Source: Pseudomonadota bacterium
GTDB lineage: Bacteria > Pseudomonadota > Gammaproteobacteria > Burkholderiales > REEB80
Assembly: GCA_028873515.1 (NCBI GenBank)
Contig: JAGWIG010000025.1
Coordinates: 1 to 37,101, forward strand
Reading direction: 5' to 3'
Length of the DNA stretch: 37,101 bases
Positions 1 to 37,101 of this stretch are shown one piece after another. Positions within the stretch are counted from its first letter, which is position 1. Every line of letters starts with the position of its first letter. A program made the position numbers and the translations under genes. Below the pieces are notes generated by a model, which was given only the letters and a program-made list of their open reading frames with translations, was not told the origin of the DNA and searched no databases.

Positions 1-149
1 TAAATTCAAAGGTTAAATGGCAGTCCTGTGACTATATATTTGAAAAGGGCTATGGTTTGTGATTGTCCACGGAGATATTGTCGCGCACTGGGTTGCCGAT
101 AAAATAGGGCATACCTATTACACAGGCTCAGGACAGGGTATTGGGATAG
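1..149. repeat. Left copy of 149-bp terminal direct repeat
   Basis: These 149 bases are identical to 36953-37101. The repeat spans the last codons of the large tail gene and the first 30 codons of the acetyltransferase-like gene. Joining the copies restores both reading frames, which indicates a circular assembly. A length near a common read length favours assembler overlap over a true terminal redundancy, but sequence alone cannot separate the two. Confidence 0.95.
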
Positions 150-460
150 AGAAAAACGGCGAGATTGTGTGTGCCGTGTTATTCGAGGGATATACAGGGA
201 AAGCAATTCATATCCATGTGGCGATGAACCCTGATGCGAGAATGACGCGACAGTGGTTACAGGTGTTGTTTTGGTACGCTTTTAAACAGTTGGGCGTTAA
301 AAAGATCATCGGAACCGTGGATAGCACCAACGAAAAAGCGTTGAAATTTAACCGACATATCGGTTTTGTAGAGGAAGCAATTATTGAAGAGGCTGGAAAA
401 CACGGCGACCTTCACATTTTGACAATGACACGGCAACAGTGCCGATTTTTGAAGGATTGA
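59..460 (+). CDS. GNAT-like acetyltransferase family protein (133 aa)
   Basis: The start is a GTG that overlaps the stop of the upstream tail gene (GTGA overlap), visible because the genome is circular; the same junction recurs at 37011. The C-terminal half has the shape of a GNAT acyltransferase fold: a helix leading to a GVKKIIGTV strand, then STNEKALKFNRHIGF and a final strand. This corresponds to the region where GNAT proteins carry the late acetyl-CoA-fold helices. The usual QxxGxG/A loop is not obvious. Small GNAT-like proteins are often encoded between tail and ejection genes in podoviruses; their substrate is unknown. A virion-assembly or host-modification role is inference. Confidence 0.6.
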   Translation: MIVHGDIVAHWVADKIGHTYYTGSGQGIGIEKNGEIVCAVLFEGYTGKAIHIHVAMNPDARMTRQWLQVLFWYAFKQLGVKKIIGTVDSTNEKALKFNRHIGFVEEAIIEEAGKHGDLHILTMTRQQCRFLKD

Positions 461-463
461 ATC

Positions 464-1309
464 ATGGGCATTGGAAAACAATCAGCACCCGCCGCACCGG
501 ATTACGCAAGCGCAGCCAATGCCACCGCCGCCGGAAATCTCGAAGCCGCTAAATATGCCACCAAAGCCAACCGCGCTAACCAGATCACGCCTTACGGTTC
601 TCTGACATGGGTGCAGGGTAAAGATGCAAACGGCAAAGACAATAACGAGTGGACGCAAAGCATTAACCTGAATGATGTCGGCCAACGTCTCTTAGACCAA
701 TCCAACAGAACCAGCGAAGGTTTAGCGGGCCTACAAGACGCGGCTACGGCTAGGGTAGGCCAGACGATGGGGCATGATATTCCTGGCTCCTACGACCCCA
801 CACAGGCTACCAATAACGCCGCTGATCTTTTGAATGCGCGACTGCTGCCGCAACAGCAGCGAGATCAAGAGATGATGGATACAAAATTGGCGAATCAGGG
901 CATTACGCAAGGCTCTGAGGCTTGGAAAAACGCCCAAGCGGATCTCGGGCGCACCCAAAATGACGCACGGATGCAGGCGCAACTCCAAGGCATCAACCTC
1001 GGCCAAGCGCAACAAGCCCAACAATACGCCCAAGCCCTGACCAACCGCAATCTGCCAATGAATGAGCTGAACGCCATCAGGACAGGCTCACAGGTGACTA
1101 ACCCGACCTTCAGTAATTATGCCCAACAAGCGACAACGCAAGGCGCTGACTTACTAGGCGCGGCTAACAGCCAATACGGCGCTGCTAACAATGCGGCGAA
1201 TGCAGCCAATGCGGGGATTGGTAACACCATGAGCGGGCTATTCGGCATAGGCGCTGCCGGACTTGGCAATAATGGTTTCATCACCAACATGTTCAAGCCT
1301 AAGCCTTGA
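464..1309 (+). CDS. Internal virion / DNA ejection-type protein (281 aa)
   Basis: Rich in Ala, Gln and Asn. An N-terminal ITPYGSLTW segment (about residues 40-48) is a pattern recurrent in podovirus proteins encoded after the tail-stabilisation gene. The middle (about 120-200) is a Gln-rich helical region, and the C-terminus is Gly/Ala-rich and weakly hydrophobic (SGLFGIGAAGLG), suited to membrane interaction. It starts 4 bases after the acetyltransferase stop. By position and composition it is probably one of the ejected core proteins that help DNA cross the envelope; no enzymatic motif is visible. Confidence 0.6.
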   Translation: MGIGKQSAPAAPDYASAANATAAGNLEAAKYATKANRANQITPYGSLTWVQGKDANGKDNNEWTQSINLNDVGQRLLDQSNRTSEGLAGLQDAATARVGQTMGHDIPGSYDPTQATNNAADLLNARLLPQQQRDQEMMDTKLANQGITQGSEAWKNAQADLGRTQNDARMQAQLQGINLGQAQQAQQYAQALTNRNLPMNELNAIRTGSQVTNPTFSNYAQQATTQGADLLGAANSQYGAANNAANAANAGIGNTMSGLFGIGAAGLGNNGFITNMFKPKP

Positions 1310-1325
1310 ACAACCGATAATAATT

Positions 1326-2678
1326 ATGGCAACAGCACAATTCTCCGCACCGGGCATGGATGATCAAATCGAGCTGCAAAATATCGCTCGACAAAGGCAA
1401 TACGCAGACGCTCTGCGAAAACAATCCATGGAAGCCCTGCCACAGGGCCAAATGGTCGGCAATCACTATGTCGCCCCCAGCTTCACACAAGGCCTTGCAA
1501 AACTGCTCCAAGCGCATCAAAGCGGCCAGCTTGAATCCCAAGCCGATGAGCAGCAACGCGCCTTGGCTAATTCGATGCGTGAGCGCAATGCAGGTGACTT
1601 TAGGAACATCTCCGAAGCCCTGCGCGGTACGCCGGGTCAGGAAGTCATGGCTCCAACCAACGACACCGCTAATAGTCAGAATGTCACCTTGCCAGCCAAA
1701 GGGCCGGATATGGGACTCGCAATGGACTTGATGATGCAGTCCAATAACCCGACCATGAACCAGATGGGCCAAACCCTATTTACATCGCAGTTCATGCCGA
1801 AAGAGGCCAAATGGGAAAAAACATCCATTCATCAACCTGATGGTTCGATCACGCATGGTTATGTGAACATCAACAGCAAGACGCCTGAATCGACGTTCAG
1901 GCCGCTGGAAGGCAAAGAGATGCCTAAACTCAGTCTCCATGATTTAGGCGGCTCAGTCCAAGGCTTCAATCCTTACACGATGCAAGCCATGGGCGGTGTT
2001 GCAAAAAGCAATACGCCGGATGCTTTGCTGACCAATGCGCGAACCGTCTCCGAAGGCGCTCTGAATCGTGGAGTGACCATGCGAGGTCAAAACCTTGTAG
2101 ATGCGCGTTCACGCGAAACACTGGGTCAAAACGTATACGATCCAGAGCGCGGGATGTTGGTCAACAAAATGACAGGCGAAGCAAAACCCGTCATGAGTGG
2201 TGAAGGCGCTCCCATTGGTGCAAAAGACAAAGCACTGACAGATTCTCAAGCCAAAGCCGCTTTATTCGGTTCACGCATGAAAAATGCCGATGAAATCATG
2301 GCGAAGTTGGCAGGCTCTGGAACTCAAGTCTCCGTCCCCGGTTCTACGGCTGGTATGGGGATTGGTGCAACGATTAACGCATTGCAGCCGGAAAGTAATC
2401 AGCAACTTGACCAAGCCAAGCGGGATTTTGTGAATGCAGTTTTGCGGCGCGAATCCGGTGCAGCCATCTCCCCTAGTGAATTTGATTCGGCCAATAAACA
2501 GTATTTCCCGCAAGTGGGAGAAAGCAAGGCCACACGAGAGCAAAAAGCCAATGCCCGCGCCATTGCAATCCGAGGTATGTTGACAGAATTACCCGAAGCA
2601 CAACGCGAGAAGTTGCCTGCTCAGATTATTGGCAAGCCATCTACAAGCATTGATTCACTTTTGGACAAATACAAATAA
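1326..2678 (+). CDS. Virion protein, probable ejection component (450 aa)
   Basis: The ATG at 1326 follows the previous stop by 16 bases and begins MATAQFSAPG; an upstream in-frame ATG at 1263 lies inside the preceding gene and is less likely. The N-terminal third is helical and Gln/Ala-rich. A C-terminal segment around residues 365-400 (DQAKRDFVNAVLRRESGAAI, then SPSEF) resembles a conserved block of phage ejection or internal proteins that ends near YFPQVG. No catalytic motif is seen. It overlaps the next gene by one base (TAATG), implying coupled translation. Confidence 0.55.
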   Translation: MATAQFSAPGMDDQIELQNIARQRQYADALRKQSMEALPQGQMVGNHYVAPSFTQGLAKLLQAHQSGQLESQADEQQRALANSMRERNAGDFRNISEALRGTPGQEVMAPTNDTANSQNVTLPAKGPDMGLAMDLMMQSNNPTMNQMGQTLFTSQFMPKEAKWEKTSIHQPDGSITHGYVNINSKTPESTFRPLEGKEMPKLSLHDLGGSVQGFNPYTMQAMGGVAKSNTPDALLTNARTVSEGALNRGVTMRGQNLVDARSRETLGQNVYDPERGMLVNKMTGEAKPVMSGEGAPIGAKDKALTDSQAKAALFGSRMKNADEIMAKLAGSGTQVSVPGSTAGMGIGATINALQPESNQQLDQAKRDFVNAVLRRESGAAISPSEFDSANKQYFPQVGESKATREQKANARAIAIRGMLTELPEAQREKLPAQIIGKPSTSIDSLLDKYK

Positions 2679-4348
2679 TGGCAACACTTGATCAACTCAA
2701 TGCAGCCCTAATCAAGGCTGATGCAGCCGGGAATACGGATGATGCAAGAGCTTTCGCAAGTGAAATCAGGAAGATGCGCGAGGCTTCGCCCGTAACTCAA
2801 GAGCAACCCGCACCCCGTCAAGCCAGAACACCCATCTTGGGCAGTCTGCTTTCTGGTGGTCTGCGTGGTGCAGGTGAGATCGGTGCAACGATCTTGCGGG
2901 CGCTGCCAAATGCTTTAGGCGGCGATACCGCAGAACAAAGCACGCAACGCCGTGCCGATATCAATGCTGCCGTGGACAGTCTTAATGAAGGGTTAGGAGT
3001 TAGTCAACCCTTGGAGACAGTAGGCAAGCTAGGCACTGAAATCGCAGGAACAGCAGGCGCAGGCGGGGCAATTGCCAAAGGCATGACCGCTATCCCCCAA
3101 GTTGCTAAAGCAGCTCCTAACTTGATTAACGCGATTCAAAGCGCAGGCATGACCGCAGGCAAAGCAGGGCCGGGGCTTATGGGTGGCCTTGAAAATCTGG
3201 CAACTCGTGCGGCTGGTGGCGCTATTACAGGCGGCGCATCGGCGGGAATGATTAACCCTAATGAAGCAGGTATGGGTGCAGCTTTGGGTGGTGGTGCAAC
3301 TTTAGCCATGAAGGGGCTAGGCGCCGTAGGTGGAGCAGTTGGGGACAAATTAGGCAATGCTCTGCGTTTAGGCGTGAGTGATGATGTGGCTAACTTGGCT
3401 AAACGTGCCAAGGAACTAGGGATTGATATCCCCGCTGACCGTCTGACAAATAGCCGTCCTTTGAATGCGATTGCTTCCAGCCTGAATTACGTGCCTTTCA
3501 GTGGCCGTGCAGCGACTGAAGAGAAAATGGCATCCCAACTGAATCAGGCTTTGTCTAAAACCTTCGGGCAGGATTCCAGCAATGTGACAATGGCGTTGCG
3601 AAAAGCAGACACCAAGCTGGGCGGTGAGTTTGACAACACATTGAAAAATACAGGGGTTATTTTTGACAAAGAACTCATGGATGACGTGGCTCGGATTGAA
3701 ACCAAAGCCGATAAGGAGCTAGGTTCGGATGCATTCAAGCCCATCAAAAGCAAGATCGATGACTTGTTTGAAAAAGGACAATCGGGCGCGATTGACGGAC
3801 AAGCAGCCTATAACATCAAGCGCGAACTTGACCGCATAGGCAAAGGCAATACACCTGAAGCTTTCCATGCGCTCGAATTGAAAAGCGCCCTCATGGAGGC
3901 ATTGAACCGTTCTCTAGGCCCTGAAAAAGCGGCTGCTTTTGCAAAAACCCGTCAACAGTATGGAAATATGCTGGCGCTTGAGAAACTCGCTAAAAACGGG
4001 GCAGAAGGCGAAGTCAGCGCTGCACGTTTAGCAAATATGAAAAACATCAATAATCAGCCTTTGCAGGAATTGGCTGACATTGCAGCTCAGTTTGTCAAAC
4101 CCAGAGAAGGTCAACACGGTGCAGCCCAAATAGCAGCCGCTGGCGCTTTGACGTTTGGATTGGCTGGCGCTCCGGGGGTCGCCGCAGGGGTTACAACAGG
4201 CCGCATGGCGAATGCTTTGTTGAATAGCAATGCGCTCAAACAGCATATGTTGAATGAGTCAAAGCCCGGAAAACTGGCCGAACTTTTGAAAAATCAAAAT
4301 GCGCAACGTTTGCTGCTTCAATCAGCGCCTGTTATTTCCGCCCAGTAA
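2678..4348 (+). CDS. Large Gly/Ala-rich internal virion (DNA transfer-type) protein (556 aa)
   Basis: The ATG shares its A with the preceding TAA stop. After a short helical N-terminus, residues about 50-230 contain several Gly/Ala-rich stretches (for example LLSGGLRGAGEIGATIL and GMGAALGGGATLAMKG) like those in podovirus ejection proteins that insert in or cross membranes. The C-terminal half is helical and charged, with another Gly/Ala segment near residue 490 (AAGALTFGLAGAPG). It is third in a run of three long virion genes between the tail and fibre genes. Its last 17 bases overlap a small gene on the other strand. Confidence 0.55.
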   Translation: MATLDQLNAALIKADAAGNTDDARAFASEIRKMREASPVTQEQPAPRQARTPILGSLLSGGLRGAGEIGATILRALPNALGGDTAEQSTQRRADINAAVDSLNEGLGVSQPLETVGKLGTEIAGTAGAGGAIAKGMTAIPQVAKAAPNLINAIQSAGMTAGKAGPGLMGGLENLATRAAGGAITGGASAGMINPNEAGMGAALGGGATLAMKGLGAVGGAVGDKLGNALRLGVSDDVANLAKRAKELGIDIPADRLTNSRPLNAIASSLNYVPFSGRAATEEKMASQLNQALSKTFGQDSSNVTMALRKADTKLGGEFDNTLKNTGVIFDKELMDDVARIETKADKELGSDAFKPIKSKIDDLFEKGQSGAIDGQAAYNIKRELDRIGKGNTPEAFHALELKSALMEALNRSLGPEKAAAFAKTRQQYGNMLALEKLAKNGAEGEVSAARLANMKNINNQPLQELADIAAQFVKPREGQHGAAQIAAAGALTFGLAGAPGVAAGVTTGRMANALLNSNALKQHMLNESKPGKLAELLKNQNAQRLLLQSAPVISAQ

Positions 4349-4427
4349 GGCCCATATAAAAATTCCAGACAAAAGCGCCGACACACAGAACAATAAATTT
4401 TATGACCATAAAATCAGTGAAATCCAT
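4332..4427 (-). CDS. Tiny membrane protein on the opposite strand (31 aa)
   Basis: The only leftward gene candidate in the late block. The frame from the ATG at 4427 encodes MDFTDFMVIKFIVLCVGAFV followed by a short tail ending MGLTGRK. It has one clear hydrophobic segment (about residues 8-25) and a positively charged C-terminus. A good ribosome-binding site (AGGAAAAAG) lies just upstream on that strand, inside the otherwise empty 4349-4453 gap. The stop falls 17 bases inside the ejection-protein gene. Function is unknown; a role in lysis, superinfection exclusion or membrane disturbance is inference. The main doubt is its small size. Confidence 0.55.
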   Translation of the reverse strand: MDFTDFMVIKFIVLCVGAFVWNFYMGLTGRK

Positions 4428-4453
4428 TCTTTTTCCTAGAAAAGAGGCCAATA

Positions 4454-5524
4454 ATGCCATTTAACGGTAGCGGAACATTCAACGTCTATACGCCCGGTAA
4501 CCCCATTTCAAATGGGCAAACAAGCGATGCGACGTTGTTCAACAATACTATTTCAGATTTAGCCTCTGGACTGTCAAATACGTTGACAAAAGATGGGCAA
4601 ACCCCGGCCACGGCCAATATCCCGATGGGCGCTCATAAGATCACAGGGCTTGCGGCTGGCACGACTTCGGGAGATGCTGTCCGGTTTGATGAAGCGATTA
4701 CAACGGCCAATATCTCAACACAGGTTGTGGCCTCAGTGACGGGGCAAACCGCAACGGGAACCTCATTGATTCAAGCGGCTAGTGCAGCAGCAGCCAGAAC
4801 AACACTAGGATCAACAACAGTAGGCGATGCATTATTTGTTACTGCCAGCGCATCGGCTGCACGTTCCACGCTTGGTGTGACAACGGATAATGCCGAAATA
4901 AGCGTGACCGCCGCATCAACAACAGATATAGGGGCGGCAGCATCAAGCAATATCCTTATCACAGGAAATACAACGATCACGAATTTGGGTGCTGTCGCGG
5001 CTGGAACGGTGCGGATTGTTCGCTTCAGTGGAACGCCTATTTTGACGTACAACGCGACCTCTCTTATTTTGCCTGGATCTGCAAATATCACAGTAGCAGT
5101 AGGTGATTGCGCTCAATTGGAATCACTAGGTTCTGGGAATTGGGTTTGTCGTAGTTATCAGCGATTTACGGGTCAATCATTGATATCAGGTATGATTCGC
5201 ACATCGGATGTAACTCCTGTCCCCAACAATGCCGTTGGCGTTGGGATAACTGCATCTCATGCTTTTGGGGTTGTTCCTTCATATGCAGTGTTGGAATATC
5301 TCTGTCTTACGGCGGAGCAAGGCTATTCTGTGGGCGATGTGGCTATTTTGAATAGTCAGTGGAATGGCACGTCTAGCAATTCTTTGAATTTATGGAAGTC
5401 CACTACGCAAGTCGGCGCTCAGCCATCAGGCTCGACTGTTTTCATGCTGGCCCATAAAACAACGGGCGCGGCATTCACCCCGACTGCGGCCAACTGGGCT
5501 TCCCGGTTTGTGTTGGCAGCATAA
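4454..5524 (+). CDS. Tail fibre / tail spike-like protein (356 aa)
   Basis: The N-terminal 80 residues match the recurrent fibre head pattern: FNVYTPGNPISNGQTSDATL, then DLASGLSNTLTKDGQTPATANI and GAHKITGLAAGT with DAVR. This part usually anchors a fibre to the tail. A low-complexity Ala/Thr/Ser region with two 'SAARSTLG'-type repeats follows (about 110-145), then a beta-rich C-terminal domain of about 190 residues that would bind the receptor. No endosialidase or autoprotease motif was recognised. It sits between the ejection genes and the lysis cassette. Confidence 0.75.
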   Translation: MPFNGSGTFNVYTPGNPISNGQTSDATLFNNTISDLASGLSNTLTKDGQTPATANIPMGAHKITGLAAGTTSGDAVRFDEAITTANISTQVVASVTGQTATGTSLIQAASAAAARTTLGSTTVGDALFVTASASAARSTLGVTTDNAEISVTAASTTDIGAAASSNILITGNTTITNLGAVAAGTVRIVRFSGTPILTYNATSLILPGSANITVAVGDCAQLESLGSGNWVCRSYQRFTGQSLISGMIRTSDVTPVPNNAVGVGITASHAFGVVPSYAVLEYLCLTAEQGYSVGDVAILNSQWNGTSSNSLNLWKSTTQVGAQPSGSTVFMLAHKTTGAAFTPTAANWASRFVLAA

Positions 5525-5526
5525 CA

Positions 5527-5838
5527 ATGACAGATTCAAACTTCGACCTACTCGCTGCCAAACTCTCCGGTGTGGCCGGGGCTTTGCTTTCCCTTAATTT
5601 CATCAAAGGCACATGGCCTGAGCGATTCGCCATGGGGATGGGTGGCGCAATCATCAGTCTGTATGCCACGCCCTACATCGTCCAAAAGACAGGCCTTCCT
5701 GATGGTTTAGCTGGGTTTCTAGTCGGTATGTTCGGAATGGCGATTACGGCCAAGGTTTGGGAGGCAATACAAATAGCGCCCGTGAGAGACATATGGAACT
5801 CCACGATACAAGGTGTAGCCAAGCGTCTTGGGGGATGA
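5527..5838 (+). CDS. Small membrane protein, holin candidate (103 aa)
   Basis: Three hydrophobic segments are visible, roughly residues 10-25, 35-52 and 57-78, followed by an amphipathic C-terminus. It starts 2 bases after the fibre gene and lies immediately upstream of another small membrane protein and an M15 peptidase. Size and context fit a class I holin or a holin-associated protein, but this cassette has several membrane proteins and I cannot say which one times lysis. Confidence 0.5.
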   Translation: MTDSNFDLLAAKLSGVAGALLSLNFIKGTWPERFAMGMGGAIISLYATPYIVQKTGLPDGLAGFLVGMFGMAITAKVWEAIQIAPVRDIWNSTIQGVAKRLGG

Positions 5839-5839
5839 T

Positions 5840-6136
5840 ATGGAATCGTTTTTTTTAATGGGATTGCTTTATGTGATCGCAGGAATGTCGCTCGTCGGTG
5901 TTTTTGCGCCCCACCTGAATGACACATTGACCCAAAGAGTGGGCCTGTCGTTTCTTTCTATCGGCGCATTGGGGATGATTGAGTGGTTTAAAAACAACGA
6001 TATCCCTTGGTCAATGGGGATGCTTTTGGTCGGGGTTGGGTTATTTATGGTGGCAACGGCTGCAAAGCTCTACAAAAGCTACTACGAGAATAAAAGCCGA
6101 CGGCGACGTGTCAGTGACCGACTTTTAGGGGGATAA
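5840..6136 (+). CDS. Small three-segment membrane protein, holin candidate (98 aa)
   Basis: The ATG at 5840 is preferred because a GGGGGAT ribosome-binding site precedes it; an in-frame TTG at 5828 is possible. Three hydrophobic stretches (about 5-24, 34-50, 58-76) are followed by a strongly basic tail (KSRRRRVSDR) that would stay in the cytoplasm. This resembles phage membrane proteins of holin or antiholin type. It ends directly against the start of the peptidase gene. Confidence 0.5.
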   Translation: MESFFLMGLLYVIAGMSLVGVFAPHLNDTLTQRVGLSFLSIGALGMIEWFKNNDIPWSMGMLLVGVGLFMVATAAKLYKSYYENKSRRRRVSDRLLGG

Positions 6137-6595
6137 ATGCAGCTTTCACCTCATTTTGCGCTCTCAGAACTTGTGGCCAGCCAAAAAGCCGCCCAGCTTG
6201 GGATTGACAACACGCCACCGCCTGAATTGCTGCCGCGCCTGGTGAGAGTGGCAGAGATGCTAGAGCGTATCCGTAGCACATTGAATGTTCCGATTACCGT
6301 CACAAGCGGATATCGCTGCAATGCCCTGAATACTGCAGTGGGCAGTCGTAACACGTCAGACCATCCACAAGGCCACGCCGTTGACTTCGTAGCTCCCGGA
6401 TTCGGTACACCAACAGAGATAGCCAAAATCCTCGCACCTTTGGTTGATGCGCTTGGAATCGGTCAAATCCTGCTCGAAGGCGTTAAGGGTAAGCAATGGG
6501 TTCATGTGTCCACACACGCCCCTGAAAACGCGATTAACCGGGTTCTCACAATCACTGACGCTGGCACAGTGCCCGGCATTATTGGACTGGCATGA
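6137..6595 (+). CDS. M15-family peptidase, probable endolysin (152 aa)
   Basis: A D-Ala-D-Ala carboxypeptidase-like (peptidase M15_3) protein that would cleave peptidoglycan cross-links. The zinc-binding signature is visible: SDHPQGHAVDF at residues 74-84 (ligands His76 and Asp83) and a later WVHVS (His124). The upstream TSGYRC segment is also typical of the family. There is no signal peptide, so export would depend on a holin encoded nearby. Length matches phage M15 endolysins. It overlaps a 24-residue membrane peptide gene by ATGA. Confidence 0.85.
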   Translation: MQLSPHFALSELVASQKAAQLGIDNTPPPELLPRLVRVAEMLERIRSTLNVPITVTSGYRCNALNTAVGSRNTSDHPQGHAVDFVAPGFGTPTEIAKILAPLVDALGIGQILLEGVKGKQWVHVSTHAPENAINRVLTITDAGTVPGIIGLA

Positions 6596-6666
6596 TGGAG
6601 ATGGCAATCTGGACTTGTGCCATCGCATGGTTAGTTGTTATCGTCACAATAAAAATGGGGGATTAA
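6592..6666 (+). CDS. Membrane micro-protein in the lysis cassette (24 aa)
   Basis: The ATG overlaps the endolysin stop (ATGATG around 6592-6597), and the frame encodes a short peptide with one hydrophobic stretch (WTCAIAWLVVIVTI) ending in KMGD. The stop abuts the ATG of the next gene at 6667. This tight coupling on both sides supports translation. It could be a lysis accessory or a spanin-like fragment, but it has no lipobox and no recognised family. Confidence 0.4.
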   Translation: MMEMAIWTCAIAWLVVIVTIKMGD

Positions 6667-7083
6667 ATGGCGCTTGATCCACTGACCGCTGGCATGGACT
6701 TGATTGGCAAAGCGATTGACCGCTTTGTCCCTGACCCGGCCCAGCGTGAAGCAGCAAAATTGGCCATGGTGAAGGCGCAAGCCGATGATGATCTGAATGC
6801 GGTCAAAGTCGCCATGAGCGCCATCATTGCCGAAGCCTCAAGCTCCGACCCGTGGACAAGTCGGGCGCGTCCGTCATTCCTTTACGTGGTGTATATATTG
6901 CTGTTGTTTGGCTTGCCCATGGGCATCCTTTCAGCTTTCAGGCCTGATCTATCGCTGGCTGTGGCGGCTGGATTTAAGGCGTGGCTCAATGCTATCCCTG
7001 ACAGCCTGTACCTGCTTTTTGGCACGGTAATGACAGGTTATGGCGTACAAAGAACCATTGAGAAAGTCAAAGGCGCAGCATAG
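6667..7083 (+). CDS. 3TM holin-family protein (138 aa)
   Basis: The N-terminal helical region with DRFVPDPAQREAAKLAM, followed by membrane segments from about residue 72, matches the 'holin of 3TMs' family known from gene-transfer agents and many proteobacterial phages. Hydrophobic spans lie around residues 72-92, 95-108 and 112-128, with a basic C-terminal end. It starts directly after a membrane micro-protein and is the last clear gene of the rightward lysis block. A classic Rz/Rz1 spanin pair is not seen after it. Confidence 0.7.
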   Translation: MALDPLTAGMDLIGKAIDRFVPDPAQREAAKLAMVKAQADDDLNAVKVAMSAIIAEASSSDPWTSRARPSFLYVVYILLLFGLPMGILSAFRPDLSLAVAAGFKAWLNAIPDSLYLLFGTVMTGYGVQRTIEKVKGAA

Positions 7084-7356
7084 AGATGCTTGGCGATCAA
7101 GGGTGCCGTCTCTCCGGCTGTCACCGCCTCACCTTTGCAGGGCTGTGAAACACACAGTTTTATTGCCACGGTTAGCGTAGTTTGTTGATGGCGGCCGATA
7201 CTTATATCCGGCTTGTCTCCAAGGGCACACAGAATGTGCATACCATTTTCACTATCACGACTGCGGACTGAATTGACCCTCTAAATCAGGTGGCGACTCT
7301 GACCACAGAGCAATCCGCATGCGTGATGGCCCGGTGAGTTCACCGGACACTTTATT
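7084..7356. other. Convergent intergenic stretch with a small interrupted frame
   Basis: This is the meeting point of the rightward lysis block and the leftward early operon. The rightward strand holds a possible short frame from the ATG at 7188: 27 codons to a TGA at 7269-7271, then 21 open codons in the same frame to a TGA at 7335-7337. It has no convincing ribosome-binding site and I do not call it a gene. A 6-bp hairpin sits at 7331-7346. Nothing else is recognised. Confidence 0.5.
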
Positions 7357-7359
7357 TTA
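7331..7359 (+). terminator. Possible terminator of the lysis block
   Basis: A perfect 6-bp stem (CCGGTG / CACCGG) with loop AGTT is followed by a T-rich stretch (TTTATTTTA at 7351-7359) on the rightward strand. It sits just past the last rightward genes and before the convergent operon end. The four bases between stem and T-run make it a weaker match to an intrinsic terminator. Confidence 0.4.
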
Positions 7360-7698
7360 CGCTGGAAATGAAAAAATACTACTCACATAAGCAAACGGAC
7401 TCGTAGTCTCTACTGGCTTGGGCTTCTTCCTGTAATCCTCACGCACCCGTCTAGTCCCTGTATTTTCATGGTAGTTTGCAAGCGATATACGGCCCTTTTC
7501 TGTCAGATAGAACACCTTACGGTTATATCCACGGCGTTCAGTTAATTCGCATTTTTCACCTACGATTAACCGTTTATGGGCATTTGCCTTTGTGTATCCC
7601 AGTTTTTCAACTAACTCGACTGATGTGATAGCACCATCATTTTTGACCATAGCATCAAGGTATTTAACAGTCTCTGATCTCAGTTTCTCTGGGTTCAT
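7357..7698 (-). CDS. Winged-helix-like DNA-binding protein (113 aa)
   Basis: The last gene of the leftward operon. The N-terminal 75 residues look like a winged helix: VKYLDAMVKNDGAITSVELV, then EKLGYTKANAHKRL (helix-turn-helix), a turn, and KVFYLTEKGRISL (wing). The ATG at 7698 is chosen because an AGTGAG site precedes it; a GTG at 7707 is also in frame. The C-terminus is basic, then uncharged. Probably a phage regulator or host-takeover protein; its target is unknown. It overlaps the upstream gene's end by about 35 bases. Confidence 0.55.
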   Translation of the reverse strand: MNPEKLRSETVKYLDAMVKNDGAITSVELVEKLGYTKANAHKRLIVGEKCELTERRGYNRKVFYLTEKGRISLANYHENTGTRRVREDYRKKPKPVETTSPFAYVSSIFSFPA

Positions 7699-7873
7699 TT
7701 TTCTCACTTAAATAATTACTTAACTCTTCAAAGCTATACGGGAAGCGCCCAAAGATACCAAAGTGTCTGTAGCATGCACAGACGATGCACCCAAGCTCAT
7801 AACCCTTGCAGCGCTTGCCGATTGTGCTGCCGCTGCGGCGAAGGGCGCGTTTAGCCCTTCGATGGATTTTCAT
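7664..7873 (-). CDS. Small Cys-containing protein, unknown function (69 aa)
   Basis: The start at 7873 (MKIHRRAKRALRR) lies inside the end of the upstream gene. The N-terminus is very basic; a middle segment (CKGYELGCIVCACYRHFGIF) has four cysteines in 13 residues and may bind metal. The C-terminus contains YSFEELSNYLSE. It overlaps genes on both sides in different frames, which is typical of this compact operon. No family was recognised. Confidence 0.45.
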   Translation of the reverse strand: MKIHRRAKRALRRSGSTIGKRCKGYELGCIVCACYRHFGIFGRFPYSFEELSNYLSEKNEPRETEIRDC

Positions 7874-8129
7874 CTTCTGGCCCGTAGTAAAGCGGGTAGA
7901 TAGGACCAACGGCAACACGCACAGCGTCAACCCGATGGAAGAAGAGCTCAACGTCGCCATCCTCTGTCTCGGTCAGCCAGGCTACGGGTTTCTGCTTTGG
8001 CGCTGTCAGCGCTTCACACAGGGCCGCCATTGCTTTGGCACGTTTGGCTCCGCCAAGTAGCGAGTCCGCTACGACATGGTTTTCCAGCGCCTCAAGCGCC
8101 AACTCCATGGATTCAGTTTGTTTGGTCAT
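7851..8129 (-). CDS. Phage small protein of the 'ALEALE...PVAWL' type (92 aa)
   Basis: The N-terminus (SMELALEALENHV) and central EALTAPKQKPVAWLT match a widespread but uncharacterised class of early phage proteins of proteobacteria. They pair an 'ALEALE' helix with a 'PVAW' beta segment. It starts with an ATGA overlap to the gene before it. The C-terminus (PIYPLYYGPEDENP) resembles the 'RPLY' endings of related proteins. Function unknown. Confidence 0.6.
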   Translation of the reverse strand: MTKQTESMELALEALENHVVADSLLGGAKRAKAMAALCEALTAPKQKPVAWLTETEDGDVELFFHRVDAVRVAVGPIYPLYYGPEDENPSKG

Positions 8130-8431
8130 GGTGTTCCTTTGCGTATTGCATCAGCGCAGTAATTCCAATTTGATCGAATTGACTCACATACCTTCGCACA
8201 CCGCTCCCGCTCAGCTAGCACAGCCGCAGCAGCGCGGCGGTCGCCGTAGTCTTTGAGTTGGGCTTCCGAAAAATAACCCACGCAAACATAGCCATCCATT
8301 TCATGGTGCACGGGCTCTGGCATCTCAGTATCTCCCGCAGTCAGCATCTCAAGCGCATCAGCGGCTTCCAGCGCAGTGTCGCTGATGTCATCAAGGGTGT
8401 CATTGCGCAGTCGTTCAATTAGGTCTTTCAT
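8126..8431 (-). CDS. Small early protein, unknown function (101 aa)
   Basis: The start at 8431 (MKDLIERLRN) has a strong GGAGGAG ribosome-binding site. The protein has an N-terminal helix with DISDTALEAADALEML and a C-terminal AVLAERERCAKVCESI motif. Both are common in small phage early proteins that share interchangeable modules. It overlaps its neighbours by 4 bases on each side. No enzymatic residues were recognised. Confidence 0.55.
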   Translation of the reverse strand: MKDLIERLRNDTLDDISDTALEAADALEMLTAGDTEMPEPVHHEMDGYVCVGYFSEAQLKDYGDRRAAAAVLAERERCAKVCESIRSNWNYCADAIRKGTP

Positions 8432-8892
8432 GGCTCCTCCTTTGGTTTTGTGTAGAGTGGTCTGATCTCCCATCCGGTAGATTGCTCTGACCACCACTTA
8501 GCATCGGGGGCGTTTGTGTTTTCCCATTGGTGACAGGTCTGCACAGGATGCTTCTTTTGCCATACCTCCGGCTCCTGTTTCTCCCAAGCATCCAAACGCG
8601 TCGCCAAAGCAGCCCGGTCTTTGAGTGCGGTTTCGATCACAAGCGCATGCTTTTTCAGCTCTAGAATGAGGCGTTTGTTCTCAGCACGCAGCCTATCGTT
8701 ATCATCCTCGCAAGCCTGAACTAATGTTTTGGCCTCTATCTTTGCCTTGTACGCAGCGGCATCATAGAGGCTACACTGCTCTGCCATACGTGTGACCTCT
8801 GCACGCAGCTCGTCTATCTCGGCTTGCATTGCTTTGGTTGTGGACAGCCAAGGGTCGATGCCAATTCGATCTTGCCAAGTCTTGATGGTCAT
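8428..8892 (-). CDS. Coiled-coil early protein with 'RPLYT' C-terminus (154 aa)
   Basis: Residues about 20-110 are a long coiled coil (QAEIDELRAEVTRM and NDRLRAENKRLILELKKHAL are visible heptad stretches). The C-terminal 45 residues end in a GWEIRPLYTKP module found at the end of many unrelated phage early proteins. It starts with an ATGA overlap. Function unknown. Confidence 0.6.
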   Translation of the reverse strand: MTIKTWQDRIGIDPWLSTTKAMQAEIDELRAEVTRMAEQCSLYDAAAYKAKIEAKTLVQACEDDNDRLRAENKRLILELKKHALVIETALKDRAALATRLDAWEKQEPEVWQKKHPVQTCHQWENTNAPDAKWWSEQSTGWEIRPLYTKPKEEP

Positions 8893-9035
8893 TTGAGCAA
8901 CTCCTCAGTCAGATTTTCAACGGCTTTCTCCATGTCCTCCAGCAAGTAGTCTGGCACGCGCTTGCCGTCGACCAGCATCACAGATTCGATTGCAGACAGA
9001 AGCTTGATTAAGCGCAGGATGTCGAGCTTTGTCAT
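8889..9035 (-). CDS. Small helical early protein (48 aa)
   Basis: The start at 9035 (MTKLDILRLIKLL) follows an AAGGAAATG-type site and overlaps the upstream stop by 4 bases. The sequence is two amphipathic helices ending ENLTEELLK. An upstream in-frame start would lie inside the neighbouring gene and lacks a site. No family was recognised. Confidence 0.5.
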   Translation of the reverse strand: MTKLDILRLIKLLSAIESVMLVDGKRVPDYLLEDMEKAVENLTEELLK

Positions 9036-9307
9036 TTCCTTGCCTCCAGCATCGCATATGCCATTTCGTAGGCGCACTGTGCCCACACGGATTCTTCAAA
9101 TTCGCCACGGTCGCTGCTGTTCAGGTACGTCTGCATTGCCTTCGCTGCAAAGTCATCCCGCAAGCTATTGGTAATCATCTCATCCAGCCAATCCGTGCCA
9201 CTGTCTGGCACTTTGAGTTTGATTGCCGCGTACTGGCGCAGTGACAGGCCGTGAAAAGCAGAACCAGGGGATACAGGGAAAGCAGGTCCGCCTGTTTCTT
9301 TGGTCAT
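9032..9307 (-). CDS. Phage protein of the 'GGPAFP...LRQYAAIK' family (91 aa)
   Basis: The N-terminus (TKETGGPAFPVSPGSAFHGL) and the LSLRQYAAIK block match a very common family of small proteobacterial phage proteins whose hallmark is 'GGPAFP' followed by a 'G.tLRDYfAa' helix. A second helix near the end (YEMAYAMLEARK) is also typical. The ATG at 9307 overlaps the upstream stop. Function unknown despite wide distribution. Confidence 0.7.
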   Translation of the reverse strand: MTKETGGPAFPVSPGSAFHGLSLRQYAAIKLKVPDSGTDWLDEMITNSLRDDFAAKAMQTYLNSSDRGEFEESVWAQCAYEMAYAMLEARK

Positions 9308-9627
9308 TTGCACACTCCCATAAGCAAGTCATACCCAAGTTTCGTCAGGCCGCGCCATTGGTCGTTTTGGTGGTGAGGGTAGCACGGGATGTTTGTAAGT
9401 TGCGCCCGCTCCAAACTAGATGACCAGCTATGCCAACACCTATTCTCGAAGCGCTGAAACCCGAGCATTGGCGTTTTGCCGCCAGAATGTTGTACATACA
9501 CCCCATCCCGCACAGGCTTGCTGTGGCCGAGCATCCACGGTGTCAGGAGTTGGCTTTCGGTGTACCATTTGAAGCCGTCAACGGAGTAGAGATTGCCGCG
9601 TGTTTTGAAGAGTTGGTTGAGGATCAT
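9304..9627 (-). CDS. Early protein, unknown function (107 aa)
   Basis: Trp- and His-rich protein with repeated beta-like segments (GFKWYTESQLLTPWMLG, KPVRDGVYVQHSGG, RCWHSWSSS) and an ending QWRGLTKLGYDLL. The middle resembles domains in which a beta sheet displays aromatic residues. It overlaps the PP-loop gene by ATGA. No clear family was recognised. Confidence 0.5.
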   Translation of the reverse strand: MILNQLFKTRGNLYSVDGFKWYTESQLLTPWMLGHSKPVRDGVYVQHSGGKTPMLGFQRFENRCWHSWSSSLERAQLTNIPCYPHHQNDQWRGLTKLGYDLLMGVCK

Positions 9628-9648
9628 TTCGTTTCTCCTGTTGCTTTG
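9624..9648. repeat. 25-bp direct repeat, copy 1
   Basis: Identical to 13037-13061. On the leftward strand it encodes the last residues KATGETK plus stop of the PAPS-reductase-like gene, and also supplies the ribosome-binding site and ATG of the next gene. The second copy does the same for a different gene pair. Confidence 0.85.
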
Positions 9649-10493
9649 TCAAAATCCTCAGTGGGTAAAAATTCACAGGATTCACTGCAGCCTGCATCTG
9701 CGTAAGGGTCTGTGCGTGACAGATTTACGCTTCCCCCAATAGCCCTGTATTCAGCTAGTAGGTTTTTTGTTGAGCGATGATGCCTAAAAAACACACGGTC
9801 GCCGTCTTGCGGCCCAACACTTGAGTAGAGCGATTCCATCCTCTCAGTCCAGTCGTAAACGCTGCTGTCTTTCGCAATTTGTTTAAAGTGCTTGCTGTCT
9901 GATTTTTTAAAGCACCCAAGGCAATTGCCTTCAAACTCCTCAATACCTAAGTCAAATTCCTGATCCTCCCACCAATCCAATACATCCTGCTTATCTGTCG
10001 GCCAAATGTCGATTAGCGGATATTCAATCCGCATGTCCGTCGCGCTTTTGTTGATTCTCCTGCGCTCGTCAGCCCTTATGCCAATAGCCGTTAATGCGGA
10101 ATCTGCCCCAACACTTTTTCTGTACGACCGCATTGTGTTTAATTTCATTTCCCGGTTGCAGGGCTGGAACGTCAGATTTGGGATGCCATATTTTTTAATT
10201 ACTTCTTCAAATACAGAACCGTCGCGGCACGCAGTTTCATATGTGACTATCTTATGTGTGCATCCAACTCGTTCGCCGTGGTGCACCACGGCCTCAAGCC
10301 ATACCGTGTTGAAGCCAAAGTATTTATCACAGTTATGCATAAACTCTAATGTTTTTGGATGCTCACGACCTGTGTTCGCAAAAGTGACAACAAAATCGTA
10401 TTTGTCACTGAAGTTATCCAATAGCAGTTTTGTCATATAGCCGCTTGTGCGGCCCCCACTGAACGATATGTTGTAGAGTTCTTTGACGTTCAT
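9624..10493 (-). CDS. PAPS reductase-like PP-loop protein (289 aa)
   Basis: The start at 10493 (MNVKELYNISFSGGRTSGYM) has a GGAGAAATGA-type site; in-frame ATGs further upstream lie in the neighbouring gene. SFSGGRTSGYM is the ATP-binding PP-loop, TFANTGREHPKTLEF fits the adenine-nucleotide alpha-hydrolase fold, and PCNREMK resembles the CT-RE-K region of PAPS reductases. Two later cysteine pairs (GNCLGCFKKS and GCSESCEF) could hold zinc or an Fe-S cluster. Phage members of this superfamily are usually labelled phosphoadenosine phosphosulfate reductase, but relatives also modify tRNA or DNA (DndC). No other Dnd gene is present. Substrate unknown. Confidence 0.75.
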   Translation of the reverse strand: MNVKELYNISFSGGRTSGYMTKLLLDNFSDKYDFVVTFANTGREHPKTLEFMHNCDKYFGFNTVWLEAVVHHGERVGCTHKIVTYETACRDGSVFEEVIKKYGIPNLTFQPCNREMKLNTMRSYRKSVGADSALTAIGIRADERRRINKSATDMRIEYPLIDIWPTDKQDVLDWWEDQEFDLGIEEFEGNCLGCFKKSDSKHFKQIAKDSSVYDWTERMESLYSSVGPQDGDRVFFRHHRSTKNLLAEYRAIGGSVNLSRTDPYADAGCSESCEFLPTEDFDKATGETK

Positions 10494-10494
10494 T

Positions 10495-10746
10495 TCATTT
10501 CTCCTCCATCGCCAGCACCGCTGGCAGTAATAAAACAGCTGGGTGATACTCGTTAGAGGCCATAAATTTAACGGCGTCCACGGGCATGTCCAGCACACAG
10601 GCGCAGTCGTCCCATGCGACAAGTGCCATGATGGCGTCCCGAGCAGTGCCCCGAGCAGCGGACCAACGGTCGGGGCGTGCCTTGAGGTGTGCCAGGATAC
10701 GGTCGATGTGGGCGGTGTTTGGGAGGTGGGACCATTCAGGTTTCAT
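10495..10746 (-). CDS. Small early protein, unknown function (83 aa)
   Basis: A helical N-terminus (NTAHIDRILAHLKARPDRWS) is followed by a helix-rich domain ending HPAVLLLPAVLAMEEK. The opening 'IDRILAHLKARPDRWSAARG' resembles small phage proteins with a helix-turn-helix-like core, but the match is weak. It overlaps a membrane micro-gene upstream (ATGA) and ends 2 bases before the PP-loop gene. Confidence 0.5.
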   Translation of the reverse strand: MKPEWSHLPNTAHIDRILAHLKARPDRWSAARGTARDAIMALVAWDDCACVLDMPVDAVKFMASNEYHPAVLLLPAVLAMEEK

Positions 10747-10877
10747 ATAAGACCCGCTGCTGAGACAATTATGATTGTGGCGAGCATGTATAGCGAGGAC
10801 TCCAAGAGGCCGTCTTCACACGCGGAGAACAGCCCGTACAGCCAGAGACTGCAGCAGCCTAGGGTGACGAGCATCAT
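10743..10877 (-). CDS. Small membrane protein (44 aa)
   Basis: Reading from the ATG at 10877, the frame gives two hydrophobic stretches: MMLVTLGCCSLWLYGLFSAC and, after a short acidic loop, LYMLATIIIVSAAGLI. Its stop overlaps the next start by ATGA, as elsewhere in the operon, and it fills what would otherwise be an unexplained 148-base gap. No recognised family. Confidence 0.5.
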   Translation of the reverse strand: MMLVTLGCCSLWLYGLFSACEDGLLESSLYMLATIIIVSAAGLI

Positions 10878-10894
10878 GGCGTAATTATTGTAGT

Positions 10895-11308
10895 TCAAAA
10901 TTTCTTCCCTCCTACTGCCCTCCGGCTCTCAACGCGGTGGTCTTGACGGCTGGCGTTAAACTCCAGCTTGTCCGCAATCGCCCCGGCCACATCAAGGCCA
11001 AGGCCACCACTCATGTCAAAGATGCGAATCACGGCATCGGCCAGCTCCACTTCAAGCATGGTTCGATTAGGCAGCTTGTCGTCCATGAGTAACTTGCGAT
11101 GGCCTTCCATAGCCTCACTCACTTCGCTGTGAACAAGGGCCAGCAGCTCCCCGACATTTTTCGTAGGATTGATCTTTGGATAGCCTTTACTGGTCAAATC
11201 TTGCCCGGTGGTTATGTCCGTCCACCAGCCGTTCTCACGCGCTTGGCCATGGCAAAAGAATTGCAGGTCACGGCCTGCGGTGATGATGGTTTGAATGTCT
11301 AATTTCAT
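10895..11308 (-). CDS. MazG-like nucleotide pyrophosphohydrolase (137 aa)
   Basis: An all-alpha NTP pyrophosphatase of the MazG-like type, which hydrolyses NTPs or dNTPs to NMP and pyrophosphate. The metal-binding motifs are visible: LLALVHSEVSEAMEGHRK (helix with paired acidic residues, about 54-71) and EVELADAVIRIFDMSG (E-x-x-D type helix, about 86-101). Phage MazG proteins may adjust nucleotide pools or alarmone signalling during infection. It overlaps the gene upstream by ATGA. A second MazG-like gene lies at 17262-17717. Confidence 0.75.
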   Translation of the reverse strand: MKLDIQTIITAGRDLQFFCHGQARENGWWTDITTGQDLTSKGYPKINPTKNVGELLALVHSEVSEAMEGHRKLLMDDKLPNRTMLEVELADAVIRIFDMSGGLGLDVAGAIADKLEFNASRQDHRVESRRAVGGKKF

Positions 11309-11637
11309 GGTTTTATTGAAGCGCCTGTCAAGCGCATTAAATGGTTTGCAAGTGATTGTCCAAGGTGGTCTTTGGCGTGTTCTTTCAGGTATTCAGCAGC
11401 CCTGATAGACATGGTAATAAGATCATCATCTCCAGCCCAAATGTATGTCTTGTATCGGGCCATGCCTTTAACAACATAGCCAACTTCGGCAACATTTCCG
11501 GCAGCAAGCTCACGCTGAATTAATGCATAAGCTCCAGTGTGGTGGCAATCTGCTTCCATTGCGAGAGCATGGCAATTCCATTCACCATCTCTCAATAGCT
11601 GGCGCATTTTGTCTGCTTTGGATGGCTTCGTTTTCAT
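11305..11637 (-). CDS. Winged-helix-like small protein (110 aa)
   Basis: Residues 5-70 have the outline of a winged helix: KADKMRQLLRDGEWNCHAL (helix 1), a His/Cys-containing turn, GAYALIQRELAAG (recognition-like helix), then VAEVGYVVKGMARYKTYIW (wing). The C-terminus is helical. It ends by overlapping the MazG-like gene and follows ssb by 2 bases. Likely DNA-binding; target unknown. Confidence 0.5.
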   Translation of the reverse strand: MKTKPSKADKMRQLLRDGEWNCHALAMEADCHHTGAYALIQRELAAGNVAEVGYVVKGMARYKTYIWAGDDDLITMSIRAAEYLKEHAKDHLGQSLANHLMRLTGASIKP

Positions 11638-11639
11638 TT

Positions 11640-12035
11640 TTAAAATGGTAGGTCCGAATCGTCCATGTAATAGAAACTACTCCCGGCTTGTTTTTCCGGT
11701 GGCCGTGACGCTTGGCGTGGTTCGGATGCTTCCCGTTTACCGCCCATCAGAGCAACATCCTGAACACGCACGCCGAAGCTCTTGCGCTTTTGCCCATCCT
11801 TGTCCGTCCATTCGCGTTCGGTCACATTGCCAATCACGGTGACTTGCTGGCCTTTAACAAGGTAGGTTTGAAGTGAATCAGCCCGCTTGCCAAACAGAGA
11901 GCAATCCCACCAAATCGAATTTTTATCACGGCCTTGGCTATCGGCCACTGAAAAAGACAGAACCGGGGTTCCGTCTGCCAAAGATCGCATTTCCGAATCC
12001 TTGCCCAAGTTACCACTCACTGAAATACTGTTCAT
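11640..12035 (-). CDS. ssb: Single-stranded DNA-binding protein (131 aa)
   Basis: An OB-fold SSB. The N-terminal SISVSGNLGKDSEMR, the central WWDCSLFGKRADSL, and the GQQVTVIGNVTEREWTDKDG strand block are typical. Residues about 100-120 form a short disordered linker, and the protein ends DDSDLPF, the acidic tip through which SSBs recruit recombination and replication partners. Length is at the short end of bacterial SSBs. It overlaps the ERF gene by ATGA, consistent with SSB and annealase acting on the same ssDNA. Confidence 0.9.
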   Translation of the reverse strand: MNSISVSGNLGKDSEMRSLADGTPVLSFSVADSQGRDKNSIWWDCSLFGKRADSLQTYLVKGQQVTVIGNVTEREWTDKDGQKRKSFGVRVQDVALMGGKREASEPRQASRPPEKQAGSSFYYMDDSDLPF

Positions 12036-12655
12036 TTTTGACCTTTCAAGGAATCACCATGTTTTTTGATTGCGCTGCGAACGTGTGAAGGCAGCAGCTT
12101 CCATAGAGCAATTTTTTCATCGCCGTCTGTGATGCCAAGATATTCTTCATATGCACCGATAATGTCTTGCTTGGCAAACAGGAATCCAATGGCCTCGGCT
12201 GCGGCATCTACAACGGCAATTCGGGATGGTTCAATCTCTGGGTTTCCTGTAGGTGCATGAACGACATTTTTCTCTACCGGACCATTGCTGGAATCGAGTG
12301 CATCGTGTTCAACGATTTCCATCGCAGTCACCCACAAATAACGCCGGATATAGGTTTGTACTGCCCCAAGATTTTGCACCGGATGACAGCCCTTTAAAGC
12401 CGCCTCAGACATGGGTGAAGTCACTTCAATCGATCCGCCGTTTTCACCCATATCGACAATGGTCAATCTGGCCTCTTCTTTGCCGTAAGAGATCACGCCG
12501 CATAGCTCATGCTTGGCGAAAATCTCCTGTACTGTGGGCAAAAAATCGGACAGCTCAAAATAACTGTACCCTGCAAACTTGTTCAAACCCGACTTATTGA
12601 GCTTGCGTGATTGCAGCTCAAGCCGTGCGCTCATTAGCTTTTTATAGACTGACAT
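12032..12655 (-). CDS. ERF-family single-strand annealing recombinase (207 aa)
   Basis: ERF-type annealing protein that pairs complementary single strands during phage recombination. Diagnostic segments are NKFAGYSYFELSDFLPTVQE (the 'Y.Y..l.d' start of the family, about residues 25-44), a beta region with VTSPMSEAALKG, and the core helix GAVQTYIRRYLW (about 96-107). The C-terminal 70 residues, after a Pro/Asn-rich linker, are a separate helical domain ending in basic residues. No paired 5'-3' exonuclease was recognised in the operon. Confidence 0.85.
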   Translation of the reverse strand: MSVYKKLMSARLELQSRKLNKSGLNKFAGYSYFELSDFLPTVQEIFAKHELCGVISYGKEEARLTIVDMGENGGSIEVTSPMSEAALKGCHPVQNLGAVQTYIRRYLWVTAMEIVEHDALDSSNGPVEKNVVHAPTGNPEIEPSRIAVVDAAAEAIGFLFAKQDIIGAYEEYLGITDGDEKIALWKLLPSHVRSAIKKHGDSLKGQK

Positions 12656-12663
12656 TCTTACCC

Positions 12664-12765
12664 CTAAAATTGATCCGGATTACGACCCGACTGAAGATGA
12701 CGTACATAGTGATAACGCATCACAGCCGCATGCCATGCCTCTTGTAGTGCCCTAATTACATTCAT
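12664..12765 (-). CDS. Micro-protein, unknown function (33 aa)
   Basis: A 33-codon frame from the ATG at 12765, overlapping the stop of the gene before it (ATGA). The product is one amphipathic helix rich in His, Arg and Ala (ALQEAWHAAVMRYHYVRHL). It fills the gap between the lipoprotein-like gene and the ERF gene. Translational coupling is the main support. Confidence 0.4.
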   Translation of the reverse strand: MNVIRALQEAWHAAVMRYHYVRHLQSGRNPDQF

Positions 12766-13040
12766 TTAAAGTTCTCCATAGTTGCCACAATCGTATTAGC
12801 CCCTCGCTTGGTTTTACACTGAATAGACCCGTTGCCAAGATCAACGAAGCCTGCATTCTCTCCACAAACCTTACGCGCAGATAACTCGAACCGCACACGC
12901 TGGCGCTCTTCTTTTATGGCATCGTCTAGCATTTTTGCCTGGATGTGGTCGGCCTCTCGTGTCTCTACATCCAGCATATAAGAGCATGACAAAACCGATA
13001 GGATGGCCACGACGATGCTTGAATTGATAAGTGTGTTCAT
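12762..13040 (-). CDS. Signal-anchored small protein with Cys pair (92 aa)
   Basis: An N-terminal hydrophobic segment (SSIVVAILSVLSCSYML) is a signal anchor or possibly a lipoprotein signal, with a Cys near residue 19. A charged helix follows, then a C-terminal module ARKVCGENAGFVDLGNGSIQCKTKRG that recurs in small phage periplasmic proteins. Two cysteines in that module may form a disulfide. Location is probably inner membrane or periplasm. Its ATG and ribosome-binding site lie within the 25-bp direct repeat region. Confidence 0.55.
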   Translation of the reverse strand: MNTLINSSIVVAILSVLSCSYMLDVETREADHIQAKMLDDAIKEERQRVRFELSARKVCGENAGFVDLGNGSIQCKTKRGANTIVATMENFK

Positions 13041-13061
13041 TTCGTTTCTCCTGTTGCTTTG
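13037..13061. repeat. 25-bp direct repeat, copy 2
   Basis: Identical to 9624-9648. It again encodes the KATGETK plus stop ending on the leftward strand and overlaps the start signals of the next gene. Confidence 0.85.
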
Positions 13062-13360
13062 GCGATGGCGGCGCGTATCGTGTCCGTCTGTTCTGCAGTA
13101 AGCAAGCCCATTGCAATAATTGCGGGAATCATCGGAGCCACAAGATTTAGAGAATCCAATAACTCAGGCGCTGTTGCTATTAGGCGGGCATTGTTTGCAA
13201 GCTGGTCAACACTGATTTATTCATATTTCACAGAGTCAGAACGTAGACATTGTGCACCCTGCAAAACCATCTTTTGGCCATCCTCCGGAGCAATCCAGAT
13301 GGCGGTGCCGCTTCCATAAGCGAGAGATGAGTACCACGGCCCCGGTGTGTGCTTGCTCAT
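13037..13360 (-). pseudogene. 'TPGPW...ANARLIATAPELL' family gene split by an in-frame TAA
   Basis: From the ATG at 13360 (ATGA overlap with the gene upstream) the frame starts SKHTPGPWYSS, the hallmark of a very common phage family. After 47 codons it meets TAA at 13217-13219. The same frame then continues open for 59 codons with the family's expected second half (QLANNARLIATAPELLDSL) and ends KATGETK at 13037. Both halves clearly belong to one 107-codon gene. One base change from CAA or GAA would explain the stop. The C-terminal half has no ATG close to the stop. It is a broken gene, a sequencing error, or a read-through case. Confidence 0.8.
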
Positions 13361-13656
13361 TTTTTGCTCCATTCGTTTCCACGACCACCACAAGTCCTGC
13401 AGGCCGCGCCGTCATATTGACCTTCGCCACTACCATTGCAGTCGGGGCAGATATCAAACTCGCAGGGTTCATTGATTGATTCACGCGCTTCGAACATCTC
13501 GATAGCGTAGTCCTCAGGCGTTTTAGCCATCAGGCTCAAGATGTTGGCGTGGTGGTTGGAATAGGCGTAGTGCATTGCGTTAACAATGCACTCCATCTCA
13601 TCGGGTGTAAATTTACCCATTTCGATGGCTTCCAAAAGTGCTTCAAAGTCTTTCAT
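13357..13656 (-). CDS. First gene of leftward operon; zinc-finger protein (99 aa)
   Basis: The start at 13656 (MKDFEALLEAIEM) faces the divergent control region. The C-terminal third contains a DnaJ-type zinc module: ICPDCNGSGEGQ and, 11 residues after the first pair, CRTCGGRG, giving two CxxCxGxG-like units. The N-terminal 70 residues are helical. DnaJ-like zinc fingers in small phage proteins are common, but the partner is unknown. As the promoter-proximal gene it would be expressed very early. Confidence 0.6.
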   Translation of the reverse strand: MKDFEALLEAIEMGKFTPDEMECIVNAMHYAYSNHHANILSLMAKTPEDYAIEMFEARESINEPCEFDICPDCNGSGEGQYDGAACRTCGGRGNEWSKK

Positions 13657-13793
13657 GTTTAGCTCTGTGTAGTTACGATGGGTTGAACTTTAACCTAATT
13701 TTTTGACTATTTGTATTAGGACAAACCCTAAGTTCAAGCTGTAAGGGTAAGTCCCAATACAAAAAAGCATTTTCTCGGTTTAAAGTCCAACCC
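13657..13793. promoter_or_regulatory. Divergent early control region with nested dyad symmetry
   Basis: The only place where genes run apart. Three pairs of inverted arms share one axis between 13736 and 13737: outer arms 13678-13693 and 13780-13795 (15 of 16 pairs), middle arms 13713-13722 and 13751-13760 (9 of 10), and inner arms 13725-13729 and 13744-13748 (5 of 5). The right outer arm runs into the ATG at 13794. A TTGACT at 13703-13708 could be a -35 box, but I see no well-spaced -10 box. Each direction carries a similar GTCC(C/T)AATACAAA element, suggesting mirrored promoters or operators for both early operons. Confidence 0.65.
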
Positions 13794-13988
13794 ATGAACA
13801 CATTTACTCAAAATGAAAAGCAGACGGCTCACGCTATCCGTGTAATGGCCTATCGCTCAGTGGGAAACTACTCCAACCACTGCGACAGAAAGGCGGCAAT
13901 TGTAGCCCTGTTACTTGAAGCCGTTGGACAGGAGCTGGACGCGCAAGGCATTGATAGAGACAAATTTTTAACCAAAAGTGAGGAATGA
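13794..13988 (+). CDS. First gene of rightward early operon, unknown function (64 aa)
   Basis: Small helical protein (KQTAHAIRVMAYRSVGNY, AAIVALLLEAVGQELDAQG). The start codon lies within the outer arm of the control-region dyad, and no ribosome-binding site of normal strength precedes it, so initiation may be weak or on a very short leader. By position it could be a regulator, but no helix-turn-helix is convincing. Confidence 0.45.
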   Translation: MNTFTQNEKQTAHAIRVMAYRSVGNYSNHCDRKAAIVALLLEAVGQELDAQGIDRDKFLTKSEE

Positions 13989-14272
13989 TGGGAGTCGCAC
14001 CAAAACACCACGTTATCGAAAAAAAGCCGGATTATCTCGGGTTGCCAATCAAGGTTGTAAGCGCTTTCCACTGGTGGGAAGAATGCGAAAACCGACCCAA
14101 AGCCCCGGATGTTGCTTACAAAAAGACAGGGCCTAAAAGCAAGATGGAAAAGGAAAAAGAGATCACGCAATTTGTTCTAAAAGGCTCACTCACTTTCACG
14201 CAAAACGCCCAAGCTGACGCTGATAAACAAGCCAAGATCAAAGGCAGACAAAACTCACGGAGATCGCAATGA
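13988..14272 (+). CDS. Basic small protein, unknown function (94 aa)
   Basis: ATGATG at 13985-13990 gives two starts; the second is preferred because GAGG at 13980-13983 is then 4 bases away, and it overlaps the previous stop by one base. The product is very basic, with a KKTGPKSKMEKEKEI stretch and an ending KGRQNSRRSQ. That composition suits nucleic-acid binding, but no domain is recognised. Confidence 0.45.
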   Translation: MGVAPKHHVIEKKPDYLGLPIKVVSAFHWWEECENRPKAPDVAYKKTGPKSKMEKEKEITQFVLKGSLTFTQNAQADADKQAKIKGRQNSRRSQ

Positions 14273-14514
14273 ACTTTGAAAAAGACGCACTCGGTTTCTT
14301 GATTCGCTTTGCCCAACTTTCTCACGGCAAACCATTTTGCTCTGAGGATGTGACGTTATCAGCAATTGACAGAGGCATTGCGCCGCCTGACTTGAGGCAC
14401 TGGGGAAAAATCTTCAACCAGGCTGCTAAAGACGGTTATATCCGTAGATCCAACACGGTACATAGCCGATCTATGGGGCACAGCACAAAAACACTGGGAT
14501 GGGTATCAACATGA
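14269..14514 (+). CDS. Small early protein, possible DNA-binding (81 aa)
   Basis: Sequence is helix (DALGFLIRFAQLS), turn, FCSEDVTLSAIDRGIAPPDL, WGKIFNQAAKDGYIRRSNTV, then a beta-like HSTKTLGWVS. The outline helix / HTH-like / beta-hairpin recalls winged-helix proteins in phage replication regions, where 'W...f..A...G.I......' precedes a wing. ATGA overlaps on both sides show operon coupling. Function unknown. Confidence 0.5.
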   Translation: MNFEKDALGFLIRFAQLSHGKPFCSEDVTLSAIDRGIAPPDLRHWGKIFNQAAKDGYIRRSNTVHSRSMGHSTKTLGWVST

Positions 14515-14765
14515 TCGAGGAAGAGGCAGATAAGGATTTTGAGGCGCTCATGTCGCCCCATTTGACAATTGAAGCCAGGTCATTGATGGATGATGACAAC
14601 TACACCAAATGTCCGCGCTGCTGGCACTATCACACGATCAAGATCAACTATGACGGGTTATGTGATGCATGTTGTAAAAACATCCTTGAAGGATGGCCGA
14701 ATCATGAGAGTGCGCCATTTATCATGGCAAATCTGGATAATCAACGAAAGCTATTTACAAGGTAA
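14511..14765 (+). CDS. Small zinc-ribbon protein (84 aa)
   Basis: The start at 14511 overlaps the previous stop (ATGA). The middle holds CPRCWHYHTIKI then LCDACC about 13 residues on, a four-cysteine zinc ribbon of the type seen in DNA- or RNA-binding adaptor proteins and in tRNA-synthetase-like fingers. It lies 5 bases upstream of the helicase-methyltransferase gene, so it may help that enzyme or act separately in regulation; both are inference. Confidence 0.5.
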   Translation: MIEEEADKDFEALMSPHLTIEARSLMDDDNYTKCPRCWHYHTIKINYDGLCDACCKNILEGWPNHESAPFIMANLDNQRKLFTR

Positions 14766-14770
14766 TCAGT

Positions 14771-16966
14771 ATGAAATATGAAGATTTTGTTCAATCCAAA
14801 CGAAGAGCCGAGGTCGCAACTGGGCACAGTCCTGGCGATCTAAATGAGTATTTGTTTGACTTCCAACATGCTATCGTGTCATGGGCTGTACGTCGTGGTC
14901 GTGCTGCAATTTTTGCAGATACCGGACTTGGAAAGACGCTCATGCAGCTTTCATGGGCCGATGAGGTTGCGAATCACACAGGTGGCATCGTCGTTGTTCT
15001 TGCTCCGTTGGCTGTATCTGAGCAGACCATTGAGCAGGGAGCGACGTTTGGCATTGAAGTGCGCCGTATTCCTGCAGGAGAGTCACCCACTGAACCTGGC
15101 ATCTGGATTACAAACTATGAACGAATCAATGCGATTGACTTCGCTGCACTGTCTGGTATTGTTTTGGATGAATCCAGCATCTTAAAAAGCCATGATGGGA
15201 AAACAAGAACAGCCATCATTGAGTCTTGCCAGACTATTTCATACCGTCTAAGTTGCACAGCAACCCCATCACCGAATGACTTTGAAGAACTTGGTAATCA
15301 GTGTGAGTTTTTGGGGGTTATGACACGCACTGAAATGCTGGCGACTTACTTCATCAACGATGCGGGTGATACAGGAACATGGATTTTGAAAGGATGGGGT
15401 CAATCTCGATTCTGGGAATGGATGGGAACCTGGGCCGTTGTACTTAGATCGCCTGCTGATATTGGCTTTGACGGATCACGTTACGACCTTCCAAAACTGC
15501 ACTACCATGAACATGTTGTAGTCACTGAAGCATTGGGCGATGAGTTGTTTTCGCGGCCTGCGCAAAGCATGGCAGAGCGACGTAAAGCCCAGCGCGATAG
15601 CATCGAAGCACGATGTAAAGCATTAGCCGATATTGTGAATGGTGAACCTAATGAGCCGTGGCTTATCTGGTGTCATTTGAACGATGAGGCTGAGTTGCTT
15701 CGCCAGTTGATTCCAGGATCGGTAAACGTCCAAGGCTCGGACAGTCCAGAAAGCAAGACCAATAATCTGCTAGGTTTTGCGCATGGCGATGTTCGGGTTC
15801 TGATATCAAAACCAAAGATCGCAGGTTATGGGATGAATTGGCAGCATGCCGCACGCATGGCATTTGTTGGACTGGACGACTCATTCGAGAAGTTTTACCA
15901 AGCCGTCCGACGCTGCTACCGATTCGGCCAGAAACGGGAAGTGCAAGTGCATATCTTCACTGCCGAGAACGAAGGCCAGATTTTGGAAAATATCAAGCGC
16001 AAAGAATCAAACCATCACAACATGAGCGCAAACATGATTGAACACATGAAAAACATTATGAATAAAGAACTAGCCGGACAAGAGAACATCGTAGACGAAT
16101 ACCGCGAGGACACCTACCAACAAGATGGATTTACAGTCCATCTCGGTGACTGCGTAAAGTGGACGCGCCGAATGGAAGATAACAGCGTCGATTACTCTGT
16201 TTTTTCTCCTCCGTTTGCGGATTTGTTCGTTTACTCCAACAGTGACCACGACATGGGCAATTGCCGTAATGATGAGGAATTTGTCCAACAGCTCAAGTTC
16301 CTGATTGCAGAACTTTTCCGTGTCATAAAGCCAGGACGCAATGTTTCATTCCATTGTATGAATCTGCCAACAACCAAGATGCGCCAAGGCTTCATTGGCC
16401 TGCGGGACTTCAGAGGTGATCTGATCCGCGCTTTCCAAGATGCTGGATTTATCTATCATTCCGAGGTTTGCATCTGGAAAGACCCAGTAGTCGCAATGCA
16501 ACGCACCAAGGCACTAGGCCTGCTGCACAAGACTATCCGCGAAAACAGCACAATGAGCCGCATGGGACTACCAGACTACGTTGTGACCATGAGAAAGCCC
16601 GGGGAGATTGAAGAACGTGTGACGCATGGCGATGATCTGCCAGTCATGATGTGGCAGAAATACGCAAGCCCAATCTGGGATGACATCAATCAGAGTCGGA
16701 CATTGAATAAGCTACCTGCGCGTGACGATAATGACCTAAAGCATATGTGTCCATTACAGCTTGACGTAATAGAGCGATGCATTCATTTGTGGACAAATAA
16801 AGGCGACTTAGTATTTTCACCTTTTACTGGTATTGGTTCTGAAGGTTATTGTTCTGTGAAAATGGGACGGCGTTTTATCGGGACTGAATTGAAGCCTCAG
16901 TATTTTGAATTGGCATGTTTGAATATCGAAGATGCCAAAAAAGAACAAAACGATCTATTTGCCTAA
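14771..16966 (+). CDS. SNF2-type helicase fused to DNA methyltransferase (731 aa)
   Basis: Residues 1 to about 430 form a superfamily 2 SNF2-like ATPase: Walker A ADTGLGKTL (about 49-57), motif II LDESS (about 132-136), motif III TATPSPND (about 163-170) and motif VI QAVRRCYRFGQ (about 377-387). Residues about 450-731 form an amino-methyltransferase with DGFTVHLGDC, catalytic motif SPPF (about 479-482) and, near the end, the SAM-binding motif SPFTGIGSEG followed by GTELKPQYF. Catalytic motif before SAM motif is the beta-class order (N6-A or N4-C). No nuclease domain is seen, so this looks like modification without restriction. Likely role: protecting or remodelling phage DNA; recognition site unknown. 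Confidence 0.85.
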   Translation: MKYEDFVQSKRRAEVATGHSPGDLNEYLFDFQHAIVSWAVRRGRAAIFADTGLGKTLMQLSWADEVANHTGGIVVVLAPLAVSEQTIEQGATFGIEVRRIPAGESPTEPGIWITNYERINAIDFAALSGIVLDESSILKSHDGKTRTAIIESCQTISYRLSCTATPSPNDFEELGNQCEFLGVMTRTEMLATYFINDAGDTGTWILKGWGQSRFWEWMGTWAVVLRSPADIGFDGSRYDLPKLHYHEHVVVTEALGDELFSRPAQSMAERRKAQRDSIEARCKALADIVNGEPNEPWLIWCHLNDEAELLRQLIPGSVNVQGSDSPESKTNNLLGFAHGDVRVLISKPKIAGYGMNWQHAARMAFVGLDDSFEKFYQAVRRCYRFGQKREVQVHIFTAENEGQILENIKRKESNHHNMSANMIEHMKNIMNKELAGQENIVDEYREDTYQQDGFTVHLGDCVKWTRRMEDNSVDYSVFSPPFADLFVYSNSDHDMGNCRNDEEFVQQLKFLIAELFRVIKPGRNVSFHCMNLPTTKMRQGFIGLRDFRGDLIRAFQDAGFIYHSEVCIWKDPVVAMQRTKALGLLHKTIRENSTMSRMGLPDYVVTMRKPGEIEERVTHGDDLPVMMWQKYASPIWDDINQSRTLNKLPARDDNDLKHMCPLQLDVIERCIHLWTNKGDLVFSPFTGIGSEGYCSVKMGRRFIGTELKPQYFELACLNIEDAKKEQNDLFA

Positions 16967-17265
16967 TGTCAACGACGAACTACGCCCAACATATCGGTAA
17001 GCGTATTCGTCGTGAAGGCACAATGCCACGCGACGAATACGAGAAGACAGCCAAAGCCAATGCAGCCCGAGGGCAAGAATTACCTCAAACCAAATTACTC
17101 GATATGGATATCGTCGGTATCCGAAGTGCTGCAAAACAGCGGGAAAATCTGCGTAAATACATACGAGAAAATCTAAGTAATGCAGCACTGGCTAAACAGT
17201 ATGGTGTTCATATTCGGACAATCGAGAATTGCGTTCAATACCATACCGGAAGCCATATCCCATGA
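16966..17265 (+). CDS. Small basic HTH-like protein (99 aa)
   Basis: The ATG shares the A of the preceding stop (TAATG). The N-terminal 50 residues are basic and polar. The C-terminal NAALAKQYGVHIRTIENCV looks like a helix-turn-helix that would read DNA ('aLAkqyGVh.rTIe'), as in recombinase or MarR-like short regulators. It overlaps the following zinc/MazG gene by 4 bases. Possible partner or regulator of the methyltransferase gene; not established. Confidence 0.5.
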   Translation: MSTTNYAQHIGKRIRREGTMPRDEYEKTAKANAARGQELPQTKLLDMDIVGIRSAAKQRENLRKYIRENLSNAALAKQYGVHIRTIENCVQYHTGSHIP

Positions 17266-17717
17266 AATGCGCGCTATGTGACCGTGAATTAAAACAAACA
17301 GCCCATTGGATAGGTGGTCAAGCCATTGGTCCTAAGTGTTTTAATAAGCGGTTTGGTGCGAAAAAAATATCAAGCCACGTCATCAGAAACCCACAAGAGG
17401 ATTTATTTATGAGCTACGCACAAACTGAAATGAAGATCGTCCAATGGGGCGAAAAACGCAAAATCATCCAAAATTCAAACAACATGGCGCAAGCCATTAA
17501 AACGCTGGAGGAAGTCACCGAATTACTTGAATCCATCCAATCCGGTGACAGAAAGGCACAGAAAGACGCCTACGGCGATATTCTGGTCACATTGATCATC
17601 GGGTGCGCTACGGCTGATTTTGACCTTGTAGAGTGTTTAAATCACGCATACGAGCAGATCAAAGACCGCAAAGGATATTTGACACCGCAAGGTGTTTTTG
17701 TCAAAGAGACGAATTAA
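17262..17717 (+). CDS. Zinc-finger plus MazG-like protein with a possible internal start (151 aa)
   Basis: The first 48 residues contain a small finger (CALCDRELK with a later GPKCF). From MSYAQTEMKIVQ onward the protein looks MazG-like: TLEEVTELLESIQ (paired acidic helix) and KDAYGDILVTLII (acid-x-x-acid helix), ending KDRKGYLTPQG. An ATG at 17409 has its own site (AGAGG at 17396-17400, 8 bases away), so a separate 102-aa MazG-like protein may also be made. It would hydrolyse nucleotides. It is the second MazG-like gene here and overlaps the HTH gene upstream. Confidence 0.65.
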   Translation: MKCALCDRELKQTAHWIGGQAIGPKCFNKRFGAKKISSHVIRNPQEDLFMSYAQTEMKIVQWGEKRKIIQNSNNMAQAIKTLEEVTELLESIQSGDRKAQKDAYGDILVTLIIGCATADFDLVECLNHAYEQIKDRKGYLTPQGVFVKETN

Positions 17718-17724
17718 AATAAAC

Positions 17725-17832
17725 AATCCCTTGGTCGGGATTATGTAGTAAGCCCTTGGGGGCACTCTGGCGGTACTGCACCGTTCGACCAACCATCTAA
17801 AAAATGGAGAGTATCCCCAAGGGCTTTTTTAT
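17725..17832 (+). terminator. Terminator/attenuator-like hairpin pair before the replication genes
   Basis: Hairpin 1 is AATCCC / GGGATT (17725-17730, 17737-17742). Hairpin 2 pairs AGCCCTTGGGG (17751-17761) with CCCCAAGGGCT (17815-17825), extended by ACTCT/AGAGT, and is followed by T6 (17825-17830), as in an intrinsic terminator. The heptamer CCCTTGG occurs in both hairpins (17728-17734, 17753-17759) and both copies can pair with CCAAGGG at 17817-17823. That gives two mutually exclusive folds, the pattern of an attenuator. It lies between the MazG-like gene and the DUF1376 gene; the rest of 17718-17841 holds no gene. Confidence 0.6.
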
Positions 17833-17841
17833 TGGATAAAA

Positions 17842-18525
17842 ATGCACTGGTACAAAAGAAACATAGGCGACTATGCAAAAAAAGCAGGAAGGCTAACAAT
17901 GTTGCAGCACGGTTCGTACACGCTTTTGATGGATGCGTGCTATGACCGTGAACGATTCCCGACAATGGAAGAGGCTATCGAATGGACTTGGGCCTCTTCA
18001 AAAGAAGAGATCGAAGCCCTTGAATTTGTGCTCAAAAAGTTCTTCACGCTTGAGAAAGATGGCACTTATACGCAGGCTAGAGTGCTTGAAGAGCTGCTCG
18101 ACTATCACAGCAAAGCAGACAAAAACAAGCAAATAGCCATCGAAAGGGAAACGAAACGTAGAGAAAAAAGCACGAGTCGTGCACGAAGCGTAAACGACTC
18201 GACACGATTCGACAACGAATCGCCACCTAACCAAGAACCAGTAACCAGTAACCAAGAACCAAGAACCAAGATAAAGACAGAACTACAAGCGCCTAACGGC
18301 GTCTGTCTATCGGTGTGGACAGACTTCATGAAATTCAGGAAAGCCCTGAAAGCCCCAATCACAGAAACCGCCATTAACGGATTCAAGCGAGAAGCTGCAA
18401 AAGCAGGGATTAGTCTGGAGGACTCATTCAGAACGTCTATTGAGAATAACTGGCGTGGTTTCAAAGCAGAATGGGTGAAAGATCAACCCCGAGCAACAAA
18501 CGGTATTCTTGCGGGGGCGATATGA
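17842..18525 (+). CDS. DUF1376-type replication protein (227 aa)
   Basis: The N-terminal 95 residues match DUF1376: MHWYKRNIGDYAKKAGRLTM, then HGSYTLLMDACYDRERFPT and EIEALEFVLKKFF. This family is found in phage and prophage replication-initiation proteins, usually followed by a helicase or loader gene. A basic linker with SKADKNKQIAIERETKRREK follows, then a C-terminal helical domain with FKREAAKAGISLEDSFRTSI, typical of phage O- or DnaT-like proteins ('W.gf.a.W'). It probably recognises the phage origin or helps load helicase. Confidence 0.75.
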   Translation: MHWYKRNIGDYAKKAGRLTMLQHGSYTLLMDACYDRERFPTMEEAIEWTWASSKEEIEALEFVLKKFFTLEKDGTYTQARVLEELLDYHSKADKNKQIAIERETKRREKSTSRARSVNDSTRFDNESPPNQEPVTSNQEPRTKIKTELQAPNGVCLSVWTDFMKFRKALKAPITETAINGFKREAAKAGISLEDSFRTSIENNWRGFKAEWVKDQPRATNGILAGAI

Positions 18526-18857
18526 AAGGACATGAACACCTGATTGCCTTGCGTCATGCAGGCAAAGTACCAAAGATCGTTTTTATCAACGACTTTCCAT
18601 GTCAAACCGATTGGTTTGAGCATGATGACCATGTGACAATTTGCACGGCTGGCAATGCAATATCTGGCCTGGACATGAGATTTTTACTCGATTTACGCGT
18701 CAGTATCATGTCAGAAAGCGAAAGCCGCGCTAAATCCTTGTTTGCAAAGGCAAAATGGTTTGGGGCGAAAACAGTCGCCGCCTGCCATGTCCAAAATACT
18801 TATCCACACCTTCAAACGGGATGGACTGAAATTTACCAAGAGGGCGCAAATGCCTGA
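18522..18857 (+). CDS. Conserved-looking protein of unknown function (111 aa)
   Basis: The start at 18522 (MKGHEHLIALRHAG) overlaps the previous gene by 4 bases and follows a GGGGGCG site. The sequence is a beta/alpha mix (KVPKIVFINDFPCQTDWFEH, DHVTICTAGNAISGLDMRFL, SRAKSLFAKAKWFGAKTVAACHV). No catalytic motif was recognised. Position between initiator and helicase makes a helicase-loading or accessory role plausible, but that rests on position only. Confidence 0.5.
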   Translation: MKGHEHLIALRHAGKVPKIVFINDFPCQTDWFEHDDHVTICTAGNAISGLDMRFLLDLRVSIMSESESRAKSLFAKAKWFGAKTVAACHVQNTYPHLQTGWTEIYQEGANA

Positions 18858-19830
18858 ATTTATTGACGACACCATCGACTTTGCGGCCTATCTGAAAGAC
18901 ACAGACGCAAAAACCAAAGTGAAGCCAGCCAGCGATTTTGTGCAAGATGCCAAAGACCGTCTGCGCAGCGTTTCCCGTTCCAAGAGAACCTACCTACCTT
19001 GGACAAAATGCAATGACAGTTTCGAATTTCGGCGTGGTGAGGTCACCGTATGGGCCGGACAAAACGGTCACGGCAAAACGGATGTAACCACCCAAATCGC
19101 ACTGTCTTTGGTCGGGCAGGACGAAAAAGTCTGTATTGCCAGCTTTGAAATGAAGCCCGTGACAACCATAGGGCGCATGGTGAGGATGTTTGCCCAGACA
19201 AACCCGTTTTCACCCGAGTACCAAGGGGATAGTGGCCTGGACATCCTTGACGGCCTTTATGACGATTTTGGAGGCTGGACGACGGGCCGGATGTGGCTTT
19301 ATGACCAAACGGGCACGGCGCATCCTGAAACCGTCTTGGGCATGGTTAAATACTGCGCTCAGGAGCTGGGTATCACGCACATTTTCATTGATTCATTGAT
19401 GAAATGCGTCAAACATGAGGATGACTACAATGGACAAAAGCACTTTGTCGACCAACTCTGCGCGATGGCGAAAGACTGCGATGTTCACATCCACTTGGTG
19501 CATCACCTGAAAAAGCCGCCCAAAGAATCGGATATGCCCGACAAACACGACACAAAGGGCAGTGGGTCGATTACTGACCAAATTGATAACTTGTTCATGG
19601 TGTGGCGTAACAAGCCAAAAGAGGATGAAGGCAAGGCCAACGGCGCACGGAGCAACAAACAGACGGAACCAGACTGCTATCTGCTGTGCCGTAAACAGCG
19701 AAACTACGAGGGCAGCGCCGACGGAGAGCCTATCATTTCCCTTTGGAGGCACCGAGATGCCGGAAATTACGTGGCCAACGATGGCGATAGCGCCCAATTT
19801 TTCCCCAATTACCCGCATTACCCAACATGA
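18850..19830 (+). CDS. DnaB-type replicative helicase, C-terminal domain form (326 aa)
   Basis: RecA-fold ATPase of the DnaB/gp4 helicase superfamily. Walker A GQNGHGKT lies at about 70-77 after a short N-terminal region, Walker B HIFIDSL at about 177-183, and HIHLVHHLKKPP followed by DTKGSGSITDQIDNLFMVWR contains the conserved His and glycine-rich motif near the nucleotide. It lacks the N-terminal primase-binding domain of full DnaB. The ATG at 18850 overlaps the gene before it. It would unwind DNA for the host replisome; no phage DNA polymerase or primase is in the genome. Confidence 0.8.
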   Translation: MPEFIDDTIDFAAYLKDTDAKTKVKPASDFVQDAKDRLRSVSRSKRTYLPWTKCNDSFEFRRGEVTVWAGQNGHGKTDVTTQIALSLVGQDEKVCIASFEMKPVTTIGRMVRMFAQTNPFSPEYQGDSGLDILDGLYDDFGGWTTGRMWLYDQTGTAHPETVLGMVKYCAQELGITHIFIDSLMKCVKHEDDYNGQKHFVDQLCAMAKDCDVHIHLVHHLKKPPKESDMPDKHDTKGSGSITDQIDNLFMVWRNKPKEDEGKANGARSNKQTEPDCYLLCRKQRNYEGSADGEPIISLWRHRDAGNYVANDGDSAQFFPNYPHYPT

Positions 19831-19982
19831 CCTATGACGACCAGCTTAAACACCTTATATGGCTGGCACAAAGGGATAAAGCCTACTCATGGTGGCGTGC
19901 TAAAGAGCTAGACGCTGACCGATCTGGGATTTTCAAAGGGATAGCAGAGGACTTGAAACGAGCAATGCTAAAGGGCAAATGA
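19827..19982 (+). CDS. Small protein after helicase (51 aa)
   Basis: The ATG overlaps the helicase stop (ATGA), and its own stop overlaps the next start (ATGA at 19979). The product is a basic, helical peptide (QLKHLIWLAQRDKAYSWWRA then LDADRSGIFKGIAEDLKRAM). Clean coupling on both sides and gene-like composition support it. Similar small 'AxxxAxxLxxDRSGIF' proteins occur beside RusA genes, but I cannot name a family. Confidence 0.6.
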   Translation: MTYDDQLKHLIWLAQRDKAYSWWRAKELDADRSGIFKGIAEDLKRAMLKGK

Positions 19983-20083
19983 TGTACGCAATCTATTTTT
20001 CTCTCGGTGTGCTGACAGGCGTTATTCTTGGCCTGTATTGTGTGCATATCGGTGTTTTCACGATCAAAAACCGCAAAAAATGA
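19979..20083 (+). CDS. Small membrane protein (34 aa)
   Basis: ATGATG at 19979-19984 opens a frame with one transmembrane stretch (AIYFSLGVLTGVILGLYCVH) and a basic end (KNRKK). Its stop overlaps the RusA start by ATGA. Third member of a run of four overlapping genes; function unknown. Confidence 0.5.
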   Translation: MMYAIYFSLGVLTGVILGLYCVHIGVFTIKNRKK

Positions 20084-20433
20084 GCGAATTAACCCTACCT
20101 TGGCCGTCAAAAGTACTTTCACCAAATGCGCGTGTGCATTGGGCAGTCAAAAGCAAGGCAGCGAAAGCCTACCGTCATGCCTGCTACATGTTGGCTATCC
20201 AAGCCGGAGCCAAGACGGGCATTCCCTGGGAGGGAGACGTCCACTTGTGGATTGACTACTACCCGCCAGACCGTCGGGCACGCGACCAGGACAACATGAT
20301 AGCGGCCAGCAAAGCGCTTTTCGACGGCCTGGCTGACGCTTATGGCGTGAACGACAAGCGTTTTCGGCTGCATCCCTATGTCAAGGATGAGATAGGGGGG
20401 ATGATTAAAATTCGCATCACTAAGGGGCCTTAG
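20080..20433 (+). CDS. rusA: RusA-family Holliday junction resolvase (117 aa)
   Basis: A RusA-type endonuclease that resolves four-way junctions formed during phage recombination and replication. The start at 20080 gives MSELTLPWPSKVLSPNARVH, the normal N-terminus. The conserved acidic residues are visible in YYPPDRRARDQDN (Asp64, Asp69, Asp71) and GVNDKRF (Asp92). Length matches E. coli RusA (about 120). It works logically with ERF, SSB and NinB encoded elsewhere in the genome. ATGA overlap with the membrane micro-gene. Confidence 0.85.
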   Translation: MSELTLPWPSKVLSPNARVHWAVKSKAAKAYRHACYMLAIQAGAKTGIPWEGDVHLWIDYYPPDRRARDQDNMIAASKALFDGLADAYGVNDKRFRLHPYVKDEIGGMIKIRITKGP

Positions 20434-20501
20434 TAAGGGTTTCCCCCAATGCACAAACCATGAAAAACAGTGATGATTGACCTATCTACACAGAGGAACC
20501 C

Positions 20502-20687
20502 ATGAAACACGACTACATTGAAATTAGCAAATCAGCACTTGAAAGCCTGGCCGGAATGGTTGCCAAGCTGGATGAGGACAACAAAGCACTGGTCCAGATC
20601 ATTGAAAAGCTGGACAAACTGCAATCCAAACCCAATGCGACCGAACGTCAAAGCCTGATGGAAAAGTTCAATGCGCTCGTTAACTAA
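20502..20687 (+). CDS. Short coiled-coil protein (61 aa)
   Basis: A GAGGAAC site precedes the ATG. The product is almost entirely a coiled coil (KSALESLAGMVAKLDEDNKA then LVQIIEKLDKLQSK) ending ERQSLMEKFNALV, so it probably oligomerises. It follows RusA after a 68-base gap with no gene of its own. Function unknown. Confidence 0.5.
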   Translation: MKHDYIEISKSALESLAGMVAKLDEDNKALVQIIEKLDKLQSKPNATERQSLMEKFNALVN

Positions 20688-20829
20688 GACACGACTCCAC
20701 AAATCAAATGGGCAATGGCGGTGCTTTTCCATGAATGACATTCTCAAGATTGAAGGCTACGGACAAACACCGGAAAGCGCATACATGGACTGGCACGCTC
20801 ACTGGATATCCTTCGGGCGGCCTGAATGA
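20671..20829 (+). CDS. Small conserved-type phage protein (52 aa)
   Basis: Starts inside the end of the coiled-coil gene in another frame and ends with ATGA overlap to ninB. The core SNGQWRCFSM then GYGQTPESAYMDWHAHW resembles small phage proteins with a 'G.W.C....GyG.TP..Ay..W' pattern that lie upstream of recombination genes. A shorter form from the ATG at 20731 (32 aa) is possible, but the longer form keeps the W.C segment. Confidence 0.55.
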   Translation: MRSLTKTRLHKSNGQWRCFSMNDILKIEGYGQTPESAYMDWHAHWISFGRPE

Positions 20830-21245
20830 AGTTCAAAGCCAGCCTGTACAATTCCCAGCAAGGCTACAAACAAGTCCTTGAAGGCTGGATGTGGGCTAAA
20901 TCCATGCTCATGGCGGGACATAAGCTGAAAATGACCATAGAGCAGGAAACCAGATCAATTGAGCAGAATGCGGTCATGTGGACCAGATTGTCCGACATTT
21001 CAAGACAGGTGAACTGGTATGGTAAAAAGTTAACGGATGAGGACTGGAAGCACGTATTTAGCTCAAGCATGAGAAAGCTAGATGTCGTGCCTAATCTTGA
21101 TGGAACGGGCTTTGTAGCCCTCGGCCAGTCCACAAGCAAGATGACAAGAAGCGAATTTCAGGAGATGAACGACCTGATTCTCGCCTTTGGTAGTCAAAAA
21201 AATGTCCAATGGAGTGTTGCATCTCTTTGCGGTGAGCCTGAATGA
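20826..21245 (+). CDS. ninB: NinB-family recombination protein (139 aa)
   Basis: Matches the lambda NinB (Orf) family, which binds ssDNA and SSB to assist recombination. Seen: SIEQNAVMWTRLSDISRQVN then WYGKKLTDEDWKHVF, and VVPNLDGTGFVALGQSTSKM then MNDLILAFGSQKNVQW. Length equals typical NinB. It is the last gene of the replication/recombination operon; the next 374 bases are structured non-coding DNA beginning with a hairpin at the stop codon. Confidence 0.85.
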   Translation: MKFKASLYNSQQGYKQVLEGWMWAKSMLMAGHKLKMTIEQETRSIEQNAVMWTRLSDISRQVNWYGKKLTDEDWKHVFSSSMRKLDVVPNLDGTGFVALGQSTSKMTRSEFQEMNDLILAFGSQKNVQWSVASLCGEPE

Positions 21246-21600
21246 CGGTAAAATTAAACCGTCAAACGCTCGCACCGTAACGACATAGAGGCCATTGGCT
21301 TCTGCTTTCTCCCTTTAATGGGAACACGGTGCGAGCGTGGAAAGCAGAGACCAGTGGCTTTTCGTTGTCAGGGCGCATATTGACGTAGCTAATGGGCCAT
21401 GTATCGGCTGCACCCATATAGATATGCGCTTACTGACAAGCTGGCGCGAGAACTTGCTAGGGGTATCTCAGGAACAAGGCAAAATGGGTAATTAGGAGCT
21501 TAGGCCATGCTGAATGGTCGCCTTGGAAATAGAACCTAGACCTTCGGGGGATGTAGTCCTAAATCAGGATGGCATAAATAAGGGGTATTACCTTATTGGC
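21244..21600 (+). ncRNA. Candidate structured RNA, possibly pseudoknotted
   Basis: This gene-free stretch can form many helices. A 6-bp hairpin sits at 21244-21263. Arm A (21266-21278) pairs perfectly over 13 bp with A' (21326-21338). Arm B (21292-21310) pairs with B' (21339-21357): 15 Watson-Crick, 3 G-U and 1 mismatch. The order A-B-A'-B' is a pseudoknot. A 15-bp helix (21365-21371/21433-21439 and 21373-21380/21422-21429), smaller helices (21457-21461/21535-21539, 21475-21480/21520-21525, 21503-21508/21514-21519) and a final AATAAGG/CCTTATT hairpin (21577-21597) follow. The G-U pairs fit only a rightward RNA. No known RNA family was recognised. Confidence 0.6.
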
Positions 21601-21619
21601 TTGTCCTATGGAGAATTGA

Positions 21620-21958
21620 ATGAATAGACCCAAACATACTTACATTCGATCTAAAAAGCTCATGGCTCTGTATCGTGAACTACCCTGCCAGAACTGCGGT
21701 AGAGAAGATGGAACCGTAGTAGGTGCTCACTCTAATCAAGCACAGCATGGCAAAGGGAGAGGCATTAAGGCCGATGACAATAGATGCGCCAGCTTATGCG
21801 CTAGATGTCATTCCACGATAGACCAAGGCTATTCACTCAATCGAACCGAGAGAGAGAAAATCTGGGGAGAGTCTCATGTCAAAACGATAAATGAGCTTGT
21901 AAGGCGCAATAGATGGCCGGATGACATTCCATTGCCTGAAATATCTAAACCAAGATAA
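21620..21958 (+). CDS. HNH-like nuclease, DUF1364-type (112 aa)
   Basis: The start has a GGAG site. Residues 18-70 carry a zinc/HNH-like core: LPCQNCGRED (Cys pair 23/26), AHSNQAQHGKGRGIKADDN (His37, His43) and CASLCARCHSTIDQG (Cys60, Cys63, His64). 'AHSNQ.QHGKG..IKADD' is the signature of DUF1364 proteins encoded in lambdoid and related phages, presumed nucleases. HNH proteins beside terminase genes can assist packaging in some phages; whether this one does is inference. It follows the structured RNA region. Confidence 0.7.
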   Translation: MNRPKHTYIRSKKLMALYRELPCQNCGREDGTVVGAHSNQAQHGKGRGIKADDNRCASLCARCHSTIDQGYSLNRTEREKIWGESHVKTINELVRRNRWPDDIPLPEISKPR

Positions 21959-21968
21959 TTGTAGATAA

Positions 21969-21996
21969 TTGCCTGATTTTGGTGAGCCCATATAAT
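21969..21996 (+). promoter_or_regulatory. Candidate sigma70 promoter before the late genes
   Basis: A perfect TATAAT at 21991-21996 sits 16 bases after TTGCCT (21969-21974). It lies in the 82-base gap before the GIY-YIG gene and would start a transcript near 22003 that runs into terminase and the virion genes. The -10 is exact; the -35 matches 4 of 6 consensus bases. Confidence 0.55.
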
Positions 21997-22040
21997 CCAG
22001 CCATAAACCCTAGTCGTTACTCGGGTATTGGAGGGCACAG

Positions 22041-22430
22041 ATGGAAAACTCTGGAAGTGCTGACAAAAAGTTTTATGTTTATGAGCTTGTTTCTGATGAT
22101 GGAGAGATCCATTACGTCGGGAAGGGGTCTAAAAATAGACTAAAAGTGCAACAGCGCAAATTCGGATTAAATGGCACAGTAGTTAAATATTTTGCAACGG
22201 AATCTAAGGCTTACGCATTTGAAAAATTGCACATAGCTGCAGTTAGTCCAAAGTTAAATAAATGTGCTGGCGGCAACGGCAACAAATCAACCCGTACAGT
22301 TGTACGGAAAACAGAATTTCAAAAGCTTTATGAGAAAATCGGCTCTAAGGCAATGGCTGCTCGTATATGGCTTAATTTTGCTAATGACATTTCTGTTTTA
22401 GAAAAAATTAGACGGGTGGCATATGGCTAA
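22041..22430 (+). CDS. GIY-YIG nuclease-domain protein (129 aa)
   Basis: A GGAGG site precedes the ATG by 6 bases. Residues 11-35 have the GIY-YIG core in a variant form: FYVYELVSDDGEIHYVGKGS, then KNRL, as in GIY-YIG endonucleases that read 'vYyL.d..g...YVGKG'. A downstream ESKAYAFEKLHIAAVSPKLN supplies the helix with the catalytic Glu ('E..lI......LN'). The rest is basic and probably binds DNA. It sits between the HNH gene and terminase and could be a free-standing homing endonuclease. It overlaps terS by 8 bases. Confidence 0.7.
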   Translation: MENSGSADKKFYVYELVSDDGEIHYVGKGSKNRLKVQQRKFGLNGTVVKYFATESKAYAFEKLHIAAVSPKLNKCAGGNGNKSTRTVVRKTEFQKLYEKIGSKAMAARIWLNFANDISVLEKIRRVAYG

Positions 22431-22743
22431 AGGATTTAAAACCGGCGGCAGAACGCCAGGAACGACCAACAAGACCACGGCAGACGCTAGACGGGCTATA
22501 GCCTCATTTGTTGATGACAACGCTCACAGGCTCACAGAATGGCTCGACCAAGTTGCAGACGGTGATGTAACAAACGACATTAAGCCAAACCCAGCTAAGG
22601 CGTTTGAGCTATTCCAAAGCGTCATTGAGTACCATATCCCCAAGCTGGCAAGACAAGAGCTAACAGGCTTGGACGGCAATGCAATCAAGTTTGAGATCAA
22701 CCAGCCTTGGCTACAACAACAAATCCAAACGCGCAACTCGTAA
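22423..22743 (+). CDS. terS: Terminase small subunit-like protein (106 aa)
   Basis: N-terminal GGRTPGTTNKTTADARRAIA is the 'GRP.G..NK.T...R.ai' pattern of phage DNA-recognition proteins directly upstream of the large terminase. The middle is helical (DDNAHRLTEWLDQVADG) and the C-terminus has QSVIEYHIPKLARQEL. It would bind the packaging site and deliver DNA to TerL. Its end overlaps the TerL start by 37 bases. Confidence 0.7.
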   Translation: MAKGFKTGGRTPGTTNKTTADARRAIASFVDDNAHRLTEWLDQVADGDVTNDIKPNPAKAFELFQSVIEYHIPKLARQELTGLDGNAIKFEINQPWLQQQIQTRNS

Positions 22744-24086
22744 CGGTGTCAAGCATTGGAATAAACAGCTACGCGCCGCGCCAGCCTTTTATTGATTTTC
22801 ACAATAGGCATGAGCGATGGGCGGTGCTGGTATGCCACCGAAGGGCAGGAAAAACTGTCGCTTGTGTGGCTGAATTGGTACTTTCTGCCTTGTTCACGAC
22901 TAAGAAAGATGCGCGGTATGCCTATGTCTGCCCGCAATACAACCAGGCTAAGGACGTGGCATGGATGTACATCAAGCGGTTAACGGCGGATATTCCCGGT
23001 ATTGCCTATAACGAGTCCGAGCTAAGGGCCGACTTTCCCAATGGGGCAAGGATACGGCTTTACGGTGCTGATAACCCTGACCGACTGCGCGGCCTGTATC
23101 TGGACGGTATCATCATGGACGAGTTCGCCGATATGCGCTCTAGCGTATGGGGTGAAGTTGTCCGACCTATGTTGGCAGACCGTAAAGGATGGGCGGTGTT
23201 TATCGGTACGCCCAAGGGTCATAACGAGTTCTACGACGCTTATGAATACGCTGTCACCAGTCCGGCATGGTTTTCTCTCATGCTCAAAGCCAGTACCTCG
23301 GGGTTAATTGAACCGGAAGAGCTGGAAGACGCACGCCGGGGAATGACCGACGACCAATACGCTCAGGAATTTGAATGCTCGTTTGAAGCAGCCATTGCGG
23401 GGGCTTATTACTCCAAAGATATCGTGGCCGAGCAGATTACAAGCGTGGAATATGATCCGCAACTCCCTGTATATACCGCTTGGGATATTGGATACTCAGA
23501 CGATACCGCTATCTGGTTTTATCAAATCACAAGTGGGGAAATCCATGTTATCGACTACTACGCCGCCAACGGTTACGGAGTGGAGCATTATGCCGATATG
23601 CTGGACAGTAAATCTTACAACTACGCCCGAATGGGTAATAAGCCTTTTCTTTGGCTCCCCCACGATGCAAGAGCTAAAACGTTTGCAAGCGGAGGCAAAT
23701 CAAGCCAAGAACAGTTTATGGCCCGGGGATATTCAAGCAGAATCACGCCTGAATTAAGTCTGCAGGACGGTATCCAAGCCCTTCGCATGGCTTTGCCTCG
23801 GATGTGGTTTGATAGAGAAAAGTGCAAAGATGGAATTGAGGCGTTAAAATTATATCGACGCGAATGGGATAGCGATAAGCGTATATTCAGAGATCGACCA
23901 CTCCACGACTGGACTAGTCACGCTGCTGATGCCGCTAGGTATATGGCATTATCATGGCGAGAATTAGCCCCGGAACCTGTCAAAAAGGAACCAAATTGGG
24001 CAATTCAAGGAAATAACGGCAGAATAATGACTGCCACGCTCGATGAATTGTGGGCTTCAAGCCCTAAACGCAACGGAAGGATATAA
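22707..24086 (+). CDS. terL: Terminase large subunit (459 aa)
   Basis: ATPase and nuclease that pumps and cuts DNA at the portal. Walker A CHRRAGKT (about 43-50), Walker B GIIMDEF (about 134-140), motif III IGTPKGHNEF (about 166-175), then the RNase H-like nuclease from about 255 with the first catalytic Asp in AWDIGYSDD and a late SHAADAARYM acidic segment. The first in-frame start is TTG at 22707; a GTG at 22746 is the alternative, and neither has a good ribosome-binding site, so coupling to terS is likely. Length is normal for terminases of this type. Confidence 0.9.
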   Translation: MATTTNPNAQLVTVSSIGINSYAPRQPFIDFHNRHERWAVLVCHRRAGKTVACVAELVLSALFTTKKDARYAYVCPQYNQAKDVAWMYIKRLTADIPGIAYNESELRADFPNGARIRLYGADNPDRLRGLYLDGIIMDEFADMRSSVWGEVVRPMLADRKGWAVFIGTPKGHNEFYDAYEYAVTSPAWFSLMLKASTSGLIEPEELEDARRGMTDDQYAQEFECSFEAAIAGAYYSKDIVAEQITSVEYDPQLPVYTAWDIGYSDDTAIWFYQITSGEIHVIDYYAANGYGVEHYADMLDSKSYNYARMGNKPFLWLPHDARAKTFASGGKSSQEQFMARGYSSRITPELSLQDGIQALRMALPRMWFDREKCKDGIEALKLYRREWDSDKRIFRDRPLHDWTSHAADAARYMALSWRELAPEPVKKEPNWAIQGNNGRIMTATLDELWASSPKRNGRI

Positions 24087-24087
24087 G

Positions 24088-24363
24088 ATGGCTGGAATTA
24101 CATACCCCGCGTACAGCGCAATCCCCTTATCAGCTTCAGGCTTGGCTAAATCCGGCGCTGGTGTTCTTGGTGGCATTTATGTTGGTACTTCAACCGCATT
24201 GACCATCAAAGTATGGGACAGTTTGACCGCGTCAGGTACGGTGATTCTGGAAACCACATCTGCACTGACAGCAGGCTCATTCATTAACCTACCCGTAGCC
24301 TTCTCAACCGGATGTTTTATCACGGTAGGCGGTGCAGGAACCTTCACGGTGCTGGTGGCCTGA
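24088..24363 (+). CDS. Small beta-rich virion protein candidate (91 aa)
   Basis: The start at 24088 is 1 base after the TerL stop. The sequence alternates Ser/Thr/Gly strands (GGIYVGTSTALTIKVWDSLT, GTVILETTSALTAGSFINLP, GAGTFTVLVA) like small decoration or head-fibre proteins. Its stop overlaps the portal start. Function inferred from composition and position only. Confidence 0.55.
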   Translation: MAGITYPAYSAIPLSASGLAKSGAGVLGGIYVGTSTALTIKVWDSLTASGTVILETTSALTAGSFINLPVAFSTGCFITVGGAGTFTVLVA

Positions 24364-26660
24364 TGACGTCCTCCAAGGATTGGTTCAACGCGCTGGAGCT
24401 ATCCAAGAAAGAGCTTAAACCGTGGGTCAATCGCGGTGAAAAGATCGTCAAGCGCTACCGGGATGAGCGGGGCGAGTTCGGCGGTGGTAAGCGTTACAAC
24501 ATCCTCTGGTCAAACATCCGTACGCTATTGCCTGCGGTCTATGCCAAAAAACCCCGCGCCCAGGCTGACCGACGCTACAAGGATGCCGACCCCGTAGGCC
24601 GATGCGCCTCTGAAATTCTTGAGCGTTCGCTTCAATATGAAATTGACCAATACAGCGACTTTGATAGCAGTCTGCGTCATTCAGTCCTAGACCGCCTATT
24701 ACCGGGCCGTGGGGTTGCTTGGGTGCGCTATGAGCCCACCTATGAGCAATCCGAAGAAGGCGAACAAATCACCGACGATGTAGAAATCGAGCAAACACTG
24801 GTCAACGAGCAATCGCCCGTTGACTACGTGTTCTGGAAGGATTTTCGCCATTCACCCGCCCGGACATGGGAAGAGGTGACCTGGATTGCCCGCCGTGTTT
24901 ACATGGACAAGAAAGAGGGTATTGACCGCTTCGGTGAAGAATTCGCTAATGCACCCATGACCCATGAGCCTGTGGGAATGGACGATATGAAACGCGACGG
25001 CATGGACACCGAATCCATGAAAAAGGCCGTCGTATGGGAAATCTGGGACAAGTCTACAAAAGCGGTTTATTGGGTGGCTGAAGGCTTTGCTGAGACCTTG
25101 GACGAAAAGCCCGATCCTCTGGGTTTAGATGGGTTTTTCCCATGCCCTAAGCCCTTGTTTGCTACCTTGTCCACGGATAGCCTTGTGCCCGTCGCTGACT
25201 TCGTTCTATACCAAGACCAAGCCGATGAAATCGACACCTTAACCGAGCGCATTGGTAAGCTGACCGAGGCTTGTAAGGTGGTGGGCGTTTATGACGCTTC
25301 ACAGACAGGCATTAGCCGAATGCTACAAGAAGGTGTGGATAACCGCCTGATCCCTGTGGACACATGGGCCGCCTTCGGTGAGCGTGGCGGTCTTAAAGGG
25401 ACGATTGACTTCATGCCGCTGGACATGGTGGTCAACGCGCTGGGGCAACTGTACCAAGCCCGCGAAGCATCTAAGCAGGTCATTTATGAAGTCACCGGAC
25501 TGTCAGACATCATTCGTGGCGCATCGGTGGCGAGTGAAACGGCCACGGCCCAGCAGATCAAAAGCCAATACGCCAGCCTTCGCCTGAAGGAAATGCAAAG
25601 CGATGTAGCCCGGTTCGCCAGCGACATCCTGCGCATCAAAGCCCAAATCATGTGCAGCTTCTACAGCCCCCAAACGCTCGTAGATATGTCGGGAATGGCC
25701 CAAACACAGGACGCACAGTATCTGCCCCAAGCCTTTGAGTTGCTAAAAAACAACGTTTTACGCAATTTCCGCATTGAAGTGGAGACCGATTCCCTTGTGG
25801 AGTTGGACGAGGTTCAAGAAAAACAGGACCGGATGGAGTTTCTGACCGCTGCCAGTGGGTTCATTGAGAAAGCCGTCCAAGCGCCGCCTGAATTGGCTCC
25901 CTTATTGGGTGAAATGCTCATGTTCGGTGTGCGCTCCTTCAAGGCAGGTAAAGGCATGGAGGCCAGTCTCGAAAAATTCATCAAGAATGCAAACGAGCAG
26001 GCCAAGCAACCCAAACCTCAACAGCCCAATCCTGAAATGCTCAAGCTCCAGGCGGCTCAACAATCCGAGCAAATGGCGATGCAGATGGAGCAGGCCAAGA
26101 TGCAAGCGTCTCAACAGCTTGAAGTTGGCAAATTCCAGCTTGAACAAGCCAAGATGCAAGCCACCCAACAGGCCGAACAACTCCGAATGCAGTCTGAGAT
26201 GGAAGTCGCACGTCAAAAGGCGGAGATTGAATGCCAAATGGAGCGTGCCCGGATTGACCATGAGCAGGCCATGGAGTTGTCGCGTCAAGAGCATGAGGCA
26301 CGCCTCAAGCAATACGAGATTGATAGCAAAACCCAGCTAGAACGCGATAAATCAGAGCTGGATAATGCGACCAAAATCCAAGTAGCGCAAATCAGCCACC
26401 AAACCGCGATGGATTCTGCTAATTTAACGGCTCAGTTATCCGCAGATAATGCCAAAGAACTGGCCGCGACCCAATTTGCTAAAGAAGAAGCTAATCGAGA
26501 GGTTGCAAGCACATTGGGAGAAGATAAAATCAAACCGTTTATGGATATGCACATGGAAACCATGGGCGCATTGGACAATTTGATTAACCAGATTGCAAAA
26601 CCGAAAAAACGCACTGGCAAGAAATTGCTGGATGGTAGTTTCCAAATCATAGAGGAATAA
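24363..26660 (+). CDS. Portal protein with long coiled-coil C-terminus (765 aa)
   Basis: The start at 24363 overlaps the previous stop. The order after TerL, the size, and the core are those of podovirus portals: NILWSNIRTLLPAVYAKKPR, YEIDQYSDFDSSLRHSVLDR then LLPGRGVAWVRYEP, and a helical 'wing' with QIKSQYASLRLKEMQSDVAR. Residues about 545-690 are a long Gln/Met-rich coiled coil (QAKMQASQQLEVGKFQLEQA and similar repeats) that would form the barrel or an internal extension. It makes the dodecameric DNA gateway. Confidence 0.85.
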   Translation: MTSSKDWFNALELSKKELKPWVNRGEKIVKRYRDERGEFGGGKRYNILWSNIRTLLPAVYAKKPRAQADRRYKDADPVGRCASEILERSLQYEIDQYSDFDSSLRHSVLDRLLPGRGVAWVRYEPTYEQSEEGEQITDDVEIEQTLVNEQSPVDYVFWKDFRHSPARTWEEVTWIARRVYMDKKEGIDRFGEEFANAPMTHEPVGMDDMKRDGMDTESMKKAVVWEIWDKSTKAVYWVAEGFAETLDEKPDPLGLDGFFPCPKPLFATLSTDSLVPVADFVLYQDQADEIDTLTERIGKLTEACKVVGVYDASQTGISRMLQEGVDNRLIPVDTWAAFGERGGLKGTIDFMPLDMVVNALGQLYQAREASKQVIYEVTGLSDIIRGASVASETATAQQIKSQYASLRLKEMQSDVARFASDILRIKAQIMCSFYSPQTLVDMSGMAQTQDAQYLPQAFELLKNNVLRNFRIEVETDSLVELDEVQEKQDRMEFLTAASGFIEKAVQAPPELAPLLGEMLMFGVRSFKAGKGMEASLEKFIKNANEQAKQPKPQQPNPEMLKLQAAQQSEQMAMQMEQAKMQASQQLEVGKFQLEQAKMQATQQAEQLRMQSEMEVARQKAEIECQMERARIDHEQAMELSRQEHEARLKQYEIDSKTQLERDKSELDNATKIQVAQISHQTAMDSANLTAQLSADNAKELAATQFAKEEANREVASTLGEDKIKPFMDMHMETMGALDNLINQIAKPKKRTGKKLLDGSFQIIEE

Positions 26661-26661
26661 C

Positions 26662-27072
26662 ATGGCACTTAATACCCAACTGGCTGATGCCACCGTTAAC
26701 GCACAGGCGACGAGTTTATCCACATTGGCCAATTCGGGTCTTTGCAAAATCTATGACGGCACACAACCTGCAACGGCAGATACTGCTTTATCAGGTAATA
26801 CCTTGGGCGTGACTTTGACTATGAATGCCACCGCTTTTGGTGCGCCTTCTAGTGGTGTATTGACGGCCAACGCGATTACTTCGGGTGTTGCCGTAGCGAG
26901 TATCACGCCGACTTGGTTCCGCTTATTCAAATCCGATGGAACGACGGTCATCATGGATGGTTCTTGTGGTTCATCGGGTGCCAATATGACCATTGGCGCT
27001 TTCACCTCGGGAACCACGGTGACTTGTTCCTCATTCGTCCACGACGTGCGTAACGCAACCTCGGGCCTGTAA
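26662..27072 (+). CDS. Structural beta protein, unknown role (136 aa)
   Basis: Starts 1 base after the portal gene. It has a common phage pattern: KIYDGTQPATADTALSGNTL, SSGVLTANAITSGVAV and WFRLFKSDGTTVIMDGSCG. These 'iydG..Pa...' proteins are found near the head genes of many phages and are usually annotated as virion-associated. Pure beta composition, no catalytic motif. Confidence 0.6.
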   Translation: MALNTQLADATVNAQATSLSTLANSGLCKIYDGTQPATADTALSGNTLGVTLTMNATAFGAPSSGVLTANAITSGVAVASITPTWFRLFKSDGTTVIMDGSCGSSGANMTIGAFTSGTTVTCSSFVHDVRNATSGL

Positions 27073-27075
27073 TCA

Positions 27076-28980
27076 GTGGCTGATAACACCATACTCAACA
27101 CGGGAACGGGTGGCGACACCATCCGTGACCTTGACCGCTCTGGTGTCAAAACCCAAGTGGTTGCTCTAGATGGTGGCGGGGCTTCTGGTGAATCTCTTGT
27201 CTCTGCTACGAATCCCCTGCCTATCTCGTTAGCAGCCAGTACGTTTGTTTTCTCTACTGTCAATACAAGCACTGCTCAGTTGGCTGCTGGTGCTAAGTTC
27301 ACGGGTGGTATTGAGGCCATTCCCAATCAGCCTGCAATATCCTTGCTGATGACGAGTGACCAGCCGATGACGGTGTTAGTTAGACAGTTCATTGATGCTG
27401 CTGGGGTGTACGCAGTACCCAACCTGACAACGATGCCTACCCCTGTTCCTGCGGGTACGGGCACATCCTTTTCAGTCCCAGCCAATGGAAACTACTGCCA
27501 GATTGTTGTCCAAAACGTAGGCTCGGCTACTACGACAACCTTCAACCTAAACACGGCGTATGGGAACATTGATGCATCTACGCAACTAGGAAATCGCCAA
27601 ACCGCGATTAACGAAATTGGGGGGGTTGCTGTGTCGGGTACGCTGCCTGTATCGGGCACGGTCGCCGTGAGCAATATACCAAGCTTCGACCCGCTTGATA
27701 CCGCGACACCGAAGGTGTCGCGCATCGTCGGACGACCTGATGGCGACTTCAAAGATGTGGACTTGATTGAGGCCCTGATGGACGACGGCTCCGGGCTGTC
27801 TGCCAATGTGCGTGTGGTGAACCCGCCAAAGCAAGACGTGAATGGTGCGACGATTTTGAGTGATGCGCCTGTTTCGATTGAGCTGCGTGGCAGTGTTAAC
27901 ACTGTACTTTACGTTGATACTTCTGGTTATGATTCGCTGGCTATCACGGTTCCAACTGGAAGTTCGGCGCAAGCTACTGTCACGATGGGAAATGACCTAG
28001 CCGGGCCGTGGGCCACTGTGCCTGGAGTTAATTTAACAAGTTCAGTTTCCGCAACCAGTTTTGCATCATCGAGTAGCTACATGTGGCCCTGTTTGGCCAG
28101 GTACATTCGCTTCACTTTCGTAGCAGGCGGACGGGCAACGGCATATTTGCGTAGGGTATCTCCAGGAATCGGCATATTGCCTTTTTCGCAAGCAGTCATC
28201 AACACCCAAACCGGCACTGCGTCGAATAACATTACGCAGCTTAACGCGACCAACATCGCGCCGACAATCACGACAAGCGCGGGCACTGCAACTATGCCTA
28301 TTACAACGGCAGGCAGTTCGTCCTATGTGATGATCTCGGCACAGGCACTTAATAGCAACAGTACGCAGATTGACAACCAACACCAGTATGGCGGCGTTTT
28401 CAGCGCCTCAGTGAATTTCAGCTCTGTTAGCGGAACATCGCCAACGCTTGATTTTGTCATCCAAGAGTCGCCTGACGGCGGGTCGGCATGGTATGACATT
28501 TACCACTGCGAGCGTGCCACAACGGCAGGCGTTCTCAATATACCGGGAATACCTGTTGCGGGAAAGCGGCGTTATTCGTGGACTGTTGGCGGAGGGACAC
28601 CAAGTTTTACGACGACACTCACAGTGTCTATCGGCATGGCGGTTAATTACCCCATAATTCGCCAGTTTTTCGACCGCACCGCAGGTTTGCTCGCAGGCAC
28701 CGCAAGTGCAACAAGTGCAGCATATACGATGGCGGGCTGCAAGACTATCACGGCAGCTATTACCATCGGCGCAGCCACCACAGGCGGCATGTACAAGCTG
28801 CAAGGCTCTACCGACGGCGCCAACTGGTACGATCTGTCAACCAACGTTACCGCCGTTGCCAATAGCACCGTGCAGATCACTAATACAGCGGGCGTTGTCG
28901 CGCGTTTCGTTCGTCTTTTCGTAGCAACTGCTGCAACTGCGCAAACCGGCACAGTCGTGGCGATCACAGGCACCAACTAA
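27076..28980 (+). CDS. Large beta-rich virion protein (634 aa)
   Basis: GTG start at 27076, 3 bases after the previous stop. The opening DTIRDLDRSGVKTQVVALDG then SATNPLPIS is seen in phage structural proteins encoded near the head genes. The rest is Ser/Thr/Gly-rich beta sequence with at least two similar C-terminal domains (about 260-360 and 540-634, each with 'W..v....' strands), possibly carbohydrate-binding. It could be a head fibre or a surface decoration. Function unknown. Confidence 0.55.
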   Translation: MADNTILNTGTGGDTIRDLDRSGVKTQVVALDGGGASGESLVSATNPLPISLAASTFVFSTVNTSTAQLAAGAKFTGGIEAIPNQPAISLLMTSDQPMTVLVRQFIDAAGVYAVPNLTTMPTPVPAGTGTSFSVPANGNYCQIVVQNVGSATTTTFNLNTAYGNIDASTQLGNRQTAINEIGGVAVSGTLPVSGTVAVSNIPSFDPLDTATPKVSRIVGRPDGDFKDVDLIEALMDDGSGLSANVRVVNPPKQDVNGATILSDAPVSIELRGSVNTVLYVDTSGYDSLAITVPTGSSAQATVTMGNDLAGPWATVPGVNLTSSVSATSFASSSSYMWPCLARYIRFTFVAGGRATAYLRRVSPGIGILPFSQAVINTQTGTASNNITQLNATNIAPTITTSAGTATMPITTAGSSSYVMISAQALNSNSTQIDNQHQYGGVFSASVNFSSVSGTSPTLDFVIQESPDGGSAWYDIYHCERATTAGVLNIPGIPVAGKRRYSWTVGGGTPSFTTTLTVSIGMAVNYPIIRQFFDRTAGLLAGTASATSAAYTMAGCKTITAAITIGAATTGGMYKLQGSTDGANWYDLSTNVTAVANSTVQITNTAGVVARFVRLFVATAATAQTGTVVAITGTN

Positions 28981-28998
28981 TTTTCACTAGGAGCAATC

Positions 28999-29625
28999 AT
29001 GCAAATCCAAACTCTCGTAGGCCCCCAGCAATCCGCCATCGGCGCTCTGCAACAGAACTTGCGTACAGGTCGCCAAGGCGACGTGATCGTGAGTGAGTTG
29101 CATGGTCGCTACTACGAAACCACCAGCAGCAAAGCCATGTTCTCGGCGGCTAACCAGGCAGGCCAAGTAACCACCGTAGCTTTGGCTACGACCTATACCG
29201 GGCTGTGCTTGAGCAACCCCGTTGGCTCACAGGTTAATTTGGTACTCAATAAGGTATCGGCGACTTTCCCGGTGGCTCCTGCTGCTGCCATGGCCGTTGG
29301 CATTATGACGGGCTACAACGCGGTAACCAACGTCACCCACACGGCGGCTGTCACGCCGAAGTCTCAGTTCATCGGCACAGGCCCCACGCCTGTCGCTTTG
29401 GTTGACTCTTCGGCCACTTTGCCTACTGCACCCACACTGAACACGGTGCTGGGTTTTGTCGGTACCGCCGCGATCACCGCCGTCAACGGTGTAGCTGGCA
29501 TCTATGAAGACCTGGAAGGCTCGATCATCATCCCGCCAGGGGGCTATGCAGCTATCTATACCTCGACTGCTTCGGGCGCTGCGGGTATGTTCGCTTCATT
29601 TAGCTGGGAAGAAGTGGCGATCTAA
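28999..29625 (+). CDS. Virion protein, likely head-surface or neck (208 aa)
   Basis: GGAG site then ATG. The N-terminus (QTLVGPQQSAIGALQQNLRT then GRQGDVIVSELHGRYYE) and a long beta domain ending PPGGYAAIYTSTASG and FSWEEVAI resemble proteins encoded in the same place in podoviruses. No catalytic motif; strong beta content suggests an exposed coat component. Its last base is the first base of the next gene. Confidence 0.55.
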   Translation: MQIQTLVGPQQSAIGALQQNLRTGRQGDVIVSELHGRYYETTSSKAMFSAANQAGQVTTVALATTYTGLCLSNPVGSQVNLVLNKVSATFPVAPAAAMAVGIMTGYNAVTNVTHTAAVTPKSQFIGTGPTPVALVDSSATLPTAPTLNTVLGFVGTAAITAVNGVAGIYEDLEGSIIIPPGGYAAIYTSTASGAAGMFASFSWEEVAI

Positions 29626-29834
29626 TGGCCGAACACAGGGTCTATCAGCAAAACGCTGATGGCAGCCAAAGCCTCGTTAGCACACACGCTGACTTGGCTT
29701 CGGCGCAGTCAAAGGCAAATACGGCATTTTCTGCAAAAGCCTCTTTTACAGTGATTGAGGTTCAAATCCCAGGCGGCGTAACGCGAATTACAACGCTAGG
29801 CACTGATAACACCATTCCTGTAAAACCTGCTTAG
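29625..29834 (+). CDS. Small protein, unknown function (69 aa)
   Basis: The ATG shares a base with the preceding stop. The product is a short beta/alpha protein (EHRVYQQNADGSQSLVSTHA then ASFTVIEVQIPGG). Overlap with one gene and a 10-base gap to the next support it as part of the operon. No family was recognised. Confidence 0.5.
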   Translation: MAEHRVYQQNADGSQSLVSTHADLASAQSKANTAFSAKASFTVIEVQIPGGVTRITTLGTDNTIPVKPA

Positions 29835-29844
29835 AGGTCGATAA

Positions 29845-30981
29845 ATGCTCCTCCCATTACTGCTAAACAACCTGCTTAGTGGTGGTGGGTCGAGTGTTAA
29901 CGCGACGGTATCTCTATCCCAAGGCCAATCGGTCATTGGGACGGCCAATCGGTCATTAAACAGCACTGAAGCCAGCAGCCAAGCCCAAAGCCTTAGCGCG
30001 GCGACTTCGCTGGCGCTGGACAGCTTCTTATCCACAAGCCAAGCGCAGAGCATCAGTGCGGCTGTCAGCTTGGCGATTAACCTGACCAATGCGACCAGTC
30101 AGGCTCAATCGGTTAGTGTCACTGTCTCTCTGACCCGAGATTCAACGGCTAGCACGGCTCAAGCTCAGTCCGTGAGCGTGACTACGGCGGCAAATCTGAA
30201 TGCCACGGTCACAACCAGCCAGGCTCAGAGCGTTTCAGCATCATCTGCCGCTCCTGTTGATTCAACATCTACGACTAGTCAGGCGCAATCGGCCACGGCC
30301 ACGGCTGCTAGGTCTTTGGATTCGTCTAATAGTGTTAGCCAAGCTCAATCGGTTACAGCCTCTACTTCATTAGCGATCAATGCAAGTGGAAGTACATCAC
30401 AAGCGCAATCGGTCAGCGCAACTGATTTGGATACGCTCGATGCGACGGCAACGACAAGCCAAGCACAAAGTATTTCGGCGTCATTAGTTGCAACTATCAA
30501 TGCGGTATCTGCGACGAATCAAGCGCAATCTATTTCGGCCACTGTAAATAATAGCTTTGATGCTCCAATTTCGACCAGTCAAGCTCAAAGCGTGGCAGTT
30601 TCCGTTATTGTGCCTATTGATGCGTCAGTATCAACAAGCCAAGCGCAATCATGCTCGCCGCCGCCTGTATTAACGATTAATTCAACAGTTGCGACCAGTC
30701 AGGCGCAATCTATATCAGCATTGGTATTCCCGGCTGGTACGATGAATTGCTCAGTATCGACAGCACAGGGCCAATCTGTTGCAGTTATCCAGCAAGGTGA
30801 TATATTAATCACTGATACCCATGATGGATGGTGGGCTAAACAGCATAAGTCCAAAAAGAAGAAAACAGAGCAACAAAAGGCGCAGGAATCACTCGAAAAG
30901 TTAATCGAGGATGCGACCCAAGCAGCGATGGATATGCCCGCCGCTGATGACGATTTAGAGTTATTCATGATGATGCTATGA
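29845..30981 (+). CDS. Repeat protein with 20-residue units, candidate surface fibre (378 aa)
   Basis: After a hydrophobic N-terminus, residues about 24-318 are tandem units with consensus [T/S]SQAQS(V/I)SA..., each exactly 20 residues for the first 13 units and 22 for the 14th; a 15th is partial. The Gln and Ser positions are nearly invariant and the rest varies, the pattern of a regular beta-solenoid or trimeric fibre. The C-terminal 60 residues differ: DGWWAKQHKSKKKKTEQQKA, a coiled-coil-like helix, then an acidic end. Probably a virion surface or fibre protein; family not recognised. Confidence 0.6.
   Translation: MLLPLLLNNLLSGGGSSVNATVSLSQGQSVIGTANRSLNSTEASSQAQSLSAATSLALDSFLSTSQAQSISAAVSLAINLTNATSQAQSVSVTVSLTRDSTASTAQAQSVSVTTAANLNATVTTSQAQSVSASSAAPVDSTSTTSQAQSATATAARSLDSSNSVSQAQSVTASTSLAINASGSTSQAQSVSATDLDTLDATATTSQAQSISASLVATINAVSATNQAQSISATVNNSFDAPISTSQAQSVAVSVIVPIDASVSTSQAQSCSPPPVLTINSTVATSQAQSISALVFPAGTMNCSVSTAQGQSVAVIQQGDILITDTHDGWWAKQHKSKKKKTEQQKAQESLEKLIEDATQAAMDMPAADDDLELFMMML
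29914..30780 (+). repeat. 14-15 tandem 60-bp coding repeats
   Basis: Units start at 29914 and recur every 60 bases through 30693, then one unit of 66 bases, and a partial unit at 30760. The DNA has diverged, mostly at third positions, while the 20-residue protein unit is kept, so selection acts on the protein. Confidence 0.85.
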
Positions 30982-30988
30982 GGAAACT

Positions 30989-31360
30989 ATGAGCAAAGGC
31001 AGTAACCGCAGGCCGGGTAACGAGGATGATTACCGGGATAACTTTGACAAGATATTCAGCAATAAGCGACCTGAGCGAGGTTCTTTTGTTTACGACCCGG
31101 TCTCAAAATCACTCGTGAGCAAAGAGGATTACGCTGAAATGCGTGAATCTGTGAATGCACCCATGATCATGACCGACATTGCGGGTTATCAGTCCATGCA
31201 GACGGGAGAATGGATTGCAGGCCGCCGGCAACACCGTGAGCATTTAAAACAACATCGGTTAATTGAACTCGGTAACGAGAAAATACCCGAACAAAAACCC
31301 AGAGCCTATAATTCTGACGAGGTTAAGCGTGAATTAGCAGCACGCTTGGCTAATTATTAA
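30989..31360 (+). CDS. Conserved-type phage structural-region protein (123 aa)
   Basis: Starts 7 bases after the repeat gene with a GAGG-type site. SKGSNRRPGNEDDYRDNFDK then IF and RGSFVYDPVSK, MIMTDIAGYQSMQTGEWIAG and RRQHREHLKQHRLIE match a phage family commonly found just before the scaffold gene. It may be an assembly or scaffold-associated protein. No enzymatic motif. Confidence 0.6.
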   Translation: MSKGSNRRPGNEDDYRDNFDKIFSNKRPERGSFVYDPVSKSLVSKEDYAEMRESVNAPMIMTDIAGYQSMQTGEWIAGRRQHREHLKQHRLIELGNEKIPEQKPRAYNSDEVKRELAARLANY

Positions 31361-31377
31361 CTTTAAAGGTAAAACAA

Positions 31378-32319
31378 ATGTCCGATCTGGAAACCCAAGA
31401 CGACCTTCGTTCCTCTCTGGAAAATGCATTCGAGGAAGTAAGTAAAAACGAGCCCGTAGAGGAGCCCGTAAAAGAGCTTGAAAAAGAGCCCGAGAAACTC
31501 GAAGAAAAGACAGAGGTTATTGATACACCTGAAATCAAGGAAGAGCCCGTTGTTCCTGTTAAACGCCCTCCTTCATCTTGGAAAAAAGAAACCCAAGCCG
31601 AATGGGAGAAACTCCCTGCTCATGTGCAAGACGATGTTTTACGCCGTGAGAGCGATTTTCACAAGGGAATTGAGACCTATAAGCAGGCTGCTCAACGCGC
31701 TCAGGCATTTGAGCAAGCTATTGCACCTTATCAGAACACGCTCAAAACACTAGGCGTTGCACCCGAGGTGGCTATCGGTGAATTGTTCAAAGCCGATAAC
31801 CTCTTGAGAAACAGCGCACCGCATGAAAAAGCCGCTTACTTTGCTCAGTTGGCAAAGGATTACGGCGTTCAATTAGAGGATATTCAGCAACCGCCCCAAG
31901 TCGATCCGGCTTATCAGCAGTTGCTTAACGAAGTTCGCTCCATGAAGCAGACAGAGCTGCAAAGGGAGCAACAACGCCAGCAGGCAGAACAGGCAACGCT
32001 CAACAGCACCATTGCCAAGTTCTCCGAAGGCAAAGAGCATTTCGAAGCTGTCCGGGAGGACATGGCCGCGCTTTTACAAGCTGGCCGTGCCGCCGATCTG
32101 GAGACGGCTTACGACATGGCGATCTGGGCACGTCCCGACCTTCGCAGCGGATTGTTAGAACAGCAAACCCGCGCCGCCGAAGAGAAAGCACGCGCAGTAA
32201 TACAGCAACGTAAAGCGCAATCCGCTGCCGTTTCCGTAAGAGGGTCATCGCCTGTCAGTGGTTCGGCCTCACAGCCAGCCAACATCCGTGCGGCGCTTGA
32301 AGCTGCATTCAACACTTAA
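31378..32319 (+). CDS. Capsid scaffolding protein (313 aa)
   Basis: Placed directly before the major capsid gene. The N-terminal 60 residues are strongly acidic (NEPVEEPVKELEKEPEKLEE), then PPSSWKKETQAEWEKLP, the typical 'PsSWk.e....W..l' scaffold motif. Residues about 100-150 and 180-215 are helical or coiled-coil (MKQTELQREQQRQQAEQATL). The C-terminus is flexible and ends near a helix (NIRAALEAAF), the usual coat-binding end. It would direct procapsid assembly and then leave. Confidence 0.8.
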   Translation: MSDLETQDDLRSSLENAFEEVSKNEPVEEPVKELEKEPEKLEEKTEVIDTPEIKEEPVVPVKRPPSSWKKETQAEWEKLPAHVQDDVLRRESDFHKGIETYKQAAQRAQAFEQAIAPYQNTLKTLGVAPEVAIGELFKADNLLRNSAPHEKAAYFAQLAKDYGVQLEDIQQPPQVDPAYQQLLNEVRSMKQTELQREQQRQQAEQATLNSTIAKFSEGKEHFEAVREDMAALLQAGRAADLETAYDMAIWARPDLRSGLLEQQTRAAEEKARAVIQQRKAQSAAVSVRGSSPVSGSASQPANIRAALEAAFNT

Positions 32320-32331
32320 AGGAGTCATTAA

Positions 32332-33324
32332 ATGGCATCGTTTCCCAATTTGACGGATATCGTCACGACCACCATCCAGTCCCGTTCCAAAAACTTGGCT
32401 GACAACACCTTGAAGCAAAACGCGCTTCTGGCACGTCTGCAAAAGAAAGGCAATGTCAAACCGTTCAGCGGTGGCAATGTGATCTTGCAAGAGATCATGT
32501 ACAACGACCCGAATACCCAGAACGCGGGTTCTTACAGCGGCTATGACGTGATTGATATCACCCCCAACAGCCCGATCACTTCCGCTCAGTTTGACATCAA
32601 GCAGTACGCTGCCGCCGTGTCGATCTCGGGTTTGGAGCAAATCATGAACTCCGGTAAAGAGGCCATGATTGATCTGCTTGAATCACGCATTCAAATCGCT
32701 GAAAAGCAGATGATGAACCAATTGTCAGTCGGTATCTATTCCGCTGGTACGGGTAACTCAGGCAAGGATATCACTGGCTTGCAAGCAGCCATCGCTGACG
32801 CGCCTTCGTCTGGTACTTACGGCGGTATCAACCGTGCGACATGGGCTTTCTGGCGCAATGTGGCATTCAGCTCTGCGACCGATGGCGGCGCTGCTGCAAC
32901 TTCGGCCAATATCCAGTCCTACATGAACCGTGTCGCCATTCAGTTGGTGCGTGGCAATGATGCGGCTGACTTGGCTGTGGCTGACACCAACTACTACCGT
33001 CTGTATCTGGAGTCGCTGCAAAGCATTCAGCGTATCAGCTCGGACGAGATGGCTGGTTTGGGCTTCACCGCACTGAAATACTTCGGCGCTGGCAAGTCCA
33101 TGGACGTGGTTTTGGATGGCGGTATCGGCGGTGCTATCGGTTCTAACCGTATGTACATGCTGAACACCGACTACATCTTCCTGCGCACCCATCGCGACCG
33201 CAACATGATCCCAATCGGTGGTGATCGTCAGTCGATCAACCAAGACGCAATTGTGAAGCTCATCGGCTGGGCAGGTAACCTGACCTCCAGCGGCCCACAA
33301 TTCTCTGCTGTCCTCAAGGCTTAA
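32332..33324 (+). CDS. Major capsid protein (330 aa)
   Basis: Follows the scaffold gene with a GGAG site and precedes a strong terminator after two small genes. It has the features of HK97-fold coats in this phage type: FPNLTDIVTTTIQSRSKNLA at the N-terminus, a P-domain-like SAQFDIKQYAAAVSISGLEQ, a long spine-like helix (KEAMIDLLESRIQIAEKQMM), and a beta-rich end (SMDVVLDGGIGGAIGSNRMY). The rich, even codon use also fits a high-expression gene. Forms the icosahedral shell. Confidence 0.85.
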   Translation: MASFPNLTDIVTTTIQSRSKNLADNTLKQNALLARLQKKGNVKPFSGGNVILQEIMYNDPNTQNAGSYSGYDVIDITPNSPITSAQFDIKQYAAAVSISGLEQIMNSGKEAMIDLLESRIQIAEKQMMNQLSVGIYSAGTGNSGKDITGLQAAIADAPSSGTYGGINRATWAFWRNVAFSSATDGGAAATSANIQSYMNRVAIQLVRGNDAADLAVADTNYYRLYLESLQSIQRISSDEMAGLGFTALKYFGAGKSMDVVLDGGIGGAIGSNRMYMLNTDYIFLRTHRDRNMIPIGGDRQSINQDAIVKLIGWAGNLTSSGPQFSAVLKA

Positions 33325-33339
33325 TAAGGAGATACATCA

Positions 33340-33639
33340 ATGGCTACACCTTTCGCACTTCTCCCCGTTTCTGGGGTTGATCTGGTCAGCATCATCCCCA
33401 CGGCTGATCTGACTTCTTTGGCACAGCGACCCGCTGCCCGTCTGGGCACGGAGGTATTCGGCTCTGACGGTAAGCGTTATGTTTACGGTCAAGCCAATGC
33501 TTCGATCTCTGCCTCTACTGCCGTTTGTACTGTCAATGCCTCGACTTTCTTGGTCACGGCATCCGGTGGTGCATACACGTCTCCCGCTACCGCAATGGTG
33601 GCAGGCGATCAAGGCTGGTTCGGCGCTGCATCGGTCTAA
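33340..33639 (+). CDS. Small capsid-associated protein (99 aa)
   Basis: Follows the coat gene with an AAGGAGA site. A beta-rich sequence (GTEVFGSDGKRYVYGQANAS and PATAMVAGDQGWFGAA) suggests a decoration or cement protein, as is common directly after coat genes. It ends 4 bases before the next gene. Confidence 0.55.
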   Translation: MATPFALLPVSGVDLVSIIPTADLTSLAQRPAARLGTEVFGSDGKRYVYGQANASISASTAVCTVNASTFLVTASGGAYTSPATAMVAGDQGWFGAASV

Positions 33640-33643
33640 CATC

Positions 33644-34012
33644 ATGGCTATCCCATCACGACTCATGGGCTCTGGCCTTGCTGCTCAAGCGGCGGTCAAT
33701 ATCTGCGGCGACGTGGGCGATTCGCTCACCGCTGCAGGTACGACCAATGCGGATGCACTGGGCCTTACTGCTGCCATCAATCGGGTAACCACCACCGCCG
33801 CCTCCACGGGTGTGCGTCTGATGGTTCCTGAAACGGGTGCTTCGGTTGTCGTAGTAAACTCGGGTGCCAATGCACTGCTGGTTTACCCCGGCACTGGCGC
33901 AAGCATCAACGCATTGACTGTGACTACGGGCGGCTTCTCTGTTGCTGCTGGTGGTCGCGCTCTGTTCGTTGGCACAAGCTCAACAAACTGGTTCGCCGTT
34001 TTGTCAGCTTAA
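33644..34012 (+). CDS. Small beta-rich head protein (122 aa)
   Basis: The start at 33644 (MAIPSRLMGSGLAAQAAVNI) is chosen because upstream in-frame ATGs lie in the neighbouring gene. The rest is a beta fold (GVRLMVPETGASVVVVNSGA then NALLVYPGTGASINAL and ending NWFAVLSA). It resembles surface proteins with a repeated strand pattern such as head decorations. It ends 6 bases before a strong terminator hairpin. Confidence 0.55.
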   Translation: MAIPSRLMGSGLAAQAAVNICGDVGDSLTAAGTTNADALGLTAAINRVTTTAASTGVRLMVPETGASVVVVNSGANALLVYPGTGASINALTVTTGGFSVAAGGRALFVGTSSTNWFAVLSA

Positions 34013-34017
34013 ACGAT

Positions 34018-34044
34018 GGGGGGGGTTGGTTCCCCCCTTTTTTT
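34018..34044 (+). terminator. Strong intrinsic terminator after the capsid genes
   Basis: Eight G (34018-34025), loop TTGGTT, then six C (34032-34037) and seven T (34038-34044). It is the clearest terminator in the genome and would allow high coat-protein transcription with partial read-through to the tail genes. Confidence 0.85.
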
Positions 34045-34067
34045 CAACAACCTAAGGGCAACCCCAA

Positions 34068-34613
34068 ATGGCTGACAATCTGACTATCCGCTTTTACCAA
34101 GACAAACTGTTAATGGGCTTTAAATCCGAGCAAGCTGGACACCCGGTTTATGAGGATACTGATTTTGTAGAGATCACGATTCCCGGTGATATGAATAACG
34201 TCATCGTGCGTCCTGCGACGGACAATGACAAACGACAACACGCGGCTTTGTTTAGCCGATATAAAGAAGGTCTGGAACCTAGTGTAGATGGCGTGCCTTT
34301 AGAGGCGTGGTCACGATTGACCCCCGCTTCGGTGGCTAACTACAAGGCAATGGGTGTCAAAACCGTAGAACACGTCGCAGGTATGTCCGACCAAATCTGC
34401 AACAAAGTCGCTATGGGCGCAATGGCAGACCGCACCGCGGCCAAGGCTTACCTGTCTTTGGCGAAAGATTCCGCACTGGCTCAAAAACAGGCGGTTGAGA
34501 TTGAACGGCAAAATCAGACGATTGCAGACTTGCAGCGTCAGATTAGCGAATTGGCAGCATTGGCAGACGCACCTAAACGAGGGCGAGCTGCTAAACAACA
34601 CGAAGAGGCATAA
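34068..34613 (+). CDS. Structural-region protein, unknown role (181 aa)
   Basis: Located between the capsid genes and the adaptor. It has a beta-rich N-terminus (DFVEITIPGDMNNVIVRPA) and then FSRYKEGLEPSVDGVPLEAW, AMGVKTVEHVAGMSDQICNK, and a basic helical C-terminus (RQNQTIADLQRQISELAALA then KRGRAAKQ). This 'DGTPL..W...gv.TVE.la.lsd' arrangement is frequent in proteins encoded next to head-completion genes. It may be a head or assembly protein. The next gene starts one base after its stop. Confidence 0.5.
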   Translation: MADNLTIRFYQDKLLMGFKSEQAGHPVYEDTDFVEITIPGDMNNVIVRPATDNDKRQHAALFSRYKEGLEPSVDGVPLEAWSRLTPASVANYKAMGVKTVEHVAGMSDQICNKVAMGAMADRTAAKAYLSLAKDSALAQKQAVEIERQNQTIADLQRQISELAALADAPKRGRAAKQHEEA

Positions 34614-35510
34614 ATGCAACTGCTCGAACTGGTTCAGAATTTTTGCCTAGAAGTAGGCATTGCGGCTCCCACTCAGGTGGTGACCTCGCAAGATGTCCAA
34701 ATCAATCAAGTTTTGGCGATTCTGAACCGGGCCGGGCACGATTTAGCCCGTGATTTTGAGTGGCAGGAACTCGATAAAGAGTACATTGTCACGACTGTGG
34801 GGTCTACGCTGACCGGGACGACAACCGCAGGCTCGGCCATTATCACGGGCATCTCTTCAACCACGGGGTTATCCACCAATTACGGGATTACGGGCACAGG
34901 CATTGCGCCGTTTGCCCAGATTGTCTCGGTTGATAGCTCAACTCAGGTCACCATGAACCTGAAAGCGACGGCTACAGGGACTGTCTCTCTGTATTTCGGT
35001 CAAATTCAATACCCACTTCCCTCAGATTGGTTAAAGCAAATCCCCCAGACTGAATGGGACAGGTCAAACCGCTGGCCTTTGCTTGGCCCCCAATCCCCTC
35101 AGGACTGGCAATCATTCAAGTCTGGCATTGTGTACGCTGGCCCTCGGGAGCGTTTCCGGATCCAAGGTAACACGCTCTCAATCAACCCGCCACCTCCGGC
35201 TAACCTGACCTTTGCGTTTGAGTACATCAGTAGCGGGTGGGTGGTTCCGGTGACAGGTGCAAACAAAACCAAGTTCACGCTGGATACGGACTCATTTACC
35301 TACGACGATTCTCTCCTGTTAAGCTGCCTTCGCGTGAAATGGCTGCAAACCAAAGGGTTTGAGTACGGCTACGCGCAGGCTGAATACATGGACTTGCTCA
35401 GTAAGTGCAAGGCCCAGGACAAATCCGCGCCATTGCTCTCTCTAGCCCCTGCTACGGGCAGTGTTTTGCTGACTAACCGCAATGTCCAGGATGGTAACTG
35501 GAATGGCTAA
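34614..35510 (+). CDS. Adaptor / tail tubular-type protein (298 aa)
   Basis: The N-terminal region (LELVQNFCLEVGIAAPTQVV, INQVLAILNRAGHDLARDFE then WQELDKEY) is the head-to-tail connector fold of podovirus tail proteins, with a beta insertion (TVGSTLTGTTTAGSAIITGI, TQVTMNLKATATG) and a C-terminal segment with KWLQTKGFEYGYAQAEYMDL. It would sit below the portal and join it to the tail. Its end overlaps the next gene by 8 bases. Confidence 0.7.
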   Translation: MQLLELVQNFCLEVGIAAPTQVVTSQDVQINQVLAILNRAGHDLARDFEWQELDKEYIVTTVGSTLTGTTTAGSAIITGISSTTGLSTNYGITGTGIAPFAQIVSVDSSTQVTMNLKATATGTVSLYFGQIQYPLPSDWLKQIPQTEWDRSNRWPLLGPQSPQDWQSFKSGIVYAGPRERFRIQGNTLSINPPPPANLTFAFEYISSGWVVPVTGANKTKFTLDTDSFTYDDSLLLSCLRVKWLQTKGFEYGYAQAEYMDLLSKCKAQDKSAPLLSLAPATGSVLLTNRNVQDGNWNG

Positions 35511-37014
35511 CGGACGACGCATTGCCAACACCGTCACATTTCCCGCCCCCGTCGGTGGTTGGAACGCCCGTGATTCTCTCGCCGCCATGAAAAAAGAGGA
35601 TGCTGTCATCCTCGACAACCTTGTCCCAAAAACCACTGAAGTCGTATTGCGCTCAGGCTCAGTCGATCACGTCACAGGCATCTCGGGCACGGTAGAAACC
35701 CTCGCTGTCTATGCCAAGGCGAACGGGACTTATTCCATGTTTGCTGCCGCTGGAACGTCGATCTATGACGTGACCAACGCAGGTACGGTAGGCGCTGCCG
35801 TCCAAACCGGGCTAAGTAATGCCCGCTGGCAAACTGTCAATTTCGCCACGGCTGGCGGTAAATTCCTCTACATGGTCAACGGCGCAGACGCTGCCCGGTA
35901 TTGGGACGGCACAACGTGGACAAACGCCGCAATCACAGGTGTGTCTAGCTCTAGCCTGATTAGCGTGAACACCTATCAGCGCCGTCTCTGGTTTGTCGAA
36001 AAAGACTCCATGCGCGTCTGGTATCTGCCAGTGGTGTCTATCGCTGGTGTGGCCCAATCCTTTGATCTATCCAGCCTTTTTGGTCAAGGTGGTTATCTGG
36101 TGGCGATGGCGACGATTACATCTGACTCGGGTACGGGTATGGACGACTTCGCCGTCTTTCTGTCAAGCGAGGGAGAGATTGCCGTTTACCGGGGGATTGA
36201 CCCGGCCAGCGCTGCAACATGGTATCTGGTCGGTGTTTACAGCGTCGGTTCACCCGTAGGCCGACGGTGTTTCACCAGCTACGGTGCTGACTCTCTGATT
36301 ATCAGTAAAGATGGGGTTTTGCCCATGTCCAAGGCCCTTGCAACGGCCCGTACGAATACCTCGATCTCGATCACGGACAAGATACAGCAGGCCATGAGTG
36401 AAGCGACTTCGACCTATGGCGACCAATTCGGATGGGAATTGACGGTTTTCCCCGAGGAGAATCTGGTCATTTTGAATGTCCCTGTCCCGAATGGCTCACA
36501 ACAATTTGTGATGTATGCGCTCAATGGGTCATGGTGTCGGTTTACCGGATGGAACGCTAAAACCTTCACAAGGATGGGAACAAACCTATATGCTGGTCTA
36601 TCTGGTAAGGTGATGAAGGTCTATGCCGGGCAGACGGATAACGGCGCTCAAATCAATGGCGAAGCTCTGGCTTCATTCCAATACCACGGTGGGATGGCAA
36701 GCAAGCGTTATACGATGGCGCGGCCTATCATCAGTTCAACCGCTGGCGCTACGATTCTTCTCGGTTTGAATCTGGACTTCGATCAATCGCCCCCAACGGG
36801 GTCTATCGCAGCCAGTAATGGCACGGCAGGCGTATGGGGTACGGGCGTATGGGGTACGTTTACATGGGGAGGTGATTTTGTGATTAACAAAAACTGGCAA
36901 ACCGTGGGCGGCGTGGGGTATTGCGCGGCCATTCACATGAAAATATCAGCATTAAATTCAAAGGTTAAATGGCAGTCCTGTGACTATATATTTGAAAAGG
37001 GCTATGGTTTGTGA
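35503..37014 (+). CDS. Large tail protein, tail-stabilisation type (503 aa)
   Basis: ATG at 35503 (MANGRRIANTVTFPAPVGGW) overlaps the previous stop; an in-frame ATG at 35482 adds 7 residues. The N-terminal PAPVGGWNARDSLAAMKKED then AVILDNLVPKTTEVVLRSG is a hallmark of podovirus proteins encoded after the adaptor, likely a beta-propeller that caps the tail. Further motifs: AARYWDGTTWTN, YQRRLWFVEKDSMRVWYLPV and a C-terminal VWGTGVWGTFTWGG strand. The gene ends inside the 149-bp terminal repeat. Confidence 0.75.
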   Translation: MANGRRIANTVTFPAPVGGWNARDSLAAMKKEDAVILDNLVPKTTEVVLRSGSVDHVTGISGTVETLAVYAKANGTYSMFAAAGTSIYDVTNAGTVGAAVQTGLSNARWQTVNFATAGGKFLYMVNGADAARYWDGTTWTNAAITGVSSSSLISVNTYQRRLWFVEKDSMRVWYLPVVSIAGVAQSFDLSSLFGQGGYLVAMATITSDSGTGMDDFAVFLSSEGEIAVYRGIDPASAATWYLVGVYSVGSPVGRRCFTSYGADSLIISKDGVLPMSKALATARTNTSISITDKIQQAMSEATSTYGDQFGWELTVFPEENLVILNVPVPNGSQQFVMYALNGSWCRFTGWNAKTFTRMGTNLYAGLSGKVMKVYAGQTDNGAQINGEALASFQYHGGMASKRYTMARPIISSTAGATILLGLNLDFDQSPPTGSIAASNGTAGVWGTGVWGTFTWGGDFVINKNWQTVGGVGYCAAIHMKISALNSKVKWQSCDYIFEKGYGL

Positions 37015-37101
37015 TTGTCCACGGAGATATTGTCGCGCACTGGGTTGCCGATAAAATAGGGCATACCTATTACACAGGCTCAGGACAGGGTATTGGGATA
37101 G
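36953..37101. repeat. Right copy of 149-bp terminal direct repeat
   Basis: Exact copy of bases 1-149. It contains the end of the tail gene that stops at 37014 and a second, truncated copy of the start of the acetyltransferase-like gene from 37011. Confidence 0.95.
37011..37101 (+). CDS. Truncated second copy of the acetyltransferase-like gene start
   Basis: First 30 codons of the 59-460 gene, repeated because the circular map was cut with an overlap. It is not a separate gene; the frame simply runs off the window end. Confidence 0.9.
   Translation, partial: MIVHGDIVAHWVADKIGHTYYTGSGQGIGI

Follow-up and report, generated by a model that had tools for sequence, protein, structure and literature searches.

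A previously undescribed phage RNA with three pseudoknots between the middle and late genes: a possible antitermination leader

The DNA analysed here, referred to as the window, is a stretch of 37,101 nucleotides. It is the whole genome of a phage, either circular or end-redundant, within a bacterial assembly, and its 149-bp identical ends (1-149 and 36953-37101) are the terminal overlap of the contig. The recombination genes (SSB and Erf) are read leftward, and the replication and nin genes (a DnaB-like helicase, RusA, and NinB) are read rightward. In a 731-aa ORF at 14771-16966, a SNF2-like helicase is fused to an N6/N4 DNA methylase domain. The gene of the NinB-like recombination mediator (20826-21245, plus strand) is followed by a 374-nt gap and then, in order, by a small HNH nuclease gene of the nin-region type (21620-21958, plus strand), a GIY-YIG-looking ORF, a probable small terminase gene (22423-22743, plus strand; assigned by position, with no family match), and the large terminase gene (22707-24086, plus strand). 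The two terminase genes form the start of the late block (22423-24086), which continues with portal, major capsid, and tail genes and reaches the endolysin across the circle. A very strong plus-strand intrinsic terminator (GGGGGGGGTTGGTTCCCCCC TTTTTTT) is found at 34018-34037, inside the late operon and after the capsid region. The gap between the NinB stop (21245) and the HNH start (21620) falls right at the boundary between nin genes and late block. The original prediction described it as 374 gene-free bases, and this is borne out: the gap is non-coding because the indels among homologues are not multiples of three, which rules out a protein-coding reading.

The gap holds a structured RNA (21261-21609; 275 bits with the 355-position model R1) which almost certainly belongs to a previously undescribed family. 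All RNA elements given below lie on the plus strand. An 18-base conserved stretch matched 31 IMG/VR contigs, 30 of which are true homologues, and a second pattern gave 30 more contigs that were confirmed with a covariance model built in this analysis. The family therefore consists of 60 IMG/VR contigs and this genome (~61 members), mostly environmental, with one copy of the RNA in each whole RNA-bearing record searched. The closest relative, L007, has the same gene order and a terminase that is 93% identical. Two contigs from one metagenome (L006 and L138) and phage MW202484.1 carry the 5′ pseudoknot domain without a recognizable 3′ domain.

Searches with the Rfam 15 covariance models gave no gathering-level match for this RNA and nothing credible at E<=10, and an Rfam match is also absent for the most divergent family members. 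The models without a match include those of GOLLD, ROOL, HEARO, the group I intron, pRNA, hammerhead, HDV, and other Rfam families. The group I intron has been ruled out by this result together with the position of the RNA between genes and not within one. The RNA had been suggested to be a new phage RNA, different in fold from GOLLD, ROOL, and the phi29 pRNA, and both parts of this suggestion are upheld by the covarying family and the Rfam scan. GOLLD and ROOL are likewise large and conserved phage RNAs that contain pseudoknots and whose function is unproven, but the present RNA is smaller (the length of GOLLD is often above 800 nt (PMC12286853)), has no Rfam match, is not near tRNA islands, and leads a protein operon. 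A link to tRNAs was ruled out, as 15 of 16 loci have none.

The DNA blast of this member against 50,697 phages gave no match, and with its relatives as queries only the 5′ domain in MW202484.1 was found, with none in plasmids. A first scan, over 84,980 genomes of bacteria and archaea, gave no match to the RNA, and the 12 matches of a looser pattern in such genomes are attributed to chance since none has a covariance-model match. No other match turned up in 399 genomes sampled within the order or in 398 sampled within the phylum, so the RNA is a phage element that seldom occurs as a prophage. A literature search, which left aside preprints and most subscription journals, found no description of this RNA.

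The RNA folds into 11 helices over ~350 nt and contains three covarying pseudoknots, A/A′, PK1 (a contact of the P2 loop), and PK2. In the curated structure, 98.0% of cells are paired across 38 distinct sequences; shuffles give 89.3% and slid controls give 35-45%. Changes on both sides are observed in 40 of the 77 pairs, versus 16.5 in shuffles of the same 38 sequences. A model of the nested helices was used to fit the alignment, which favors those helices. The pseudoknots are absent from the model, so the support for all three is not an alignment artefact, and the A/A′ pairing has also been checked without an alignment. The folding energy is better than chance (z -4.2; 0 of 100 shuffles). The minus strand scores the same as the plus strand, and energy alone therefore does not choose between them. 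The strand is set by the promoter with its conserved spacing, the gene orientation, and the covariation, all of which agree with the rightward transcription that had been deduced from the G-U pairs.

In the 5′ domain, arm A (21266-21278) forms a perfect 13-bp pairing with arm A′ (21326-21338), which is located in the loop of helix B. Both this pairing and the interleaved A-B-A′-B′ order had been predicted correctly. Among the homologues, A/A′ is 10-13 bp long and is unbroken in all 20 tested, which represent 18 distinct 5′ regions, although its sequence takes about ten different forms. Helix B was expected to have 19 bp with three G-U pairs and one mismatch. The interleaved arm and the three G-U pairs are retained, but the helix has ~20 bp, with an outer 11 bp and an inner 9 bp separated by a 2x2 internal loop (5′ arm 21288-21309). 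Changes on both sides are found in 14 of its 16 counted pairs. Covariation of A/A′ and of B/B′ in non-coding homologues had been put forward as a check of the structure, and this is what the homologues show. A weaker apical hairpin, UCCC/GGGA (21310-21323; 84% paired), is also located in the loop of B. The 3′ arm of helix B and a terminator-like U-run occupy 21340-21362, with UUUU in this member and 4-7 U in the others. At the loci examined, helix B with its 4-7 U amounts to -35 to -49 kcal/mol. Its loop is long and structured, unlike those of textbook terminators, and a simple terminator scan omits it.

The middle domain (21367-21437) is formed by helix C (21367-21380 with 21422-21437) around a covarying 4-bp hairpin, and helix C is short in most other members. 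The predicted 15-bp helix is present here but is specific to this member, while the others keep a short part of it. The 3′ domain (21435-21605) is closed by P1 (GACAAGC/GCUUGUC, 21435-21441 with 21599-21605), which is 100% paired. Within it, the loop CUAGG (21457-21461) of hairpin P2 (21448-21469) pairs with CCUAG (21535-21539) to form PK1, a second pseudoknot missing from the original prediction. The 3′ strand of PK1 is GCCUG, UCUAG, or GCUG elsewhere and is matched by the P2 loop, as in CUAGG/CCUAG, CAGGC/GCCUG, and CUAGA/UCUAG. Helix P3 (21475-21480 with 21520-21525) encloses hairpin P4 (21503-21508 with 21514-21519), and the pair variants of P3/P4 include AAGGC/GCCUU, AGAGC/GCUCU, and AGGGC/GCCCU. 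Hairpin P5 (21552-21574) is supported by the covariation count. PK2 joins GGUAAU (21487-21492) to AUUACC (21587-21592) and covaries from GGUGAU/AUCACC to GGUAAU/AUUACC. The 7-bp hairpin that had been placed at the 3′ end is not conserved, and its 3′ half belongs to PK2. The 3′ domain also contains highly conserved unpaired stretches.

The RNA is preceded by a sigma-70-type promoter (21226-21254, plus strand) with a weak -35 box TTTGCG (21226-21231), a 17-nt spacer, and a -10 box TAAAAT (21249-21254). The -35 box is weak in this member alone, where a generic promoter scan omits the promoter, and several loci have TTGACA/TATAAT. In nearly all of the 39 loci compared, a -10 box stops 6-7 nt short of the conserved 5′ end, whereas the upstream sequence is variable. 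At L053, L062, L080, and L111, the scorer picked another hexamer, and TACAAT is seen by eye at the same spacing. In one large group, the -35 box overlaps conserved HNH codons and its conservation there is not independent. The distance of the -10 box from the conserved 5′ end indicates that the transcript starts at the first base of the RNA. At the other end, none of 36 loci has an intrinsic terminator within 150 nt after the RNA, and in 33 of the 36 the next start codon is 6-56 nt from the RNA end. In this phage, the GGAG ribosome-binding site of the HNH gene (21610-21613, plus strand) directly follows the last base of the RNA. The promoter spacing, the lack of a 3′ terminator, and the adjoining ribosome-binding site point to a transcribed 5′ leader of the next operon, and a cis-acting leader of one kind or another is probable.

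The genes that follow the RNA differ across the family. HNH-terminase genes follow it in this phage and L007. In the L061 group, the RNA is located after the HNH gene and before a DUF5856-...-terminase series, and in the L062, L080, and L093 groups it directly precedes the small and large terminase genes, whose terminase families differ. In L118, it lies ahead of the major capsid gene and behind a terminator; this terminator, at about 935-976, consists of GACCCGCCATTGTGCGGGTC followed by T8 and is found directly before the RNA promoter. In L068, L088, L092, and L099, the RNA heads a middle operon. In L104 and L118, promoter-like sequences are found just after it. The RNA is a module tied to operon heads, mostly that of the late operon, and not to one gene. 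The variety of downstream genes (HNH, DUF5856, small terminase, capsid, and nin) argues against feedback for one gene. The DUF5856 gene itself (PHROG 'starvation-inducible transcriptional regulator'; L061:2603-3040) is found in many related loci, immediately downstream of the RNA or a little ahead of the terminase genes.

The RNA is absent from contigs whose large terminase (TerL) is 76-86% identical to that of this phage. All 15 judgeable RNA-less TerL relatives with enough upstream sequence have a gene for a ~125-aa protein before the terminases (L120:1219-1593, L129:358-753, L139:1911-2285, L123:2733-3101, and 11 more). The gene is absent from L122 and the distant L140. The protein has no name in Pfam, PHROG, or NCBIfam. 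In a VIA-align comparison of its AlphaFold model (pLDDT 78), Q21 of phage 21 provided the top four solved structures (Z 9.5-7.5). The best match is 6p18_Q (Z 9.5, rmsd 4.6, 101 residues), and sigma region 4 comes next at 7.1 and below; Z values of 8 or below are common for such models, and small helical models can reach more. With Foldseek alone, Q21 was not among the matches listed. The profile of the protein also matches the 'phage antitermination protein Q' gene of MW202481.1 (E 1e-5). The resemblance of the modeled fold to Q21 is supported mainly by the first four places going to Q21 structures and by the independent annotation in MW202481.1. The Q21-like protein family is newly identified here.

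A strong terminator lies between the ~125-aa gene and the large terminase gene in all 10 relatives inspected, in several of them immediately ahead of the start of the small terminase gene. No Q21-like protein was found in the RNA-bearing records searched, most of the viral ones being fragments. PF06530 and PF03589 were not found in them either, which is a weak negative as both models also missed known Q-like proteins. In the terminase lineage of this phage, RNA-bearing members are without the Q-like protein and the terminator, and the judged RNA-less relatives have the Q-like protein. The RNA replaces the Q-like protein and terminator in this lineage, the only one in which the exchange has been seen.

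A second lineage, with the L061-type TerL, shows another arrangement. A strong intrinsic terminator occupies the place of the RNA in 31 of 47 RNA-less relatives, and in 26 of those 31 a promoter-like sequence ends about 21 nt before it. At L191 (~2190-2260), L199 (~2870-2930), L231 (~4200-4260), and similar loci, TTGACG-16-TACAAT and then the terminator are found between the HNH and DUF5856 genes. These RNA-less relatives keep the same gene order, and no Q21-like protein was found in them. This lineage did not confirm mutual exclusion of Q and the RNA as a general rule. In both lineages, the RNA occupies the transcription gate between the middle and late genes.

Based on these observations, we propose that the RNA may be a cis-acting, RNA-only antitermination leader of the late genes that would work by analogy with, but is unrelated to, the put element of phage HK022 (a probability of roughly 0.45). 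The promoter would fire at 21261 and the nascent transcript would fold into a three-pseudoknot 5′ leader of the packaging, capsid, tail, and lysis operon. As A/A′ and B fold, helix B and its U-run could act as a gate, in the form of a pause or partial stop, which the 3′ domain or a pseudoknot would overcome. The RNA would act in cis on the polymerase and allow passage through the B stop and later terminators, such as the one at 34018-34037. The leader would thus take the place of the lambdoid Q protein in controlling polymerase entry into the late genes. The covariation, the promoter spacing, the lack of a 3′ terminator, the varied first genes, the Q/terminator exchange, the terminators at the place of the RNA in the second lineage, the late-operon terminator, and the precedent of HK022 put are in favor of this proposal. 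On the other hand, neither the 3′ domain nor Q is present in L006 and L138, so that the 3′ domain is not always required. The middle-operon position in L068, L088, L092, and L099, the capsid gene in L118, the restriction of the exchange to one lineage, and the long loop of helix B also count against it, and the promoter-like sequences just after the RNA in L104 and L118 would fit an independent RNA. Somewhat more tentatively, the family could form a new class of large triple-pseudoknot RNA antiterminators that replaces Q and its terminator, so that late genes would be switched on by RNA only.

The nascent put RNA of HK022 binds the zinc-binding domain of the polymerase beta′ subunit and causes read-through without phage proteins. 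Like put, the present RNA comes from a phage, lies close to the beginning of an operon transcript, and would need no phage protein, and the usual antiterminator at that place has not been detected in the phage. The put RNA has ~70 nt and two stem-loops and serves the early operons in place of N/nut; put antiterminates by itself and still acts on terminators at a distance of at least 10 kb (PMC9378689). The RNA described here differs in having ~350 nt and three pseudoknots and in being mostly placed at the late operon instead of Q. Its position after the nin genes and before the terminase and late genes, its own promoter, and a terminator-like hairpin near the start (here the long-looped helix B) are shared with the lambdoid Q/pR′/tR′ systems of lambda, 82, and 21. 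Unlike in those systems, no Q is detectable, a large conserved RNA follows, and there is no separate terminator before the next gene.

The main rival to the antitermination leader is a stand-alone, trans-acting structured RNA with its own promoter, serving in host take-over or counter-defence, as a decoy, or as a virion RNA, for which the late-gene position would only give timing. We consider it possible but rather doubtful. The fixed promoter distance, the sharply conserved 5′ and 3′ limits, the single copy per record, and an elaborate fold typical of stand-alone RNAs would all suit such an RNA, as would the varied downstream genes, the RNA-less relatives with the same gene order, and the promoter-like sequences that L104 and L118 have after the RNA. 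However, a stand-alone RNA does not account for a 3′ end that has no terminator in 36 of 36 loci and runs into the next ribosome-binding site, and convergent placement was not noticed among the loci inspected.

That 3′ end, 6-56 nt before a start codon, and transcription from the first base of the RNA are what would be expected of a leader that acts on the translation of the first late gene or genes or on the stability of their mRNA, through 5′-end protection, ribosome recruitment, or a ligand-sensing switch. The conserved unpaired stretches of the 3′ domain resemble those of ligand- or protein-binding RNAs. Such a role is unlikely, though, as the first gene differs between members (HNH, DUF5856, small terminase, capsid, or nin), in many of them the ribosome-binding site lies free at a distance of 20-30 nt, and the exchange with Q and a terminator is left unexplained.

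An even less likely explanation is that the element is only a terminator or attenuator, in which the promoter and helix B with its U-run yield a ~105-nt RNA and some phage or host antiterminator protein opens the gate. Lambda provides the model for such an RNA, as its pR′-tR′ yields the 6S transcript. The energy of helix B with its 4-7 U, the terminators at this site in RNA-less relatives, and the members that have the 5′ domain without a recognizable 3′ domain (L006, L138, and MW202484.1) agree with this explanation. It leaves the 3′ double-pseudoknot domain, the most conserved part, unexplained; moreover, a candidate antiterminator was not found, only UUUU is present here, and the loop is long and structured. 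The original prediction had also offered a DNA-level packaging or cos/pac element, and terminase genes are often within a few kb of the RNA, but a packaging site or a packaging RNA (like the phi29 pRNA, also close to packaging genes but unrelated in sequence and fold by Rfam search) is most improbable, since the present RNA is not tied to one terminase type, the constraint is on RNA pairing, the downstream terminases belong to several unrelated families, the RNA precedes the capsid gene in L118 and lies in the middle region in L088, and close TerL relatives lack it.

To our knowledge, very few systems of RNA-only processive antitermination are known, and HK022 put is the phage case. If the antitermination reading is true, the present RNA would join put as a second RNA antiterminator, unrelated to it, five times its size, and acting on late genes. 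It would imply that a protein switch central to phage development can pass to RNA, and it would supply an RNA part with which terminators could be read through. Even with another mechanism, this is a family without an Rfam entry that occurs in at least 61 genomes or contigs of phages and has three covariation-supported pseudoknots and a fold known in enough detail for experimental work.

Other RNA features have been observed in other phages. An int-alpA RNA (RF02996) is located at L050:3281-3347 (phage MW202520.1). Gene-free stretches of 0.9-1.6 kb occur beside nin/HNH genes in groundwater phages (MW202484.1 35678-37293, MW202481.1 6907-7812, and L051 3109-3985); they have no Rfam match and could hold other structured RNAs.
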